From NCBI RefSeq assembly GCF_018437505.1, contig NZ_CP072467.1, positions 620,001 through 684,000 on the forward strand: a stretch of 64,000 bases of DNA, read 5' to 3'. The notes below the pieces were generated by a model. It was not told where the DNA came from. It saw only the letters and a program-made list of their open reading frames with translations, and searched no databases. Positions 1 to 64,000 of this stretch are shown one piece after another (position 1 is the stretch's first letter; the number at the start of each line of letters is the position of its first letter). Position numbers and translations under genes: made by a program. Source of the DNA: Spiractinospora alimapuensis (GTDB lineage Bacteria; Actinomycetota; Actinomycetes; Streptosporangiales; Streptosporangiaceae).

Positions 1-215
1 GTGAACCACAGCCCGCCGTCGGGGCCGGGCGTGATGACGGTCGGGCCGGACTCCGGTGCGCCGAGCGGATAGGTCCGCACGTCGCCGTCGGGGGTGGCCC
101 GGGCGATCGCGCCCGCGTGGACGAGGGTGACCCACAGCGCGCCGTCCGGTCCGGAAACGACGTCGTAGGGGCCACCGTGGTCGGAGATCGAAACGCTGGA
201 CAGCCGATCAGTCAT
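1..215 (-). CDS. vgb: Streptogramin B lyase (Vgb-like), N-terminal part
   Basis: Only the first 71 codons are in the window; the gene runs off the left edge. The visible part holds repeated blade motifs (GPDGALWVT near residue 24 and GPDGGLWF near residue 63) typical of the seven-bladed propeller of virginiamycin B lyase, which linearises type B streptogramins by cleaving their ester bond. The catalytic His and Mg-binding residues lie outside the window, so activity cannot be judged, and other NHL/SMP-30-like propellers share this repeat. The ATG follows an AAGGA ribosome site and lies 36 bases behind the ABC-F gene, so the two are probably co-transcribed as a resistance pair. Confidence 0.7.
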   Translation of the reverse strand, partial: MTDRLSSVSISDHGGPYDVVSGPDGALWVTLVHAGAIARATPDGDVRTYPLGAPESGPTVITPGPDGGLWF

Positions 216-251
216 GGTGTGTCCTTCACTGGTGGGTGCGGATCGTGGTGC

Positions 252-1862
252 TTAGGCCTCGGACGGCGCCGGCTCCACCCTTAGTTCGGTGCCGGTCCAG
301 CGTTCGCGGAGCCGCCGGTCGTGGCTGACGACGACCAGGGCGCCGGTGAACGCGAGCAACGCGGCCTCCAGTTCCTCGACGAGGGTCGGTGAGAGGTGAT
401 TGGTCGGCTCGTCGAGGAGCAGGACATCGACGGGTTCGCTGAGGACGCACGCGAGCATGAGGCGTTGCCGCTGGCCCACCGACAGCTTCTCCACCGGGAT
501 CCGCAGCCGTTCCCGGTCGAACAGACCGAAGGACAGCAACTGGGCGTGGTGGGCGTCCGGCGGCCCGGGCCTACCCCGTGCGAAGGCCTCGGACAGGGTG
601 TCGCCGGGTGCGCCGACGTCGGGGTCCTGGGGCAGGTAGCCGATCCGGCCGCGCCGCGTCACGGTGCCGGTATGGGGTTGGAGGTCCCCGGCCAGCAGCC
701 GCATGAGGGTGCTCTTGCCGGCGCCGTTGCCGCCCGTGACCAGCAGACGCTGCCCCGGTTCCACGGCGAGGCTGGTCTCGGTGAGGCGCCCCTCGACCGA
801 CACCGCGTCGGCGGTGATGACGGCGTGGGCGGCACTGGCGTCGGTGAAGGTGGGGGTGAAGCGGAGCGGCTCGGGCGGTTGGGGCACGGGCCGATCGAGG
901 AGCCGCCGGAGCCGCTCCTCAGCGGCACGGATCCGGGCGGAGAGCGACTTCTCCACCCAGTCGCCGCGCATGCCGTAGGCCATCTTGTTGCGGTCCTTCA
1001 TGGCGCGGCCCGGGGCGACGCGACGTGCCGTGGTGGCCGTAGCCTCCCGCGCCGCCGCGACCTTCGTCTCCCACTCGGCGTGGTCCTGCGCCCACCGTCG
1101 GCGCGCGGCCTCCTTCTCGGCGAGGTAGGTCGTGTACCCACCGCCGTAGCGGGTCACGACGCGGCGGTCCCCGTCCACCTCGAACAAGGTGGTCACGGCG
1201 CGGTCGAGGAAGGTGCGGTCGTGGGTGACGGTGACCGTGGTGCCGCGTCGGGCGCGCAGATGATCCTCGAGCCAGACCAGCGCGTCGTCGTCGAGGTGGT
1301 TGGTCGGCTCGTCGAGGAGCAGCACCTCGGGCGCGGCGGCCAGCAGCGTGGCCAGGCGCAGCCGGGCCTGCTCTCCGCCGGACAGTTCGCCGACCGTGCG
1401 CTCACGCGGTAGCGCGCGTAGACCGAGCCCGCTGAGGGCCCGTTCCACGCGGGCGTCGGCGTCGTAGCCGCCGCGCAGCTCGTAGACGGTCTGGAGGTCG
1501 GAGTACTCGTCGAAGACCCCGGTGTCGCCGGCCGCCATGGCCGACTCCAGGTGCCGCAGGCGTGTGGCGATGGCGCGGAGGTCGGAGAGCGCGGCGTCGA
1601 TGACCTTCTGGACGGTCAGGTAACCCGCGAGCCGTGCGTCCTGGGCGAGGTAGCCGACGCCCCCGGCGGCCAGGACGGTGACCTGGCCGGCGTCGGGGGT
1701 CTCCTCACCGGCGAGCAGCCTGAGGAGGGTGGACTTGCCCGAGCCGTTCTCCCCGACGATCGCGCTGTGTGCCCCTACGGGGAAGGCGCAGGTGACGTCG
1801 GCGAGGACGGTGTTGTCATTGAAGGACTTGCTGAGGTCGCGAACGGTGAGTTGGGTGGTCAC
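252..1862 (-). CDS. ABC-F ATPase, antibiotic resistance/ribosome protection type
   Basis: This 536-residue protein has two ABC ATPase domains and no membrane segments, the ABC-F layout. Walker A is at residues 37-44 (GENGSGKS) and again in the second half (GGNGAGKST). Signatures are LSGGEQARL and LSVGQRQRL, and each half has a Walker B ending LLLDEPTNHL. A basic, helical linker separates the halves, as in ABC-F proteins that reach into the ribosome to displace bound antibiotics. GTG at 1862 is preferred because a GGAG site sits 7 bases upstream; an ATG at 1880 would add six residues and has no such site. The lyase gene behind it suggests macrolide/streptogramin-type resistance. The drug spectrum cannot be read from sequence. 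Confidence 0.88.
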   Translation of the reverse strand: MTTQLTVRDLSKSFNDNTVLADVTCAFPVGAHSAIVGENGSGKSTLLRLLAGEETPDAGQVTVLAAGGVGYLAQDARLAGYLTVQKVIDAALSDLRAIATRLRHLESAMAAGDTGVFDEYSDLQTVYELRGGYDADARVERALSGLGLRALPRERTVGELSGGEQARLRLATLLAAAPEVLLLDEPTNHLDDDALVWLEDHLRARRGTTVTVTHDRTFLDRAVTTLFEVDGDRRVVTRYGGGYTTYLAEKEAARRRWAQDHAEWETKVAAAREATATTARRVAPGRAMKDRNKMAYGMRGDWVEKSLSARIRAAEERLRRLLDRPVPQPPEPLRFTPTFTDASAAHAVITADAVSVEGRLTETSLAVEPGQRLLVTGGNGAGKSTLMRLLAGDLQPHTGTVTRRGRIGYLPQDPDVGAPGDTLSEAFARGRPGPPDAHHAQLLSFGLFDRERLRIPVEKLSVGQRQRLMLACVLSEPVDVLLLDEPTNHLSPTLVEELEAALLAFTGALVVVSHDRRLRERWTGTELRVEPAPSEA

Positions 1863-1932
1863 AGTGGTGCTCCGAAGCATTCGAGGGTGTGGCCCCCAGG
1901 GGCCAGGTCAGGTGAATGCCTCGGATGAGCAT
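1816..1932 (-). CDS. Possible 38-residue leader ORF overlapping the ABC-F start
   Basis: A short frame begins ATG at 1932 with a GGGAG site 7 bases ahead and ends inside the ABC-F coding region in another frame. It covers the ABC-F start and the 1890-1905 hairpin. Ribosome-protection ABC-F and erm genes are often controlled by drug-stalled leader peptides, so this is a candidate leader. No homology supports it and it could be chance. Confidence 0.22.
   Translation of the reverse strand: MLIRGIHLTWPLGATPSNASEHHCDHPTHRSRPQQVLQ
1890..1905 (-). promoter_or_regulatory. Hairpin just upstream of ABC-F start
   Basis: TGGCCCC and GGGGCCA form a 7-base stem with a 2-base gap, 27 bases before the GTG start. 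It lies in the transcribed leader and inside the short leader ORF, so it could act in translational or transcriptional attenuation. No T-run follows it. Confidence 0.35.
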
Positions 1933-2181
1933 CAATGGACTCCCACGGTCGACGACAGGTCCGTTCGCACGATGCCTCATCGTTCCCCACCAGCGCAAGC
2001 GCATTTTGTATCTGGCTGCGGTGCGCGTCCTCGTGCTCTCGAAAGCTCTCTTACTACCATTCGCGGGGATGTTCCCTGCCCGAATGTGAGCCACCGCGAG
2101 GCGGCGGGTGGCTCGGAACCTCGACAGGGCTGGTGACGAGGCCAGTGCCGACGGCCGGAGCGATGAAAGGAACGCGAGTTG

Positions 2182-2203
2182 TCGACGCTGGTCACAGCGT
2201 CGA
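2182..2203 (+). promoter_or_regulatory. Perfect palindrome at the hydrolase ribosome site
   Basis: TCGACGCTG and CAGCGTCGA (9-base arms, 4-base GTCA centre). The right arm runs into the GAGG ribosome site (2202-2205) of the hydrolase at 2214. Either a bound repressor or an RNA hairpin here would limit translation or transcription of that gene. Confidence 0.45.
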
Positions 2204-2213
2204 GGATCGAGTC

Positions 2214-3116
2214 ATGAGCAACCCTTACCTGACACACATGCCTGCCGGTCTACGCGTCGAACCTGAGCCGCCTCGTGAGTCCGTCTGGCAACAACACGGC
2301 GACATCACCGTGCACGTAGAGCGGATCGGCGACCCCGACGCGCCGCGCCGTGTCGTCTTCCTGCACGGCGCGGGTGGACACGCGGGAATGCTTCGGCCGT
2401 TCGCATCCGCCGTCGCCGCGCGCGGTGTGTACGTCATCGTTCCCGACTTCCCCGGCTATGGCCGGACACAGGTTCCCGATCGCGGAGCCATCCGATATCC
2501 GGACTGGATTCGTGTCGGTTGTGAGCTTGTCCGTGCCGAACGCGACGCTCACGCAGGCACCCTTGATCTTTTCGGTGCCAGCATTGGTGGTCTACTCGCC
2601 TATGACATCGCGACGCGGACCAAAGCGGTCGACACGGTGTTCGCCACCTGCTTTCTGGACCCGCGGCGCCTGGACGCTCGGCGTCGTATTTCTCGCTACC
2701 CGTGGTTCGGAGATGTTGGACCTACCCTCATGCGGGTGATAGCTGGGCCGATGGCGAGCGCTGAAGTCCCGATGCGGTGGATAGCGAACATGACGGCGAT
2801 GAGCAACGATCCCGCGGTGAACCAGGCTGTTCTCCGGGATCCGTACGGCGGGGGGAACAGCATGCCGTTGGGCTTCACGCGGAGCTTCATGGAGATGGCG
2901 CCTGCGATGGAACCAGAGGATGCCGTCGACCTGCCCGTAGTGTTGACCCATCCGGGGGCCGACCAGTGGACGCCGCTGGAGATGAGTCTGCCGTTCTACG
3001 AGCGGCTGGCGGGGCCCAAGCGGCTGGTCGTACTGGAGAACGCCGGACACCTTCCCGTCGAGGAACCCGGGGTGACCCAACTGATCGACGCGATCGCCGA
3101 TCCGCCGGTTCTCTGA
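2214..3116 (+). CDS. Alpha/beta hydrolase
   Basis: A 300-residue alpha/beta-hydrolase-fold protein. The oxyanion HG pair is at residues 51-52, the nucleophile Ser123 is in GASIGG, the acid is probably Asp250 (GADQW) and the base His279 (AGHLPVEEPG). This is the usual order for esterases and C-C hydrolases of the family. No signal peptide is seen, so it is cytosolic. The ATG at 2214 has GAGG 8 bases upstream; an in-frame ATG at 2163 has a weaker site. It is divergent from the ABC-F operon across about 350 bases. The substrate is unknown. Confidence 0.8.
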   Translation: MSNPYLTHMPAGLRVEPEPPRESVWQQHGDITVHVERIGDPDAPRRVVFLHGAGGHAGMLRPFASAVAARGVYVIVPDFPGYGRTQVPDRGAIRYPDWIRVGCELVRAERDAHAGTLDLFGASIGGLLAYDIATRTKAVDTVFATCFLDPRRLDARRRISRYPWFGDVGPTLMRVIAGPMASAEVPMRWIANMTAMSNDPAVNQAVLRDPYGGGNSMPLGFTRSFMEMAPAMEPEDAVDLPVVLTHPGADQWTPLEMSLPFYERLAGPKRLVVLENAGHLPVEEPGVTQLIDAIADPPVL

Positions 3117-3166
3117 GGTGTCGTAGACCGCAAGGGAGGCTGCGTCGGCCTCCACTGTCGATTGCC

Positions 3167-3182
3167 TTGACACCAGTGTCAA
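3167..3182 (+). promoter_or_regulatory. MerR operator and promoter of the merR gene
   Basis: TTGACACCAGTGTCAA is an inverted repeat (TTGACAC/GTGTCAA) with a TAGGTT -10-like element at 3188-3193. Nearly the same site precedes the MFS gene at 3631, which points to one regulator controlling both genes. Confidence 0.65.
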
Positions 3183-3199
3183 CCCCCTAGGTTGGCATC

Positions 3200-3628
3200 A
3201 TGGGCTCTACTGAGTTATCGCAGATCGGGGCGGCGGCGGAACGGTCGGGGGCAAGCCCGCGTTCCCTGCGTTATTACGAGCAGCAGGGGCTGCTGTCGCC
3301 GGGGCGGGACGCCAACGGTTACCGCGTGTACGACGAGACCTCCATCGTGCGGGCGCGCAACATCAAGGATCTCCTGGACATCGGGCTCACTGTGGACGAC
3401 CTGCGTGGGCCGGTGATGGACACGTGTCTGGACCGACCGCTGGCGGACACCCCCATGTGTGCGAACAAGCTGGAGACCGCGCGGCGTCGGCTCGCCGGAC
3501 TGGACGAACGCATCGAGCGGCTGCGGCGCCTTCGGGAACGGCTCGCCCGCTACAACGCGGAGCTGGAGGCCACGGCGGCCCTCGGCGCCGAGGACCCCAA
3601 TCCGGCGGGTTCTCCCACGCCCGCTTGA
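3200..3628 (+). CDS. MerR family transcriptional regulator
   Basis: A 142-residue protein with an N-terminal winged HTH of the MerR type (RSLRYYEQQGLLSP near residues 20-33) followed by a long dimerisation helix rich in Arg and Leu (about 88-125). The two central Cys residues are not arranged like a CueR or ZntR metal loop, so the signal is more likely an organic compound or stress. The same palindrome lies before this gene and before the MFS gene 36 bases downstream, so it most likely controls its own synthesis and the pump. Confidence 0.85.
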   Translation: MGSTELSQIGAAAERSGASPRSLRYYEQQGLLSPGRDANGYRVYDETSIVRARNIKDLLDIGLTVDDLRGPVMDTCLDRPLADTPMCANKLETARRRLAGLDERIERLRRLRERLARYNAELEATAALGAEDPNPAGSPTPA

Positions 3629-3630
3629 CC

Positions 3631-3645
3631 TTGACACCCGTGTCA
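3631..3645 (+). promoter_or_regulatory. MerR operator of the MFS gene
   Basis: TTGACAC-cc-GTGTCA with an upstream TTGACC (3625-3630) and a downstream TACCGT (3652-3657). The spacer between these is about 20-21 bases with the palindrome inside it, the over-long spacing typical of MerR-activated promoters. Confidence 0.65.
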
Positions 3646-3664
3646 GGGTCCTACCGTCCTGGCC

Positions 3665-4897
3665 ATGACAGCACAACCAGGTCGGACGCCGTCCGGCACC
3701 GGGGCCGGGTGGCTTGCCTGCCTGGTCCTCGCCACCTTCGTCATCGGCACCGACGATTTCATCATCGCCGGGGTGCTTCCGGTTCTCGCGGCGGATCTCG
3801 GGGTCGGTGAGGCGACGGCCGGCCAACTCGTCACCGGGTTCTCCCTGACCTACGCGGTCGCGGCCCTGCCGCTCGCGGTCGCCACCGCGCGGTTGCCGCG
3901 CAAGGCCCTGGTGGTGGGCGGGCTTACCGTGTTCGCGGTCCTCAATCTGTTGGCCGCCGCCGCACCCGGGTTCGTCGCGCTGATGACCCTGCGGATCGTC
4001 ACCGCCGCCGTGGCCGCGTCGATCACGCCCGCGGTGTTCGCGATGGCGGCGAGCATGGCCGCCCCGGGGCGCTCGGGACGCGCCATCGGGGCGGTGGCGT
4101 CCGGACTGACCGTCTCCCTGCTCGTCGGCGTGCCGCTGGGCACCCTGATCAGTGACGCCTTCGGGTGGCGGGCGACGTTCGTCGCGGTGGCCCTGTTCGC
4201 CGGCGCCGTGGTGGTGGCGAGTCTGCGGCTCCTGCCGCGCGTCCCCGGGGCGCCGGAGCTCACCGTCGGCGAACAACTGCGGACCCTGCGGCGGCCCGCC
4301 GTCCTGCTCTGCGTCGCCGGAACGACGGTCGGCGCGAGCTGCGGGCTCATGATCTACACCTACATCGCTCCCCTGACCCAGGACCTCACCGGTGCCGGCG
4401 GGGCGGCGCTCGCCTTCTTCATCGCGGTGGCGGGAGCGGCGGGTGCCGTGGGCGCGTACCTCGGCGGTCAACTCAACGACCGGTGGGGGACCGACCGGGC
4501 CCTCGTCGCCACGTGCGCGGCGATGGTCTCCTCGGCCGCGATCCTCACCGCGATCGGTGCCCTCGGTGGCGGCGCCGCACCGGTCTGGCTGGTGGTGGCG
4601 ACGCTCGTGCTGTGGGGCCTCGGCGGATGGGGATTCAACCCGCCGATGAACGCCCGCATCCTCAGACTGGCCGGCGACGCCGGTACCCAAGCCGTCGCGC
4701 TCAACACCAGTGCCCTCTACGTGGGCACCGCTCTCGCCGGGGCGATCGGCGGCGCAGCACTCGCCCACAACGGCGGACCCGGGGTCGCGCTCGCGGCGAC
4801 GGCCATGGGCGTCGCCGGCCTCGTCGTGATGGTGGTATCGGTGCGGTTGTTCCCGCTGCCGAGAGCCGAGGCCTCGGCCGTGGGCAAGGGCGGCTGA
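3665..4897 (+). CDS. MFS drug efflux transporter (DHA1, CmlR/AraJ-like)
   Basis: A 410-residue integral membrane protein with about 12 hydrophobic segments. It has the DHA1 features of a D-x-F motif in the first helix (GTDDFIIAG) and a G-x-P stretch in helix 5 (VGVPLGTLISDAFGWR). The family exports drugs or sugars using the proton gradient. It begins 36 bases after merR, with its own MerR-type promoter in the gap. The regulator-pump arrangement suggests inducible export of the compound sensed by the MerR protein. Confidence 0.85.
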   Translation: MTAQPGRTPSGTGAGWLACLVLATFVIGTDDFIIAGVLPVLAADLGVGEATAGQLVTGFSLTYAVAALPLAVATARLPRKALVVGGLTVFAVLNLLAAAAPGFVALMTLRIVTAAVAASITPAVFAMAASMAAPGRSGRAIGAVASGLTVSLLVGVPLGTLISDAFGWRATFVAVALFAGAVVVASLRLLPRVPGAPELTVGEQLRTLRRPAVLLCVAGTTVGASCGLMIYTYIAPLTQDLTGAGGAALAFFIAVAGAAGAVGAYLGGQLNDRWGTDRALVATCAAMVSSAAILTAIGALGGGAAPVWLVVATLVLWGLGGWGFNPPMNARILRLAGDAGTQAVALNTSALYVGTALAGAIGGAALAHNGGPGVALAATAMGVAGLVVMVVSVRLFPLPRAEASAVGKGG

Positions 4898-4936
4898 CTC
4901 CTCGCGTCCCGGCAGCCCGCGACCTCGGGGACGCGG

Positions 4937-5587
4937 CTACCCGGACGCTTCGGGGACCCTTCCCGCGTAGAGGAAGACCCCGAGGTCCTCGACGTCGCCG
5001 TCGAGACGGAGCCGCATGTCCTCCGACGCGGTACGGGTCATTCCCCTTTTCTCATAGAAGCCGTAGGAGCAGAGCGAGTCGGTGTAGAGGTAGAAGTCCG
5101 TCCGGTCGTGGTGACGCAGGTGCCGCATGTAGTCCTGGTACAGCGTCGTTCCGACGCCGGAGCCCCGGGTGGAGGCGTCGACCGCGAAGAGCGTGAGCTC
5201 GTCGGTCAGCGGCGCGGAGGTGGCGCGGCGCAGCCTGCGGTAGATCGCGTCGAAGGTGAAGAACTGCGCGAGCGAGCGCAGGTCGAAGAACCCGGTGACA
5301 ACGATCCTGGCCAGGTGGAACCAGGTGAGAAGCCGGTTCCGGGTCACGTGCGGGAGTCGCGGGGTGCCGGGAACGCGGCCCATGACGACTCCGACCACCC
5401 GCCCATCCATGAGCGCGACCCGCGCGTAGGTGCTGGCCAGGAGGCGATCGCGGAGGTAGAACTCCAAGGCGCTGTCGAGCGGACGGTTCGTGCGCATGTA
5501 TCGGTGGATGTGGAACGCCTCGTTGATCATGGACTTGACGTCGGTGGCGTCGCGTTCCTGGTAGGGGCGGTAGGTGATGTCGGTCAT
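4937..5587 (-). CDS. GNAT family N-acetyltransferase
   Basis: A 216-residue protein with the GNAT acetyl-CoA loop near residues 146-157 (VDASTRGSGVGTTLY, Q/RxxGxG/A form) followed by a C-terminal YGFYEKRGM element usual in the family. Its ATG overlaps the TGA of the upstream TetR gene (ATGA at 5584-5587), so the two are translationally coupled. The acceptor is unknown; the TetR partner suggests inducible modification of a small molecule. Confidence 0.82.
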   Translation of the reverse strand: MTDITYRPYQERDATDVKSMINEAFHIHRYMRTNRPLDSALEFYLRDRLLASTYARVALMDGRVVGVVMGRVPGTPRLPHVTRNRLLTWFHLARIVVTGFFDLRSLAQFFTFDAIYRRLRRATSAPLTDELTLFAVDASTRGSGVGTTLYQDYMRHLRHHDRTDFYLYTDSLCSYGFYEKRGMTRTASEDMRLRLDGDVEDLGVFLYAGRVPEASG

Positions 5588-6264
5588 GGTCGTCCCTTGT
5601 CCTCTGTGGGGGTTCGATCCGGTTGGGCGGGGCCGCCGGGATCTCGCTTCCGGGTGAACTCGGCGACGAGTTCGGCGAACCGGGCGAGGCTCTCCCGGGC
5701 GGCCTCGTCGTCGCGGTGGGCGAGCCACGACCACACGACACCGTTGAGGGTGGCGGCCACCAGCTCGGCGAGTGTTCCCTCCCCGCGCGTGAAGGTCAGG
5801 TCAGCCTCGACTCCGAGGCGTGCGACGTATCCGGCGATCTTCTCCAGTGACGCCCGGTGCCCCCAGTGGGGCAGCTCGCGAAGCTCCGGGTCACGGAGCA
5901 CGAAGCTGCCGAGATCGAAGAGCACCAGTTGTGCCTCGGGGTCGGCCTCGACCTGGGACCAGTAGGCGAACAGGAGCCGTTGGATGTTCTCCCCCGCGCT
6001 TACCTCAGGCGAGATCTCCGGCCACGTGGCCTCCAGGTCGAACTCGATGTCGCTGGCGAGCAGGGCCGCGTAGAGCTCCCTCTTGCCGCGGAAGCAGTAG
6101 TGGAAGGCCCCGTGCGGCATGCCCGCCTCCGCGCAGATGGCTCGGGTGGTCGCCGCGGCGATCCCCTCACGTTTCATCACCCGCAGCGACGCCGCGAGGA
6201 GCCGTCGCCGGCGCTCGTCGGCGGTGATCCGCGTGCGCGCCACCTGGGTCGTCTGGTCGCTCAT
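5584..6264 (-). CDS. TetR family transcriptional regulator
   Basis: A 226-residue TetR protein with its HTH near residues 36-64 (TTRAICAEAGMPHGAFHYCF) and a variable C-terminal ligand domain. Start chosen at ATG 6264; an upstream frame to 6351 would extend over the operator. The palindrome at 6292-6311, just ahead of the start, suggests autoregulation together with the overlapping acetyltransferase gene. Confidence 0.87.
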   Translation of the reverse strand: MSDQTTQVARTRITADERRRRLLAASLRVMKREGIAAATTRAICAEAGMPHGAFHYCFRGKRELYAALLASDIEFDLEATWPEISPEVSAGENIQRLLFAYWSQVEADPEAQLVLFDLGSFVLRDPELRELPHWGHRASLEKIAGYVARLGVEADLTFTRGEGTLAELVAATLNGVVWSWLAHRDDEAARESLARFAELVAEFTRKRDPGGPAQPDRTPTEDKGRP

Positions 6265-6291
6265 GCCCCCACCATAGGTGTTGGCCGCCCG

Positions 6292-6311
6292 ACTTGGCCA
6301 ATTGACCAAGT
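6292..6311 (-). promoter_or_regulatory. Probable TetR operator
   Basis: ACTTGG-N8-CCAAGT with a near-palindromic centre (ccaattga). Further TTGGCC half-sites lie at 6281-6286 and, inverted, 6316-6322, giving clustered sites 28 bases upstream of the TetR start. Confidence 0.6.
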
Positions 6312-6393
6312 CAGATGGCCAAGAAGGGTTTGCGACTGGGGTGACCCCCACGAACCCTTGGCGACCACGCTCCGTCTCTTCTCGGGGCTGGCC

Positions 6394-7569
6394 TCACGAC
6401 CGGTTGTCGTCCTTCTCCCCGCCGTCGACGTCGGGCGTCGGGGTCGGAGCCGCGCCGTTCGAGGGCTGGACGGTGTCGGGCACGTCGGCGAGGGACCACT
6501 CGTCGGGGTGCGGCGCGAGTGGCTCGTCGCTCAACGGCTCAGGGGTCGGTGGGTCGTCGAGGCCGGGAACATCGAAGGCCGCGCGCAGGTGGTCGGCGTA
6601 CTCGCGGTTCCCGTGCGTGCTCAGAACCTCGGTCAGGCGGTCGACGAAGGTCTCTCGGGCGAACCCGTCCATGTCCTTGGCCGCGTCGGCGACCACGGTG
6701 ACCCACAGGTCCCGCGGGTCCGGCGCCGCGGGGTCGGACGGCCGCTCGGCGGCGGGTGGGTGAGTCGGGTTCGGGGGCGGGGATTCGGGTCCGGAGCCCG
6801 ACAGGTCCCGGTACAACTGCGGCACGGGGGCGCCGGTCGCGGCGGCGGACAGGGTCGAGAGCGTCCCGATGCGCTCGACGGTGTCCTCGACGCGGTCGGG
6901 GTTGCGGGCCAGCCACCACACCAGGGCCCGTCCCGGGTCGGCGAGCGCGTCCTCTCCGAGGTATTGGCGTTCCAGGCGTTCCAGTGCGCGTTCCTCCTCG
7001 CGGGCGGCCTGCTTCTTGCGGACCTCCCGCAGTTGAGTCAGTCGTTCCCGGTCGGAGTCGGCGAGCTCCAGTTGGACGTCCTCGGCCCACACGTAGCTCA
7101 CTCCCGGGTGAGGGCAGGGCCCGCCGCTGAGCACGAACGCGAGCTGGTGTCGCACGGCCTCGAACTCGTCGGGGTCCTCCGAGCGGAGATGGTGCCCCGC
7201 ACGCTCCCGGATGTTGAGGATCGCCGCGGCCTCGGCCTTGTGGTCGCTGAGGTCGGGGCCGCGCCAGCAGACCACGGCGCTGAGGAGGAACCGGTAGTCC
7301 TCGCGCGCACTGGCGAAGGACTCGCGCACCAGGTGCTTGCGTCGGGAGGACGGCTCGTCCGGCGGCTCCGGGGCAGGTGTCGCGGGGAACGTGGTCCGCT
7401 CCTGCGGGGCGGTCGGCCGTGCGCCGCCGCGGGTGAGGAACAGCGCTCCGGCCGCCACGAGCAGTGCCACGCCCGGGATAAGGACCCACCAGCCGAGGAG
7501 CGGCGCGGTGAGGGCGAGGGCGACGCTCGTGACGCACAGGATCATCAGGAGACGGGACGTGGAGTTCAC
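6394..7569 (-). CDS. Membrane-anchored protein of the cyclase/P-loop operon, unknown function
   Basis: I do not recognise this 391-residue protein. Two hydrophobic segments near residues 7-25 and 27-46 form a membrane hairpin. A Pro-rich linker follows, then a cytosolic helical region with an Arg/Glu-rich coiled-coil-like stretch (about residues 165-205, RKKQAAREEERALERLERQ) and an acidic, Pro-rich tail. Its GTG overlaps the stop of the 663-residue P-loop gene (GTGA), so it is the third gene of a coupled operon with the cyclase-like protein. A membrane-anchored partner or effector for that system is an inference. No cyclic-nucleotide-binding domain is visible in it. Confidence 0.75.
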   Translation of the reverse strand: MNSTSRLLMILCVTSVALALTAPLLGWWVLIPGVALLVAAGALFLTRGGARPTAPQERTTFPATPAPEPPDEPSSRRKHLVRESFASAREDYRFLLSAVVCWRGPDLSDHKAEAAAILNIRERAGHHLRSEDPDEFEAVRHQLAFVLSGGPCPHPGVSYVWAEDVQLELADSDRERLTQLREVRKKQAAREEERALERLERQYLGEDALADPGRALVWWLARNPDRVEDTVERIGTLSTLSAAATGAPVPQLYRDLSGSGPESPPPNPTHPPAAERPSDPAAPDPRDLWVTVVADAAKDMDGFARETFVDRLTEVLSTHGNREYADHLRAAFDVPGLDDPPTPEPLSDEPLAPHPDEWSLADVPDTVQPSNGAAPTPTPDVDGGEKDDNRS

Positions 7570-9557
7570 CGTGGACCCTCCCTACACAGGTCATGGCGGT
7601 TGATGCGGTGGATGACCGCGCACGCGACGTCGCGGCGCCGCTGGTATTCGTGCGGGGTCCGGCGTTCGTCGAGGGCCCAGCGGCGCGCCGTCGTGTAGAG
7701 CACGTGGCCGTGGCCGGTGGCGAGCGCCGCGTCGATGACGAGCGTGAGGGTGCGCCAGTGGTCGCCGGTGACGCAGGCCCGCAGCCAGCGCACCCCGTGG
7801 CGGTGGGCCTCGTCAGGGGCGGCGGCGATCGCCTTCTCGAGGCACGTGCGGAAGGCCTGCCCCTCGCGGTGGCCGGCGGGAAAGGTCGCGATCCCCGACG
7901 ACCCGTCCGCGTGGGTGAGGTGGAACAGCAGTTCGTGGTCGGTGGGGTTCATGTCCCGGGCCGCGAGCACCTGGAGGGCTGTCCTGCGGAACCGGGGGTC
8001 TTCATCGGCCGCACGCAGGATCTCGTTCTGGACGTGGTCGCGGACCAGAGGGTCGGCGTTGCGGGTGAGTCGTCGCAGTCGCACGAACGCCTGGTTCGGG
8101 TGGCTCTCCCGCAACGTGGTGACGCAGATCTGGGTGATGACCTGGGCGCGGATCAGCGGTGTCTCGCGCTGCTCCGCCCAGGCGTAGAGGCGTCGCCGGA
8201 CCGTCTGCGCCGCGTCCGGGTCGGCCAGGGCATCGGTCAGGATCTGGGTGGCTTCCAGGGGCCGCACCGTCTCCGACGGCGTGGTCCAGGAGTGAGCGAT
8301 ACGCAGCAGGGCGTCGAGCCGTCGCACTCGCAGGCACTGCTCCGTGAGACGGCGTGCCAGCCGTAGACCCTCGTCGCCGGTGAGCCGGAGGGTCTCCACG
8401 CACTCCTTGATCCAGCGTTCGAAGGCCGGGTGCAGCGGTTGTCGGTCGTCCCAGAACCTGTCCCGGATGGCGTTGGCGTAGGTGACGCGGGCGAAACGCA
8501 CCTGACGCTCCGGACCGATGGTGAACCCGAGTTTGCCCAGGCGGGCGGTGAAGCCCAGACGTTCCAACTCTGGAGTCTCCTCCATGGGGGCGTCGGTGTG
8601 TCGAAGGAGGATCATGGTCGCCGCGTGGACCTTCTCGAGCGCGAGGCCCTCCAGTACGGCCCCCGCGAGCAGGGTGGCGCGGTCCGCGCTGGCGACGTGG
8701 GTCTCCACCAGGCCCGTGATGTCGGCGTCGAGGTCCTTCATCGACGCCACGGCGGTGGCGAACCAGTCGGTGAACCCCGCCGTGGGGTTCGTGTTCCTCG
8801 CCCGGTTGGTGAAGTGGGCGAGGTCGGCGATGCTCTCGGTGTGGAGCCGCTCCACCCAGTGCCGGGTCTCGGCGTCGACCTTGCCGGTGGCCCTGGGGAG
8901 TTCCTGGTAGCGGAGGTGTCGGTCCAGGACCGCGAACGGTTCGGGGGGACGGATGTGGGCGACGCCGTCGCGGACGCTGAGTTCGAGCTGACGCTCCTGC
9001 TCTGACGTGACGATCACCGCGAGCCACGCCTCGGCCCTGGAGACGAAGCCCTCGTACTCGGGCAGGGCATGGAGCAGCGCGGTGAAGTCGTCCGCGGCGA
9101 TGTCGGTGGTGTCGAGGAGTAGGAACTCGCCGCTCTCGATCGCCGTCCCGTGCAGGGGTGGCTCGCCGTCGTCGGTGGCGCCGTCGGGCAGGCGGCGCAC
9201 CGGGCGGACGGCGTCCGCGCTGCGGGACAGCCACGCCACGGCGGCCGTGCGCTTACCGACACCCGCGGCCCCGGTGAAGTAGCCGACCCTGGTGCCATCG
9301 GTGGGAGGGAACCCCTCGGGTTGGACGAAGCACTTCGTGATGCGCCGCACCTCCTCGACGGAGATGACGCCTCTCCCCCGACGTACGGAGCCGCTTGTTG
9401 GGGGCAGCACCTGGATCTGCCGGAGGTAGTCGACGGCGGCGTCTCGGTCGAGCAGGTAGGTGTTGAACTGGTTCCCGGACCCGCTGTTCACCGTGTGGGC
9501 ACTACCGAAGGCGGTGTCGACGTTACCGGTGATGCCACCAACCCCGGAAGTGGTCAT
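7566..9557 (-). CDS. STAND-like P-loop NTPase with N-terminal shared motif
   Basis: A 663-residue protein. Residues 4-32 carry a Gly/Asn/Ser-rich motif (core GGITGNVDTAFGSAH then GSGNQFN) that matches the tail of the upstream cyclase-like protein. Next is a P-loop at 96-104 (GAAGVGKRT, with Arg where Ser/Thr normally follows GK), a Walker B-like FLLLDTTD and a sensor-like LAVIVTS strand. The second half is all-helical and rich in Arg and Leu, like the winged-helix and repeat region of STAND/NLR proteins. It overlaps the cyclase gene by ATGA and the membrane gene by GTGA. A conflict or signalling role is inferred from this layout; no family was assigned with certainty. Confidence 0.75.
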   Translation of the reverse strand: MTTSGVGGITGNVDTAFGSAHTVNSGSGNQFNTYLLDRDAAVDYLRQIQVLPPTSGSVRRGRGVISVEEVRRITKCFVQPEGFPPTDGTRVGYFTGAAGVGKRTAAVAWLSRSADAVRPVRRLPDGATDDGEPPLHGTAIESGEFLLLDTTDIAADDFTALLHALPEYEGFVSRAEAWLAVIVTSEQERQLELSVRDGVAHIRPPEPFAVLDRHLRYQELPRATGKVDAETRHWVERLHTESIADLAHFTNRARNTNPTAGFTDWFATAVASMKDLDADITGLVETHVASADRATLLAGAVLEGLALEKVHAATMILLRHTDAPMEETPELERLGFTARLGKLGFTIGPERQVRFARVTYANAIRDRFWDDRQPLHPAFERWIKECVETLRLTGDEGLRLARRLTEQCLRVRRLDALLRIAHSWTTPSETVRPLEATQILTDALADPDAAQTVRRRLYAWAEQRETPLIRAQVITQICVTTLRESHPNQAFVRLRRLTRNADPLVRDHVQNEILRAADEDPRFRRTALQVLAARDMNPTDHELLFHLTHADGSSGIATFPAGHREGQAFRTCLEKAIAAAPDEAHRHGVRWLRACVTGDHWRTLTLVIDAALATGHGHVLYTTARRWALDERRTPHEYQRRRDVACAVIHRINRHDLCREGPR

Positions 9558-10552
9558 GACGCGGTGTCCTCGTCGTCACGTCGGCGGTGCTTGGGGTGGT
9601 TGACCTGGTCGCCGGAACCGGTGTTGACCGGTCCATGCACCGAGCCGAACGCGGTTTCCACGTTGCCGTTGATGCCGCCGATACCGCCGTGGTGGTGGGT
9701 CTCGGTTCGGTCGCCGAGAGTGACGTCCTTGAGGTCGCGGCCTTGAACGAGGTTCCCGACCGTCCCACTGTTGTTGTTGGTGGATCCGTCGCTGCCGGAC
9801 GACGCTTCCTTGCTGGTGTCCTCCTGGACTGGTTCCGGCTGGTCGGCGCCGGACTCCGTCGGCGGCGCGTCGGGCGTCGCGAGGGTTCCGGTGACGGTGG
9901 TCCCGGGGCTGGGCCGGGGGACGTACACGTACACGGGCGCGGAGAACCCCTTGTTGGGGAGGTCGGCGGAGGCCTTGGTGAAGAGCCGTGCTCGCACTCC
10001 GGAACAGCCGCTGAGGACCGCGTCCTCGAAGACCCGTTGGGTCAGGCCGACGGCGACCAGCGTGGTTTCGGGGTCGCTGGTGTTCATGGCCTCGTACAGC
10101 GCGGGAGAGTTCAGGATGCGATGGGTTTCGTTCATCGCCGCCCCGATGCCGTCGTCGTTCCGGGCGCCGCCGCTGTTGGGAAGCGGTCCCACCCCGATCG
10201 CGGCACGCAGTCGCAGCCGCATCGATCGGTTCGCGTAGGCCAGACTCGGCTGCATCTCGTCCAGCACCGACTGCAGCTTGTCCATGAGGGGGTGGATCAG
10301 GAAGGGGAGGTAGGCCGGCTCCACCCCGACGATGTAGCCGTCTCCGGTGCTCTGGGGAAAGGACGCGTTCTCCCACAGCCGCGTCAGGTCGGCGTCCTCG
10401 AACGCCATGCGCAGGGCGTCGCGCAGCATGTTGTGCAGCGTGCCCTGGTCCTGGGACGGGTTGTGACTGAACTTCTCCGCGTCCACGACGAGCACGGCGT
10501 GGTACGGGGGCAACGGGACGCTGGTACGGGGAGTGCGCTGGGGGACGACCAT
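9554..10552 (-). CDS. Class III nucleotide cyclase-like protein with C-terminal shared motif
   Basis: A 332-residue protein. The first ~210 residues fit a class III (adenylate/guanylate) cyclase homology domain. The two metal Asp positions are D24 (VVDAEKFS) and D71 (STGDGYIVG), and the transition-state Asn-x3-Arg pair is N141/R145 (GAAMNETHRIL). All four catalytic positions are therefore present. The base-selecting residues, and so the nucleotide made, cannot be read by eye. A Ser/Gly/Asn-rich linker follows with a GNLVQGRDL element, then a ~30-residue motif (289-318) shared with the N-terminus of the next protein. GAGG lies 7 bases before the ATG. It is the first gene of a three-gene coupled operon behind a Crp-type regulator. 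Confidence 0.78.
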   Translation of the reverse strand: MVVPQRTPRTSVPLPPYHAVLVVDAEKFSHNPSQDQGTLHNMLRDALRMAFEDADLTRLWENASFPQSTGDGYIVGVEPAYLPFLIHPLMDKLQSVLDEMQPSLAYANRSMRLRLRAAIGVGPLPNSGGARNDDGIGAAMNETHRILNSPALYEAMNTSDPETTLVAVGLTQRVFEDAVLSGCSGVRARLFTKASADLPNKGFSAPVYVYVPRPSPGTTVTGTLATPDAPPTESGADQPEPVQEDTSKEASSGSDGSTNNNSGTVGNLVQGRDLKDVTLGDRTETHHHGGIGGINGNVETAFGSVHGPVNTGSGDQVNHPKHRRRDDEDTAS

Positions 10553-10621
10553 CAGGCTTCCTCTCGCGACGCGGGCCGGTCCGTCTCCGGCCGCCTCTGA
10601 CGAGAGTCGCGTGCCGTGATC

Positions 10622-10653
10622 CGCCGCAGTGTCCAGAATTGGACACTGCGGCG
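10622..10653 (-). promoter_or_regulatory. Perfect 14-base-arm palindrome before the cyclase operon
   Basis: Arms CGCCGCAGTGTCCA and TGGACACTGCGGCG flank a GAAT centre. The core TGTCC-N6-GGACA has the 5-6-5 geometry of Crp/Fnr sites. It lies 8 bases past the crp-like stop codon and about 70 bases before the cyclase ATG, so it may be the operator of the cyclase operon. A hairpin terminator is the alternative, but no T-run follows. Confidence 0.6.
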
Positions 10654-10660
10654 AACTATG

Positions 10661-11350
10661 TCAGCGGTCACCCCGCGCGAGGTCCCGGAGCTGGGCCACA
10701 TCGACGACGGTGATCTGGTGTCGCTGTGTTTCCACCAGGCCGTCGCGGCGCAGGCGCTGGAACTCTCCGGCGACCGACGACCTCGACAGGCCGATCCAGT
10801 CACCCAACTCCTGCTGGGACAGCCCCAGGCGCAGGACCGCTCCCCTGGTCTCACTTCCGGACGGTTGGACGGGGACCCCGAGCAGCGCGGTCAGGCGGAG
10901 TAACGCGGCGGCGAGCCGTTGCCCGGCGGGGAGCGCGATGATGTCCGTACGCAGCGCCTCACTCTCCTGGTGGCGCCGAACCACGTGTCCCCAGACGGCG
11001 GTCTCCATCCGCAGCCGCCGCACGAGGAGGTTGAAGTGCGGACCGATCAGCGCTCGGGTCACGCACGGACCGCCGCAGGCGGTGACCGTGGCGGTGCGCG
11101 CCAGACCCGAGAGGGCCGAGAACTCCCCGAGCGCCTCTCCCGGTCCCCGCAGCGCCAGGAGGCTCGCTCCTCCCTCAACCCGGTCGGAGGTCACCTTCAC
11201 GATTCCCTCGGCCAGGAGGAACACGGTGGAGTCGAGCTCCCCCTGCCGGATGATCACCTCGCCGTCGTCGAAGCGGCGGTGTGCTCCTCGGGCGAGGAGC
11301 CGCGTCCATGTGTCGTCGCTCAGCAGCGCACCGAACCCCTGTCTGACCAC
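10661..11350 (-). CDS. Crp/Fnr family transcriptional regulator
   Basis: A 229-residue protein with an N-terminal cNMP-binding beta-roll and a C-terminal winged HTH (LSQQELGDWIGLSRSSVAGE). The phosphate-binding cassette keeps Gly-Glu and Arg-Thr-Ala (LGEFSALSGLARTATV), so cyclic nucleotide binding is plausible. Start is GTG with AGGAGA 7 bases upstream. It precedes the predicted cyclase gene on the same strand, 108 bases away, with a Crp-geometry palindrome in the gap. The natural reading is that it senses the nucleotide made by the next gene product and controls that operon. Confidence 0.88.
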   Translation of the reverse strand: MVRQGFGALLSDDTWTRLLARGAHRRFDDGEVIIRQGELDSTVFLLAEGIVKVTSDRVEGGASLLALRGPGEALGEFSALSGLARTATVTACGGPCVTRALIGPHFNLLVRRLRMETAVWGHVVRRHQESEALRTDIIALPAGQRLAAALLRLTALLGVPVQPSGSETRGAVLRLGLSQQELGDWIGLSRSSVAGEFQRLRRDGLVETQRHQITVVDVAQLRDLARGDR

Positions 11351-11379
11351 TCACGACTCTCCTACCGATTCTGGGGGAT

Positions 11380-11402
11380 TTCGCGGAGTTGTTCCCCGCG
11401 AA
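11380..11402 (-). promoter_or_regulatory. Inverted repeat upstream of the Crp-type gene
   Basis: TTCGCGG-N9-CCGCGAA, 29 bases before the GTG start. It may be an operator or leader hairpin. It does not resemble the palindrome downstream of the gene. Confidence 0.35.
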
Positions 11403-11501
11403 GCCCGTGATCGCCCCCGGTAGTGGCCGATTTCCTCGGTTCGGCGGGCGGGGATTTGTCGTCCGTGGGGGCGATCGTCGGCGTCTCGGCTGGCGGGGGG
11501 C

Positions 11502-13733
11502 TCAGTGCGTGAGGCCGATCCGGTCGTGCAGCCTGCGCAGGGGACGTGGGGCCCACCAGTTGGCGGAGCCGGCCAAGCGCATGAAGGCGGGGAGGAGGAC
11601 GGCGCGGATGAGGGTGGCGTCGACGAGGATCGCCACCGCGAGGCCGATCCCCAACATCTGCAGCCACGTGACCCCGGAGGTGGCGTAGGCGGCGAAGGAG
11701 GCCGCGAGGATCACACCGGCCGCCGTGATGAGGGGTCCGCTGCGTTGGAGCCCGACGGCGGTGGCGTGTGTGGTGTCGCCGGTGCGGTCGTACTCCTCCT
11801 TGATGCGGGCCAGCATGAACACCTCGTAGTCCATGGACAGCCCGTAGGCGATACAGAACATGAGGATCGGGAAGCTGAGCTCCAGGGCTCCCGGTGGGGT
11901 GAAGCCCAACAGTCCCGCGAGGTTGCCCTCCTGGAAGCCCCACACCAACACCCCGAACATCACGCTCAGACTGAGCAGGTTCAGCACGGTGGCCTTCGCC
12001 GGGATCAGCAGGCTGCCGGTGAGGAGGAACAGGATCACGAAGGTGACGCCGAGGACGAGAACTAGCAGCAGCGGGAGCCGGTCGAGCAGGGAGTCGCGAT
12101 AGTCCACCAGGTCTGCGGGGTATCCGCCCACCTCCACGGGGTAGCCGGCGTCGTGGGTCCGTACCTCCTCGACCAGTCCGAAGGGGTCGGTGTCCAGTCG
12201 TTCGATCGTGGGGACCACCGAGAGCCACACGCCGGTGTCGGCGGTGAACCGGTCGGCGTAGCTCGCCGGCCCCTCGACCCGCTGGCCGTCGGTGAAGGCC
12301 CCGGTCGGACCGTCCACGCGTTCCACACCCTCGATGTCGGAGAGCGCGGCGGCGTGGGCGTCGAGTTCGGTGTCGCCGAGCCGGTCTCCCCTAACCAGGA
12401 CGTGGAGGGCGTCCATCTCCTCGGCGGTGAAGTTAGCGCTGACCTGTTCCTGGGCCTGTCGTGACGGGGCGTGTTCGGGCAGGGTGGACTCGTCGGGAAG
12501 ACCGAAACGGACGTTGAGCGCGGGCGCGGCCAACGTCAACAGCACGAGGATCACGGCGAGCGCGCTCACCACCGGACGGCGCATCACCCAGTGGGCGGTC
12601 CGGCTCCAGAACCCGGTGTCGGCCTCGGTGTCCTGGCGCCCCCACAGGCGTCGTGCCGCGCGGTGTCCCAGCAGTGCGAGCACGGCGGGCAGGAAGACCA
12701 CCGAGCCCACGACCCCGGCGACGACCACGGCGATCCCCGCGTAGGCGAAGGAGCGAAGGAAGTCGAAGGGGAGCGCCACCAGCATCGCCATGGACACCGC
12801 GACCGTGACACCGCTGAAGATGACGGTCCGGCCCGCGAAGGCGACACACCGCTCCACGGCGTCGGCGACGGAGCGCCCGGATCGCAGCTCCTCCCGGAAG
12901 CGTTGGATCAGGAACAGGCAGTAGTCGACGCCGAGCGCGAGTCCCATCACCAGGGTGATGTTGAGCGCGAAGGTGGACAGTTCCGCGAACCAGGTGACGG
13001 GGCGAAGCAGGGCCAGCGTGCCGAGCATGGTGAAGACGCCGACGCCAACCGGAGCGATCGCCATCCACACGTTGCGCAGCACCAGCAGCAACAGGAGGAA
13101 GACCGTGGGAAAGATGATGAGTTCGGCGCGCACGAAGTCCGCGGTGGCCTCGCTACTGGCGTCGAGGAAGACGGCTTCCCCGCCACCGATCTGGATGCGG
13201 TAGGTGTCGGTGTCCCGGGTGAACTCCTCCAGGAAGTCCGGCAGTACGTCGCGGCGGACCTCGTCGGCGTCTCCGGGTACGCGCGCCAGGATCAACGCCT
13301 GGGTGCCGTCCTCGGCCCGCATCGTGGGGGTGTGGTCGTGCGTCCAGTACGAGTAGGCCTCCGCCACGCCGTCGAAGGCGGCGATCTCCTCGGTGAGGCG
13401 TCGTCCCTCCTCAGCGAAGGACGCGTCGTCCACATCGCCCTCATATGCGGTGACCACGACCGTGATGTTGGTGCGGCCCGCCCCGAAGTCCTCCTGCAGG
13501 GTCGTGGCGACCCGGTCGGACTCCGAACCCGCGGCCTCGAATCGGGACAGGACGAGGGACGCCGCGGTGGGAACCCCGACGAGTCCGCTCATCACGAGGC
13601 TGAGCAGGCCAGCGAGCAGCACGGTGCGGGGCCGACGTGCCGTCAGCCGTCCCCATCGGGCCAGGAGGCCGGAGGGAGCCACCGAGGGGTCCTGGTGGGA
13701 AGGGGCGGGGTGAGTGCGATGTGACAGGAACAC
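11502..13733 (-). CDS. MMPL/RND family exporter
   Basis: A 743-residue integral membrane protein of the MmpL type. It has an N-terminal helix, a large extracytoplasmic loop and a five-helix bundle, and then repeats this plan. The proton-relay Asp-Tyr pairs are present in both bundles (GLALGVDYCLF and YGLSMDYEVFML). The family exports lipids, siderophores or drugs. Start GTG 13733 is preferred (GAGG 4 bases upstream); GTG 13748 is possible but lacks a site. It is divergent from a TetR gene across a short gap with two related operators, so it is probably repressed by that regulator. Confidence 0.88.
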   Translation of the reverse strand: MFLSHRTHPAPSHQDPSVAPSGLLARWGRLTARRPRTVLLAGLLSLVMSGLVGVPTAASLVLSRFEAAGSESDRVATTLQEDFGAGRTNITVVVTAYEGDVDDASFAEEGRRLTEEIAAFDGVAEAYSYWTHDHTPTMRAEDGTQALILARVPGDADEVRRDVLPDFLEEFTRDTDTYRIQIGGGEAVFLDASSEATADFVRAELIIFPTVFLLLLLVLRNVWMAIAPVGVGVFTMLGTLALLRPVTWFAELSTFALNITLVMGLALGVDYCLFLIQRFREELRSGRSVADAVERCVAFAGRTVIFSGVTVAVSMAMLVALPFDFLRSFAYAGIAVVVAGVVGSVVFLPAVLALLGHRAARRLWGRQDTEADTGFWSRTAHWVMRRPVVSALAVILVLLTLAAPALNVRFGLPDESTLPEHAPSRQAQEQVSANFTAEEMDALHVLVRGDRLGDTELDAHAAALSDIEGVERVDGPTGAFTDGQRVEGPASYADRFTADTGVWLSVVPTIERLDTDPFGLVEEVRTHDAGYPVEVGGYPADLVDYRDSLLDRLPLLLVLVLGVTFVILFLLTGSLLIPAKATVLNLLSLSVMFGVLVWGFQEGNLAGLLGFTPPGALELSFPILMFCIAYGLSMDYEVFMLARIKEEYDRTGDTTHATAVGLQRSGPLITAAGVILAASFAAYATSGVTWLQMLGIGLAVAILVDATLIRAVLLPAFMRLAGSANWWAPRPLRRLHDRIGLTH

Positions 13734-13749
13734 GACACCTCGAATCACG

Positions 13750-13807
13750 AATACGATAGAATGCTCGCGTTTTCAGGGGCAGAGAATACGAGCGATCGCT
13801 CGTGTTT
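13750..13807. promoter_or_regulatory. Two tandem TetR operators between mmpL and tetR
   Basis: Site 2 (13785-13807) contains a perfect 16-base palindrome, ACGAGCGATCGCTCGT, at 13788-13803. Site 1 (13750-13772) matches it at 18 of 23 positions. The two start 35 bases apart and cover the whole divergent promoter region. Confidence 0.65.
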
Positions 13808-13823
13808 GTCAACGAGGAGGCCC

Positions 13824-14465
13824 ATGTCTGCCAATCCGCGCTCATCGGCTCAGGTCCGGCGGCAGGAGCGGGGGCTCCGCCGGATGGAGCAGATCCTGGA
13901 CGCGGCGGAGGAGCTCATCGGCGAGGTCGGTTTCGAGGAGACCACGACCAACACCGTCGCCGCGCGCGCCGGCGTCTCGCCCGGATCGCTCTACCAGTTC
14001 TTCGCGAACAAGGACGCACTGCTCGACGGCGTGGCCGAGCGCTACACCGTGGCCTCCCAGGACTTCTGGGACCAGCACCTCGGTGAGCATGTCGCGCGCC
14101 TGGAACTGTCGGCCCTGATCGACCAGGTTCTCGACTCGCTCACCGAGTTCAAGACGCGCCGCCCCGCGTTCTGGGTCCTGTTCCACGGATCTGGCGCGTC
14201 ACCCCGTCTGGCCGAGGTCGCCGACCGCATCCGTGGTGAGATCAGCAGCCGACTCCGCGCGGTGTTCCGCTTCCGCGCCCCGCACGAGAGTGAGGAACGG
14301 CTGGAGGTCATGGCCAACGTGTCCGTCGCCACGGTCAGAGGGCTCTTCCCGCTGGTCATCGCCGCCGAGTCGACGAAGCGTCCAGCGGTGTTGGCCGAGC
14401 TCAAGGCCGTACTCCACGGCTATCTGGCGTCGACCATCGGCGCCGGGAGCGCTCCTCCCCCGTGA
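13824..14465 (+). CDS. TetR family transcriptional regulator
   Basis: A 213-residue TetR protein with the HTH near residues 38-66 (TTTNTVAARAGVSPGSLYQF). The ATG has a strong GAGGAGG site 3-9 bases upstream. It faces the MmpL exporter gene, and the tandem operators in the gap suggest that it represses both genes and is released by an exported substrate. The C-terminal half is the usual variable ligand domain. Confidence 0.9.
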   Translation: MSANPRSSAQVRRQERGLRRMEQILDAAEELIGEVGFEETTTNTVAARAGVSPGSLYQFFANKDALLDGVAERYTVASQDFWDQHLGEHVARLELSALIDQVLDSLTEFKTRRPAFWVLFHGSGASPRLAEVADRIRGEISSRLRAVFRFRAPHESEERLEVMANVSVATVRGLFPLVIAAESTKRPAVLAELKAVLHGYLASTIGAGSAPPP

Positions 14466-14526
14466 CTCCCCGGCTGACGGTCCCTAGGCTCGGAACTGAT
14501 TCGGCGCTGGCGCTGGGAGGAACTCC

Positions 14527-15237
14527 GTGACCGAACCCTCGGGGGCATCGGGATCAAGTTGGGGCAGCGGCCCTGGAGTGATCACGCGCGACGGGTGCGC
14601 GGTGGACCTGTACGCGCGGCTGCCCGTCGGGCGGGACGCGGAGGTCATCGCGTCGGCACTGCGCGACGGAGCGGAGATCCTGGACCTCGGTGCCGGCGCC
14701 GGGCGGTTGACGCACGCCCTTACCGCCCGAGGGCACAGCGTGGTGGCCGTCGACGAGTCAGCCGAGATGCTGGCCCACATCCGAGGCGCCGAGACGGTGC
14801 ATGGCTCCATCGCCGCGCTCGAACTGGGGCGGCGGTTCGACGCGGTGGTGTTGGCGTCGCATCTGGTCAACACCCCGTCCCCCGAGGAGCGCCATCGCCT
14901 GCTACGCGCCTGCCGACGGCACTGCCGACCGGACGGGAACGTCGTCCTCCAGCGACACACACGGGAGTGGGCGGAGTCGGTCCGACCCGGCCGGCAGGAG
15001 AAGGACGGGATCGCGGTCGAGTTGCGGGACCCCGTGCACGGACCCGGCGGAGCGGTGACGGCCACGGTCCGATACTCCATCGGTGCGAGCGAGTGGATCC
15101 ACCACTTCACCGCCGTCGGCTTGGACGACGTGGCTCTCACCGACGCCCTGGACCACACCGGACTTCGCCTGGACCGGTGGCTCACCGAGGACGGAACATG
15201 GGTCAGCGCGGTTCCGGTGCCTCCACGCCCCCGATAG
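14527..15237 (+). CDS. Class I SAM-dependent methyltransferase
   Basis: A 236-residue protein with the SAM-binding motif I near residues 51-58 (ILDLGAGAGRLT), an acidic end of beta 2 (VVAVDESAEML) and a motif IV-like FDAVVLASHLVN. The start is GTG, with a GGGAGG site just upstream. No partner gene is close enough to suggest a substrate; small-molecule methylation is likely from the compact size. Confidence 0.8.
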   Translation: MTEPSGASGSSWGSGPGVITRDGCAVDLYARLPVGRDAEVIASALRDGAEILDLGAGAGRLTHALTARGHSVVAVDESAEMLAHIRGAETVHGSIAALELGRRFDAVVLASHLVNTPSPEERHRLLRACRRHCRPDGNVVLQRHTREWAESVRPGRQEKDGIAVELRDPVHGPGGAVTATVRYSIGASEWIHHFTAVGLDDVALTDALDHTGLRLDRWLTEDGTWVSAVPVPPRPR

Positions 15238-15362
15238 GAGCGGCGTTTGTCCCACAGTGCTCGGCGTAGTACCGCACCATCTGGTGCCAATACACCATGG
15301 TCAGACTCAGCCTGCCGAAAAACCGCGAGACGTCGGAGGGCACGGGGTGCCACGATTCCTCT

Positions 15363-16016
15363 ATGCTCGTCGACCATTTTCCGCTCTACGGCCTTCGGCT
15401 TCGCACGCCGCGGCTAGAGCTGCGACTCGCTGACCTCGAGGAACTCGGTGCCCTGGGTGACGTTGCCGCCGCTGGGATCCATGATGGCGACGAGATGCCG
15501 TTCGCGACCCCGTGGACCGACGCGCCGCCGGAGGAGCGGGCGCGGGGAACGATCCAGCATTTCTGGAGCATGCTCGCCGGGATCAGACCCGCGCAGTGGG
15601 CGCTACCAATGGTGGTGTTCAGTGCCGGTGCGCCGATCGGAATGCAGGAAATCCACGCCGAGGACTTCTCCGTTCTTCGCTCCGTCGGCAGCGGATCCTG
15701 GCTTGGGCAGGCGCACCAAGGTCAAGGGATAGGGACAGAAATGCGGGCCGCCGTACTGCACCTGGCCTTCGCCGGACTCGGCGCCGAGTACGCCCAGTCC
15801 GAGGCGTTCGACGACAACCCCGCCTCCCTCCGAGTGAGTGTCAAGCTCGGCTACGAACCCGACGGACAGGAGTTGCGCGTCGTGCGGGGCGTGAAACGGA
15901 AGGGGCAACGCTTCCGGCTCACCCGCGCCGCGTGGGAGAGGCACCGCGGTATCGAGGTCGAGATGACGGGCGTGGAGCCGTGCCTCCCCCTCCTGGGAGC
16001 GCGGCCGGAGGGATAG
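15363..16016 (+). CDS. GNAT family N-acetyltransferase (RimJ/RimL type)
   Basis: A 217-residue protein opening with LRTPRLELRLADLEEL, the usual RimJ/RimL-like start. The acetyl-CoA loop is QAHQGQGIGTEMR (Q-x-x-G-x-G), followed by EAFDDNPASLRVSVKLGY, the conserved Asn-x-x-S-x-x-v-x-x-K-L-G-Y element. The ATG lacks a good ribosome site. The target, a protein N-terminus or a small molecule, is not evident. Confidence 0.82.
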   Translation: MLVDHFPLYGLRLRTPRLELRLADLEELGALGDVAAAGIHDGDEMPFATPWTDAPPEERARGTIQHFWSMLAGIRPAQWALPMVVFSAGAPIGMQEIHAEDFSVLRSVGSGSWLGQAHQGQGIGTEMRAAVLHLAFAGLGAEYAQSEAFDDNPASLRVSVKLGYEPDGQELRVVRGVKRKGQRFRLTRAAWERHRGIEVEMTGVEPCLPLLGARPEG

Positions 16017-16055
16017 CCGCGCCTCCACAGTCCGCGACGAACATCCGGCTCCGAC

Positions 16056-16367
16056 TCACTCGACGCAGAGGCTCACCCGCCGCGTCGCGATGAGCGTCGC
16101 CCCCTCGGGCAACGGCAGGTCGCAGTCCTCACCGATGACCCGCAACCAGATGTCGCTGTCCAGCGCGTAGGGGTTCAACCGGTCCAGGAACTCCCACAGG
16201 CTGTGCGGGAACGGCACACAGGCACACGCGCAGGTGTGGGAGTTGAAGGAGCGAGTCAGCGGAGAGATCCGACCAGCGAGTGAGAACCCGTCGTCGTCCG
16301 GCTCCCCGCCCCGAAACACCTGAACTACCTCGGTGTACAGGTCGCTGGGCATACTCGTTGACGCCAT
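16056..16367 (-). CDS. Hypothetical protein, 103 residues
   Basis: I do not recognise this protein. Start ATG 16367 is chosen for the AGGAG site 8 bases upstream; a frame to 16418 would add an unlikely Cys-rich lead. It contains a Cys-rich SHTCACACVPFPHS stretch in the middle and a following LWEFLDRLNPYALDSDIW segment. No signal peptide or membrane segment is seen. It faces the XRE/DUF397 genes across an AT-rich control region and may belong to that module. Confidence 0.6.
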   Translation of the reverse strand: MASTSMPSDLYTEVVQVFRGGEPDDDGFSLAGRISPLTRSFNSHTCACACVPFPHSLWEFLDRLNPYALDSDIWLRVIGEDCDLPLPEGATLIATRRVSLCVE

Positions 16368-16434
16368 GGAGTCAGCTCCTAACCAAGTGAAGTGGCAACA
16401 GGCACAAGGGGTGTGCACTGACTCCAGTATGACC

Positions 16435-16478
16435 TTTGTCGAAAAGAATCACAATGAGTTTTATTTGTTGGAAAGAAT
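16435..16478 (+). promoter_or_regulatory. AT-rich direct repeat upstream of the XRE gene
   Basis: TTTGTCGAAAAGAAT (16435-16449) and TTTGTTGGAAAGAAT (16464-16478) match at 13 of 15 positions, 29 bases start to start. The stretch is notably AT-rich for this genome and is the probable XRE binding or promoter region. Confidence 0.45.
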
Positions 16479-16505
16479 TTTTCTAAGCGCTAGCATCATG
16501 AGGCG

Positions 16506-17381
16506 ATGACGAAGAGAGGTGGGAGCGCGGTGACAGCGAACCGGTCGCCGGGTGTGCATCGGCGGCGCTTGGCCGCCGCCATCCGAAGGTTGCGCGCCGA
16601 GTCCGGACTGACGGCCGGCGAGGTTGCGAAGCGCATGGGGTGGTCGGCTGGCCCTCGACTCACCCGCATGGAGCGCAACGAGTGGAAGTTCCCGAAGCGC
16701 GACGAGATCGCCAGGCTCCTCGACATCTATGACGTACCGGATGAGCAGAGGGAACATCTACTCAGTCTGGCCGAGGAGTCTCGTGGTCGCAGCGACTGGC
16801 ACCAATACGCCGATCTCTTCCCTGGATCGCTGCCCGACCTCGAAGCCGAGGCAACTCGGATCCGCTCGTACGAGGCTTTGGCGATCCCGGGATTGTTGCA
16901 GACTCCGAGTTATTCGAAAGCGATCTTCGAATCCGGCGGGATCGTGCCCGCGGAGGACACTCAGCGCAAGGTGGAGTCCCGAATGGCCCGCCGCAGTGTG
17001 CTCGACGCTCCGAGCGGCCCACAGTTAATCTGTGTGATCGATGAGGCTGCGCTCCGCCGGGTTGTCGGGTCCGCTGAGGTCATGGCCGAGCAGCTTCGTT
17101 TTCTACAAGGCATGGCGGCTCACTACAAGGTGACCCTGCTTGTGGTGCCGTTCGACGCCGGGGCGCATACGGCCATGGACGGAGCTTTCTCGCTGATCGA
17201 CTTTCCGAGTCCAGAGCCGGGAATCGTCAGCATCTCCACCGGCGTGGAATCCCTATACGTGGAGGATGAAGCCTATGTCGATCGCCATACGCTGATCTTT
17301 GACGCCGTGCACAACCTGGCATTGGCTCCGAGGCAATCTCTTGACTACATCGGATCCATCGCCGCTGAATACGACAAGTGA
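16506..17381 (+). CDS. XRE family regulator with DUF5753 (Scr1-type)
   Basis: An N-terminal helix-turn-helix (LRAESGLTAGEVAKRMGWSA) is followed by a DUF5753 domain with its typical YEALAIPGLLQTPSYSKA segment and a late FSLIDFP strand. Length is 291 residues from ATG 16506, or 283 from GTG 16530, which has the better-placed GGGAG site. Such proteins are paired with small DUF397 proteins in actinomycetes, where several pairs act on development or antibiotic production. Two DUF397 genes follow here, the first overlapping or nearly touching this stop codon. Confidence 0.9.
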   Translation: MTKRGGSAVTANRSPGVHRRRLAAAIRRLRAESGLTAGEVAKRMGWSAGPRLTRMERNEWKFPKRDEIARLLDIYDVPDEQREHLLSLAEESRGRSDWHQYADLFPGSLPDLEAEATRIRSYEALAIPGLLQTPSYSKAIFESGGIVPAEDTQRKVESRMARRSVLDAPSGPQLICVIDEAALRRVVGSAEVMAEQLRFLQGMAAHYKVTLLVVPFDAGAHTAMDGAFSLIDFPSPEPGIVSISTGVESLYVEDEAYVDRHTLIFDAVHNLALAPRQSLDYIGSIAAEYDK

Positions 17382-17389
17382 GCCTGATC

Positions 17390-17635
17390 ATGCACCTGAC
17401 ATTCCGCAAGTCTTCCTACTCGACGTCCCAAGAAAACTGCGTGGAGGTCGCCCCGGTCACCCCGGCCTTCCGTAAGTCTTCCTACTCCGCCACCGCGAAC
17501 ACCTGCGTGGAGGTCGCCGAGCTTCCGACCGGCGCTGCTGTCCGCGACTCCAAGCACCCCGACGCCGGACACCTGGCTTTCACCGCCCGCGAGTGGGGCG
17601 CCTTCCTCACCGACCTCCGGGCTGGGGAGCTGTAA
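17390..17635 (+). CDS. DUF397 protein with duplicated N-terminal motif
   Basis: An 81-residue DUF397 protein. The usual single FRKSSYS...NCVEVA half-motif is present twice (22-residue units at 17402-17467 and 17468-17533), followed by the normal C-terminal half AAVRDSKHP...LAFTAREWGAFLTDL. Start ATG 17390 is favoured because its product aligns with the start of the paralogue at 17745; a GTG at 17378 would overlap the XRE stop by 4 bases. DUF397 proteins act as partners of the adjacent XRE regulator. Confidence 0.85.
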   Translation: MHLTFRKSSYSTSQENCVEVAPVTPAFRKSSYSATANTCVEVAELPTGAAVRDSKHPDAGHLAFTAREWGAFLTDLRAGEL

Positions 17636-17954
17636 CCCTGCGGGGAGTTAGCCCTACCGCCTCGCCCGGGCAGGGCTTGAGGGGACCCGCGCGAACATGC
17701 GCCGGGTCCCCTTGTTCGTCGCTCACGACAGGAGGCGCCGCCCCATGTGCCTGACGTTCCGCACGTCCTCCTACTCCTCCGCACAGGAGAACTGTGTGGA
17801 GGTCGCGCCCGCCCTCCCGGCGTTCCGCAAGTCCTCGTACTCCACCGCCCAGGACAACTGCGTGGAAGTCGCCCCGGTGACCACGGCCTTCCGCACGTCC
17901 ACCTATTCCACGGGTGGTGAAAACTGCGTTGAGGTGGCCGACCTTCCGACCGGC
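17402..17954 (+). repeat. 66-base DUF397 half-motif repeats in two adjacent genes
   Basis: Five in-frame 22-codon units occur: 17402-17467 and 17468-17533 in the first gene, 17757-17822, 17823-17888 and 17889-17954 in the second. Each encodes FRxSSYS-x4-NCVEVA (Thr for Ser at one position in the last unit) plus a short linker ending in Ala or Gly. The C-terminal half of DUF397 is not repeated. Confidence 0.9.
17681..17711 (+). terminator. Hairpin between the DUF397 genes
   Basis: GGGGACCCG and CGGGTCCCC form a 9-base stem followed by TTGTT. It is a probable intrinsic terminator or attenuator separating the two DUF397 genes. Confidence 0.55.
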
Positions 17955-18056
17955 GCCGCGATCCGTGACTCCAAGCACCCCGACGCCGGGGATCTGGCCT
18001 TCACTGCCCGGGAGTGGGGCGCCTTCCTCACCGACCTCCGGAGCCGGGAACTCTGA
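17745..18056 (+). CDS. DUF397 protein with triplicated N-terminal motif
   Basis: A 103-residue paralogue of the preceding gene in which the N-terminal half-motif FRxSSYS...NCVEVA occurs three times before the single C-terminal half (AAIRDSKHP...WGAFLTDL). Ordinary DUF397 proteins are about 60-80 residues with one copy. A GGAGG site lies 9 bases before the ATG. The two genes differ in unit number and probably arose by unit duplication. Each unit keeps the Cys and the SSYS/STYS core, so extra copies may give extra binding surface for the XRE partner. Confidence 0.85.
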   Translation: MCLTFRTSSYSSAQENCVEVAPALPAFRKSSYSTAQDNCVEVAPVTTAFRTSTYSTGGENCVEVADLPTGAAIRDSKHPDAGDLAFTAREWGAFLTDLRSREL

Positions 18057-18077
18057 GGGAGGCCGGCGAGGCGGGGG

Positions 18078-18917
18078 CTACTGGACGGCGGCGGCCGCGT
18101 CGACGGGGAGCTGGGCGCCTGACACGTAGCGTGCTTCGTCGGAGGCCAGGAAGAGTACGGCGTTGGAGACGTCGACGGGGTCGATGAAGCCGATCCCGAA
18201 GGGGTTGAGGCCGGCGAACGAGGGCTCGGCGTCCTCCAGGGTGGGCTTCTCCAGGTCGGGGCGGAAGAGCTTGTAGGTCGCCTCGTTCTTCACCATGTCG
18301 GTGTCGATGGCGTTGGGGTGGATGTTGTTCACGCGGATGCCGTGCGCGCCGAGCTCGTTGGCCAGCACCTTCATCAGGCCGACGATGCCGTGCTTGGTGG
18401 TGGTGTAGGCGGCGACGTTGGCGAGTCCCTTGAAGCCGGCCAGGGAACTGATGAGGATCACGGATCCGCCGGCGCCGGTGGCGCGCAGGTGGGGGGTCGC
18501 CACCTTGGTCGTGTGCCAGACACCGGTGATGTTGATGTCCATCAGGTCCTGCCAGGACTGTTCGTCCACCTTGTGTGTCTCGGTGCCGAAGGTGAAGATG
18601 CCGGCGTTGGCGACGACGATGTCGAGGCGCCCGAGCTCGGCGACCCCGTCGTCGACCGCCTGTTGCAGCGCGTCGATGTCGCGGACGTCGGCCTTCGCCG
18701 TGAACACCCGGCGGCCCAGGGCCTCGACCTGCCGTTTGGTCTCGGCGAGATCCTCCTCCGTGGCGCCGGCGTAGAAGGGCGTGACGCTGGCGACGTCGGC
18801 GCAGTTGTCGACGGCGATGATGTCAGCACCCTCCTGCGCGAGCCGCACCGCGTGACTCCGGCCCTGCCCTCGGGCCGCTCCGGTGATGAAGGCGACCTTG
18901 CGCTCGACTCTTCCCAT
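18078..18917 (-). CDS. Mycofactocin-coupled SDR family oxidoreductase
   Basis: A 279-residue short-chain dehydrogenase. The cofactor loop GAARGQGRSHAVRLA near residues 12-26 and the extended VASVTPFYAGATEEDLAET insertion are hallmarks of the mycofactocin-dependent SDR subfamily, which holds a non-exchangeable NAD. The catalytic Ser (SSLAG) and Tyr-x3-Lys (YTTTK) are present. GGAGG lies 5 bases before the ATG. No mycofactocin maturation genes are in the window, so they must be elsewhere if it is active. Confidence 0.88.
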   Translation of the reverse strand: MGRVERKVAFITGAARGQGRSHAVRLAQEGADIIAVDNCADVASVTPFYAGATEEDLAETKRQVEALGRRVFTAKADVRDIDALQQAVDDGVAELGRLDIVVANAGIFTFGTETHKVDEQSWQDLMDINITGVWHTTKVATPHLRATGAGGSVILISSLAGFKGLANVAAYTTTKHGIVGLMKVLANELGAHGIRVNNIHPNAIDTDMVKNEATYKLFRPDLEKPTLEDAEPSFAGLNPFGIGFIDPVDVSNAVLFLASDEARYVSGAQLPVDAAAAVQ

Positions 18918-18933
18918 GGCTACCTCCTCGAGT

Positions 18934-18949
18934 GATCCAGGTCACTGAG
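18934..18949 (-). promoter_or_regulatory. Possible operator upstream of the SDR gene
   Basis: AGTGA-N6-TCACT, 17 bases before the SDR start, followed outward by an AT-rich ATAATAATGACA stretch that could hold the -10. No neighbouring regulator is obvious. Confidence 0.3.
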
Positions 18950-19203
18950 GCCGATAATAATGACACGAAGTGCCAAAAAGGAAGATGTGTGGCGTTCGTG
19001 ATCAATGGGGCATCGGGCCAGGGGGTCGCCACCGGAGGGAGGCGCGCTCCCGAGCAGTCGAAGGTGTCCGGTCCGGAGCCACCCCCCTGTGGCTCCGGAC
19101 CGGACTGGGAGTCAGCGACGACGATTGGACCGACATCCGAGCCGCCGTCGCTGACGAGACCGGGGTCGCGCAGGTCACCGAGCCAGAACCGTGTCCCGGA
19201 GTA

Positions 19204-20052
19204 TCAGTGACCGCGCCGCGTCTCCCCCTCGAGGAGGGCCTTGAAGGCGCGCGGGGGCCGACCGGTGAGACGCTGGACGGTGTCGGTGACGCGGTCCTCC
19301 ACACCTTCGGCGATAGCACGGTCCAGACCGGCCAGCATCGCGGCGAACTCCACCGGCACCTGCGCCGCGAGGCGATCGCGCATCCCCTCTAAGGACAGGC
19401 GGCGATGGACCACGGTCCGGCCAATGATCTCGGTGATCAGCGCCGCGATGTCATCGTGGCTGAGCGCCTCGGGTCCGGTGAGGACGAGATCGGTGTTAGG
19501 GGCCCGTTCGTCGATCAGCGCGCGGACGGCGACGGCCGCGATGTCCTCGGCGTCGACGAAGCCCACCCGGCCATCGTCAGTGGCGGTCCAGATGATGCCC
19601 TCGTCGCGGATGCTCTGGGCGTGCGCGTGCGTGCCGGTGAAGTTCTGCATGAACCACGAGGGCCGCAGGACCGCCCACTGTTCGAACAGGTCGGGCAGAG
19701 CCTGGTGCACCTTTCCCACCGCCGGGCCACCCTCGGGGATGGCCGAGGAGCTCAGCAGCACCGCGCGCCGCACGCCGGCCGAGCGGGCCTGGTGAAGGAA
19801 CGGCAGCATGGTCACCGTGGGGTCGGAGTCGCCGACCGGCGGGATGAGGTAGGCGCGGTCGACTCCGTCGAGGGCGGCCGGGTGGGTGGCGGGGTCGTAC
19901 CAGTCGAAGGGGGCCGGCTCGGCGCCGTCGATCGGGGTGGCCCGGCGGCTGGCGGCTTTCACGCGGTGACCCATGGCTGTCAACTGTGCGGCGGTGCGGC
20001 GTCCGGTGGTGCCGGTGGCGCCGATGACGAGCGTGGTGCCGGTGTGGGTCAT
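19204..20052 (-). CDS. NmrA-like NAD(P)-binding oxidoreductase
   Basis: A 282-residue atypical SDR with an N-terminal nucleotide loop VIGATGTTGRRTAAQL (residues 9-24) and the NmrA/quinone oxidoreductase-2-like body (SSSAIPEGGPAVGKVHQAL, LRPSWFMQNF). Its ATG overlaps the TGA of the SnoaL-like gene. The pair is divergent from a TetR gene with tandem operators. The likely role is reduction of a quinone or reactive carbonyl, or redox sensing. The substrate is not known. Confidence 0.82.
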   Translation of the reverse strand: MTHTGTTLVIGATGTTGRRTAAQLTAMGHRVKAASRRATPIDGAEPAPFDWYDPATHPAALDGVDRAYLIPPVGDSDPTVTMLPFLHQARSAGVRRAVLLSSSAIPEGGPAVGKVHQALPDLFEQWAVLRPSWFMQNFTGTHAHAQSIRDEGIIWTATDDGRVGFVDAEDIAAVAVRALIDERAPNTDLVLTGPEALSHDDIAALITEIIGRTVVHRRLSLEGMRDRLAAQVPVEFAAMLAGLDRAIAEGVEDRVTDTVQRLTGRPPRAFKALLEGETRRGH

Positions 20053-20474
20053 CGGCTGCTCCCGGTGAAGTCGACTCCGGGCTCCTGGACGGCGAGGGGG
20101 TTCCAGTAGTCGCGGTAGGAGGTGAGGCGACCGTCTCGAACGGTCACGACGGCGATGTAGGTCATGTCGAGGGGCGCGTTCGTCTCCACCAGGCGGCCGA
20201 CGCCGCACATCTCGACCACGATGGTTTGCGCATCGGTGGTCTGGTGGATCCGCAGGTCGGGGAAGTCGTGCAGGTCGATGTGGTCGGGGTAGTGGCGCAT
20301 GTAGGCGGCGATGTCCGTCTTGCCCTCCAGGCGCCGGGGCCAGCCGTCGGGTGCGAAGGGGAACTCCATGAGGCCGTCCTCGGCCCACAGGGCGACCCAC
20401 GCGGGAATGTCCTTGTCGAGCAGCAGTCGCAAGCTGTGGCGGAACAGATCCGCTGGGGAAGTTGGTGCGGACAT
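20049..20474 (-). CDS. SnoaL-like (NTF2-fold) protein
   Basis: A 141-residue NTF2-fold protein with WVALWAEDGLMEFPFAPDG near the start and a C-terminal VRDGRLTSYRDYWNPLA strand pair, as in polyketide cyclase-like SnoaL and ketosteroid isomerase relatives. GGAGG stands just ahead of ATG 20474. It is translationally coupled to the NmrA-like gene (ATGA). The combination of SnoaL, NmrA and TetR is a recurring actinobacterial set. Confidence 0.82.
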   Translation of the reverse strand: MSAPTSPADLFRHSLRLLLDKDIPAWVALWAEDGLMEFPFAPDGWPRRLEGKTDIAAYMRHYPDHIDLHDFPDLRIHQTTDAQTIVVEMCGVGRLVETNAPLDMTYIAVVTVRDGRLTSYRDYWNPLAVQEPGVDFTGSSR

Positions 20475-20497
20475 GGGTATCCTCCAGATCAAAGAAT

Positions 20498-20538
20498 GCG
20501 GACCTTGGGTCCGCTTCAACGATATGGACCACGGGTCC
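20498..20538. promoter_or_regulatory. Tandem TetR operators
   Basis: GCGGACC-TTG-GGTCCGC (20498-20514) and GGACC-ACG-GGTCC (20526-20538) share the same GGACC-N3-GGTCC core. They lie between the divergent SnoaL/NmrA operon and tetR, 24-64 bases ahead of both starts. Confidence 0.68.
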
Positions 20539-20561
20539 GTTTTGCAACTGGAAGGAACGGC

Positions 20562-21173
20562 ATGCCCGAACGCCAGTCGTCCCGCAAGGACGCCATCCGC
20601 AACCGGGAGGCCGTGCTCGTGGCCGCCGACGCGCTCTTCTCGCGGCGCGAGAGTCCCGAGGACGTCACCATGGCCGACGTCGCGGCGGCCGCCGGCGTCG
20701 GTAAGGGAACACTGTTCCGCGCCTTCGGGGATCGCGCCGGGCTGCTCAGTGCCCTGTACGAGTCACGGCTCGAACCGATCAAGCAGGCTGTCGAGGCCGG
20801 CCCCCCACCTCTGGGGCCCGAGACACCACCGCGGGATCGCGTACCCGCCCTGCTCGACGCCGTCCTGTGCTTCAAATTCGACAACCGGCGCCTCGCGCTG
20901 GCTCTGGAGGAAGGCGGGAGCAGCAGCCCCTACGTGGCGGAACACTACGAGCGGTGGCACGGCCTGCTCCGAGCCGTACTGGAGCAGATCCCTGGCCTGA
21001 CCGACAGCGGCTTCACCGCCCACGCCCTGCTCGCGGCCACCCGAGCCGACCTCGTCGAGCACTTGGCCGGAGATCAGCGCATTCCGCGGGAAGAATTGCG
21101 GGCGCAGTTGGCGAACTTCGTCACCAGAGTCCTGGACTCCGGCCCACCGCGAGGGTTGACAACCGAGGAGTGA
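20562..21173 (+). CDS. TetR family transcriptional regulator
   Basis: A 203-residue TetR protein with HTH VTMADVAAAAGVGKGTLFRA near residues 36-55. The ATG follows a GAAGGA site. It probably represses itself and the divergent SnoaL/NmrA operon through the two GGACC-N3-GGTCC sites in the gap. The C-terminal half is the variable ligand domain. Confidence 0.88.
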   Translation: MPERQSSRKDAIRNREAVLVAADALFSRRESPEDVTMADVAAAAGVGKGTLFRAFGDRAGLLSALYESRLEPIKQAVEAGPPPLGPETPPRDRVPALLDAVLCFKFDNRRLALALEEGGSSSPYVAEHYERWHGLLRAVLEQIPGLTDSGFTAHALLAATRADLVEHLAGDQRIPREELRAQLANFVTRVLDSGPPRGLTTEE

Positions 21174-21377
21174 TGAATCCCAGCGCCAGAGCGGCCTTGA
21201 GCGACCGAGGTCATCGTCGCCAGACTCTACGCCCCGGCATCCTCGACTGGGTCCTCAGCGTAGAGCGTGATCCCATCACACAGCACCAACCCGCGAGCGG
21301 ATCGGCCGGACCGAGCGGGACCAGCGTGAGCCGCGGCTCCTTCTTCGTGGAAGTCAGCACCACCCGACAATCGCCCG

Positions 21378-21419
21378 GCGGGCCCCTGCCTGGTGGACGG
21401 CCACCAGCCGGGGGCCCGC
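21378..21419. terminator. Large hairpin between convergent genes
   Basis: Outer arms GCGGGCCCC/GGGGCCCGC (9 bases) and inner CTGGTGG/CCACCAG form a long stem in the 21174-21474 gap. It lies between tetR (plus) and the small gene at 21475 (minus), so a two-way terminator is likely. Nothing else is seen in this gap. Confidence 0.55.
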
Positions 21420-21474
21420 GCCCGAATCCGACGTCAGCCCAGGACAGACGCCCCCGCACCGGGGTGGAGCCGGC

Positions 21475-21795
21475 TCACGCGGCTTCCCCGCGCGATACGC
21501 GGCCACGCATGGCGGCGCGGGCGGCGTGGTCCTCCTCGGTGCGTTCGGCGGCCATAGCGGTGTAGGCGTCGGCGAGCACCTGGTGGGCGGTGGCTCGGTG
21601 GCCCGCCTCGACCAGGGCGGCCAGCGTCGCCGACAGCGTCAGGGTCCCTTCGGCGGGGGTGCCGGAGATCTCGACCAGGGCGGCGCGCTCCGCTGTACCG
21701 GGGAGGTGCGCTGCCTCTGCAAAACGTTCGGTCTCGCGCTCCACTGAGACAGGGAACCGCTTCTTCCTCGGGGTGGTTCGCCGCGTCATCGCCAT
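21475..21795 (-). CDS. Small hypothetical protein, antitoxin-like
   Basis: A 106-residue protein that I cannot name. It starts with a basic TRRTTPRKKRFPVSVERET segment that resembles a ribbon-helix-helix DNA-binding start, followed by Ala/Glu-rich helices. No toxin-like gene is adjacent. ATG 21795 is chosen; ATG 21789 is also possible. An orphan RHH regulator or antitoxin is the best guess, with low certainty. Confidence 0.5.
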   Translation of the reverse strand: MAMTRRTTPRKKRFPVSVERETERFAEAAHLPGTAERAALVEISGTPAEGTLTLSATLAALVEAGHRATAHQVLADAYTAMAAERTEEDHAARAAMRGRVSRGEAA

Positions 21796-21847
21796 GAGCG
21801 TCAGCGTGGCACACATCCCGTCATCGCGGCGCCCGTTCTTGAGGACC

Positions 21848-22402
21848 TCAGTCCACCGTGTAGCGCGAGTAGGTGATGCCGGTGGAGAACGCCATGGCTT
21901 CCCGCAAGGTCAAGTGAGGCAGTTTGAATCCATCGGGGAACAGGCGACGGCCCCGTCCTTGAACAGCGGGGTACACGAAGAGGCGGTACTCGTCCACGAC
22001 TCCCCCCGCGATGAGGGAGTGGCACAGGGTGATGCTGCCGGTGACCACGATGTCGAGTCCCGGCTGTCGTTTGAGTTCGCGGACCGCCTCCACCGGGTCG
22101 CCGCGCAGGATGGTGGTGTTCTGCCACCCTGGCTCCTCCAGGGTGGCCGAGACGACGTACTTGTTCACCTGGTTGAGGTAGGCGGTGATGCCCGTCGGGT
22201 CCTCGGTCTGTAGGGGCCAGTAGCTACGGAAGTCCTCGAAGGTGCGCCGCCCGGTCAGCAGGGCGTCGGAGTTCGCCGACTGCCGGTTCTGCTCCGCCAG
22301 GAGATCGGCGACATCGCCGGATCCCTGGGGATCGAACCAGTCGTCGAGCATCTCGGCCGCCCCGTCGAGAGTGATGTTCTGCGTGATCGCGAGCGTGCGC
22401 AC
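21848..22402 (-). CDS. Dihydrofolate reductase family (RibD C-terminal-like) protein
   Basis: A 184-residue protein with the RibD/DHFR-like fold: ITQNITLDGAAE at the start, DALLTGRRTFEDF in the middle and IVVTGSITLCHSLIAGGVVDEYRLFVYP toward the end. The family uses NADPH, but most members have no known substrate. The start is GTG with GGAG 8 bases upstream. It lies 33 bases behind the VOC gene on the same strand, so the two are probably co-transcribed. Confidence 0.82.
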   Translation of the reverse strand: MRTLAITQNITLDGAAEMLDDWFDPQGSGDVADLLAEQNRQSANSDALLTGRRTFEDFRSYWPLQTEDPTGITAYLNQVNKYVVSATLEEPGWQNTTILRGDPVEAVRELKRQPGLDIVVTGSITLCHSLIAGGVVDEYRLFVYPAVQGRGRRLFPDGFKLPHLTLREAMAFSTGITYSRYTVD

Positions 22403-22435
22403 CTTGAGTACTCCGTCTCGTTCTGATCTGTCGTT

Positions 22436-22852
22436 CTAGGACTTGGTGGGGCTGGCCAGTGACCACACGTGCCCGAACGGGTCGACGAGTTGTCCGTAGC
22501 GTTCGCCCCAGAACTGGTCTTCCAGCGGCATGGTCACCTTGGCGCCCGCGTCGAGCGCGCGTTGCCAGGCGGCGTCCACGTCGGGAACCTCCAGGTGCAG
22601 CAATACGGGCGTCCCGCCAATCGCCTGGGGGTCGTTCCGTTGGCCGTCGCGCGCCTCGGGGAAGTCATCCATGAGCATGACCGTGTCCCCGTTGATGGTG
22701 ATCGCGGCGTGCATCAGCCGACCGTCCTCTGTGGGGACCCGCTGCACTTCCTCGGCCCCGAACGCTCTGACGTAGAAGTCGATCGCCCCGGACGCGCCGT
22801 TCACCACCAGATGTGGCGTGACGGCCCCCATCGCTGTGTCCTGCTCTGCCAC
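22436..22852 (-). CDS. VOC family protein (PhnB/glyoxalase-like)
   Basis: A 138-residue protein of the PhnB-like VOC type: TPHLVVNGASGAIDFYVRAFGAEE at the start (split over two recognisable segments), MHAAITINGDTVMLMDDFPE in the middle, and a final WGERYGQLVDPFGHVWSLA. The VOC fold binds a metal to act on small molecules, often conferring resistance. The start is GTG. The end of the IS982 element lies only about 30 bases upstream, so its promoter may have been altered by the insertion. Confidence 0.83.
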   Translation of the reverse strand: MAEQDTAMGAVTPHLVVNGASGAIDFYVRAFGAEEVQRVPTEDGRLMHAAITINGDTVMLMDDFPEARDGQRNDPQAIGGTPVLLHLEVPDVDAAWQRALDAGAKVTMPLEDQFWGERYGQLVDPFGHVWSLASPTKS

Positions 22853-22883
22853 GATTCCCCCTTGATCGTGTGGATTGTTCTCC

Positions 22884-23877
22884 CCTAGATCGTTGATGGG
22901 GTTTGTGTGGTTAGTGGTCGTAGGCGATCAGTGATCGTTTGACGGGGGCGTCGATGAGCCAGTTGTGCCAGATTGCGGCGTTGAGCGCGAGGATGCGTTG
23001 GCATACGCGGGCCCATAGTCCTTCGGTGGTGCGGGCGGCGTGGCGTTCCAGGCCGAGTTGGTTTTTCAGTGTCCAGATGATCGCTTCGATTCGTTGGCGT
23101 AGCCAGGAGGGGAACACCTTCACCCCAGGTTCGGGCTCGTCGCCGCGTGTTGGGCGGATGAGCTGGTGCCCCAGGGCCGCCATGGCGGCCTCGATTCCGG
23201 CCCCGGCGAAACCCTTGTCGCACACGATCGGACGCGGCCCGGGCGCGAGGGTCTGGACGTGGGTCAGGTGCAGGGCCTGTTTGCGCTCGTCCAGCTCCTT
23301 GGGGTGGGCCAGGGAGAACGCGCACACCGCTCCCTCGGCGGTGGTGACGAGCAGGAGCTTGGCACCCCAGTAGAAGGCGTGGTGGGAGGCGTCGCGCCCG
23401 TAGCCGGCGACCTCGCCCAGCCCGGACCGGTTCACCGTGGTCCGGGAGGCGCCGCAGCGCACCGGGGTTCCGTCCATCAGGCGCAGCCGCTCGTGCCAGG
23501 TGGGAAGGGCCCGGACCAGGTACATCGCCGCGGCCTGCAGGGCCGGGGCGGCATCGCGCAGGTGGCGGTTGTACTCGGACTGGCCGGGCAGGCGAGGGAA
23601 CAGGTGCCCGATCCGTGCGGGGGCCAGACGCAGCCACCGGCGTTCGGAGTCGTACCCGAGCAGGACCTGGGCGATCGCGACACATGCGAGTTCGGCGTCG
23701 GTGAGCAGACGACGCCGTCCGGGCCGTGGCCGTTGCTGGGCCAAAGGTAGGACATGGTCATCGAGATGAACATAGAGTGCGGTCAGAAGGGCGTCCAGGT
23801 TTGAAGTCACACACTTACCATGGGCGCCCTTCGCCACGTCCACAGCCAATTCAGCGATTTCCCATCAACGATCTAGG
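22884..23877 (-). mobile_element. IS982 family insertion sequence
   Basis: About 1 kb bounded by a perfect 17-base inverted repeat, CCTAGATCGTTGATGGG at 22884-22900 and its complement at 23861-23877. It contains one transposase gene. The right end abuts an IS481 element that used the CTAG in this terminal repeat as its target. No target duplication was found for the IS982 copy itself. Confidence 0.82.
22911..23810 (-). CDS. IS982 family transposase
   Basis: A 299-residue DDE transposase. The start SNLDALLTALYVHLDD and the LMDGTPVRCGASR, PIVCDKGFAGAGIEA and IEAIIWTLKNQLGLERH segments carry the catalytic Asp, Asp and Glu in the order expected for IS982. The end AAIWHNWLIDAPVKRSLIAYDH region (in two parts) is also typical. 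GTG 23810 is chosen because the product then starts like the family. The frame is intact, so the element may be active. Confidence 0.88.
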   Translation of the reverse strand: MTSNLDALLTALYVHLDDHVLPLAQQRPRPGRRRLLTDAELACVAIAQVLLGYDSERRWLRLAPARIGHLFPRLPGQSEYNRHLRDAAPALQAAAMYLVRALPTWHERLRLMDGTPVRCGASRTTVNRSGLGEVAGYGRDASHHAFYWGAKLLLVTTAEGAVCAFSLAHPKELDERKQALHLTHVQTLAPGPRPIVCDKGFAGAGIEAAMAALGHQLIRPTRGDEPEPGVKVFPSWLRQRIEAIIWTLKNQLGLERHAARTTEGLWARVCQRILALNAAIWHNWLIDAPVKRSLIAYDH

Positions 23878-24972
23878 TGTACTGACCATGGAGGTTGGTA
23901 ACACCCACCCCGCGTGATGCATACGAAGAGGGCCTCCGGTATCGATGGGGATTGCGACATCATCACCGGACCGGAAGGCCCTCGATGCCTCACGCTACCC
24001 ATCCCAACGCCAAGCTCGCACCGGCTGGCCGCCTGGCATTGGCCCGCTGCATTGTCGAGGACGGATGGCCGCTGCGCCGGGCCGCTGAACGCTTCCAGGT
24101 CTCGGCCACCACCGCCCAGCGCTGGGCCGCGCGCTACCGCACCGGCGGCCCAGCCGCCATGACCGATGCCTCCAGCCGTCCCGCCCGCTCGCCCCGGCGC
24201 ACCTCCATCCGCCGTCAGCGCCGCGTCATCAAACTCCGCCACCTCAACCAGTGGGGACCGGCCCGTATCGCCGGGCACCTGCACATGCCCGCCTCTACCG
24301 TCCACCGCATCCTCACACGCCACGGCTGCGCTCGCCTGGCCCACCTGGACCGCGCCACCGGCCGCACCGTGCGCCGCTACGAACGCGCCCGCCCCGGCGA
24401 ACTGGTCCATGTCGACGTCAAAAAACTCGGCTCCATCCCCGACGGCGGCGGCCACCGCGCAGTGGGCCGCCACGCGGGAGTACGCAACAAGCAGGCAGCC
24501 ACCACCGCCCGACGCAACGGGTCCCCGGTGATCGGCCACAGCTACCTGCACACCGCCCTGGACGACCACTCCCGCCTGGCCTACACCGAAATCCTGGCCG
24601 ACGAACGCAAAGAGACCGCCACCGCCTTCTGGCAGCGCGCAGCGGCCTACTTCGCCTCGGTGGGCATCACCGTGGAGCGGGTCCTGACCGACAACGGGTC
24701 CTGCTACAGATCCGGTCTGTGGCGCGAAACGCTGACCCAGACCCAGATCGCACACAAGCGCACCCGCCCCTACCGGCCCCAAACCAACGGCAAGGTCGAA
24801 CGCTTCCACCGCACCCCGACCGACGAATGGGCCTACGCCCGCCCCTACACCTCAGAGACCCAACGCCGCCACGCATTCACCGGATGGCTGCACCACTACA
24901 ATCACCACCGCTTCCACACCGCCATCAACGGCCCACCCACCACCCGCGTCACCAACCTCACAGGACAGAACA
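23878..24972 (+). mobile_element. IS481 family insertion sequence
   Basis: About 1.1 kb beginning TGTACTGACC and ending GGACAGAACA. Its imperfect inverted ends share TGT-CTG-CC and a GAGGTTGGT block. It is inserted in the CTAG of the terminal repeat of the IS982 element. The transposase frame is intact and leaves the element by a few bases, taking its stop codon from the duplicated target. Confidence 0.85.
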
Positions 24973-24977
24973 CCTAG
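23985..24977 (+). CDS. IS481 family transposase
   Basis: A 330-residue protein: N-terminal HTH (PLRRAAERFQVSATTAQRWA), a second HTH (WGPARIAGHLHMPASTVHRI) and an rve-type integrase core with catalytic Asp in LVHVDVKKLG, Asp in VLTDNGSCY and Glu in KVERFHRT. ATG 23985 follows GGAAGG. The stop codon TAG (24975-24977) lies outside the element and belongs to the duplicated CTAG target, so a productive insertion supplies its own stop. Confidence 0.9.
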   Translation: MPHATHPNAKLAPAGRLALARCIVEDGWPLRRAAERFQVSATTAQRWAARYRTGGPAAMTDASSRPARSPRRTSIRRQRRVIKLRHLNQWGPARIAGHLHMPASTVHRILTRHGCARLAHLDRATGRTVRRYERARPGELVHVDVKKLGSIPDGGGHRAVGRHAGVRNKQAATTARRNGSPVIGHSYLHTALDDHSRLAYTEILADERKETATAFWQRAAAYFASVGITVERVLTDNGSCYRSGLWRETLTQTQIAHKRTRPYRPQTNGKVERFHRTPTDEWAYARPYTSETQRRHAFTGWLHHYNHHRFHTAINGPPTTRVTNLTGQNT

Positions 24978-25226
24978 GTATCGACCCCACCCAGGAGGGG
25001 CAATCATCACCGCGGGTCACGTTCGTTTCTGGAAAAGGTCGACACTGGGGAAGGTGCCAGGCCACCCCTCGAGCCTCCGCGACGAGTCCCCAGGACACCG
25101 GAGCGTGGCCGTGTGACGCCCGCCATGTCCATGTGTGACGTGGCTTCCGTACCGCCTTTGTGGGTTCCCGACAAGGTTGCGGCCCCGGCATATGCCGCGC
25201 CGAACAGTGGTGCGCCCGCAGGTTTT

Positions 25227-25280
25227 CCAGCAAGCTGGTAGGAGGTACAGGCGACGCTCCGAGCCCTCGGACGTCGCCTG
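25227..25280 (+). promoter_or_regulatory. Two hairpins in the carboxylase leader
   Basis: CCAGC-AA-GCTGG (25227-25238) is followed by a long stem, CAGGCGACG/CGTCGCCTG (25248-25280), with CCGA/TCGG inside its loop. The gap 24979-25311 holds nothing else recognisable. The hairpins lie 32-85 bases before the carboxylase start and could be leader control elements. Confidence 0.4.
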
Positions 25281-25311
25281 CTGTTCTCGGGTTACGTGGG
25301 AGGCTCAGTCG

Positions 25312-28300
25312 GTGTTCAGTCGTGTCGCCATCGTCAATCGTGGAGAGGCCGCCATGCGGCTCATCCACGCCGTCCGGGATCTCTCGGCCGAAACCGGGAC
25401 GCGGATCGAGACGGTCGCCCTCTACACCGACGCCGACCGTAGCGCCACCTTCGTGCGGGAAGCCGACGTCACCTACGACCTGGGCCCCGCGTCCGCCCGC
25501 CCCTACCTGGACCTCGCGGTCCTGGAGCGCGCCCTCACCGAGACCGGCGCCGACGCGGCGTGGGTCGGGTGGGGATTCGTCGCCGAGGACCCGGCCTTCG
25601 CCGAGCTGTGCGACCGGATCGGCGTGACGTTCGTCGGACCGTCCGCCACCGCGATGCGCAAACTCGGCGACAAGATCGGGGCGAAGCTCATCGCCGAGGA
25701 GGTCGGGGTTCCGGTCGCGCCGTGGAGCCGGGGCGAGGTCGCCACGCTCGAGGACGCGCTGCGCGCGGGCGAGGAGATCGGCTACCCGCTGATGCTGAAG
25801 GCGACCGCCGGCGGCGGCGGTCGCGGGATCCGCGTGGTCAACTCCCACGAGCACCTCGCTGAGGCCTACGAGCGCACCAGCCAGGAGGCGTTGCGCGCCT
25901 TCGGGTCCGGGGTGGTGTTCCTGGAGCGTCTGGTCACCGGGGCCCGCCACGTCGAGGTCCAAGTCATCTCCGACGGAGAGACCGCGTGGGCGCTGGGCGT
26001 TCGGGACTGCTCTGTCCAGCGACGCAACCAGAAGATCATCGAGGAGTCCGCCTCCCCGGTCCTCGAACCGGACCAGACCCGTGACCTCAAGGCCTCGGCG
26101 GAACGACTCGCCGTCGCCGTGGGATACCGCGGTGCCTGCACCGTTGAGTTCCTGTACCGCCCCGACGAGCGGCTCTTCGCCTTTCTGGAGGTGAACACCC
26201 GGCTCCAGGTGGAGCACCCGATCACCGAGATCACCACCGGCACCGACCTCGTCCGGCTGCAGCTGCACGTGGCTAGTGGCGGCACGCTGGAGGACACCCC
26301 ACCGGACGAGGTCGGCCACGCGGTCGAGGCCCGGCTCAACGCAGAGGACCCCGACCGCGACTTCGCGCCCGCTCCCGGCCGCATCGTCCGTCTGGCGCTC
26401 CCCTCGGGGCCCGGCATCCGGGTCGACACGGGCGTCCGCGAGGGGGACCGGATCCCCGCCGACTTCGACTCGATGATCGCGAAGGTCATCGCCTCCGGCC
26501 GGGACCGTGAGCACGCTCTGGGACGCCTACGGCGCGCGATGGCCGAGACCACGGTGATCATCGAGGGGGGTGCGACCAACAAGAGCTTCGTGTTGGACCT
26601 CCTCGACCAGCCCGAGGTGATCGACGCCAGCGCCGACACCGGCTGGATCGACCGGGTGCGCGCCGAGGGACGTCTGGTGAGCCACCGCCACTCCGCGGTC
26701 GCCCTGGCCGCGGCGGCGATCGAGGCCTACCAGGACGAGGAGGAGGTCAGCCGCCGGCGCCTGTTGTCCACCGCGCACGGCGGCCGGCCCCAGGTGCAGC
26801 ACGACGCCGGTCGTCCGCTGGACCTGAAGCTGCGCGGCGTGGGGTACCGGGTGAGTGTGGCCCGGGTGGGGAGCCAACGCTTCCGGGTCGGTGTGTCCGG
26901 CGGTGGTGAGGTCCACCCGGCGGACGTCGAGGTGGAACGCTACGACGCCCACAGCGGCCAGATCACCGTCAACGGCCACCGCTTTCGGGTCGTCTCGGCG
27001 ACGCACGGCCCCATTCACCTGGTCGAGGTCGACGGGGTCACCCACCGGGTCAGCCGTGACGAGGGCGGCGTGGTCCGCTCGCCGGCCCCGGCGCTGGTGG
27101 TCGCCACACCGTTGAAGGTCGGCGACGAGGTCGAGGCGGACGCGCCGATCCTCGTGCTGGAGAGCATGAAGATGGAGACGGTGCTGCGCGCACCGTTCCG
27201 CGCCCGGGTTAAGGAATGCCCGGTCGCCGTGGGCAGCCAGATCGAGACCGGCGCGCCGTTGATGCGGCTGGAGCCCCTGAGCGACGAGGCGGACGAGGCC
27301 GAGCGGGCGAGCGACGAGGTCGCGATCGACCTGCCCAGCGAGCCCTCCCCCGCCTCGCCGGAGCGACGCGTCGAACGAGGGCTGCAGGACCTGCGCAATC
27401 TCCTCCTCGGCTTCGACTCCGACCCCACCGACCGCGCCCGCGTCCTCGCGGACTACCTCGCGGCGCGGGAGGAGCTGGCGGCCCAGCCCCTGGACGGCGA
27501 GCTGACACTACTCACCGTCTTCGCGGATCTGGCCGAGCTCAGCCGTAACAAGCCCAGCGGCCGGCCCGACGCCCAACCCCACGGCTCCGCGCACAGCCCA
27601 CGGGAGTTCTTCCACAGCTACCTGCAGAGCCTCGACGTGGAACGCGCCGGGGTCACCGACGCCTTCCAGGCCAAACTGTCGACCCTGCTCTCCCACTACG
27701 GCATCGACTCCCTGGACCGGACGCCTGAGCTGGAGTCCGCCGTGTTCCGCGTGTTCCTCGCCCAACAGCAGATGGGTGTCGGGGTCACCGTCGTCTCGGA
27801 GCTGCTGCGCCAGTGGCTGGCGGACGCACCGCCACTGGAGTCCCTCAGCGAACGCGCCGGCCTCGCCCTGGAGCACGTCATCGAGGCCACCCAGGTGCGG
27901 TTCCCGGCCGTGTCCGACCTCGCGCGTGGGGTGGTGTTCCGCTGGTTCACCCAGCCACTGCTGCGCCGCAACCGCGCCAAGGTCTACGCCGCCGTACGTG
28001 ACGACCTGCGGTACCTCGACCGCGCCCCGGACGCGCCCGACCGCGCCGAACGGATCCAGGCGATGGTGGGCAGCTCCGAGCCGCTCGTCCGCCTGATCGG
28101 TCAGCGCATCGGGCGTCCCGGACGTGACCACGCTCCCCTACTGGAGGTCCTGACCCGCCGCTACTACGGCAACCGTGGCCTCTCGAACGTCACGGTGCGC
28201 GAGGTGGCGAACTGCCCGTTCGTCACCGCCGAGCACACCGACTCCAACGGGGCGACGCGCGTGGTGACCACCGCCGTCGACATCGACGCCCTGCCCGCCG

Positions 28301-30789
28301 CCGTCGGCGCCCTGGACACCTTCACCACCGAGGACACCGAGCACGCGGTCGTCGCCGACCTCTACGTCACGTGGGAGGACCAGCCCGACGCCGAGGCGAT
28401 CGCCGACCACCTGGCGGGGCTTCTCGCCGCGAACCCGCGGCTCACCGGCATGCGGCGGATCACCGCCACCGTGGCCGGCACCAGCGGCGCCGTCATGCAC
28501 CACCACTTCACGTTCCGCCCCGCCGACGGCGAGTTCCGCGAGGACCGGCTGATCCGGGGACTGCACCCACAGATCGCGCGCCGCCTGCAACTACACCGGC
28601 TGCGGGAGTTCGACCTCACGCGGCTGCCCTCCGCCGACGAGGAGGTCTACCTGTTCAAGGCCGCGGCGCGCAGCAACCCGGCCGACGAACGCCTGATCGC
28701 GTTGGGTCAGGTCCGCGACCTGACCCCGCTGCGCGACGCCGACGGTCGACTCGTCGCGCTGCCCGCCGTGGAGGACACGATCGCCGGCTGCCTGGACGCG
28801 ATCCGCAACATCCAGGCGCAGCGTCCCGAACGCAAGCGGTTCGACACCAACCGGATCATGATGTACGTCTGGCCGTCGACCGAGCTGTCCACCGAGGAGC
28901 TCAACGCCCTGGTGCAGCGCATCCTGCCGACCACCGCCGGCGCCGGGCTGGAGGAGGTCCAGTTCATCGCCCGCCAGCGCAACGCCTCGGGAGAGCTGAC
29001 CGAGGCCGCCGTGCGCATCACCCTGGACGCCAGCCACGGCGCCCAGCTCGACGTCGGCAAGCCGTCCACGGAGCCGGTGCGACCGTTGGACGACTACCGG
29101 CAGAAGGTGCTGCGCGCCGCGCGTCGCGGCAACGTCTACCCCTACGAGCTGACCGACCTGCTCGCGGGCACCGGTGGCCAGTTCACCGAGTACGACCTTG
29201 ACGACCAGGGCCGACTCTCGCCCGTGGACCGGCCCAAGGGGGGCAACTCCGCGGCCATCGTGGCCGGGGTGGCCACGACCCCCACCGAGCGGCACCCCGA
29301 GGGCGTCACCCGCGTCGTCCTGCTCGGCGACCCGACGAAGGCCCTGGGCGCGCTCTCGGAACCCGAGTGCTCCCGAGTGATCGCCGCCCTGGACCTCGCC
29401 GAACGCATGCGGGTGCCCGTGGAGTGGTTCGCGTTGTCGGCGGGCGCCCGCATCTCCATGGACTCCGGAACCGAGAACATGGACTGGGTCGCCGCCGCGC
29501 TGAAGCGCATCGTGCACTTCACCCAGGACGGCGGCGAGATCAACATCGTCGTCGCCGGCATCACCGTCGGCGCCCAGCCCTACTGGAACGCCGAAGCCAC
29601 CATGCTCATGCACACCAAGGGCATCCTGGTGATGACGCCCGACTCGGCGATGGTGCTCACCGGCAAGCAGTCACTCGACTTCTCCGGAGGGGTGTCCGCC
29701 GAGGACAACTTCGGGATCGGCGGCTACGACCGGGTCATGGGCCCCAACGGCCAGGCCCAGTACTGGGCGCCCGACCTGCCCGCCGCCCGCGACGTCCTGA
29801 TGGCGCACTACGAGCACACCTACGTCGCTCCGCAGGAGTCGGCGCCACGCCCCGCCGTCACCTCCGACCCGGCCGACCGCGACATCTCCTCCTTCCCGCA
29901 CGCCGTGGACGGCAGTGACTTCGCGAACGTCGGGGAGATCTTCTCCGCCGAGCACAACCCGGACCGCAAGAAGCCCTTCGACATCCGCACGGTGATGCGG
30001 GCGCTGTCCGACCAGGACCACCCAGTGCTGGAACGCTGGGCGGGAATGGCCGACGCGGAGACCTCCGCCGTGCAGGACGTGCACATCGGCGGCCAGCCGG
30101 TCTGCCTGATCGGTATCGAGTCGCGGGCGATCCCCCGGCGCGGCTTCCCGCCCACCGACGGCCCCGACACCTACACCGCCGGCACGCTGTTCCCGCGCTC
30201 GTCGAAGAAGACCGCCCGGGCCATCAACGCGGCGTCGGGCAACCGGCCCGTGGTGGTGCTGGCGAACCTGTCGGGCTTCGACGGATCCCCGGAGTCGCTG
30301 CGCAAGCTGCAACTGGAGTACGGCGCGGAGATCGGCCGTGCGATCGTCAACTTCGAGGGCCCGATCGTGTTCTGCGTGATCTCGCGGTACCACGGTGGGG
30401 CGTTCGTGGTGTTCTCCAAGGCGCTCAACCCCAACATGACGGTCCTCGCCCTGGAGGGGTCCTTCGCCTCGGTCCTCGGCGGCGCCCCGGCGGCGGCCGT
30501 GGTGTTCGCCGGTGAGGTGAACACCCGTACCGCCACCGACCCGCGCATCACCAAGCTGCAGGAACAGATCTCCGAGACCAGCGGCGCGGAGCGCGCCACG
30601 CTCAACTCCCAGCTCGCCGAGGTCCGCACCACGGTCCGCGCGGAGAAACTGGGCGAGGTCGCCACCGAATTCGACCAGGTGCACAGCATCCAACGCGCCG
30701 TGGAGGTCGGCTCCGTGGACGCCATCGTGAGCACGGCTGAGCTGCGCCCCCGCATCATCGAGGCCATCGGGCGGGGCCTGGCGAAGTAG
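25312..30789 (+). CDS. Single-chain biotin-dependent acyl-CoA carboxylase (eukaryote-like ACC layout)
   Basis: A 1,825-residue protein joining all parts of an acyl-CoA carboxylase. Residues ~1-450 are biotin carboxylase (ATP-grasp loop AGGGGRG near 167; VEFLYRPDE and EVNTRLQVEHP). The biotin carrier motif is ESMKM with the modified Lys620. A central helical region spans ~700-1200, and the carboxyltransferase N and C lobes occupy ~1200-1825 (ITVGAQPYWNAEA, LANLSGFDGSPE, YHGGAFVVFSKALNP). It makes malonyl-CoA or a related acyl-CoA for lipid or polyketide synthesis. Most bacteria split these parts over several proteins. GTG 25312 has GGGAGG 8 bases upstream. Substrate chain length is not readable. 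Confidence 0.88.
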   Translation: MFSRVAIVNRGEAAMRLIHAVRDLSAETGTRIETVALYTDADRSATFVREADVTYDLGPASARPYLDLAVLERALTETGADAAWVGWGFVAEDPAFAELCDRIGVTFVGPSATAMRKLGDKIGAKLIAEEVGVPVAPWSRGEVATLEDALRAGEEIGYPLMLKATAGGGGRGIRVVNSHEHLAEAYERTSQEALRAFGSGVVFLERLVTGARHVEVQVISDGETAWALGVRDCSVQRRNQKIIEESASPVLEPDQTRDLKASAERLAVAVGYRGACTVEFLYRPDERLFAFLEVNTRLQVEHPITEITTGTDLVRLQLHVASGGTLEDTPPDEVGHAVEARLNAEDPDRDFAPAPGRIVRLALPSGPGIRVDTGVREGDRIPADFDSMIAKVIASGRDREHALGRLRRAMAETTVIIEGGATNKSFVLDLLDQPEVIDASADTGWIDRVRAEGRLVSHRHSAVALAAAAIEAYQDEEEVSRRRLLSTAHGGRPQVQHDAGRPLDLKLRGVGYRVSVARVGSQRFRVGVSGGGEVHPADVEVERYDAHSGQITVNGHRFRVVSATHGPIHLVEVDGVTHRVSRDEGGVVRSPAPALVVATPLKVGDEVEADAPILVLESMKMETVLRAPFRARVKECPVAVGSQIETGAPLMRLEPLSDEADEAERASDEVAIDLPSEPSPASPERRVERGLQDLRNLLLGFDSDPTDRARVLADYLAAREELAAQPLDGELTLLTVFADLAELSRNKPSGRPDAQPHGSAHSPREFFHSYLQSLDVERAGVTDAFQAKLSTLLSHYGIDSLDRTPELESAVFRVFLAQQQMGVGVTVVSELLRQWLADAPPLESLSERAGLALEHVIEATQVRFPAVSDLARGVVFRWFTQPLLRRNRAKVYAAVRDDLRYLDRAPDAPDRAERIQAMVGSSEPLVRLIGQRIGRPGRDHAPLLEVLTRRYYGNRGLSNVTVREVANCPFVTAEHTDSNGATRVVTTAVDIDALPAAVGALDTFTTEDTEHAVVADLYVTWEDQPDAEAIADHLAGLLAANPRLTGMRRITATVAGTSGAVMHHHFTFRPADGEFREDRLIRGLHPQIARRLQLHRLREFDLTRLPSADEEVYLFKAAARSNPADERLIALGQVRDLTPLRDADGRLVALPAVEDTIAGCLDAIRNIQAQRPERKRFDTNRIMMYVWPSTELSTEELNALVQRILPTTAGAGLEEVQFIARQRNASGELTEAAVRITLDASHGAQLDVGKPSTEPVRPLDDYRQKVLRAARRGNVYPYELTDLLAGTGGQFTEYDLDDQGRLSPVDRPKGGNSAAIVAGVATTPTERHPEGVTRVVLLGDPTKALGALSEPECSRVIAALDLAERMRVPVEWFALSAGARISMDSGTENMDWVAAALKRIVHFTQDGGEINIVVAGITVGAQPYWNAEATMLMHTKGILVMTPDSAMVLTGKQSLDFSGGVSAEDNFGIGGYDRVMGPNGQAQYWAPDLPAARDVLMAHYEHTYVAPQESAPRPAVTSDPADRDISSFPHAVDGSDFANVGEIFSAEHNPDRKKPFDIRTVMRALSDQDHPVLERWAGMADAETSAVQDVHIGGQPVCLIGIESRAIPRRGFPPTDGPDTYTAGTLFPRSSKKTARAINAASGNRPVVVLANLSGFDGSPESLRKLQLEYGAEIGRAIVNFEGPIVFCVISRYHGGAFVVFSKALNPNMTVLALEGSFASVLGGAPAAAVVFAGEVNTRTATDPRITKLQEQISETSGAERATLNSQLAEVRTTVRAEKLGEVATEFDQVHSIQRAVEVGSVDAIVSTAELRPRIIEAIGRGLAK

Positions 30790-30796
30790 CCGGTGG

Positions 30797-30828
30797 TGGG
30801 TGCTCGGATGGGAGTGGCCGAGCACCCA
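30797..30828 (+). terminator. Terminator after the carboxylase gene
   Basis: TGGGTGCTCGG and CCGAGCACCCA form an 11-base stem with a 10-base loop, 7 bases after the stop codon. Confidence 0.7.
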
Positions 30829-31061
30829 ACGCCACCAGGTGTCGACCAGCCAGTCCCCAATGGTTCGGGTTCAATGACTGCCTCCGCCGGAGCGCCGAAC
30901 CAGTGACGCCTAGCCCGTGGCAGTTCACCTGTCGGATCCTCCACGCCCAACCCTGTCGCCCGAGCGATCTTCGGAGATGCCTCAGCGTCAATGACCGAAG
31001 GCCACGAAGGTATCCCTACTGGGGGCAGGCGGCGGCGGTGGGATGGCGCGACGATGGGTTG

Positions 31062-31949
31062 ATGAACGATGGAGCGAACGACCTCGGCGGCTTTCTGCGG
31101 AGCCGGCGTGAGCGCCTGACGCCACGCGCGGCGGGCATCGAGTCCGGCGTCACCCACCGGCGAGTCCCTGGACTGCGCAGGGAGGAGTTGGCCGAACTCG
31201 CCGGAGTCAGTGTCGGCTACTACACGCGACTCGAGCAGGGGGCGAGCGGCAGCGCTTCCGACGCCGTCATCGACGCGTTGGCCACCGCGTTGCAGCTCGA
31301 CCGGGCCGAGCATGAGCACCTGCGGACCCTCGCCACACCACGACGGCAGAGGCGCCCCCGTGTGTACAAGAGCACGCTGAGGCCCTCCGTACGTGAACTA
31401 CTCGCCGTGATCCCCACCACCCCGGCGATCGTGATCGATCACCGTACCGACGTCCTCGCGTGGAACCGTCTGGGTCACGCTCTGCTGGCCAGTCACCTCG
31501 ACGTCCACGCACCCGACGCACGCACGCGGCCAAACGTCGCCCGCATGCTGTTCCTCGACCCCCACCATCGCGCGTTGTACCGTGACTGGCGCGCCAAGGC
31601 GCAGGTCACGGTCGCAGCCCTGCATCAGGCGGTTGCGAGGTATCCGGCTGACACGAAACTGGAACAACTCGTCGGCCACCTCGCCGTCGAAAGCGCGGAC
31701 TTCGCGCGAATTTGGGCGCGACGCCCGGTTCGAACCTGCTCGTATTACCTTCGAGAGCTCGACCACCCTGTCGTCGGACGAGTCACCCTCGCCAACGAGA
31801 CGGTCAGTCTGTCCGACGATGACCAACAGATCGGGCTGTTCTATGCGCGTCCCGGCACATCTGACGCCGACGCGCTCACTCTGCTGGGACAGAGCCTCGA
31901 ACGAGACTCGTTCCCAGCGCCCCCATCGGAGAAGGAGAACGCGCGATGA
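31062..31949 (+). CDS. XRE family regulator with MmyB-like sensor domain
   Basis: A 295-residue protein. The N-terminal HTH (PGLRREELAELAGVSVGYYTRLEQG) is the classic form of the actinobacterial helix-turn-helix/MmyB family, followed by the MmyB ligand domain (AIVIDHRTDVLAWNRLGHAL, DPHHRALYRDW). Such regulators usually sit beside, and control, an SDR gene; the next gene here is one, overlapping by ATGA. The ligand of MmyB-like domains is thought to be a lipid or fatty acid. Confidence 0.9.
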   Translation: MNDGANDLGGFLRSRRERLTPRAAGIESGVTHRRVPGLRREELAELAGVSVGYYTRLEQGASGSASDAVIDALATALQLDRAEHEHLRTLATPRRQRRPRVYKSTLRPSVRELLAVIPTTPAIVIDHRTDVLAWNRLGHALLASHLDVHAPDARTRPNVARMLFLDPHHRALYRDWRAKAQVTVAALHQAVARYPADTKLEQLVGHLAVESADFARIWARRPVRTCSYYLRELDHPVVGRVTLANETVSLSDDDQQIGLFYARPGTSDADALTLLGQSLERDSFPAPPSEKENAR

Positions 31950-32551
31950 GGCTCTTGATCGTCGGCGGGGCCGGAACGATCGGACAGCGACTGGTGCCAG
32001 CGATGCGATCCCGCGGCCACGACGTCATCATCGCCGGACGCACGTCGGGCGACATCCACGTCGACCTGACCTCGCACGCAACGATCGAGGCCATGTACCG
32101 GGAGGCGGGGAAGGTCGAGGGCGTGGTGAGTATCGCTGCCCACGGTCCTCTCGATGACTTCCCGACGTTGACGGTGGACACTCTGCACGAGAACATGCGT
32201 GCCAAGTTCTATGGCCAAGCAGACCTGGTTCTCACCGGCCAGCACCACTGCGCCGACGGGGCCTCGTTCACCCTGACCTCGGGCATCTTCGCCGATCACG
32301 CGTGGCCCCACGTCACCGGCGGTGGCGTCATCAGCGGTGCCCTGCACAGCTTCGCCCTGTCGGCAGCGATCGAGCTGCCGCGGCGCATGCGAATCAACGT
32401 GGTCAGCCCCACGATGATCGGCGACTCCGTCGACGCCTTCGCCGAACACTTCCCCGGCATGCGCCCGGTGTCGATGGACGAGCTCGTCGATCACTACCTG
32501 CGTTGTGTCGAAGGTGACGGCACCGGCCGTGTCATCCGGGCATACGGGTAG
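31946..32551 (+). CDS. Short-chain dehydrogenase-like protein lacking Tyr-x3-Lys
   Basis: A 201-residue Rossmann-fold SDR with the cofactor loop GGAGTIGQRL near residues 7-16, VDLTSHATIEAMY and VVSIAAHGPL. At the position where the catalytic YxxxK normally follows the Ser strand (FTLTSGIFADH) it has GGGVISGALHSFAL, with neither Tyr nor Lys. A GAAGGAG site lies just ahead of the ATG, which overlaps the XRE stop. The missing pair suggests altered chemistry or a binding role, although this subgroup is common beside such regulators. Confidence 0.83.
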   Translation: MRLLIVGGAGTIGQRLVPAMRSRGHDVIIAGRTSGDIHVDLTSHATIEAMYREAGKVEGVVSIAAHGPLDDFPTLTVDTLHENMRAKFYGQADLVLTGQHHCADGASFTLTSGIFADHAWPHVTGGGVISGALHSFALSAAIELPRRMRINVVSPTMIGDSVDAFAEHFPGMRPVSMDELVDHYLRCVEGDGTGRVIRAYG

Positions 32552-32947
32552 CCGGGCGTCCGGTCACTGTCGAGCGACTTTCAAAACAGATGGAATCGTA
32601 GGACGAGGGCGGGCCGTCCTGGCTCGCCCAGCGAGCCGGACAGGTCCGAGCGCACAGACTCGGAACGCGTCGTTGCCGGACCGAGGGAAGGGACGTTCTC
32701 TCCCCAGCGGGCCGGTAACGCGTGCCAATACTGTGCCCCCTGACAGCGGTGCCTTCCACACCTACCCGCGCAGCACAGCCCGGTCGAGACTCCCTCATTC
32801 GTACCGCCAACAACCGCGCCTCCCGCAGAGCCGGACTTCGCGCACGTCGGGGACCCGGTGCGGGCCTTGTGGGGCGTGGTGTGAGACGGTCGCTCAGGAT
32901 GCGGGAGGGCGGATCGCGTCGGGAGCTGGGGGGCTTCGGCGCGGGGC
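32552..32947. other. Intergenic stretch, nothing recognised
   Basis: About 400 bases between the SDR gene and the MFS gene. Open frames here have unlikely amino acid composition (Arg/Ser/Pro-rich) and no motif. No clear promoter, hairpin or RNA gene was found. Confidence 0.5.
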
Positions 32948-34198
32948 GTGGGAGCGGATGAGGAGCCGGTGACATCGGAGCTGGGCCCCGGGGGGCACGA
33001 GGCGGGCGGTCGCGGATATCGCCGGGTCGTCACGGCGATGACGGCGGCGGGGATCGCGACCTTCGCGCAGTTGTACGCGGTGCAGGCGGTGCTGCCCGGG
33101 CTGGCGGAGGGGTTCGACGCTTCAGCCTCCACGGTGGCGCTGACGGTGTCCTTCGCCACCGGTGGGCTCGCGATGTTCGTGCTGGTGTGGAGCGGGGCCG
33201 CGGACCGGTTCGGTCGGGTTCCCGTGATGACGACCGCGCTCGTCGTCTCCACCGTGCTCGGCCTGGTGGCGCCGATCGCGCCGGACATCACCACGCTCAT
33301 GGTGATCCGCGCGTTGCAGGGCGCGGCCCTGGGCGGAGTGCCCGCCGTCGCCATGGCCTATCTCGCCGAGGAGATCCACCCGGCCCACCTGGCACGTGTC
33401 GCCGGCCTCTACATCGCGGGCAACACGGTGGGTGGTATGAGCGGCCGGTTGGTCGCGGGAGCGGTCTCCGACGTGGGCGGATGGCGGTGGGGCATCGCGG
33501 CCGACTCCCTGCTGGCTCTGGTGGCGCTCATCGTCTATCTGGTGGCGGTTCCGCCGGCGGCGGGGTTCACCCCCCGGCAGAACCGACGCACCGACCGATC
33601 GGCGGGACGCGAGGGGCCCTCCACCCTGACCCGGTTGGTCGGCGCGTTCCGCGACCCCGGGATGATCGCGCTCTATCTGCAGGGGTTGCTCCTGATGGGC
33701 GCGTTCGTGACGATCTACAACTACCTCGGCTTCCACATGATGGCGCCGCCGTTCCTCCTCTCCCCCACCCTCGTGGCGTTCCTGTTCGTCGCCTACCTCG
33801 CGGGGACGGTGAGCTCCGCCGTGGTGGGGCGGGCGATCGAACGTCTGGGGCGCCATCGGGTGCTCGTCGGGTCGCTGGCGTTCATGCTCTGTGGGGTGCT
33901 GCTGCTCGTCATGCCCGCGTTCGCCGCGATCGCGGTGGGGCTGCTGGTGCTCACGTTCTTCTTCTTCGCCGTGCACACCACGGCCTCGGCCTGGGTGGGG
34001 CACCGGGCCGCGCCGGGGTCGCGTGCGCAGGCCGCCGGCCTGTACACCCTCGCCTACTACACCGGGTCCAGCGTCCTGGGGTGGGTCGGCGGCCTGTTCT
34101 ACGAGCACAGTGGCTGGACCGCTGTGGTCGGCTACGTGGTCGCGCTGTGCGTGGGGGCAGGGGTCGCCACCGTCGCGCTGCGTCCCCGACGGGGCTGA
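32948..34198 (+). CDS. MFS transporter (YnfM-like)
   Basis: A 416-residue protein with about 12 membrane segments. It shows AQLYAVQAVLPGLAEGFDAS at the first helix, the loop 2-3 motif GAADRFGRVPVM (motif A form), and WRWGIAADSLLALVALI in helix 6. The start may be GTG 32948 or GTG 32969, which follows a GAGGAG stretch at short distance. Members export sugars, drugs or arabinose-like compounds. No dedicated regulator adjoins; the convergent TipA-type gene is downstream. Confidence 0.83.
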   Translation: MGADEEPVTSELGPGGHEAGGRGYRRVVTAMTAAGIATFAQLYAVQAVLPGLAEGFDASASTVALTVSFATGGLAMFVLVWSGAADRFGRVPVMTTALVVSTVLGLVAPIAPDITTLMVIRALQGAALGGVPAVAMAYLAEEIHPAHLARVAGLYIAGNTVGGMSGRLVAGAVSDVGGWRWGIAADSLLALVALIVYLVAVPPAAGFTPRQNRRTDRSAGREGPSTLTRLVGAFRDPGMIALYLQGLLLMGAFVTIYNYLGFHMMAPPFLLSPTLVAFLFVAYLAGTVSSAVVGRAIERLGRHRVLVGSLAFMLCGVLLLVMPAFAAIAVGLLVLTFFFFAVHTTASAWVGHRAAPGSRAQAAGLYTLAYYTGSSVLGWVGGLFYEHSGWTAVVGYVVALCVGAGVATVALRPRRG

Positions 34199-34224
34199 CG
34201 TCCCGGCGGGCGTCGCGGAGGGCG

Positions 34225-34983
34225 TCAGGGGTGGGGGCGGGTGTGCGCGTAGAGCGCGTCGCGGACGAAGACCGCCCCCTCGCGGCTGTGGTAGGTGGCC
34301 CCGAACCGTGGGTCGTCGACGTAGGTGTCGCCCAGGCCGCGCAGCATCTGTGCCCAGCGTTCGTGGTCGTCCTCGGCGGTGGGGGTTCCGGGGATGCCGC
34401 GCAGCCACTCGACGTGTCGGGCGGCCATCTCCTGGGCGTCGTCCGACGTTGGGGACACTCCCGAGCGCCACACCGTGACCCAGTCGGCGACGAGGTCGTC
34501 GCGTTCGCGTTTCCACGCGACCTGTTCCGCGAGGGTCTTGGCGTGCCACCAGTCGTTGCTCACCCGGTACACGTCCTCGCCCCACCGCGCGATGACGTCG
34601 TCCTTGTAGGGGTCGTTGAACCCTTCGAGCAGCACGTCCATCCCGGGCTCGGTTCCCGCGAGGAGACAGTCCAGAGTGTGGCGCACGGTGCGCAGTTGTT
34701 CGTTGATCCGGTCGCGTTGGGCCTCGAGCGCGGAGATGTGGGCCCGCAGGCCGTCGCGCTCATCGACCTCTTCGGCGAGCACGTCGGCGATGGTGGCCAG
34801 CGGCATCCCCATCTGGCGCATCACCAGGACGCGCTGGAGCCGCGCGACGGCGGGGGCACCGTAGAAGCGGTACCCGTTGGCGCCCACGCGCGTGGGCGCG
34901 AGCAGCCCGATCCGGTCGTAGTAGCGCAGGGTGCGGGTGGTGATCCCCGCCCGGGTCGCCAACTCCTGGATCGTCCACTCCAT
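34225..34983 (-). CDS. MerR family regulator with TipAS antibiotic-recognition domain
   Basis: A 252-residue protein with an N-terminal MerR HTH (TIQELATRAGITTRTLRYYD), a long coiled coil (about residues 75-110) and a C-terminal TipAS-like four-helix domain. TipAL of Streptomyces captures thiopeptides through a Cys in that domain and then activates its promoter. Here the only Cys is in the coiled coil (TLDCLL), so covalent thiopeptide capture is unlikely and a non-covalent ligand is expected. It is the second gene after the DUF2268 protease gene, whose promoter has MerR-type form. Confidence 0.86.
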   Translation of the reverse strand: MEWTIQELATRAGITTRTLRYYDRIGLLAPTRVGANGYRFYGAPAVARLQRVLVMRQMGMPLATIADVLAEEVDERDGLRAHISALEAQRDRINEQLRTVRHTLDCLLAGTEPGMDVLLEGFNDPYKDDVIARWGEDVYRVSNDWWHAKTLAEQVAWKRERDDLVADWVTVWRSGVSPTSDDAQEMAARHVEWLRGIPGTPTAEDDHERWAQMLRGLGDTYVDDPRFGATYHSREGAVFVRDALYAHTRPHP

Positions 34984-35036
34984 CGGGTGCTCCTTCCTGG
35001 TGCCCCGCCGTCAGCGCCTCACCCGGGGCCGTGGAT

Positions 35037-35924
35037 TCATCGCAGGACCTCGAGCGCGGTGGCGATGACTGTCGCGCTGTCGGCGTGCAGGGCCTCGGCC
35101 GCAGACTGTCCGGTCTGCTTGAGGTAGGCGTCGACCAGCCGGTTGCCGACGGCGTAGCCGGCCCCGGTCGGCACTCCCACCGGGGTGACACCGAGACGTT
35201 CGGCGCTCGCGTCGCCGTGGACCCAGGCGGTGAAGTTCTCCATCCCGGTCACGCCCAGCCCCTCGATGACCCGAGCGAGGACCGCATCGTCCTCCAGGTG
35301 CGGCACCCCGATCGGGGTATAGCCCAGAGCGTCCCCGTAGAGCTGCCGGGCGAACGCGTCGGCCAACCCTTCACCCACGACCTGCTCCCCCACGGTGACC
35401 ACCGACGGGTCCCACACCACGCCGCCTGGACTGTACCGGAGGTTGTGGTGGAGTTCGTGCACGGCGTTGGGTTCGATCCGGTCCAGGTTGACCTCGTGGG
35501 GCCACAGGGTGATGTAAATGTACCCCGAGATCCCGCCGAACCCGACGAGGCCGCGAACGGTGTCCATGAAGTGGGTGTTCGCGGGGTCGCCGAGCGCGAG
35601 GAGCACCGTGATGTCGGGGGCGTCGAGGGCGGGGTTGGCCTCCGACAGCACGGCCAGGGCGTGGTCCATCGCGTGTTGGGTCCGGTCCCAGGCCTTCGCC
35701 TGCGCCAACTGGTCGAGGGCCTCCAGGCAGCGGTCCTCGTCCCGGTCGATCGGGAAGCCGAAGGTCTGGTGGTGCACGGCCACGAGGTCGACGTCGCCGG
35801 GCGCGTAGCGGTACATCCCGGCGATGGGTTCGAGCATGGTGCGCAGCTCGGCCGCACGGTCGGCGGTCGGGGCGCTCAGGACGCGCGTCATCGCGGTGTG
35901 GGTGTCGAGAACGTTGATCGTCAT
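35037..35924 (-). CDS. DUF2268 putative zinc protease
   Basis: A 295-residue protein with the zincin motif HELHH (in AVHELHHNLRYSPGG) and a later EGLADAFARQLYG helix that could give the third zinc ligand, the layout of DUF2268. No signal peptide is visible, so it would act in the cytosol. ATG 35924 follows directly on a MerR-type promoter. The TipA-type regulator gene lies 53 bases downstream, so the regulator probably controls this protease and itself. The substrate is unknown. Confidence 0.85.
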   Translation of the reverse strand: MTINVLDTHTAMTRVLSAPTADRAAELRTMLEPIAGMYRYAPGDVDLVAVHHQTFGFPIDRDEDRCLEALDQLAQAKAWDRTQHAMDHALAVLSEANPALDAPDITVLLALGDPANTHFMDTVRGLVGFGGISGYIYITLWPHEVNLDRIEPNAVHELHHNLRYSPGGVVWDPSVVTVGEQVVGEGLADAFARQLYGDALGYTPIGVPHLEDDAVLARVIEGLGVTGMENFTAWVHGDASAERLGVTPVGVPTGAGYAVGNRLVDAYLKQTGQSAAEALHADSATVIATALEVLR

Positions 35925-35942
35925 GTCGCCACACTGTAGGGA

Positions 35943-35957
35943 TTGACGTGGCGTCAA
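35943..35957 (-). promoter_or_regulatory. MerR-type promoter of the DUF2268/TipA operon
   Basis: On the minus strand a TTGACC -35 and a TACAGT -10 are separated by 19 bases, the long spacer of MerR-activated promoters. The spacer holds the palindrome TTGACG-CCA-CGTCAA given here. The ATG follows 12 bases after the -10, so the transcript has almost no leader. Confidence 0.68.
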
Positions 35958-35982
35958 GGTCAAACGGTAAACCAGCGGCAAC

Positions 35983-36372
35983 TCACCGCTGCCCGCTGGG
36001 TGCCCCCGCTTCGACCTCGGGGTCGCCTGCCGTCCGGTCGGCGGATCCCCGGTCGGCGAGGAGGCCGCGCCGGCGGACCCACATCTCGATGAGCACTGTC
36101 ACCAGCGGTGGGATCGACGCCAGGAGCGCGAGGCCGGTGACGAGGAGGGGCCAGCGCAGCTTCAGGGCGGCGATGAGGGTGATCGCCACATACAGCATGA
36201 ACGCGGCGCCGTGCAGCCATCCGAAGATCGTGACCCCGAGTTCGGTGGTCTCGGTGACGTTCTTGAGGAACATCCCGGCCAGGAGTCCCGCCCAGGTCGC
36301 CGCCTCCACGAAGGCGATGACGGCGAAGGCCCGTCCCACGGGGCTGAGGGGCTGCGACTGCGGAGTGGACAT
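35983..36372 (-). CDS. DUF3817 membrane protein
   Basis: A 129-residue protein with three hydrophobic segments. The features VGRAFAVIAFVEAATWAGLL, GWLHGAAFMLYVAITL and a C-terminal WVRRRGLL fit DUF3817, a small membrane family of unknown role often annotated YdzA-like. Start ATG 36372 is chosen over longer upstream frames. It follows no obvious operon partner. Confidence 0.82.
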   Translation of the reverse strand: MSTPQSQPLSPVGRAFAVIAFVEAATWAGLLAGMFLKNVTETTELGVTIFGWLHGAAFMLYVAITLIAALKLRWPLLVTGLALLASIPPLVTVLIEMWVRRRGLLADRGSADRTAGDPEVEAGAPSGQR

Positions 36373-36505
36373 GTGGTGCGGAATCCTTCGAGTGGTGGTG
36401 GGAGAGGGCGGTGCGCGCCGTGTCCGGTCGGTGGACACGGGTTCACCACGACCAGGGTATTCACCGATTTCCCACCCCTCCGTCCGCCCCGCCAAAGCGG
36501 GAGTG

Positions 36506-36535
36506 CCGGGGGCGACGTTGGCTCGTCGCCCCCGG
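36506..36535 (-). terminator. Terminator behind the beta-helix gene
   Basis: CCGGGGGCGAC and GTCGCCCCCGG form an 11-base stem with an 8-base loop, 33 bases after the minus-strand stop codon at 36569. Confidence 0.7.
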
Positions 36536-36568
36536 TCGTCCCTCAGCCATACCGGTCTGTCACGTCTG

Positions 36569-38287
36569 TCAGATCGGTGTGGTCTCGGCGAGTCCTCGGG
36601 GGTGTCGGGGCCCGGCGGCGGCCGTGATCTCGGCGAACCGGCGCGGGGGCTCCTGGTCGTCGTCGACGGTGGTGTTGTCCGCGAAGGTGACCCCCTCGGG
36701 GACCGCGTCGCTGCCCACGGGGTCGGCGTCCCAGAGGTTTCCTCGGTAGCTGACGTGGTCCAGGGGCGGGCTGACGTGGAGGACGGCGGTGTTGTCGGCG
36801 CGCAGGACGACGTTGTCCCGGAGGGTCACCCAGGCGGCGCCGTAGTCGGTGTAGAGCCCGAAGTTGTAGGGGGTGCGGGTGTCGGTGATGACGTTGCCCT
36901 CGATCACGGCGCCGGTGTCCCAGGAGTCTCCCTGTGGGCCGGAGAGGTAGACCCCGCCGCCGTCGGCGAGCACCCCCATGGAGCGGGTGACGTGGTTGTG
37001 GGTGATGCGGGTGCCGCGGGCCGGTCCGGCGACGATGCCGCAGTGGGGGACGTCGTCGACGTCGTTGTGGGCGATGACGGCGTCGGTGGTGCCGGTGACG
37101 CCCAGCGCGGGCGATCCCGGGTAGTCGCGCCCGATCCGGGTGACGCGGTTGTCCTCGACCACTGGGGCGCGCCCGCCCGTGATCCTGATGGCGGAGGCGG
37201 AGAGGGTGTCGAAGTCACAGCCACGGACGAGGAGTCCGGCGCCCCCGGTGACGCCCAGGGCGGTGGCGCCGATGCGGGTGAAGTGGCAGTCCTCGAACCG
37301 GACGTCTTCGCTGTCGTCCACGGTGACGCACGCGGGGACGTCGCGGGCCCGGGAGGGGTAGGTCACCCAGGCCACGTCCTCCTCGATCACCGCGGTCTCG
37401 ATGTCTCCCTCGCCGTCGTAGTAGCCGGTGCCGTGGTAGTGCAGGAACGACCTCTGGCGTGGCCAGGTGGCCTCGGCGAGCACGAGGCCAGTGAGGGTGA
37501 TGGCGCTCGCGCCGGAGATTCGCACCAGCGTGTCCAGGGACGGCGCCACGACGCGGGTGCGTCGGGGGTCCTCTCCCGGGTGGGGGCGGTAGTGCAGGAG
37601 GTGCTGGCCGGAGTGGGAACGGTCCAGAGCGAAGGTGCCGGGTTCGGTGAGGAAGGCGGGGTCGTTCTCGATCCGGGTCGGCAGGTCGAGTCCAGAGCCC
37701 TGGTATCCGTCCCAGGCGAAGTTGTAGAGCTCCTTCGCCCGGTCGAACTCCGGTTGCTCCATGGTGATGGTGGTGGTGTCGCCCTCCCGCGTGACGGAGG
37801 CGACCCGGGACCGCGCCTCGGTCCACGGGTAGACGCCACGGTGGACGAACTCCACCGAGCTCGGATCGTGCCACGACAGCGGGGCCGCGCTGTCGGTGAC
37901 ATAGCCCCGCTCCGTGCGGCGCGCGTCGCCGGGGAGGGCGTCGATCGTGGCGCGTTCGGCCCGGCGGCCGTCGACGTAGAGCTCGCGACAGTCCAGGTCA
38001 CCGACCTCCGCCTCCCAGACCCCGTCGAGCTCCCGCCACCCGGTGACCTCCCGGCCCCCGCTGAGCACCGCCGGCCCGTCCTCCGCGCGGAAGGAGAGGC
38101 CAGAGTCGGCCTCCGTGACGACGAGGGGTTCGGTGAGCGGGTAGGTTCCGGGCGCCAGCGTGACGACGGCGGGTCGGGTCGGGTCCCGCGCCGCGCGTTG
38201 GGCGCGCTCCGGGGTGGCGAACGGCTGGTCATGACTTCCCGGCCCGGTGTCGTCCCCGCCCGGCGCGACATGGAATTCGTTCGGCAT
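36569..38287 (-). CDS. Right-handed beta-helix protein, probable polysaccharide-active enzyme
   Basis: A 572-residue protein. It starts FHVAPGGDDTGPGSHDQPFAT, followed by ERAQRAARD, the usual opening of GH141-like and related parallel beta-helix proteins. Regular coils with ITGGRAPVVEDNRVTRIG-type repeats fill residues ~330-530. A middle insertion has several Trp and Tyr residues (SFLHYHGTGYYDGEGDIE) that could line a sugar site. There is no signal peptide, so it would act inside the cell or leave by another route. It is divergent from a TetR gene with a Cys4 tail. Substrate class is inferred only from the fold. Confidence 0.78.
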   Translation of the reverse strand: MPNEFHVAPGGDDTGPGSHDQPFATPERAQRAARDPTRPAVVTLAPGTYPLTEPLVVTEADSGLSFRAEDGPAVLSGGREVTGWRELDGVWEAEVGDLDCRELYVDGRRAERATIDALPGDARRTERGYVTDSAAPLSWHDPSSVEFVHRGVYPWTEARSRVASVTREGDTTTITMEQPEFDRAKELYNFAWDGYQGSGLDLPTRIENDPAFLTEPGTFALDRSHSGQHLLHYRPHPGEDPRRTRVVAPSLDTLVRISGASAITLTGLVLAEATWPRQRSFLHYHGTGYYDGEGDIETAVIEEDVAWVTYPSRARDVPACVTVDDSEDVRFEDCHFTRIGATALGVTGGAGLLVRGCDFDTLSASAIRITGGRAPVVEDNRVTRIGRDYPGSPALGVTGTTDAVIAHNDVDDVPHCGIVAGPARGTRITHNHVTRSMGVLADGGGVYLSGPQGDSWDTGAVIEGNVITDTRTPYNFGLYTDYGAAWVTLRDNVVLRADNTAVLHVSPPLDHVSYRGNLWDADPVGSDAVPEGVTFADNTTVDDDQEPPRRFAEITAAAGPRHPRGLAETTPI

Positions 38288-38338
38288 ACTTGTCCCCTGC
38301 TTCTCATCAACGATTCGAAACTGGTATACATCATAAAC

Positions 38339-39184
38339 ATGAAAGACGAGCGCCACGATCCGGATCTCGACGTCGAGCTGCTGTGGCGGCCCCGCCGGGG
38401 ACTGGACCTGGAACGAATCGTCCACGCTGCGGTCGAGGTGGCCGACGAGGACGGCCTCGAGGGCATGTCGATGCGGAAGGTGGCCGAGCGTCTGGGGTTC
38501 ACCCCCATGTCGCTCTACCGCCACGTCCCAGGGCGTGACCAGCTCATCGACCTGATGCTGGACGGGGCGATGGCGCGCCTGCCCGACCCCCCGACCGAGG
38601 GTGACTGGCGTTCCCGGCTCGAGACGTGCCTCACCCAGGGCTGGGAGCTCACCCGCCGTCATCCCTGGCTGGCCGAGGCGCGCGGCACGCGCCGCCTGCC
38701 GGGACCCAACACCGTCGCGCGCTACGAGCGCATGCTGGCCATCCTGGCCGACACCAGCCTTCCCCCCGCCGAGGTCATCGCGGCGCTCAACGTGGTGAGC
38801 CGCTTCGTGGACGCCGAGGCCACGGCGCTGCTGGAAGCGGCGCGGGCCGAGCGGGACGGCGGGGGCACCGACGAGGAATGGTGGGACGCGCGCCGCTCAC
38901 TGTTCGACCAGCTCGACGCCCACCCCACCATCACCGCCCTGTGGGAGGCCGGCGGCTGGGACGATCCGGTGGACACCTTCACCTTCGGCCTCGCCCGACT
39001 CCTCGACGGCCTCGAGGCCCGCATCAAGACCCACGAACAACTCCGTGACGAAATGCGTGATGAAAACTGTCGGGTGTGTGGCACACCCATCGACCAACCG
39101 GACTCCGGACGCCGTCGCCGCTACTGCTCCCGCGCGTGCCAACAGCGGGCCTACCGCCAGGGGCGTTCCGATCGGGAGCAGTGA
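38339..39184 (+). CDS. TetR family regulator with C-terminal Cys4 zinc-ribbon-like tail
   Basis: A 281-residue protein. The HTH is near residues 42-62 (SMRKVAERLGFTPMSLYRHV), followed by a TetR_C-type helical body. The last 38 residues hold Cys244-x2-Cys247 and Cys263-x3-Cys267 in a basic context (CRVCGTPIDQ, RRRRYCSRACQQRAYRQ), like a small zinc ribbon or knuckle, after an ordinary-length TetR core. The start has no ribosome site, so the mRNA may be leaderless. It faces the beta-helix gene across an AT-rich gap containing GTATAC. Confidence 0.87.
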   Translation: MKDERHDPDLDVELLWRPRRGLDLERIVHAAVEVADEDGLEGMSMRKVAERLGFTPMSLYRHVPGRDQLIDLMLDGAMARLPDPPTEGDWRSRLETCLTQGWELTRRHPWLAEARGTRRLPGPNTVARYERMLAILADTSLPPAEVIAALNVVSRFVDAEATALLEAARAERDGGGTDEEWWDARRSLFDQLDAHPTITALWEAGGWDDPVDTFTFGLARLLDGLEARIKTHEQLRDEMRDENCRVCGTPIDQPDSGRRRRYCSRACQQRAYRQGRSDREQ

Positions 39185-39188
39185 GGAC

Positions 39189-39230
39189 GGGCGGGGCCGC
39201 GCCGAGAACACGGCTCGTGCGCGGCCCGCC
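39189..39230. terminator. Two-way terminator between tetR and the ABC genes
   Basis: GGCCGCGC (39195-39202) pairs with GCGCGGCC (39219-39226), extended outward by GGCGG/CCGCC, in the 48-base gap between convergent genes. Confidence 0.6.
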
Positions 39231-39232
39231 GC

Positions 39233-40948
39233 TCACTCGGCGGTGGTGGAGGCCAGGGCGGAGGTCCAGAGCTCGGCGTAGCGACCGTCGCGGGACAGGA
39301 GTTCGTCGTGCGAGCCGACCTCGGCGACCCGGCCGCCGTCCAGGAACAGGATCTGGTCGGCCGACCGGACGGTGCGCAGCCGGTGGGCCACCACGACCAC
39401 GGTGCGGCCGGCGCTCAACCGCTCGATCCCCGCGTGCACCGCCGCCTCGTTCACGGGATCCAGCGCCGAGGTCACCTCGTCCAGCAGCACGATCGGCGCG
39501 TCCTTCACCATCGCTCGCGCGATCGACACGCGTTGGCGCTCCCCTCCCGACAGCTTCGCGCCGCCCTCGCCGACGTTCGTGTCCCACCCCTCGGGCAGAC
39601 GCTCGACCACTTCGTCGAGCCGTGCCGCCGCGGCGGCGGCGCGCACCTCGGCGTCACTCGCGTCCGGTCGGCCCAGGCGCACGTTCTCCTCGATCGTGCC
39701 GTCGAACAAGTAGACGTCCTGGAACACGATGGCGATCCGACCCACCAAGTCCTCGGTGGCGAGGGAGCGAACGTCAACGCCGCCCACCCGCACCGCGCCC
39801 GCGTCCACGTCGTGGAACCGCGCGAGCACCTGCAGCAGGGTGCTCTTCCCCGACCCGGACGGCCCGACCACCGCGAGGCGGTGCCCCTGGGGAACCGTCA
39901 GCGACACCGAGTCGAGCACGGTTCGGCCCCCGTGGGCGAAGGTGACGCCGTCGAACTCCACGTCGTGGCCGTCCGGGCGCGCCGGGTCGAGGGGTTCGGG
40001 CAGTGGGGGCACGGCCAACAGCGCGTCTAGGCGGACGAGTTCCGCCCGTGCCGCGCGCGTCTGCGCGCCGATGTCGGTGAGCGAGAGCAGGGGGTCGGCG
40101 CAGCGCGCCGCCAGGACCAGGATCGTCAGGAGTTCCGCCGCGCCGATGTTCCCGCCGAGCGCGAGGGACGCGCCGAGGACCAGCAGCGCGGTGAACACCG
40201 CCTGCACGGTGAGCGTGAGCCCCACCGCGCCGCGCACCGTACCCAGAACCTGGCGGCGGGAGGCGTGTTCGGCGTCGCGGAGCGCGTCGTCGAGCAGGCG
40301 GAACCGTTCGGTGGTGCGGCCGCCGGCCCGCAGCGCCGCCTGGGCACGCAGGAACTCCACGACACGATCGGTGGTCTCCTTGTCCCGTGCGTGGCGTTCG
40401 GCGTCGGCGGCGGCCGTGGTTCGCCCCGTCCACACCTGGATCGCCACGACGACGGGCGACGCGACCAGCGCCGCCACACCGAGCCGCCAGTCGTAGGCCA
40501 GCATCACCACGACGATCGTCAACGGTGTCACCCAGGCGGTGATGGCAGGGACGAGGAGGTGAGCGATCACGCTCATCGCTTGCAGGACGCCCTGGCTGGC
40601 CATGGTCGACACCTCGCCGACTCGGCCGGCGCCGTACCAGCCGATCGGAAGCCGGGCCAGATGGTCCCCGAGCCGGTGGTACACGCCGCGCAGCAGCGTG
40701 GTTCCGACGCGGAATCCGGAGAAGTCGCTGAGGTAGCGCAGGGCTGCGTACAGCGTGACCATGACGGCGAACGCGGCCAGCCAGGGTCCGGCGTCGCTGG
40801 GGGTGTCGCCCAACAGCGCGCGCAGCACGGGAACCAGCAGCGCGTAGGACGCGCCTTCGACGACCGCGGTGAGGGTCATCAGGGCGACGGTTCGGCGCAC
40901 CGGCCGGGCGTAGTCCCGCCCCAGGACGCGCAACAGCAGGGGGATCAT
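39233..40948 (-). CDS. ABC transporter, permease-ATPase fusion (IrtB/YbtQ-like)
   Basis: A 571-residue half transporter with six membrane helices in the first ~300 residues and an ATPase domain after it. Walker A is VGPSGSGKST, signature LSGGERQRVSIARAM, Walker B IVLLDEVTSALDP and the H-loop VVVAHRLRTV. The pairing with a second such fusion, overlapping by ATGA, matches IrtAB/YbtPQ-type heterodimers that move siderophores or related peptides. Direction of transport cannot be told from sequence, and no siderophore synthesis genes are in the window. Confidence 0.86.
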   Translation of the reverse strand: MIPLLLRVLGRDYARPVRRTVALMTLTAVVEGASYALLVPVLRALLGDTPSDAGPWLAAFAVMVTLYAALRYLSDFSGFRVGTTLLRGVYHRLGDHLARLPIGWYGAGRVGEVSTMASQGVLQAMSVIAHLLVPAITAWVTPLTIVVVMLAYDWRLGVAALVASPVVVAIQVWTGRTTAAADAERHARDKETTDRVVEFLRAQAALRAGGRTTERFRLLDDALRDAEHASRRQVLGTVRGAVGLTLTVQAVFTALLVLGASLALGGNIGAAELLTILVLAARCADPLLSLTDIGAQTRAARAELVRLDALLAVPPLPEPLDPARPDGHDVEFDGVTFAHGGRTVLDSVSLTVPQGHRLAVVGPSGSGKSTLLQVLARFHDVDAGAVRVGGVDVRSLATEDLVGRIAIVFQDVYLFDGTIEENVRLGRPDASDAEVRAAAAAARLDEVVERLPEGWDTNVGEGGAKLSGGERQRVSIARAMVKDAPIVLLDEVTSALDPVNEAAVHAGIERLSAGRTVVVVAHRLRTVRSADQILFLDGGRVAEVGSHDELLSRDGRYAELWTSALASTTAE

Positions 40949-42771
40949 GGGGACTCGTCTCCTCGTGGTGTGTCGACGACGTCGGGCGCGGCGGCGAGCG
41001 CGGACTCCTGGGTGCGCCAGAACGCGGCGAAGGTCCCGTCGCGGCGACGCAGGTCGGTGGGTGAGCCGCGTTCCACGATGGCTCCCTCCTCCAGCACGAC
41101 GACGGTGTCGGCGTCAGCGATGGTGTCCAGGCGGTGCGCGATGACGAGCATCGTGCGGTGGCCGCGCAGTGACGCGAAGGTGTGGCGGACGGCCTGTTCG
41201 GTGTGGGGATCGGCGAAGGCGGTGGCCTCGTCCAGCACGAGGATCGGTGTGTCGGCCAGCAGGGCGCGGGCGATCGCGACGCGCTGTGTCTCACCGCCGG
41301 ACAGCGTCGCGTCGTCGGGCAGGACCGTGTCGTAGCCGTGGGGCAGGGCGAGGATCCGGTCGTGGATGTTGGCGAGCCGCGCCGCACGCTCCACCGCGTC
41401 CCGGTCGGCGTGGGGGACGGCCAGGGCGATGTTGTCGGCGACCGACGCGCGCACCAACACGGTGTCCTGGAAGACGAAGGAGACGCGGCGGTGGAGGTCC
41501 GGGCTGGCGATCTCGCGCAGGTCGACACCACCCAGGGTGACCGACCCGTGGTCGGGGTCGAAGAAGCGGGGCAGGAGCTGGGCCAGCGTCGACTTCCCGC
41601 TCCCCGAGGGGCCGACGAGCGCGGTCATCGTCCCGGGCTCCAGCGTCAGGTCCACGCCGCGCAGGACCGGGTGCTCGGGGTCGTAGCCGAAGCGGACGTC
41701 GCGCACCTCCACGCGGTGGTCCCGTGGCGTCGTGGGGTGTGCTGCTTCGGGCAGCGGCGGGGTGGCGAGCACCTCGCGGATGCGGCCGACGGCGCGCCCA
41801 GCGGCCTGGGTCTCGTCGAGGCCGTGGCTGAGCGCCGCGACGGGAGCGGTGAGACCCAACCCCAGGAGCAGGAAGGGCAGGAGGTCGACCGGGGCGAGTC
41901 CGCCGTGGCTGATGAGCACGGTGCCGCCGGCGAGGATGACCAGGAGCACGAAGGGTGGCGACAGAGCGGTCTGCATGCCCGCGCCGATCCACGACAGGCC
42001 GCGCACCATCGAGGAGAACACGTCGGCGAAGTCGTCGGTCGCCGCGCGGAACCGGTGGTGGGAGCGTTCCCCACCCCCGAACGCCTTCACCACGGCGATG
42101 CCCTGGACGAACTCCACGGACTCGTTGGAGATCCGCGCCATGGCCTCGTCGAACGCCGCCTGCTCGCGCTGGCGGGCGGGGGTCGCCATCAGCGGGACCA
42201 GGGCCACGGCGAGCACCACCGGGATCATGGTGATCAGGGTGAGGCGCCAGTCGACGGTGAACAGGTAGATCAGCGACACCAGCGGCACCACGAACGCCGA
42301 GACGAGTTCGCCGGGTGAGTGGGCGACGAACGGGTGCAGGGCCTGGACGTCGTCGCCCACCACCTTCGCCAGTTCACCGGTTCGGCGGCGCGAGAGCCAG
42401 CCGATCGGCACCCGGCCCAGGCGGGCCGCCAGCGCGCGGCGGAACGACAGTTGCACCCGGCCGTCGATGAGGTGTCCCAGCCCCGACGCGGCGGCGGTGA
42501 ACACCAGGCGCACGAGGAGACCGCCCGCCCCGACGGCCACGACGAGCCAGACACGGTCGGCGTCGACCGACCCGGGCGCCAGGAGGGTGCGCCCCAGTTC
42601 CACCACCGCCAACAGTGGCGCCAGCCCGGCGACCGCGCCGATGACCTGGAGGGTCACCACGGTGGCGAAGCCGGTGAGGTGGGGCCGCAGGAGCCCCACT
42701 GCCCCAGGAGCCTCCTCCTGGGGCGGGGGTGCTGGCCGGGCGTCCGGCATGGGGGTTTCGCGGGTCGTCAT
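40945..42771 (-). CDS. ABC transporter, permease-ATPase fusion (IrtA/YbtP-like)
   Basis: A 608-residue partner of the next gene: six-helix membrane domain, Walker A VGPSGSGKST, signature LSGGETQRVAIARALL and a Walker B running on as DEATAFADPHTE, a sequence form seen in YbtP-like transporters. Start ATG 42771 is chosen; ATG 42750 is an alternative and the longer upstream frame overlaps the esterase gene. It probably forms a heterodimer with the overlapping gene and moves a siderophore or peptide across the membrane. Confidence 0.85.
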   Translation of the reverse strand: MTTRETPMPDARPAPPPQEEAPGAVGLLRPHLTGFATVVTLQVIGAVAGLAPLLAVVELGRTLLAPGSVDADRVWLVVAVGAGGLLVRLVFTAAASGLGHLIDGRVQLSFRRALAARLGRVPIGWLSRRRTGELAKVVGDDVQALHPFVAHSPGELVSAFVVPLVSLIYLFTVDWRLTLITMIPVVLAVALVPLMATPARQREQAAFDEAMARISNESVEFVQGIAVVKAFGGGERSHHRFRAATDDFADVFSSMVRGLSWIGAGMQTALSPPFVLLVILAGGTVLISHGGLAPVDLLPFLLLGLGLTAPVAALSHGLDETQAAGRAVGRIREVLATPPLPEAAHPTTPRDHRVEVRDVRFGYDPEHPVLRGVDLTLEPGTMTALVGPSGSGKSTLAQLLPRFFDPDHGSVTLGGVDLREIASPDLHRRVSFVFQDTVLVRASVADNIALAVPHADRDAVERAARLANIHDRILALPHGYDTVLPDDATLSGGETQRVAIARALLADTPILVLDEATAFADPHTEQAVRHTFASLRGHRTMLVIAHRLDTIADADTVVVLEEGAIVERGSPTDLRRRDGTFAAFWRTQESALAAAPDVVDTPRGDESP

Positions 42772-42811
42772 CGTGTTCCCGTCCGGGGTGGCCACCGCCG
42801 GGTCGGGGGCG

Positions 42812-43720
42812 TCAGTCGGCGAGGGCACGGCGCAACGCTCCGGCGAGTTCGGCGATCTGACGCTGGGACACGTCGGCGGAAAGGATGGCCTGTGACCCAT
42901 GGAAGGTGCCCGGCCACTGGTGCAGCTCGACGGAGACACCCGCCTGCAACAGGCGCAGCGCGTAGGTGATGTTCTCATCGCGGTTGGGACAGAGTTCGGC
43001 GCTGGCGATGTGGGCCGGTGGTAGGCCGGACAGGTCGGTCGCCCGCGCGGGCGCCGCGTAGGGCGTCGCGGGCGCGCCACCGAGGTAGTGCCGCCACGCG
43101 GCGGTGCACTTGTCGCGGGTCATCCATGGCGTGTCGGTGAAGTTCCGCGCGGACCAGGTGTCCTGCCGGTCGTCGAGGCCCGGCTGGTTCAACAGTTGGA
43201 AGCGGATCCGCGGCCCGCGCTCGTCCCGAGCGCGCAGCGCCAGACCCGCGGCGATTCCCCCTCCCGCGCTGTGCCCGCCGACGGCGATCCGGTCGGGATC
43301 GACGCCGAGCTCCTCGGCGTGGTCGGCCACCCACTGAAGTGCGGCGTAGGCGTCGTCCAGCGCCGCCGGGAACGGGTTCTCGGGGGCGAGTCGGTAGCCC
43401 ACGGAGACCACGACGACTCCGGCGTGCCGGGCGATGGCGGCGGCCCAGGGGTGTTCGGTGTCGACGTCGCCCATGACCCAGCCACCACCGTGCAGCCAGA
43501 TGACGGCGCCGCGTGACTTGTGCGGGTCGTAGACGCGGATGGGCACGTCGGGGTCGGCGGGCACCGTGCGGTCCTCGACGAGGATGCCGGAGGTGTCGGG
43601 CTCACCGACCGAGGAGGACAGGGCGGCGAGGTCCTTGCGCGCCGACACCGGGTCGCTGAGGTCGGCCGCGGGGAACAACGGGATGAACGCTTCGAGTTCG
43701 GGATCCATGGGAGTCATCAT
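42812..43720 (-). CDS. Alpha/beta hydrolase, HSL-type esterase
   Basis: A 302-residue hormone-sensitive-lipase-type esterase. The oxyanion motif is HGGGW near residue 77, the nucleophile Ser is in GGHSAGGG, the acid is in the AELCPNRDENITYA region and the base His in WPGTFHGS. ATG 43720 is used; in-frame ATGs at 43717 and 43708 are possible. It lies 40 bases ahead of the ABC pair on the same strand and could release iron from an imported ester siderophore, but this is only a contextual idea. It is divergent from the PucR-type gene. Confidence 0.84.
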   Translation of the reverse strand: MMTPMDPELEAFIPLFPAADLSDPVSARKDLAALSSSVGEPDTSGILVEDRTVPADPDVPIRVYDPHKSRGAVIWLHGGGWVMGDVDTEHPWAAAIARHAGVVVVSVGYRLAPENPFPAALDDAYAALQWVADHAEELGVDPDRIAVGGHSAGGGIAAGLALRARDERGPRIRFQLLNQPGLDDRQDTWSARNFTDTPWMTRDKCTAAWRHYLGGAPATPYAAPARATDLSGLPPAHIASAELCPNRDENITYALRLLQAGVSVELHQWPGTFHGSQAILSADVSQRQIAELAGALRRALAD

Positions 43721-43804
43721 CCCGACCGACGTGGTCGCCGGTCATCCGCCACGTGGCGCGCGTTCGGGCCGGTTCACGCACCGATCGTCGCCTATCCTCC
43801 ACCT

Positions 43805-44839
43805 ATGGAGGTTCTGGCTGAACGCCTGTCGCACCTGGACCCGGAAGCGGGCGGCGCGGTCCGTGTCGTGATGTTCTTCGACACGTTGATGCGTCGACGC
43901 GTGGACCTCGCGGCGCTCACCCGGGCGTCGGCGACGCTCGCCGAGTGCGTGACGGGGGTACGGCTACACGGCACCGGCCACGTGATCCGCGCCGCGCCCA
44001 ACGGCCTCGACGCCCCGGAAACGGAGGGGGCGGCGTCCACCACCCTGCCGATCGTCCTGGACGACGAGCCGATCGGTGCCGTGTGGCTGGAACGCTCCGG
44101 CCCGCCCCTTTCCCTGGACGACCTGGTGCTCGACCGGCTCGCCCTCGCCGCCGCCGGCGTCGTGGAACGGTACGGTCCCGCGCGCACCACGATGGCCGAC
44201 CCGGCCCTGGTCGAGCTCGTGATCAGCGCTGACACCGACGAGGCGGCGCGGGCGCGGGCGCTGCGCCTCCTGGGGTTCGGCCTCGACGCCCCGATCCGGG
44301 TCGCCGCCGTGCGTTCCCGGCGACCGCTCGACCAGGTCGGCGGCTTCCTCTCCCCCAACCGCTTGGTGAAGGCGGCGCCCCTGACCGACGTGGGCGTCGT
44401 CCTGGCCACCACCCTGGACGTGACCCGCCTTCCCCCGGACGTCCGCGCGGGTGTCGGCTCCGCCGCGAACCCGGACGAGTCCTGGCGGGAAGCCCGCACG
44501 GCCCTGCGATTCACCACCGCCCGCGAGCCGGTCCTGCGCCACGACGACCTCGGGGCGCTGGCGCTGCTCGCCCAGGTCCCGCCGGACGTCGCCCGCGCCA
44601 ACGTCGACGTCGCCGCGATCGCCGCGCTGACCGACAACGCCGAGGATCTGGACACCCTGGACGCCTACTGCGCCACCGGTTCCCAACGCCGCGCCGCCGA
44701 GCTCCTCCACCTGCACCACAGCAGCATCGCCCGCCGTCTGGACCAGATCGGCGCGTCGCTCGGCATCGATCTCAGCCACCCCACTGGCCTCACCCGGGCC
44801 CGCCTCGCCCTCACCACCTGGCGCCTCCTGGAGGACTGA
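43805..44839 (+). CDS. PucR-type helix-turn-helix regulator
   Basis: A 344-residue protein with a GAF-like first part (LPIVLDDEPIGAVWLERSG) and a C-terminal PucR/CdaR HTH (TLDAYCATGSQRRAAELLHL then HHSSIARRLDQIGASLGIDL). Such regulators respond to metabolites and often control the adjacent catabolic or transport genes. It faces the esterase/ABC genes across 84 bases and is therefore their likely regulator. Confidence 0.8.
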   Translation: MEVLAERLSHLDPEAGGAVRVVMFFDTLMRRRVDLAALTRASATLAECVTGVRLHGTGHVIRAAPNGLDAPETEGAASTTLPIVLDDEPIGAVWLERSGPPLSLDDLVLDRLALAAAGVVERYGPARTTMADPALVELVISADTDEAARARALRLLGFGLDAPIRVAAVRSRRPLDQVGGFLSPNRLVKAAPLTDVGVVLATTLDVTRLPPDVRAGVGSAANPDESWREARTALRFTTAREPVLRHDDLGALALLAQVPPDVARANVDVAAIAALTDNAEDLDTLDAYCATGSQRRAAELLHLHHSSIARRLDQIGASLGIDLSHPTGLTRARLALTTWRLLED

Positions 44840-44925
44840 CCCACATCCGCCGTCAGCCCCGCACAGCGGTCGGCGCGTCGGAAAATCGCGTTGCCGCCGG
44901 GCGGAGAGCCGACGAGAATCCCCGG

Positions 44926-45954
44926 ATGGACGACGCCCCTTCCCCCTCTGCCTTCCGGCCCTATCCCAAGGTCGCGAATCGCGCCGAAGGACACGCCCGT
45001 GACACGCGTGCGTGGGTCGCGACCGAGAAGGTCCACGGCGCACACTTCGCGGTGGTGTGCGACCACGTGGGCGCCCGGCCAGCGAAGCGGCGGGCACTGT
45101 TGGACGACGACGCGCTGGACGGATTCTTCGGCGTCAGTGCGGTGTGGCCCGTGCTGTCGGTGGCCGCGTCACGGTTCGCGGCGGAACTGCGCCGGGTGTG
45201 GGACGAGGCGGTCGAGGTCACCATCTACGGCGAGCTGACCGGAGGCGCCTACCCACACCCCGACGTGCCCAATGCGAGCGGGCAGCAGCCGGTGCAGACC
45301 GGCGTCTTCTACTCCCCGGACCTGCGGTGGGTTCTCTTCGACGCCGCCGTCCGGACTTCCACGGAGTGGTGGTGGATCGGCGATCGGTCGTTGCGCGAGG
45401 CCGCGACGTCGGCCGGACTGGACTGCGTTCCAGAGCTCGCCCGTGGCCCTCTGGGGCGGCTGCTCGACCTTCCCCCAGTGTTCCCGAGCGAGGTCCCCGC
45501 TCTCCTCGGGCTCCCGGCCCTCTCCGACAACCTCGCCGAGGGCTACGTGGTCAAACCCGCCGGCGCGTGGCCGGAGAGCGATCCCGCGTTCGGGCCTCGC
45601 CCACTCGCGAAGGTGAAACAGCCGTCCTTCAGCGAGGATGCCCGTTTCGACGGGGCACGCCCCCACCTGCCGCCGCCGGAGGGAACGACCGGAGTCCCGG
45701 CGTGGCTACTCGCCCACGCCTCGACACTCCTCGTCCCGGCCCGCGCGGCAGCCGCCGTAAGCAAGTTGGGCCCACGCACACCGGTGGAGGACGTGGCCGA
45801 GGAGATCGCCCGTGACGCCGTGGACGAGCTCTGCGCGGACATCGGCGGACTGGACGACGCGCAGACGTGTGGCCTGGAGCGGGCGCTGCGTCCGGGGGCG
45901 TTGGCGCTCGCGCGGTTCGACGCCGCCGACCGGCGGGACTCCGTCAGTACCTGA
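44926..45954 (+). CDS. RNA ligase, Rnl2-like
   Basis: A 342-residue nucleotidyltransferase-fold protein. Motif I is Lys35-x-x-Gly (ATEKVHGAHF), motif III IYGELTGG, motif IIIa LRWVLFDA, motif IV EGYVVKP and motif V KVKQPSF, the full set for ATP-dependent Rnl2-type RNA ligases. These seal 3'-OH/5'-PO4 ends in RNA through a Lys-AMP intermediate. The ~100-residue C-terminal part is helical. No polynucleotide kinase, RtcB or anticodon nuclease gene adjoins, so its RNA target is unknown. ATG 44926 gives a start like known relatives. Confidence 0.85.
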   Translation: MDDAPSPSAFRPYPKVANRAEGHARDTRAWVATEKVHGAHFAVVCDHVGARPAKRRALLDDDALDGFFGVSAVWPVLSVAASRFAAELRRVWDEAVEVTIYGELTGGAYPHPDVPNASGQQPVQTGVFYSPDLRWVLFDAAVRTSTEWWWIGDRSLREAATSAGLDCVPELARGPLGRLLDLPPVFPSEVPALLGLPALSDNLAEGYVVKPAGAWPESDPAFGPRPLAKVKQPSFSEDARFDGARPHLPPPEGTTGVPAWLLAHASTLLVPARAAAAVSKLGPRTPVEDVAEEIARDAVDELCADIGGLDDAQTCGLERALRPGALALARFDAADRRDSVST

Positions 45955-46227
45955 CCAGCGGGCTCGTGTCCCCTCAGGGGTCACGGGAGGCTCGGCCGTC
46001 TCGGCAGGCGGTTCCCGCCTCCCGGTCGTGCGCGTGTAATCGATGTGACGGCCGATGGGGAGAGCGAGCCGGGTGGCGGCCGAACCGAAATGGCGGATCA
46101 CCGAACCAGCCCCGAGGCCTTGGAAGTCGTGGTGTCCGCCGCCGCTGTCGCCTCGCGGGGATCCTGCGAGCGAGACTGCCTTTCAACGTGGCTGTATTGC
46201 CCGCGCGGGTGAGCACTGGGGGGAAGG
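45955..46227. other. Intergenic stretch between convergent genes
   Basis: A small stem (AGGCGG-TTC-CCGCCT, 46006-46020) may end the RNA ligase transcript. Nothing else was recognised. Confidence 0.4.
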
Positions 46228-47451
46228 TCAGCGGTTGGGGCTGGTGATGGGCTGGTCCGCGATCACCGAACCGGAGCGCCACAACCCCATGGCCGCGAGG
46301 GAACAGATGCCGGTGAGCAGTGCGCTCCCGCCCAACAGCAGGATCGGGGACAGGGTGCCGGCCCACCCGGCAAGCGGGTAGGTGATCAGGAAACAGGCGT
46401 GGGAGAGCGAGAACTGGGCCGCGAACACCCCTGCCAGACCTCCCTGGGGCGCTGCCTCGCGTAGCAGTCTCCCGGTGGGTGTGGATATCAGCGCGCATCC
46501 GACGCCCAGTACTGCCCATCCCGCGCCGAGCACTACCGGGCCAGGAGCCAGACTCCAGCCGAGCGCGAAGGCCGCCGCCCCTGCCGTGAGTACACCGGGG
46601 CCGGTGAGCATCAGTCGGCGAGTGCCGAATCGTTCCACCAGGGGTCCCAGAGCCAGCGCCACCGCCGTGGAACCCGACCCGAAACATCCCAGCGCCAGTG
46701 CCACACCGGTATCGCCCCCGCCCAGGTGAGAGCGCACGAGGACGACGGTGTCCACCAGAACCAGCGCGGTGAGCACGGCCACGGCCATATTCAACGCCAT
46801 CAGCGCGAGGAGTCGGCGATCGGTGGCGAAGACCCGCCAGCTCGCTGCGACCCGGCGCGGATCACGCGAGGCGGAGGGAGAGGTGGGCAGGGTGGTGGTG
46901 GCCACCAACAGAGCGGAGGCGACGAAACCGAGAGCGGTCAGCGCGAACAGTCCGCCGAAGGGCATCACCAGCAGCAGGAGCGCGGCCAGCAACGGCGAGG
47001 CCATCGCTTCGAGATCATAGGCCAGGCGCGACAGGGCCAGCGCCGAAGTATAGCCACGATCATCGACCAGTTCGGGGATGATCGCCTGGAAGGTGGGGGT
47101 GAAGGCCGCGGAGGCGCACTGGAGTACCGCGATGAGGACGTACACCTGCCAGATCTGGTCGACGAAGGGTAGACAGGCCACCGCCAGGGCGCGCACCCCG
47201 TTAGCGCTGACCAGTACCGCTCTGCGAGGGGTGCGTGCCAGGACCGCGGTCAGCAACGGTCCTGCGCCCACATAGGCGAGCATCTTGATCGTCAGCGCGG
47301 TGGCCACCACCTGCCCTGCCTCCTGCGGGGCAAGGTCGTAGGCCAGCAGCGCCAGGGCGACCGTGGCCAGTCCCGCGCCCGCCAACGCCACGACTTGGGC
47401 GTAGAACAACCTGCGGTAAGAGGCGAACTCCACCAGCAGCCGCCACACCAT
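46228..47451 (-). CDS. MFS transporter controlled by ArsR-type regulator
   Basis: A 407-residue protein with about 12 hydrophobic segments, starting MVWRLLVEFASYRRLFYAQ. The loop motifs LARTPRRAVLV and LVERFGTRRLML are of the MFS type. ATG 47451 is chosen; longer frames run through the operator. It faces an ArsR gene with a 20-base palindrome in the gap, so its expression is probably released by a metal or small molecule. The substrate is not known; metal or drug export is likely. Confidence 0.82.
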   Translation of the reverse strand: MVWRLLVEFASYRRLFYAQVVALAGAGLATVALALLAYDLAPQEAGQVVATALTIKMLAYVGAGPLLTAVLARTPRRAVLVSANGVRALAVACLPFVDQIWQVYVLIAVLQCASAAFTPTFQAIIPELVDDRGYTSALALSRLAYDLEAMASPLLAALLLLVMPFGGLFALTALGFVASALLVATTTLPTSPSASRDPRRVAASWRVFATDRRLLALMALNMAVAVLTALVLVDTVVLVRSHLGGGDTGVALALGCFGSGSTAVALALGPLVERFGTRRLMLTGPGVLTAGAAAFALGWSLAPGPVVLGAGWAVLGVGCALISTPTGRLLREAAPQGGLAGVFAAQFSLSHACFLITYPLAGWAGTLSPILLLGGSALLTGICSLAAMGLWRSGSVIADQPITSPNR

Positions 47452-47493
47452 GATCACCACCGTGAAGAGAGGGACACCAACAGGCACATCGTC

Positions 47494-47513
47494 ATGTGCG
47501 CATATACGCACAT
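47494..47513. promoter_or_regulatory. ArsR operator
   Basis: ATGTGCG-N6-CGCACAT is a perfect 7-base-arm palindrome in the divergent promoter region. A related TGCGCA-CA-TGCGCA site (47561-47574) overlaps the ArsR start codon. Confidence 0.68.
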
Positions 47514-47567
47514 TATGACATGAACAGTGCTGCCGCTCCCCGGGCCTCCTCGCCATAGACTGCGCAC

Positions 47568-47927
47568 ATGCGCACCAGCGACGAACAGGCCAACCCCAGC
47601 CTCGTGCACTCGGTTCCACCTGAAACCGAGCAGCTCACTGTGGCCGCCGGCGTGTTCGCGCTGTTGTCCGATCCCACCCGACTGCACCTGCTGTGGACGC
47701 TGGCCGGGGGCGAGGCGGACGTGGGGCAACTGACCGACGCGTGCGGGGCTTCGCGCACCGCGGTGTCTCAGCACCTGGCCAAGCTGCGCCTGGCTGGGTT
47801 GGTCGAGGCACGCAAGGAGTCGCGACACTCCATCTACCGGCTCAGCGACGGCCACTTGCGCCGGCTGGTGGTGGAGGCGCTGAACCACGCCGACCACGTG
47901 GTGACCGGCGAGCCCTTCCACGACTGA
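47568..47927 (+). CDS. ArsR/SmtB family metalloregulator
   Basis: A 119-residue winged-helix protein. The recognition region is VGQLTDACGASRTAVSQHLAKL (in two parts: DACGASRTAV and SQHLAKL). The last helix ends EALNHADHVVTGEPFHD, with His and Asp spaced as in alpha-5-type Ni/Co/Zn sensors such as NmtR; the CVC motif of alpha-3 sensors is absent. It faces the MFS gene and overlaps an operator-like sequence at its own start, so it likely represses both until metal binds. Confidence 0.87.
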   Translation: MRTSDEQANPSLVHSVPPETEQLTVAAGVFALLSDPTRLHLLWTLAGGEADVGQLTDACGASRTAVSQHLAKLRLAGLVEARKESRHSIYRLSDGHLRRLVVEALNHADHVVTGEPFHD

Positions 47928-48096
47928 CCAATCCGGTGTTCGTAGGACGTCCCGCGCCACACAACCCCGCTCCAGCGGCACGGACCGGCGTTGTTCTCGG
48001 GGTCACACCAGGACCATCCCCCATAGCGGCGTGGGCGCGCCGAAGATGCCCATCCCTTCGGAGAGGGAGACAGCCAACGCACGAAAACGGCGCGGC

Positions 48097-48999
48097 TCAG
48101 CTGCCGGGGCGGATCCGTGACTGGGTGGCGGCGTAGCCAAGCTTGGCCTCGTTGGTCAGCATGCGCACAGTGTCGATCCGGTCCCCGGTGACCTCGACGG
48201 CGACGACGGCGGTGAGAGTCCCGCCGTCCCACACCAGCAGGGCTGGCTCGCCGTTGACGTGGGCGATCTCGTTGGAGGTCCTCCGTACCTCGGGGCGTCC
48301 GCCGATGCCCAGGACGTAGCGCAGTACCCGGTCCCGACCGCGGATCGGCCGCCGGGCCGCTGTGCGTCCGCCACCGTCGGTCCAGACCACGACGTCGTCG
48401 CTCAGCAGTTCCCGCAGTCGCTCCATGTCACCGGATCGCGCCGCGGCGATGAAGGCCTCGACGATGCGTCGGTGCGTGGCCTCGTCGGTGGGGAAGCGCC
48501 CCCTCTTCGCGTCGACGTGCTGGCGCGCCCGCCGCAGGAGCTGCCGTGAGTGGGCCTCCTCGACGTGGAGGATTTCGGCGATCTCGCGGTGGGGGTAGCC
48601 GAACGCCTCACAGAGCACGAAGACGGCCCGCTCGGCTGGGCTGAGCCGTTCCAGCAGGATGAGCACGCCCAGCGCGACCGACTCCCGCTGTTCGACGGCG
48701 TCGAGCGGTCCGAGTGCTCCGTCATCGGTCAGGACCGGTTCGGGGAGCCACGGTCCGGGGTAGCTCTCGCGTTGGGCCCGCGCCGAGGTGAGCCGGTTCA
48801 GGCACAGGTTGGTGACCACTGTGGTGAGCCAGGCAAGTGGAACCTCGATCGCGTGTGCCTGGGTCCACCTCAGGTACGCGTCCTGCACGACGTCCTCGGC
48901 GTCGGCGGCCGAGGACAGCATGCGGTAGGCGAGCCCGAACAGCCGCCGCCGATGCCGTTCGAACTCCTCGTCCGACGGTCGGGCATCGGGTGGGTTCAC
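48097..48999 (-). CDS. sigJ: ECF41 RNA polymerase sigma factor (SigJ-type)
   Basis: A 300-residue ECF sigma factor. Region 2 (HRRRLFGLAYRMLSSAADAE region with DVVQDAYLRW) and region 4 (LSPAERAVFVLCEAFGYPH) fill the first ~170 residues. A SnoaL-like C-terminal domain follows with DGGGR (consensus DGGGK) and a late NEAKL in the place of NPDKL, both hallmarks of ECF41. In that group the extra domain controls activity in place of an anti-sigma factor. The divergent oxidoreductase gene has an ECF41-like promoter, in line with the known link of ECF41 to oxidoreductase/epimerase genes. Confidence 0.9.
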   Translation of the reverse strand: MNPPDARPSDEEFERHRRRLFGLAYRMLSSAADAEDVVQDAYLRWTQAHAIEVPLAWLTTVVTNLCLNRLTSARAQRESYPGPWLPEPVLTDDGALGPLDAVEQRESVALGVLILLERLSPAERAVFVLCEAFGYPHREIAEILHVEEAHSRQLLRRARQHVDAKRGRFPTDEATHRRIVEAFIAAARSGDMERLRELLSDDVVVWTDGGGRTAARRPIRGRDRVLRYVLGIGGRPEVRRTSNEIAHVNGEPALLVWDGGTLTAVVAVEVTGDRIDTVRMLTNEAKLGYAATQSRIRPGS

Positions 49000-49091
49000 A
49001 GCGCGACGCTAACACGCGCCGCGCGGCGGGGCCGGGGCGCGACCGCACCCAGGACCAGCCCCGTGTGTCGTGGGCCACGCTTCCTCCGGAG

Positions 49092-49118
49092 TGTCACGTC
49101 CGGGAGCCCTGGCCGGTC
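49092..49118 (+). promoter_or_regulatory. ECF41-type promoter of the NmrA-like gene
   Basis: TGTCACG (49092-49098), 16 bases, then GGTC (49115-49118). The published ECF41 pattern is TGTCACA-N16-CGTC, so one base differs in each element and the spacing is exact. Confidence 0.6.
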
Positions 49119-49182
49119 TTCCAGGATGTACGCGACGGACGACGGCCGCTCGACCGGGTGGTCGCACATGAACGGATGAGAC

Positions 49183-49950
49183 ATGGAGTCAGTCCTGGTG
49201 ACCGGTGGAACCGGAACGCTCGGCAGAGAGGTGGTGCGGCGACTCGCCGAGGGGCCGCACGAGGTCCGGGTGCTCACCCGGCGGGCCGAACCAGGCGGAC
49301 GCGAGCCGTTCCGCCGAATGGTGGGTGACCTGTCGAGCGGCACCGGTCTCACGGCCGCGGTCGACGGCGCGCACACGATCGTGCACTGCGCCACCACGAA
49401 CGGTCGTGGCGACGTCGCGGCGACCCGACGGCTCGTCGACGAGGCCGGACGCGACGGTGCGCGCCCGCACGTGGTCTATGTTTCGATCGTCGGCGTCGAC
49501 CGCATCCGACTCCCCTACTACCAGGCCAAGCTCGCGGCCGAACGTGTCATCGTCGAATCCGGGGTTCCGTGGACGATCCTGCGAGCCACCCAGTTCCACG
49601 ACCTGCTGGCCTCCATCTTCGCCTGGCAACGCCTTTCGCCCGTCACCGTGAGCGTACGGAACTTCCGGTTCCAGCCGATCGACAACCGAGACGTCGCGGC
49701 CCGCCTGGCGGAGCTGGTCGCGGCGGGACCGGCGGGCCGCGCCCCCGACATCGGCGGACCCAAGGTCGTCGGCATGGACGAACTGGCGCGGACGTACAAC
49801 GCGGCTCGGGGTCGGCGTCGGCCCGTGGTTCCGCTGCCGTTGTTCGGCACGGTCGCAGCGCAGTTCGCGGCCGGCCACAACCTCGCTCCGGGGAACGCGT
49901 TCGGCACGGTCACCTTCCAACGTTTCCTCGCCGAAGGCGGTGCCCGATGA
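49183..49950 (+). CDS. NmrA-like NAD(P)-binding oxidoreductase/epimerase, ECF41-linked
   Basis: A 255-residue atypical SDR with the cofactor loop VTGGTGTLGREVVRRL (residues 6-21), VVYVSIVGVDRIRLPYYQAK and TILRATQFHDL, typical of the NmrA/YwnB-like group. It stands divergent from the ECF41 sigma gene behind a matching promoter, and is the oxidoreductase member expected for this sigma group. The next gene, a membrane protein, overlaps by ATGA. Confidence 0.86.
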   Translation: MESVLVTGGTGTLGREVVRRLAEGPHEVRVLTRRAEPGGREPFRRMVGDLSSGTGLTAAVDGAHTIVHCATTNGRGDVAATRRLVDEAGRDGARPHVVYVSIVGVDRIRLPYYQAKLAAERVIVESGVPWTILRATQFHDLLASIFAWQRLSPVTVSVRNFRFQPIDNRDVAARLAELVAAGPAGRAPDIGGPKVVGMDELARTYNAARGRRRPVVPLPLFGTVAAQFAAGHNLAPGNAFGTVTFQRFLAEGGAR

Positions 49951-50396
49951 ACGGAACCAGGGCGATAGTCGTGCGGGGCGGTCTGGTGTTCCTCACCGCG
50001 ATCTCGGCCCTCCTGGGCGTCGTCATCTTCGTGTGGCCCGCCGAGTTCTTCGGCCTGAGCTGGGTGAACATGGGCATGGCCTACAACCCGCATCTGTTGC
50101 TGGACTACGGTGCCAAGAACCTCGCGGTGGCGGTGTTCCTCGGCGGCGCGGCGGTGTCGATGCACCGTGTCCTCGTCCGCACCGCGCTGGCCGGGTACGC
50201 GGTGTGGGCGGTGGCGCACTTCCTGATCCACCTGCGCTACCGGGCGCACTTCGCGGCACACGCTTCGGCGGCCGAGGCCAACCTGCTGGTGGCGATCCTG
50301 GGCGTCGGCGCGTTGATCCCTCTGGTGCTCCTCGTCCTCACCTACGGGCGACGGGAAGCACGCAAACAGAACGCGGTGGCCGACCCGCCGACCTGA
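49947..50396 (+). CDS. Small four-helix membrane protein
   Basis: A 149-residue protein with about four hydrophobic segments and an NPHLLLDYGAKNLAVAVFLG stretch. It resembles small DoxX/DUF4267-like membrane proteins, but I cannot name the family firmly. It overlaps the NmrA-like gene by ATGA and so belongs to the ECF41-controlled unit. Confidence 0.72.
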   Translation: MNGTRAIVVRGGLVFLTAISALLGVVIFVWPAEFFGLSWVNMGMAYNPHLLLDYGAKNLAVAVFLGGAAVSMHRVLVRTALAGYAVWAVAHFLIHLRYRAHFAAHASAAEANLLVAILGVGALIPLVLLVLTYGRREARKQNAVADPPT

Positions 50397-50409
50397 GCCG
50401 GACGAATCC

Positions 50410-50436
50410 CCCACCCGGCCACGACGACCGGGTGGG
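50410..50436. terminator. Two-way terminator
   Basis: CCCACCCGG and CCGGGTGGG form a 9-base stem with a 9-base loop between convergent genes. Confidence 0.7.
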
Positions 50437-50452
50437 AACGAGTGATCCGCGG

Positions 50453-51688
50453 TTACCGGTGGTCGGCCCCCTCCACCGGCGGCTTCGTCGTCGCCTCCGG
50501 CGGCGTGGCCGGAACACGGCCTCTCCGGTAGGCGGCGACCAGACTCCCGGTGAGCAACACCAGGATCATGAGCGCCATGACGCCCCCCATGGTGGCGTAG
50601 GCGCCGGGAATACCCATCCCGGCGGCGATGAAGCCGATCACGACCGCGCCCAGACCGGTCCCGGAGTCGAACCCGACGTTCCACACCGTGCTGGCCGACC
50701 CGTTGCCGCGCGGGCCGGCGCGGCGCAGCATGGTCATGATGGTGTCGTTCTGCACCGCGCCGAAGCCGAGGCCGTAGAGGACACCGGCCGTGATCGCGGT
50801 GGCGGCGGCTCCGGCGTCCCAGACCGCGGCGAGGGCGAACCCACCCATGCCCAGGGCGCTGATCGTGAGCGCGGGCAGCGCGAGCTGTGTGCCGCTGCCA
50901 CGGTCGGCCCAGACTCCGTGCCCCCACCGCCCCACGATGACGCCGGCCGCCACGGCGAACAGCGCGATCGGGGCGACGTTGCCCTCCCCCAGGGCCAGCG
51001 CCAGGAACGCGGTGATCCCGCCCATCGCACAGGCGGTGACGAGCAGAACCAGGGTCGGGGTCACGTACTGGCGCAGCGGCCACGGGTCGGTTGAGGGTTC
51101 GTCGTCGCTGGGCGTGGGCGTGGCGGGGCCCGAGACGGCGGCCATCACGGGGGCGGCCAGCAGCGCCACGACGGCGGAGGTGATGAACACCGCGGCGTAT
51201 CCAAAGGTCTGGGCGTACCAGACCCCGAGCGGAAGCAGCAGGAGGTGGGGAATCCCGACGGCGCTGCCGTACAGCCCCAGGGCGCGTCCGCGTTGGTCGT
51301 TGGGGACGAGTTGTGAGGCGAGCGCGGTCCCGGCCACCACGAACAGGCCGAATCCGATGCCCCGCACGGCGGAGATGCTCAGCACCCACGACAGGTCGGT
51401 GGTGACCGGATACAGGAACGTGGGCAGGCCCATGAACACGGCGCCGACGGCGAAGAGGATCCGCAGTCCGACGCGGCGCAGCAGCCAGGGGATCGCCAGT
51501 TGACCGGCGACGGTGGCCGCCATCATCACGCCGGTGACGGAGCCCACGCCTCCGTGCCCGGTCCCGCCGCTCGCGGCCCACAGGGGCAGCACGCTGAGCA
51601 GGGGCCAGAAGTTGGAGGCGGTCAACATGGTGGCGATGAGAAGCAGGCGGAAGTCGCGGCCACGAAGCCCGGAGGGGGTGGAGGACAC
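50453..51688 (-). CDS. MFS transporter
   Basis: A 411-residue protein with about 12 membrane segments; LLRRVGLRILFAVGAV and VPNDQRGRALGLYGSAVGI are MFS-type loops. GTG 51688 is chosen because AGGAG lies 7 bases upstream; GTG 51706 would add six residues. It faces the PPOX oxidoreductase gene across about 105 bases. The substrate is unknown. Confidence 0.82.
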   Translation of the reverse strand: MSSTPSGLRGRDFRLLLIATMLTASNFWPLLSVLPLWAASGGTGHGGVGSVTGVMMAATVAGQLAIPWLLRRVGLRILFAVGAVFMGLPTFLYPVTTDLSWVLSISAVRGIGFGLFVVAGTALASQLVPNDQRGRALGLYGSAVGIPHLLLLPLGVWYAQTFGYAAVFITSAVVALLAAPVMAAVSGPATPTPSDDEPSTDPWPLRQYVTPTLVLLVTACAMGGITAFLALALGEGNVAPIALFAVAAGVIVGRWGHGVWADRGSGTQLALPALTISALGMGGFALAAVWDAGAAATAITAGVLYGLGFGAVQNDTIMTMLRRAGPRGNGSASTVWNVGFDSGTGLGAVVIGFIAAGMGIPGAYATMGGVMALMILVLLTGSLVAAYRRGRVPATPPEATTKPPVEGADHR

Positions 51689-51793
51689 AGGCAGGCTCCT
51701 GAACACATGGATTCATCGGATGGTCGGGTCCATTTGAGCAAAACATCCCGGATCGCCGCCGGATTCCCCGCCCCCGCCGTCACACTGGGGAAC

Positions 51794-52204
51794 ATGGACA
51801 TTCCCACGGCCCAGGCCTTCCTCAACGACCACTCCCACGCGGTGCTGGGGACCTACCGATCCGACGGCCGGATCCAGATGTCACCCGTGCTGGTGGGGGT
51901 CGACGCCGAGGGGCGGGCGATCGTCAGCACGCGACACACCGCGATGAAGACCCACAACCTGCGTCGGGATCCGCGCGCCGTGCTGTGCGTCCTGAGTGAC
52001 GGGTTCTTCGGCGACTGGGTCCAGGTGGAGGGCGAGGCGGAGGTGGTGGACCTGCCGGAGGCGCTGCCCCTCCTGGTCGACTATTACCGGCGGGTCTCCG
52101 GCGAACACGACGACTGGGCGGAGTACGAGGAGTCGATGCGGCGGGAGCGGCGGGTGCTCGTCCGCGTCACTATCACCGCGGCGGGTCCCTCCGTCAGCGG
52201 CTGA
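51794..52204 (+). CDS. PPOX-class (F420 or FMN) oxidoreductase
   Basis: A 136-residue split-barrel protein with AFLNDHSHAVLGTYRSDGRI and a QMSPVLVGVDAEGRAIVSTR strand pair, like Rv1155-type F420-dependent or FMN-dependent PPOX proteins. The final VLVRVTITAAGP strand closes the barrel. Its end overlaps the convergent hydrolase gene by 11 bases. The cofactor is not certain; F420 is the more common one for this size in actinobacteria. Confidence 0.82.
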   Translation: MDIPTAQAFLNDHSHAVLGTYRSDGRIQMSPVLVGVDAEGRAIVSTRHTAMKTHNLRRDPRAVLCVLSDGFFGDWVQVEGEAEVVDLPEALPLLVDYYRRVSGEHDDWAEYEESMRRERRVLVRVTITAAGPSVSG

Positions 52205-53003
52205 GACCCGCCAGGAACTCCGTCACGGTCGCGGCGAAGGCGTCCGGCGCGTCGTCGTGGATCCAGTGGCCGGCGTCAGGGAAGTCGACGAGCTTCGTGT
52301 TGGGCCGCCGGCGCACCATGTCCGCCGCCATGTCCGCGCTCAGTAGCGTGCTGTGGCCGCCCCGCATCAGCAGCGCCGGGCAGGTGGAGGCCAGCCAGTC
52401 GTCCCAGTGGTCGCCCATCGCCTGCTTCTGGGAGCGCATCATGTCCGCGGGGTCGAACAACAGCCGCCAGGTCGCGCTGTCGGGGTCGTGCTCGACGCTG
52501 TGCAGGAAGTAGGTGGCGTCGGGGATGCCGCGCTCCTCGATGGCGGCCCGCATGGCGTCGGGGCTCGGGGCGGTGGTGGGCCAGTCGGTGACGTCGAGGA
52601 CGGGGTGGGCGACGGCGGTGTCGTCGGTGACCGCGCCGATGTCCTCGACGATCAGCCCGCGCACCAGATCCGGTCGTCGGGCCGCGAGCCGGTAGGCGAC
52701 GACGCCGCCCATCGAGTGCCCGAGCAGCACCACGGGCCCGAGGGCCAGGGCGGTGAGGAGCGCCTCTAGGTCGGCCACATAGGCGTCGGGGTGGAAGTCG
52801 CCCCCGTTGTCACTGCGTCCGTGTCCCCGCTGGTCCGGGGCGACGATCCGGTAGCTGGTACTGACGTGCTCGGCGAGCGGCGCGAAGATCCGCCCCCGCC
52901 CGAAGTGTCCGTGCAGCGCCACCACCACGGGCGCCGTCGGTGGGCCGTAGTCCTCGTAGGCGAGGCGTCGGTCGTTGAGGGTGAGGAGGGTGGTGGAGGG
53001 CAT
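52194..53003 (-). CDS. Alpha/beta hydrolase
   Basis: A 269-residue hydrolase with HGHFGRG near residue 31, DQRGHGRSDNGGD near 57, the nucleophile Ser in LLGHSMGGV and the base His in DAGHWIHDD, the order of esterase/lactonase-like enzymes. The cap domain holds several Trp residues. It lies 21 bases behind the DsbA-like gene on the same strand, so the two may be one unit. The substrate is unknown. Confidence 0.83.
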   Translation of the reverse strand: MPSTTLLTLNDRRLAYEDYGPPTAPVVVALHGHFGRGRIFAPLAEHVSTSYRIVAPDQRGHGRSDNGGDFHPDAYVADLEALLTALALGPVVLLGHSMGGVVAYRLAARRPDLVRGLIVEDIGAVTDDTAVAHPVLDVTDWPTTAPSPDAMRAAIEERGIPDATYFLHSVEHDPDSATWRLLFDPADMMRSQKQAMGDHWDDWLASTCPALLMRGGHSTLLSADMAADMVRRRPNTKLVDFPDAGHWIHDDAPDAFAATVTEFLAGLSR

Positions 53004-53024
53004 GGCGGCAGTCTAGGTGGGTGG

Positions 53025-53657
53025 TCACGCCGCACCGGGTGCGTGGCCCTTGAGGGTGTGGAAGCCGGGGGTGGCGGCGACGAGGAGGGTGGCGTCCCAG
53101 AGTCGGCCGGCGGCCTCTCCTCGGGGGACCTGGGAGATGACGGGCCCGAAGAACGCGACCTGGGTGTCGGGGGTGGTGGGGTGGGGTGTGGCGATGATCG
53201 GGGTGCCCACGTGCGGGCCGAGGAGGGTGACGCCCTCGGTGTGGGAGCGGCGTAGCTCGTCGTCGTAGTCGGTGCCCAGGCCGACCTCGGCGAGGTCGGT
53301 GGGAAGCCCGGCGACGCGTAGGGCGTCACGGAGTCCTGCCAGCCAGTCGACGTCGCCGGTGTCGGTATCGACCATCGTGGTGGCGGCGTCGTTGTGGGGC
53401 CACAACGCGGCGTAGAAGCGTCCCAAGGCGTCGTGCCCGTGGTGGCATTGCACCGCGGCGCAGATCCGGGCCGCGATCCACAGATAGCCGTCCGGGTCCC
53501 CCTCCGGATCGTCGTCCCGGTGCTCGTTGAGGACGGACAGGCTCATCGCCCGCCAACGCACCCGGACGGGCCGAACCGCCTCGACCTCCGTCATCCACTG
53601 GGCGGTGAGTTGGGTGTAGGGGCAGGAGGGGTCGAACCAGAAGTCGGCGATGGCCAT
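53025..53657 (-). CDS. DsbA family protein (Rv2466c/mycothiol nitroreductase-like) with CPYT site
   Basis: A 210-residue thioredoxin-fold protein of the DsbA/FrnE type. The active site near residues 12-15 is CPYT (FWFDPSCPYTQLTAQWM), where Mycobacterium Rv2466c has CPWC. The resolving Cys is therefore absent, leaving one thiol that could work with mycothiol in a monothiol way. The cis-Pro region VGTPII is present. It is followed by the hydrolase gene on the same strand. Confidence 0.8.
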   Translation of the reverse strand: MAIADFWFDPSCPYTQLTAQWMTEVEAVRPVRVRWRAMSLSVLNEHRDDDPEGDPDGYLWIAARICAAVQCHHGHDALGRFYAALWPHNDAATTMVDTDTGDVDWLAGLRDALRVAGLPTDLAEVGLGTDYDDELRRSHTEGVTLLGPHVGTPIIATPHPTTPDTQVAFFGPVISQVPRGEAAGRLWDATLLVAATPGFHTLKGHAPGAA

Positions 53658-53666
53658 GGCCTCAGC

Positions 53667-54389
53667 CTATTCGGCGTCCGGAGGCTCGTAGGGGTGGCCG
53701 AGGGTGGCGCAGAGGTCGTGGAGCGTCTGTTCGAAGACGGGTGTCATGTTCCAGTAGGCGAAGTCCAACTGGTGCAACATCTCCATGCACAGCGTGCCGT
53801 AGATCCGCGTCCAACAGGTGAGGAACACATGGACGGCCGCCGGTGGGAGGCGGTCTCCGTGACGCGCCGCGTAGGCGACGTGCTGGGCGTGCAGGGCCGG
53901 ATCCACACAGTCGGGACTGGGGGCGGGGAAGGGACGCGCACGCCACAGTTCGACGAATTGGTCGAGGAAGATCCGTTCGAATCGGTTCCCGGCCTGGGAG
54001 CGTTCGCTGTCATGGCCGTGGTTGGCGGCCCCGAAGGGGCTCGCGAAGATCCATCCGAACTCCGCGGTGTGGGTTGTGGCCCATCCCCGCAAGGCCCGAC
54101 AGGTGGCCAGGAGTCGGCGCATGGGTTCCTCGGCGGGCACCGCGTCGCGCGCGCCCTCCAGAGTCTCGGCGAGTTCGCGATAGAAATCCGTGGTCACAGC
54201 GCTGATCAGTGCGTCGTGATTCGCGAAGTAGTGATAGAGCGCCGGGCCGCTCATACCGACTTCCCGGGCGACGGCGTTGATCGTCACCGCGGCCGACCCC
54301 TTGGTGACGAGGAGGTCGCGTGCCGCCGCACGGATCTCCTCCACGGTTGCCGCTCGTAGCCGCTGCCGCCTGCTCGTCTGTGCTGCCAT
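53667..54389 (-). CDS. TetR family transcriptional regulator
   Basis: A 240-residue TetR protein with HTH VTINAVAREVGMSGPALYHY near residues 35-54 and a TetR_C-type ligand domain of the WHG type (FGWIFASPFGA). It is divergent from the siderophore-interacting flavoprotein and lies 9 bases behind the DsbA-like start (convergent in order, same strand upstream of it). It may control the flavoprotein gene. Confidence 0.87.
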   Translation of the reverse strand: MAAQTSRRQRLRAATVEEIRAAARDLLVTKGSAAVTINAVAREVGMSGPALYHYFANHDALISAVTTDFYRELAETLEGARDAVPAEEPMRRLLATCRALRGWATTHTAEFGWIFASPFGAANHGHDSERSQAGNRFERIFLDQFVELWRARPFPAPSPDCVDPALHAQHVAYAARHGDRLPPAAVHVFLTCWTRIYGTLCMEMLHQLDFAYWNMTPVFEQTLHDLCATLGHPYEPPDAE

Positions 54390-54416
54390 GCCCGTCCGTT
54401 CTGGTGGTTGCCTGGA

Positions 54417-54446
54417 TTGACACTCTAGACCATCTATGTTTACTTA
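54417..54446 (+). promoter_or_regulatory. Probable promoter of the flavoprotein gene
   Basis: TTGACA (54417-54422) with TACTTA about 18 bases downstream, in an AT-rich gap. TAGACCAT and an inverted ATGG-TCTA pair surround it, a possible TetR site. Confidence 0.45.
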
Positions 54447-54483
54447 ATGGCTCTAAATAAATCTTCGGTGCCTAAGGACCGTG

Positions 54484-55275
54484 ATGGACAACAACCCCCG
54501 GGACGGTCGGCCGTCCTCCACCGTCAGCCCCCGACGTCGCAATCCCCTCTCCCGGTCATTAGAGAAGTACGTGGTGACGGGCTCGGTGACACAGGTCCGC
54601 GCCGTCACGGCCTCGATGCTCGCCATTCGGATGGTCGCCGACGAGCCGATCACGTTCCCGTACCAACCCGGCCAGCACATCCGTGTCCAGATCAACGATC
54701 CGCTGTCGCTGTACGGAATCGTGCGTCCGTCCCAGACCCTGCGTACCTACACGATCGTGAATTTCTCCCGCCCCGATCGCGAGGTGGAGATCTGGGCGCA
54801 TCTGCATGAGAACGACGGGATCGGCGCGACCTGGGCGCGCACCGTGCAGCGCGGCGACCTCGTCACCTACTGGTGGCCCCAATGCGAGTTCCACCCCGTC
54901 CAGGGTGAACACCACCTGTTCGTGGGTGAAGAGAGCGCCGCCGCGGCTTTCGTATCGATGGTGGCCGCCATCGAACCCGACCAGCCGGTGAGGGCCGTTC
55001 TCGAAAGCGCGGGGCCCGACCACGACGTACCTCTGGCGGAGGGAGCCGATGTCCGGCGCGTGCATCGCGGTTCGGCGTCCGCGGCGTCGTCCCTAGCGCT
55101 CCAGACCGCTGTGGCCGAACTGGCGCTACCCGAGAGCCCCGGGGTCGCCTACGTCGCCGGTGAGGCCCGCACCTGCCAGGCGGTGCGTAATCACCTCGTC
55201 CAAGAACGTGGTTGGCCCCGCAAATCCATCAAGGTCAAGCCGTTCTGGACTCCGGGGAAGTACGGACTGCACTGA
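54484..55275 (+). CDS. Siderophore-interacting protein, FAD-binding
   Basis: A 263-residue flavoprotein of the SIP group. The FAD motif is LRTYTIVNF (R-x-Y-T/S form), preceded by FPYQPGQHIRVQI. The NAD(P)H side has HLFVGEESAAAAF and VAYVAGEARTCQAVRNHL, the GEA motif of SIPs. These enzymes reduce Fe(III)-siderophores in the cytosol. A GTG three bases before the ATG is an alternative start. The TetR gene opposite is its likely regulator. Confidence 0.87.
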   Translation: MDNNPRDGRPSSTVSPRRRNPLSRSLEKYVVTGSVTQVRAVTASMLAIRMVADEPITFPYQPGQHIRVQINDPLSLYGIVRPSQTLRTYTIVNFSRPDREVEIWAHLHENDGIGATWARTVQRGDLVTYWWPQCEFHPVQGEHHLFVGEESAAAAFVSMVAAIEPDQPVRAVLESAGPDHDVPLAEGADVRRVHRGSASAASSLALQTAVAELALPESPGVAYVAGEARTCQAVRNHLVQERGWPRKSIKVKPFWTPGKYGLH

Positions 55276-55277
55276 AC

Positions 55278-55293
55278 CTGACAACCGGGTCAG
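55278..55293 (+). terminator. Short hairpin after the flavoprotein gene
   Basis: CTGAC-N6-GTCAG, 2 bases after the stop codon. A weak terminator or operator. The rest of 55294-55483 shows nothing clear. Confidence 0.35.
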
Positions 55294-55483
55294 ATTCGGT
55301 AGGCGTCTCTGCGGTGTTTGATCGTCTGAATCGTGGCTCTCCGGCGAGCTTCGCCGATCCGGTCAATGACCCGACAGGTTCCACGTCGGGCAACATGTGA
55401 TCCCTGATCGAGCTCCTGCGAAGGCGCGCCCAGGCTTGATCACTCGCCTTCCTGTCGATCTCTCGCGGTGCGAGACTGGCCGG

Positions 55484-56713
55484 ATGTCGCGGGGACTGGG
55501 GTCTCGGTTCTGGTGGTTGTGGTGTGGTTCGACGTTGGCGAACCTCGCTGATGGGGTGTACAAGGTCGCGCTGCCGTTGCTGGCGGTGCAGTACACCCGG
55601 TCCCCGTTGTTGATCGCGCTGGTGAGCGCGGTCGCGTTCCTGCCGTGGCTGTTGCTGGCGCTGCACGTGGGGGCGTTGCTGGACCGGTGGGACCGGCGTC
55701 GGATCATGGTGAACGCCAACGTGGTGCGGTTCCTCGCCACGCTGGCGTTCGTGGTCCTGGTGGTGACCGGGCGCGACAGTCTCCTCGCGTTGCTGATCGT
55801 CGTCGCGGTCGTCGGTGTCGCGGAGGTGTTCTTCGACAGCGGCGCGCAGTCGACGCTTCCGGACCTGGTGGACCGCGACGACCTGGGGCGCGCGAACGGG
55901 CGGTTGTTCGGGGCGCGTGAGGTCGCGGAGAGCTTCGCGGGGCGGGCCGTGGGTGGGGTGCTCGTCGCGGTGTCGGTCGCGCTCGCGTTCGCGACCCCGG
56001 CGGTGCTCTACGCGGGCGCCGCCGGAGTCCTGCTGGCGCTGCGTGGGAGGTTCCGGGCGGAGCGCCCGTCGAACGGTTCGATGACGAGGGACATCGCCGA
56101 CGGTGTGCGCTACCTGTGGCGCCATCGGCTATTGCGGACGCTGGCTCTCGCCACGGGCGTGATGAACCTGTCGCAGTCCGCGGTGATGTCGGTGTTCGTA
56201 CTGTTCGCGGTGGGGCCGGACTCGGCGATGGGGTTGCCCGAGTACGCCTACGGGTGGTTGCTCACCGCGACGGCGGCGGGCAGTGCCCTGGCCTCGCTGC
56301 TGGTCGATCCGTTGCAGCGGTTGGTGGGGCGGGTGCGGCTCCTCGTGGTGACCGTCGCGCTCTCGGGGGGCTTTGGCTGGGTGCTGGTGGCCACGGCCAG
56401 CGTGTGGATCGTCGCCCCGGCGTTCGTCCTGCTGGGGATCGGGATCATGCTGTGGAACGTCGTGGTGGTGACGCTGCGGCAACGCGTCATCCCCGACCAT
56501 CTGTTGGGCCGCGTCAACTCCTGCTACCGGATGCTCGCCTGGGGGCTGATGCCGGTCGGGGCCCTGTTGGGGGGTGTGGTCGCCGAGGTGGCGGGCCTGC
56601 GCGGGCTGTTCGCGTTGTGTGGGGCGCTCTCGCTGTCGCTGCTGATGTGTTTCCGCGTGGTCACCGAGCGGGAGATCGCCCGGGCGGAGGATGTGGGGCC
56701 CGCCAGTCCCTGA
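55484..56713 (+). CDS. MFS transporter (EntS-like)
   Basis: A 409-residue protein with about 12 membrane segments and the MFS loop ALLDRWDRRRIMV. VFFDSGAQSTLPDLVDRDDL, then RANGRLFGA, is characteristic of the EntS/MFS_3-type exporters. Its last 53 bases overlap the end of the convergent MFS gene. It follows the siderophore-interacting protein gene by about 200 bases, so siderophore export is possible but not shown. Confidence 0.84.
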   Translation: MSRGLGSRFWWLWCGSTLANLADGVYKVALPLLAVQYTRSPLLIALVSAVAFLPWLLLALHVGALLDRWDRRRIMVNANVVRFLATLAFVVLVVTGRDSLLALLIVVAVVGVAEVFFDSGAQSTLPDLVDRDDLGRANGRLFGAREVAESFAGRAVGGVLVAVSVALAFATPAVLYAGAAGVLLALRGRFRAERPSNGSMTRDIADGVRYLWRHRLLRTLALATGVMNLSQSAVMSVFVLFAVGPDSAMGLPEYAYGWLLTATAAGSALASLLVDPLQRLVGRVRLLVVTVALSGGFGWVLVATASVWIVAPAFVLLGIGIMLWNVVVVTLRQRVIPDHLLGRVNSCYRMLAWGLMPVGALLGGVVAEVAGLRGLFALCGALSLSLLMCFRVVTEREIARAEDVGPASP

Positions 56714-58025
56714 CGAGGCCCGGGACCAGGGCGGCGACGAGGTACACCCCGCCGAACAGGAGCAGGGTTCCCGACAGGCCCATGGCGGCGATCGCCCCAC
56801 CGGCGGCCAGCCCGCCGAAGGGCATACCCGCCCACGCCACGGCGGTGAGCACTCCCCGGATGCGGCCCAGCATTCCCTGGGGTGAGCGTTCGAACACGAC
56901 GGCTCCGGCGACGGGGTTCACGAACCCCGATCCGAACCCGACCACGGCGTGGACGGCGAGGACGACCCAAAGCGGCGCGCCGACCGCGAGCACGAGGAAA
57001 CGGGGAACACCGCCCACGACCATGCCGATCACGTAGGCGGCGCGGCGCGGAATCCGGTGTCCGGCTCCCGCGGCGACGAGGCTGGCCCCGATCGACGTCG
57101 CCGACATGACGGCCATCACGAGCCCGTAGACCGACGCGTCGTGTCCGTGGGTGTGAACCCACACCGGCAGCAGCACGGAGGCGATCGCGATGTCGAGCAG
57201 GTTGGTCACGGTGATGGTCAGGGTGAGCGTGCGCAGGAGCCGGTCGCGGAACAGTCCGTGGACGCCGGCCCGGAGCTGTCCGACGTAGGTGTCCGTGCTC
57301 CGCTCAGGTACGTGGGTGGGGCGGAACACGGCGATGATCACGGCACCGAGCGAGAAGAACGCCGCCGTGATGGCCAGGGCGTAGATACCGCCGACGGCGG
57401 CCACGGTGACCCCCGCGAGGGCGGGGCCGACAGTGGAGGCCGTTCGCTCCAGCGCGCTGGACAGTCCGGTCCCCCGCTCGAGGGGGACGTTGGCCACCCG
57501 GGTGGCGGCGGGGATGAACACGGTCTTGGCGATGTTGGCTGGCCCGTCGGCGGCGCCGACCACCGCGACCAGCGCCATCAGCCCCCACAGCGGGAGCGCG
57601 TCCGCCACGTACAGCACCGGGATCGTGATCATCGCGGCGGTGGCGACGAGGTCGCCGAGGATGGAGACGGGTCGGGCTCCGAGCCGGTCGATGAGTGGGC
57701 TGGTGAGGACCTGGGCGACGACGTGCGGCGCCATCTGGGCGAACACCACGGCGCCGGTCTGGGTCGCGCTTCCGGTGGTGGTGACGACGAACCAGGGCAA
57801 CGCGATCGCGGAGAGGCGCGTTCCGCTCCAGGCGACGGCCTGTGCCGCGAGCACGGCGGACAGGGGACGCAACGTTCGCGGCGGTGCGTCGTCCTGGGGG
57901 TGGGGGGAGGTGTCCAAGGCGGCGTCCGTGGGTTGGGGTCCGGGCCAAGGGTCGCAGCGCGGTCCGCGAATGGGAAGGGAATTTCCCACGGGGACTACGT
58001 GGTGGGTGGAGTGGGCCCTGGACAT
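56661..58025 (-). CDS. MFS transporter (EntS-like), start uncertain
   Basis: A 454-residue frame from ATG 58025, but the first ~36 codons look non-coding and hold two palindromes. TTG 57917 (418 residues) fits the usual length better. The body has about 12 membrane segments, with LIDRLGARPVSILGDL as loop 2-3 and VFIPAATRVANVPLERG typical of the MFS_3 group. It is a second EntS-like transporter, convergent with and overlapping the first by 53 bases. The substrate is unknown. Confidence 0.8.
   Translation of the reverse strand: MSRAHSTHHVVPVGNSLPIRGPRCDPWPGPQPTDAALDTSPHPQDDAPPRTLRPLSAVLAAQAVAWSGTRLSAIALPWFVVTTTGSATQTGAVVFAQMAPHVVAQVLTSPLIDRLGARPVSILGDLVATAAMITIPVLYVADALPLWGLMALVAVVGAADGPANIAKTVFIPAATRVANVPLERGTGLSSALERTASTVGPALAGVTVAAVGGIYALAITAAFFSLGAVIIAVFRPTHVPERSTDTYVGQLRAGVHGLFRDRLLRTLTLTITVTNLLDIAIASVLLPVWVHTHGHDASVYGLVMAVMSATSIGASLVAAGAGHRIPRRAAYVIGMVVGGVPRFLVLAVGAPLWVVLAVHAVVGFGSGFVNPVAGAVVFERSPQGMLGRIRGVLTAVAWAGMPFGGLAAGGAIAAMGLSGTLLLFGGVYLVAALVPGLVRDWRAPHPPPGRSPAR
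57977..58002. promoter_or_regulatory. Two palindromes in a divergent start region
   Basis: GGGAATTTCCC (57977-57987) and CCACG-N7-CGTGG (57986-58002). They sit between the phosphoesterase start and the likely true MFS start and could be operators. Confidence 0.35.
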
Positions 58026-58054
58026 CGTCCGGTGGAGGTTCCACACTCGGCACC

Positions 58055-58819
58055 ATGATGGAGCGCGTGGCGGTGCTCTCCGATGTCCACGCCGTGGCAC
58101 CGGCCCTGGAGGCGGTGCTGAACGAACCCGACGTGGTGGCCGCGGACCGTGTGGTGTTCACCGGCGATCTGCTGCCGGGCCCGTTGCCGCGCCGGACCCT
58201 GGACCTGGTGGCGGAGCTGGGCGACCGCGCGGTGTGGCTGCGGGGCAACGGGGAGCGGGACACACTGCGGCTGCGCGGCCCCGAACCGCCGCAGGCGAAG
58301 ACGCCCCTGATCCAGTGGTGCGCCGACCAGGTCACCGAGGCGGACCTCGCCGTGTTGGCCGCCCTCCCGCCAGTGGTGACGTTGGAGGTCACGGGGCTGG
58401 GGGCCGTACTGTTCTGCCACGCCACCCCGCGCGACGACGAGGAGCTGGTGCTGGTGGACTCCGACGACGACCGGTGGCGCGAGGTCCTCGCCGGTGTCGC
58501 CCCCGCGGAGTCGGTCGTGGTGTGCGGGCACACGCACATGCCGTTCCTCCGCCTGGTGGATGGACGTGTGGTGCTCAATCCCGGCAGTGTGGGCATGCCG
58601 TTCGGCCCGTCCGGCGCGCACTGGGCGCTGTTGGGGCCGGGAGTGCAGCTACGGCGAACCCTGGTGGACGCCCACGCGGCGCAGGGTGCGGTGGAGCGGG
58701 GTTCGGACTTTCCGGGGATCGGCGCGTGGATCGAGCCGTATCTCACCGGTGGCATCTCCGACGCGGGGGCGAAGCGGCGGATGCGATCCCGGCAGGACGA
58801 CCGAGCGAGGGGATGTTAG
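58055..58819 (+). CDS. Calcineurin-like metallophosphoesterase (YfcE/MJ0936 type)
   Basis: A 254-residue phosphoesterase with the metal motifs in order: LSDVHA near residue 9, FTGDLLPGP, LRGNGERD, FCHATP and GHTHMPF. These are all ligands for a two-metal site. Members hydrolyse cyclic or mono phosphodiesters. An ATG at 58058 is equally possible. Its end overlaps the small XRE gene by 4 bases. Confidence 0.85.
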   Translation: MMERVAVLSDVHAVAPALEAVLNEPDVVAADRVVFTGDLLPGPLPRRTLDLVAELGDRAVWLRGNGERDTLRLRGPEPPQAKTPLIQWCADQVTEADLAVLAALPPVVTLEVTGLGAVLFCHATPRDDEELVLVDSDDDRWREVLAGVAPAESVVVCGHTHMPFLRLVDGRVVLNPGSVGMPFGPSGAHWALLGPGVQLRRTLVDAHAAQGAVERGSDFPGIGAWIEPYLTGGISDAGAKRRMRSRQDDRARGC

Positions 58820-59079
58820 GGCGCTGGGAGGGACACCGTGTCGCGCCAGGCGTCGGCCAGTTCGGCCAGGGGCAGGTTCAACGCGTCGGACAGGCCGACC
58901 ACGGTGCCGAACGCCGGGCTCGGCAGCCGCCCGGTCTCGATCTTGCGCAGGGTCTCGGGCGAGATCCCCGCGGCGCGGGCGACGTGGACGAGGTCGCGGT
59001 CACCACGAGCGCGGCGCAGGAGCGCGCCGAGGCGACGTCCCGCGTCGATCTGCTCTGGGGTGAGTGGGTGACGAACCAT
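58816..59079 (-). CDS. Small XRE-family DNA-binding protein
   Basis: An 87-residue single-domain HTH protein: VHVARAAGISPETLRKIETG covers the helix-turn-helix near residues 32-51, and the C-terminal LSDALNLPLAELADAW completes the five-helix fold. ATG 59079 is used; GTG 59085 is possible. It faces a methionine aminopeptidase gene across a 90-base gap with a GGTAT palindrome, so it probably represses itself and that gene. Confidence 0.83.
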   Translation of the reverse strand: MVRHPLTPEQIDAGRRLGALLRRARGDRDLVHVARAAGISPETLRKIETGRLPSPAFGTVVGLSDALNLPLAELADAWRDTVSLPAP

Positions 59080-59096
59080 GGCCACAGCATAGCCGT

Positions 59097-59125
59097 GGTA
59101 TTTTCATACCGCCCATATTTAAATA
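59097..59125. promoter_or_regulatory. XRE operator region
   Basis: GGTAT-TTTC-ATACC (59097-59110) is a perfect palindrome. The adjoining TATTTAAATA (59116-59125), leading into ATACC, gives a further inverted half-site. AT-rich for this genome, with room for both divergent promoters. Confidence 0.6.
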
Positions 59126-59168
59126 CCAGATTCTGGTGCCGGTCCGATCCGAGGTAAGGGGACGCGTG

Positions 59169-59933
59169 ATGGTGGAGTTGAAGTCACCCGCGGAGATCGA
59201 GGCGATGCGGACCACCGGACGGTTCGTCGCGGAGGTCCTCCAGGAGCTCTCGACCCGGGCCGGCGTCGGTGTCAACCTGCTCGACCTCGAACACCACGCC
59301 CGCGCCATGCTCGAGGAGCGCGGCGCCCAGTCCTGCTACTGGGATTACGCTCCCTCCTTCGGACGCGGCCCCTTCCGTAACGTGACCTGCCTGTCGGTGA
59401 ACGACGCCGTGCTGCACGGCCTGCCCCACGACTACGTACTCGCCGACGGCGACGTGGTGAAGATGGACCTCGCGGTGGAGATCGGGGGGTGGGTGGCCGA
59501 CGCCGCGCGCACGGTCATCGTCGGCACCCCCGCCCCGGAGGACGTGCACATGCGCGACGTCGCCGAGGAGGCGTTGCGCGCCGCGATCGCCGCCGCTCAG
59601 CCCGACGGGCACCTGGGGGACATCTCCGCCGCGATCCAGGGTGTCATCCAGGGCCACGGGTACCCCGTGAACAACGAGTTCGGCGGGCACGGACTCGGAC
59701 GCACCATGCACGAGGATCCCCACGTCGCCAACAGTGGCCGCCCGGGACGCGGTCCGCGCCTCCGCCCCGGCCTCACCCTCGCCCTGGAGCCGTGGTTCTC
59801 CCGGACCAGCGAGCACCTCGTCTACGACCCCGACGGCTGGACCCTGCGCTCGGCCGACGGGTCACGCACCGTGCACGTGGAACACACCATCGCCGTCACC
59901 GAGGACGGGCCACGGATCCTGACCCTGCCGTGA
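59169..59933 (+). CDS. map: Type I methionine aminopeptidase
   Basis: A 254-residue pita-bread-fold enzyme that removes the initiator Met from new proteins. Two-metal ligands are seen in order: Asp (VKMDLAVEIG), Asp (WVADAARTV), His (GGHGLGRTMHEDP), Glu (LALEPWF) and Glu (VEHTIAVTEDG). AAGGGG lies 8 bases before the ATG. It is not beside ribosomal protein or secY genes, so it is probably an extra copy. The XRE gene opposite suggests conditional expression. Confidence 0.9.
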   Translation: MVELKSPAEIEAMRTTGRFVAEVLQELSTRAGVGVNLLDLEHHARAMLEERGAQSCYWDYAPSFGRGPFRNVTCLSVNDAVLHGLPHDYVLADGDVVKMDLAVEIGGWVADAARTVIVGTPAPEDVHMRDVAEEALRAAIAAAQPDGHLGDISAAIQGVIQGHGYPVNNEFGGHGLGRTMHEDPHVANSGRPGRGPRLRPGLTLALEPWFSRTSEHLVYDPDGWTLRSADGSRTVHVEHTIAVTEDGPRILTLP

Positions 59934-59998
59934 CACCCTCGGGGAGGAGGTTTCCCGCCGCGTCGGCATACCGGTCCCACCCCCAAGAAACGCATGGC

Positions 59999-60691
59999 CT
60001 AGCCGCAGGCGCCGTGCGTGCTCCCGCCGGCTTCGGGGGCGACGCAGTGGTTGTTCCACGCGGACTGGAAGTCGCCGGGTTCCGGTGGGGCTCCGGGCAG
60101 CGTCGCATTGATGCCTGAGCCGGCCGGGGCGCGTAGGCCGTCCAGGGCGATGGCGAGGAGGCGGCGCTGGGCCAGATGAGGGTCGGCGACACCCTCCGGC
60201 GGGCAGCGGAAGTGGCTGATCAACAGCGTGAGGTCGAAGGCGCTCACGTCCGCGCGGAGCACCCCGGCCGTCTGTGCACGCGACACCAACGCCTCGGTGG
60301 CCTGCCGTGCGCGTTCGCTGGCCCGCCGCATCTCCTCGGTCGCCTCGACCGTGCTCGCCAGGGGCGCCAGCACGCCGAGGCCACGCTCCACACACCGCCA
60401 CACGTAGTCGGCGACCGCCTGCCAGGGATCGGCGACGGCCATCGCCTCCTCGGCGGCGCCGGCGACGCTCTCCATGGAGTCCACGCCCAACCGTTGGAGG
60501 AGCTCCTCCTTGGTGCGGTAGCGCCGGTACAGGCTCCCCATGCCCACACCGGCCCGCTCCGCGACCGCCGAAACCGGCGCGTCGACGCCCTGGGTCAGGA
60601 AGACGTGGTGCGCGGCCTCGAGAACGGCGCGGTCGTTGCGCGCCGCCCGTGCCTGCGGCCCGCGTCGACGTGGTGCGGTGGGATCACACAT
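59999..60691 (-). CDS. TetR family transcriptional regulator
   Basis: A 230-residue TetR protein with HTH VSAVAERAGVGMGSLYRRYR near residues 40-59 and a SbtR-like C-terminal domain (LLISHFRCPPEGVADPHLAQRR in two parts). It is divergent from an NmrA-like gene with several GGAG-type inverted repeats in the gap, and so most likely represses it. Confidence 0.88.
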   Translation of the reverse strand: MCDPTAPRRRGPQARAARNDRAVLEAAHHVFLTQGVDAPVSAVAERAGVGMGSLYRRYRTKEELLQRLGVDSMESVAGAAEEAMAVADPWQAVADYVWRCVERGLGVLAPLASTVEATEEMRRASERARQATEALVSRAQTAGVLRADVSAFDLTLLISHFRCPPEGVADPHLAQRRLLAIALDGLRAPAGSGINATLPGAPPEPGDFQSAWNNHCVAPEAGGSTHGACG

Positions 60692-60752
60692 GAACTCAGC
60701 ATAGGTCGCGCTTCTCCGGGACGCCCGGAGCGTGGGCCCGCCCCCTCCATTT

Positions 60753-60802
60753 GCGGAGTACTCCGCTCCGAGTTACATTATTCGGAGCAATCCACTCCGA
60801 AT
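60753..60802. promoter_or_regulatory. TetR operators before the NmrA-like gene
   Basis: GCGGAGTACTCCGC (60753-60766) is a perfect 14-base palindrome. ATTCGGAG-N7-CTCCGAAT (60780-60802) has 8-base arms. Both share the CGGAG half-site, repeated four times over 50 bases. Confidence 0.7.
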
Positions 60803-60815
60803 AGGGGGTCCCCTC

Positions 60816-61649
60816 ATGATCGATGCCTTGACCGTCCTCGTCGTCGGCGCCACCGGGAACCAGGGGGGAGCCACGGCCCGCCACCTGCTGGCCGGAGGCC
60901 ACCAGGTGCGCGCGCTCGTGCGCGACCCCTCCTCCCCCGCCGCGGTCGCGTTGGCGGAGCTCGGGGCGACCCTGGTCCAGGGGGACATGGAGGACCCGTC
61001 GTCCCTGCGCCGCGCGATGCGCGGCGTCGACGGCGTGTTCAGCGTGCAGGGCCTGGCCGACACCCCGGAGACACTCGCCGCCGAGGTCCGGCAAGGGATC
61101 AACGTGGCCGACGCCGCCCAGGCCACGGAGGTCCGCCACCTCGTCTACAGCTCGGTGGGAGGAGCCGAACGGGAGACCGGGATCGACCACTTCGAGAGCA
61201 AGGCGGAGGTCGAACGGCACATCCTCGCCCAGGGGATCCCCGCCACGATCCTCCGCCCGGTGTTCTTCATGGAAAACCTCTTGATGTTCGCCGAGGCCGA
61301 GGAGGAACGGGTGGTGGCGTTGCCGGTCAAGCCGGACCGGCCGATGCAGCTCATCGCCGTCGACGACATCGGCGCCTTCGCCGCCGACGCGTTCGGCTCC
61401 CCCGAGACCTTCCTGCACCGCCAGATCGAACTCGCGGGCGACGAGCTGACCTTCCCGGAGATCGCGGAGGTCTTCACCGAGGTCACGGGCACCCCCACGC
61501 GTTTCGAGGGGTTGGCGATCGAGGGACGCATGCTGGAATGGTTCGCCGAGAGCGGCTACCAGGCCGACATCCCAGCCCTGCGCCAGCTACGACCGCACCT
61601 GATGACCTTCCGGGACTTCCTGTCCGCACAGTTCCACACCGAGAACTGA
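60816..61649 (+). CDS. NmrA family NAD(P)-binding protein (HSCARG-like)
   Basis: A 277-residue protein with LVVGATGNQGGATARHLLAG as cofactor loop, VQGDMEDPSSLRRAMRGVDG, and YSSVGGAERETGIDHFESK, where the Tyr-x3-Lys of classical SDRs is replaced, as in NmrA/HSCARG proteins that sense NADPH level. An AGGGGG site lies 7 bases before the ATG. Its regulator is the TetR protein opposite. Confidence 0.87.
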   Translation: MIDALTVLVVGATGNQGGATARHLLAGGHQVRALVRDPSSPAAVALAELGATLVQGDMEDPSSLRRAMRGVDGVFSVQGLADTPETLAAEVRQGINVADAAQATEVRHLVYSSVGGAERETGIDHFESKAEVERHILAQGIPATILRPVFFMENLLMFAEAEEERVVALPVKPDRPMQLIAVDDIGAFAADAFGSPETFLHRQIELAGDELTFPEIAEVFTEVTGTPTRFEGLAIEGRMLEWFAESGYQADIPALRQLRPHLMTFRDFLSAQFHTEN

Positions 61650-61782
61650 CGACGACGTCCCCAGATCCGGGGTTGGTCGTCCACGCACCCGACCCGACCG
61701 GGTTCGCACCGACGAAACCTGGGCCCCTGCGGGGGCGACGGCCGCTCCCCCATCCGAAAGCCCTCAATACACAGGGCCCTAG

Positions 61783-62544
61783 TCAGGTCACGTCCCACAC
61801 CTGACGGTAGTAGGCGATGCGGTCGGGGTCGGGGGCGATCCCGTAGGCATCGAGGAGGGTGTCCTCCCAGCCGGGGCCGTAGTTCCACTGGGTGCTCCAG
61901 GTCGCCACCGCGAGGTCGGCCCACCGGTCGGCGACGCCGAGGGCACCGAGGTCCACGTGGCCCGACCACTGGCCCGCGTCGTCGATGAGGGTGTTGGGGG
62001 CGCAGGGGTCGCCGTGACAGACCACGAGGGTGTCCACGGGTGGGGCACGGTCCAGCATCGCCCGCGCCTGCGCGGGGGTGACCCGCCCGGCGGTGGGGGC
62101 GGCGGCCAACCGGCTGGCGACCGACCAGGAGAACGGGCAGTCCCGCACGGGCAGTGCGTCGTGGAGCGCGCGCAGCCCGCGCCCGATCGCGGTGACCGCG
62201 GAGCGCGGATCGGCGACCCAGCGGGGGCTGACCGCGCTCTCACCGGCGAGACCCGCGGTGCGCAGCCACGCACCGTGCCGTTCCACGCCGTATCCCAGTG
62301 CGCGCGGGACCGGGGTGTAGGCGCGTGCCCACTCCAGGCGCCGCGCCTCGGCGGCGAACTCGGAGCCGTCGTGGCCCGGCAGCCACTTGATGAACTCCCG
62401 GCCCGCGCCCGCGCCCACCTGGAAGGTGAGCCCGTCGACCTCGTTGAGCCAGACCGCGCGCACGGCCCGCCCCGCCGCCTCCCGCAGTACGGGTGCCGGT
62501 ACCTCGACGTCGGCCTCTGGAATCCCTGAGAACGCTCCACCCAT
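61783..62544 (-). CDS. Aminoglycoside phosphotransferase-like kinase (APH(3') type)
   Basis: A 253-residue protein with the APH(3') kinase signatures: catalytic VVCHGDPCAPNTLID (HGD-x4-N) followed by GHVDLGALGVADRWADLA (the metal Asp and downstream helix). The N-lobe has EFIKWLPG with its ATP-binding Lys. It begins 4 bases after the FAD monooxygenase gene on the same strand. Whether it acts on aminoglycosides or on another natural product cannot be told. Confidence 0.84.
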   Translation of the reverse strand: MGGAFSGIPEADVEVPAPVLREAAGRAVRAVWLNEVDGLTFQVGAGAGREFIKWLPGHDGSEFAAEARRLEWARAYTPVPRALGYGVERHGAWLRTAGLAGESAVSPRWVADPRSAVTAIGRGLRALHDALPVRDCPFSWSVASRLAAAPTAGRVTPAQARAMLDRAPPVDTLVVCHGDPCAPNTLIDDAGQWSGHVDLGALGVADRWADLAVATWSTQWNYGPGWEDTLLDAYGIAPDPDRIAYYRQVWDVT

Positions 62545-62548
62545 GCTG

Positions 62549-63811
62549 TCAATGATCGCGCATCGCGGTGACGCTTTCACCGGGAACGGTCCCTGTGGTG
62601 GGAGAGGGGTAGGCGGGCAGCCTCACCGCGTCGGTACCGGAACCACTCGGGGACACGCGGATCCCGACCGCCGCGCCGAGGCGCATCGCGCGGATGGCGG
62701 CGCGGGTGAACCGTTCACGCACCCGGGCACCCATTGGCCCGCCTCGAGGCGCGAAGTAGGCGGTACCGAACTCGGCGGCCTCCTGGCCGGCGGTGACGAA
62801 CGCGCGCATCCGGTCCTCATACCGAGGGAGCGCACGCACCGGATCGACGCCCTCACGGCAGAGCTCGCCCGCGAGAACGTAGGCGCCGACCAGGGACAGT
62901 GTCGCGCCCTGGCCACTCATGGGGTCGGGGCAGTAGCCGGCGTCCCCGACCAACGCGACCCGGCCCGCGGTCCACATCGGCATCGTGATCTGCGTACTGG
63001 AGGCGAGCCGCAGGCCCCCGACGTCGCGGACTTCCCGCAGAAGACGGGGTGTCTCCCAGCCGAGGCCGTCGAACGCACGCTCGACGAGCCGTGTGTCGTC
63101 CAGACGGCCGCGCACCGTGTCGGGTCGTCGCCGCGCGCGGATCACGAACATGACCTCCAGCTCCATATTGCCCGGGAGCGTGGATATCACGCAGCCGCGC
63201 TGTGGCCAGACGCGCATCAGCACGCGGTCGCGCAGGTCCAGATAGTTGCGCACGGTGGAGAAGGCGATGTGCGTTCCCAGGTCGCGGGCGAAGCGCTCGC
63301 GTGGGCCGAACACGATGGATCGGACGTTGGAGTTGATGCCGTCCGCCCCGACGACGAGGTCGTACTCGGCACGGTCGCCAGTCTCGAACTGGACCCGTAC
63401 GCCCGACTCGCTGTGCTGGATCGCCGTGATGGAGTCGTTCATCCGATACTCCACGGTGTCCCGGACGAGGTCGTTGACCGCGACGGCGAGGTCCCCTCGG
63501 CGGACGACGCGAGCGTCGAGGGACCGCGACGGTGACGGGAGATCCTCGTGACGCTCGCCTCGGCCCAGAACGACGGTGACCGACGGGGCGGGAGCCAACG
63601 CCGTACTCAGGCGCCGCTCCAGCCCCATTCGCCGCAACAGGGCGATGGCGTGGCGGCCCATCTCGATGCGGTGCCCCCCGGTGCGCAGGTCCGGAGCGCG
63701 TTCCACGATCGTTGGGGAGAATCCACCTTGGGTCAGCCAGTGGGCGAGCGCGGGCCCAGCGATGCCCGCCCCTGAGATGAGTACACTTCCCCGCCGCGCT
63801 GTCACCGTCAT
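62549..63811 (-). CDS. FAD-dependent monooxygenase (PHBH/TetX-like)
   Basis: A 420-residue flavin monooxygenase of the group A aromatic hydroxylase type. It has the FAD GxGxxG ISGAGIAGPALAHWL near residue 12, the DG motif VVGADGINSNVRS and the GD motif ALVGDAGYCPDPMSGQG. Such enzymes hydroxylate polyketides, antibiotics or phenolics with NAD(P)H. A GGGAGG site precedes the ATG closely. With the kinase gene behind it, an antibiotic-modifying pair is possible. Confidence 0.86.
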   Translation of the reverse strand: MTVTARRGSVLISGAGIAGPALAHWLTQGGFSPTIVERAPDLRTGGHRIEMGRHAIALLRRMGLERRLSTALAPAPSVTVVLGRGERHEDLPSPSRSLDARVVRRGDLAVAVNDLVRDTVEYRMNDSITAIQHSESGVRVQFETGDRAEYDLVVGADGINSNVRSIVFGPRERFARDLGTHIAFSTVRNYLDLRDRVLMRVWPQRGCVISTLPGNMELEVMFVIRARRRPDTVRGRLDDTRLVERAFDGLGWETPRLLREVRDVGGLRLASSTQITMPMWTAGRVALVGDAGYCPDPMSGQGATLSLVGAYVLAGELCREGVDPVRALPRYEDRMRAFVTAGQEAAEFGTAYFAPRGGPMGARVRERFTRAAIRAMRLGAAVGIRVSPSGSGTDAVRLPAYPSPTTGTVPGESVTAMRDH

Positions 63812-63922
63812 CCGCCTCCCTCAAGCGGGTTCCCCCGAATTCCGCCACTGAACCCGGTCACGGCCGGACAGGCCGAGGTGCGTCGCGCGGGGCGACTGTC
63901 GTCCGGGGCCGATCGACGTGTT

Positions 63923-64000
63923 TCATCCTCGCTCACCTCGTGCCGATCGCAGGGGGGAACGGGAGAAGTCGTAGGTGGGGATCGCCAGACCCACCTTGTT
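63923..64000 (-). CDS. Possible C-terminal end of a gene cut by the window edge
   Basis: An open minus-strand frame of 25 codons plus stop enters from the right edge (KVGLAIPTYDFSRSPLRS near its end). The frame is uncertain and no family can be named. The gap 63812-63922 holds nothing else recognised. Confidence 0.3.
   Translation of the reverse strand, partial: NKVGLAIPTYDFSRSPLRSARGERG

Follow-up and report, generated by a model that had tools for sequence, protein, structure and literature searches.

A conserved Crp-type operator and a probable positive-feedback loop at an actinobacterial class III cyclase-like operon

A perfect palindrome lies between a crp gene and a class III nucleotide cyclase-like gene in the window, the 64,000-nucleotide stretch of Spiractinospora alimapuensis DNA analysed here. 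The palindrome is probably the operator of the upstream-encoded Crp, from which Crp would activate the cyclase operon in class II manner and in positive feedback. As judged from comparison of sequences, a self-amplifying Crp–cyclase loop very probably occurs in many actinobacteria. The weight of evidence lies in conservation among relatives; the bare core is not enriched in the window (one occurrence with at most one mismatch, against 3.5 expected).

In the proposed mechanism, a Crp dimer would bind TGTCC-N6-GGACA with the centre of the site 41.5 bp ahead of the transcript start, replace the −35 element, and activate a weak promoter in class II manner. The transcript under its control would comprise the cyclase, the NTPase-like gene, and the third gene. 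The product nucleotide of the cyclase would then load Crp and raise its own synthesis, giving a positive-feedback switch. Positive feedback is the simplest circuit, because the operon opens with the cyclase gene and a cNMP pocket is present in Crp. We infer Crp binding, activation over repression, this cyclase's product as the ligand, and the identity of the nucleotide; in principle, a Crp bound at −41.5 might work free of cNMP.

The palindrome and its relatives

The palindrome (10622–10653, minus strand) was detected by an inverted-repeat search. Its 14-nt arms, at 10622–10635 and 10640–10653, are 100% complementary and flank a 4-nt loop that reads GAAT on the plus strand and ATTC on the minus strand, the strand of both flanking genes. 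The 16-base core TGTCCAGAATTGGACA occupies 10630–10645. The conserved 20-bp operator AGTGTCC-N6-GGACACT occupies 10628–10647 on the minus strand, with a 16-bp core of 5-6-5 geometry and its centre at the predicted −41.5. The palindrome sits in a 108-base gap, with crp (10661–11350) ending on one side and the cyclase-like gene (10552–9554) beginning on the other. The earlier note had described 14-base arms around GAAT with a TGTCC-N6-GGACA core, situated between a Crp gene and a cyclase operon; both the letters and the placement are exactly so. The 32-mer folds with z = −9.4 relative to shuffles. The inverted-repeat search reported two repeats in 2.5 kb, of which the palindrome is one. Between crp and an MMPL transporter gene, an imperfect inverted repeat (23 nt, 78%) is located at 11396–11489.

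At E up to 0.001, 138 of the 297 genomes in the source family, own genome among them, encode homologues of the cyclase protein. Two overlapping sets of loci were compiled. The first contains 70 loci with the stronger matches among the family genomes, own genome included; the second contains 68 loci, including those of Nocardiopsis, Streptomonospora, Amycolatopsis, Actinokineospora, Saccharopolyspora, Salinispora, and Kribbella. In 61 of the 70 first-set loci the cyclase homologue is preceded by a Crp gene, two of the nine others starting near contig ends; in the second set, 46 of the 68 loci have one at most 600 bases upstream. Together the sets yield 107 crp–cyclase gaps, of which 88 are distinct; stacking and pairing counts refer to 57 non-redundant gaps.

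A site matrix was seeded with TGTGTYC-N6-GRACACA and refined on the gaps, giving a refined core of TGTYY-N6-RRACA, and the cut-off was set at 8 bits. Matches above 8 bits occur in 67 of the 88 gaps, compared with 22 of 1760 shuffled gaps and 1 of 87 cyclase-coding stretches of equal length; the count of 67 is flattered by being made on the gaps used for refinement, and the controls are still far apart. Above 12 bits, the matrix matches 65 of the 88 gaps, 4 of the 1760 shuffled gaps, none of the 87 cyclase-coding stretches, and none of the 88 stretches upstream of crp. Upstream of crp, four of 88 stretches exceed 8 bits and none of them is accompanied by a −10 element, so there is no support for autoregulation of crp at its own promoter.

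Of the 21 gaps below the cut-off, 12 carry a dyad akin to the site, with 2 to 5 of 5 pairs, located with the −10 element as anchor; because the −10 element was required in their search, they add no independent evidence on the spacing. Two more gaps (L041 and L150) have an altered dyad, assigned by eye, that lacks the exact spacing to the −10 element. The sites assigned by hand thus number 14, of which 12 are anchored on the −10 element. No site was assigned in 7 of the 88 gaps (L087, L089, L096, L129, L131, L137, and L138), all of which belong to Crps with Arg-Asn helices.

GC-rich palindromes ahead of the cyclase start are frequent among the gaps. In six of them (L033, L036, L039, L040, L043, and L048) a second GC-rich palindrome, variable in sequence, is found near the predicted start, and its counterpart in the window is at about 10560–10600. 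This second palindrome may form a hairpin in the leader. However, the fold of the 5′ leader of the predicted window transcript is not exceptional (z −0.25), and a mechanism based on such a hairpin was set aside for this reason.

Promoter geometry and the recognition helix of Crp

The gaps were stacked on the site by a search blind to the −10 columns, and offsets are numbered from the first base of the 20-mer. Two further columns are nearly fixed, A at +40 and T at +44, each in 55 of the 57 non-redundant gaps. The pair occurs together in 55/57, compared with at most 5/57 at any of the other offsets between 20 and 69; over all gaps with a matrix site it occurs in 65/67, the misses being L043 and L088. 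Elements of the −10 class keep A-nnn-T at −11 and −7. With −7 at +44 the predicted start falls at +51, and the site centre, at 9.5, falls at −41.5, the class II position. In passages of PMC5957442, E. coli class II Crp sites are placed at −41.5 and class I sites at −61.5.

In the window, the predicted −10 element GACTCT occupies 10603–10608 on the minus strand, with A−11 at 10607, T−7 at 10603, and no T at −12. The predicted transcription start, placed by the −10 geometry alone, is the A at 10596 (minus strand). T at −12 is found in none of 65 gaps, a feature that may keep the promoter weak when the activator is absent. Columns upstream of the site carry at most 0.31 bit. In the interval between the site and the −10 element, the top column is C at +21, two bases past the 20-mer, with 0.59 bit. 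Therefore, there is no separate conserved −35 element. The predicted promoter has the features of class II, with its site centre at −41.5 from the putative −10 element (55/57) and an independent −35 element absent.

The Crp-family regulator encoded by crp (10661–11350, minus strand) consists of an N-terminal cNMP-binding domain (PF00027, E 1e-12) and a C-terminal Crp HTH (PF13545, E 3.8e-16), with the recognition helix GLSRSSVAGEF. The phosphate-binding cassette (GE...R-S/T-A) is kept among 61 Crps: Arg in 58, Glu in 49, and Gly in 60. Passages of PMC12531629 name Arg180, Glu181, and Arg185 as the residues through which E. coli CRP contacts bases. By eye, the helix of the Crps studied here has Ser, Thr, Ala, or Gly at the position of Glu181 and a residue other than Arg at the position of Arg185.

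Helix and site differ together. Among the 88 loci, 71 encode a standard helix (Arg followed by Ser, Thr, Ala, or Gly) and 17 an altered one; four of the 17, from a single Nocardiopsis group, have Leu in place of Arg, and thirteen have Asn after Arg. A matrix site above the cut-off is present in 67 of the 71 standard-helix loci, compared with none of the 17 altered-helix loci (Fisher 1e-14, kinship disregarded). The four standard-helix loci without one are L070–L072, where the site lies upstream of the scanned stretch, and L086, which falls just below the cut-off. In the altered sites named by hand, the third position of the half-site is C instead of T in 10/10 altered-helix loci, the half-sites being mostly TGCAC or TGCCC; one altered half-site is also found in 2 of the 71 standard-helix loci (L062 and L063). 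Trees that leave out the helix columns place three independent helix and site changes on well-supported branches in one analysis and two in another. Helix and site changed together, except in 26 of 200 random pairings of the three-change analysis that include one non-differing pair. A sign test gives a median p of 0.25 with about three changes and a p of 0.5 with two pairs, so the link between helix and site is short of significance because independent changes are too few. A genus search for more Arg-to-Leu loci matched 21 of 40 genomes and added no close relative.

Across the phylum, the cyclase profile matched 10 of 396 genomes, own genome included. The Crps of the distant loci have other recognition helices, and the −10 element at class II distance is absent from these relatives. 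In L225 and L230, of another family, a Crp with the E. coli-like helix SREMVQR stands above TGTGC-ACACGG-TCACA; by eye this site looks canonical (TGTGC-N6-TCACA), and the class II spacing to a −10 element is absent.

Sites are also found away from crp. The 5.86-Mb source genome has three listed copies of the exact 18-mer GTGTCC-N6-GGACAC, the other two within long mechanical ORFs, and the exact site with a −10 element is likewise found in three places, the two others within long open frames. With at most one mismatch, the pattern of site and −10 element occurs 59 times in the own genome, compared with 11 for a backwards control. Most cyclases without an adjacent Crp are devoid of the site: among those not at contig ends (n = 25, duplicates excluded), four exceed 8 bits; three of these, L068, L118, and L124, have the site with a −10 element, as does L123, which is at a contig end. 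The genomes of L068, L118, and L124 hold Crp–cyclase pairs elsewhere (L034 and L063; L036; L033 and L062), which fits an action in trans. From their sequences, the three operons form possible small regulons. L118 is on the same contig as L065, and L124 on the same contig as L069. Amycolatopsis-type loci (L121, L125, L126, L128, L130, and others) have neither Crp nor site beside the cyclase homologue, and their cyclase C-termini share another motif, of the AIQVGHLHGGLH type.

Alternative readings of the site

The palindrome can form a strong RNA stem (−28.3 kcal/mol in the source genome) just past the crp stop codon, as would an intrinsic terminator or the mRNA 3′ end of crp, a reading we regard as extremely unlikely. 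Its defining arrangement, a GC stem followed by a T run, is missing: a search of 10400–11600 found neither a T run nor a terminator-like site. Among the 57 non-redundant gaps, pairing of the arms exceeds expectation up to six bases outside the 16-base core, which speaks for a stem, and is at chance level beyond; perfect arms of at least 14 bases are found in two, the window and L053. The earlier note had proposed aligning the crp–cyclase gaps of relatives and had named a stem kept as pairing only as the outcome against an operator. In that alignment the core letters are kept and the outer arms drift, and the named outcome did not occur. Conservation of letters with drifting outer arms indicates a DNA operator and argues against a terminator or RNA stem. 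In addition, one group of loci has a site that includes part of the crp stop codon, and in L070–L072 the site lies inside the 3′ end of crp, so that in several loci it overlaps or precedes the stop. The sole Rfam match is far below the gathering score of its family, which disfavours an RNA element.

Given a DNA operator, its occupant could be a different regulator, the neighbouring Crp controlling something else. Other actinobacterial regulators bind palindromes too, and few independent events stand behind the link between helix and site. However, the 5-6-5 geometry and the class II distance are features of Crp, the site accompanies an adjacent Crp, and the standard site is lost with the altered helices in 17/17, making a different regulator very unlikely. 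The chief rival is repression of the cyclase promoter by Crp itself, or action of Crp with no ligand. A repressing Crp would either occupy the site when free and depart as the nucleotide rises, or damp synthesis when loaded, in negative feedback as at E. coli cya. The site occupies the usual location of a −35 element, and the sign of the loop, being drawn from geometry, is compatible with repression. However, the 41.5-bp spacing is fixed in 55/57, where the site of a repressor would be freer to move, and a promoter with no separate conserved −35 element and no T at −12 (65/65) resembles one that needs an activator. Repression is therefore unlikely. Activation is expected of a Crp that is predicted to sit at −41.5 where the promoter has no −35 element, and the promoter geometry argues for this sign of the loop, which the earlier note does not specify. 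The suggestion of the earlier note that Crp may control the cyclase operon is supported by the conserved site, the fixed −10 element, the joint change of helix and site, and the cyclase fold predicted downstream.

The controlled operon and a possible input to the cyclase

The class III nucleotide cyclase-like gene (9554–10552, minus strand) is the first gene of the putative controlled operon. Its product has no Pfam, PADLOC, or NCBIfam match at the thresholds used, and none of 40 aligned members matches Pfam at E 0.01. An AlphaFold2 model made with 40 sequences has a mean pLDDT of 79.7, with block means of at least 90 across residues 11–210. The model resembles class III adenylyl, guanylyl, and uridylyl cyclases (Foldseek best 4wp8, E 3.9e-8), and its comparison with 2bw7 gives a VIA Z of 17.1 and an rmsd of 2.7 over 172 residues. 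The sequence profile matched Ma1120 and 3mr7 weakly (E about 0.004). Residues D24 and D71, invariant in the 40 sequences, are by motif and GDG alignment a putative metal-binding Asp pair. The downstream gene thus has, as modelled, a class III cyclase fold. Assignment to Pycsar defence, which combines a PycC cyclase with a TIR or TM effector bearing a cNMP domain, was rejected, the cyclase having no PADLOC match at E 0.01; matches of Crp to TIR-effector and PycC models are confined to residues within 13–131, and Crp has an HTH.

The start of the second gene (7566–9557, minus strand) overlaps the cyclase stop, and the start of the third (6394–7569, minus strand) overlaps the second-gene stop; owing to these head-to-tail overlaps, the three genes look like one transcript. 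The second gene encodes a putative STAND-like NTPase with the degenerate P-loop GAAGVGKRT. Among its relatives, the strict P-loop motif is found in 0/30 and a loose motif in 24/30, and one of five scanned (L135) matches nSTAND3, below the curated cut-off. The third gene, with no assigned function, is related to 14 downstream ORFs of second-set loci.

A C-terminal motif of the cyclase (aa 290–318; 9599–9685, minus strand) matches an N-terminal motif of the second protein (aa 5–32; 9462–9545, minus strand). Such matched pairs recur with lineage-specific letters, e.g., in L102, L106, L108, L140, L151, L155, and L156. The mean pairing score is 73.6 with the own partner, compared with 34.4 with mismatched partners, a signal that includes the relatedness of whole loci. 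The own partner ranks first in 23 of 44 loci and within the top three in 34, and its preference is absent in three (L105, L107, and L154). Scores above 35 are reached in 41/44 loci, compared with 2/44 for a stretch from the body of the same protein and 146/880 for shuffles.

Similar motifs on an effector and a neighbouring NLR protein are the hallmark of BASS in passages of PMC8086366, where the effectors named are Bell proteins. The pairs described here are like these Bell–NLR pairs in the similarity of the C-terminal motif of the effector to the N-terminal motif of its neighbour. They differ in having a class III cyclase as partner, a second protein that is no more than STAND-like and has a degenerate P-loop, and a putative amyloid. 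The matched motifs hint at an amyloid-type input to the cyclase, and we suggest that the second protein feeds the cyclase while the Crp promoter amplifies. The locus could then be an alarm, in which a STAND-like sensor would act through amyloid-type motifs on the class III cyclase, whose nucleotide would load Crp to make, in class II manner, more cyclase and sensor, locking the system 'on'. This alarm is possible, if doubtful; the degenerate P-loop of the second protein makes it less probable.

The E. coli CRP half-site consensus is TGTGA, and E. coli cya is under negative feedback, its expression being lowered by the global CRP; a search of open-licence full-text literature for negative control of E. 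coli cya returned no match. The predicted loop is like E. coli cya control in that a cNMP receptor acts on the cyclase gene, and unlike it in that Crp is encoded beside the cyclase and appears to raise expression, whereas there the global CRP lowers it. Unlike in E. coli class II promoters, the half-site is TGTYC, not TGTGA, and the target is the cyclase operon itself. In common with class II CRP promoters (E. coli CRP and, from PMC12531629, a Thermus regulator), the centre lies at −41.5 and the activator would replace the −35 element. Actinobacterial conflict systems include CRP-like cNMP-recognising factors linked to ATPase modules, and cNMP cyclases too (passages of Kaur et al. 2020, PMC7159879). 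These are the features in common with the present locus; the accessible passages of that paper describe no site or feedback, and the word 'promoter' has 0 occurrences in its main text. Among the matches listed from open-licence full texts (titles and abstract starts), there is no description of the cluster or circuit.

The circuit would join known kinds: class II Crp activation, a class III cyclase, and feedback between adjacent genes. A Pfam-orphan actinobacterial cyclase family would gain a concrete control circuit that one promoter and two proteins would suffice to test. A natural specificity set for Crp-family proteins is offered by the lineages that differ jointly in helix and site. The matched protein termini indicate what may feed the cyclase; if the alarm reading is true, an amyloid-coupled cyclase effector that has a transcriptional amplifier to itself would be an arrangement new to bacterial immunity or signalling. 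If the loop is positive, it would be a ready-made cyclic-nucleotide switch, opposite in sign to the control of E. coli cya.
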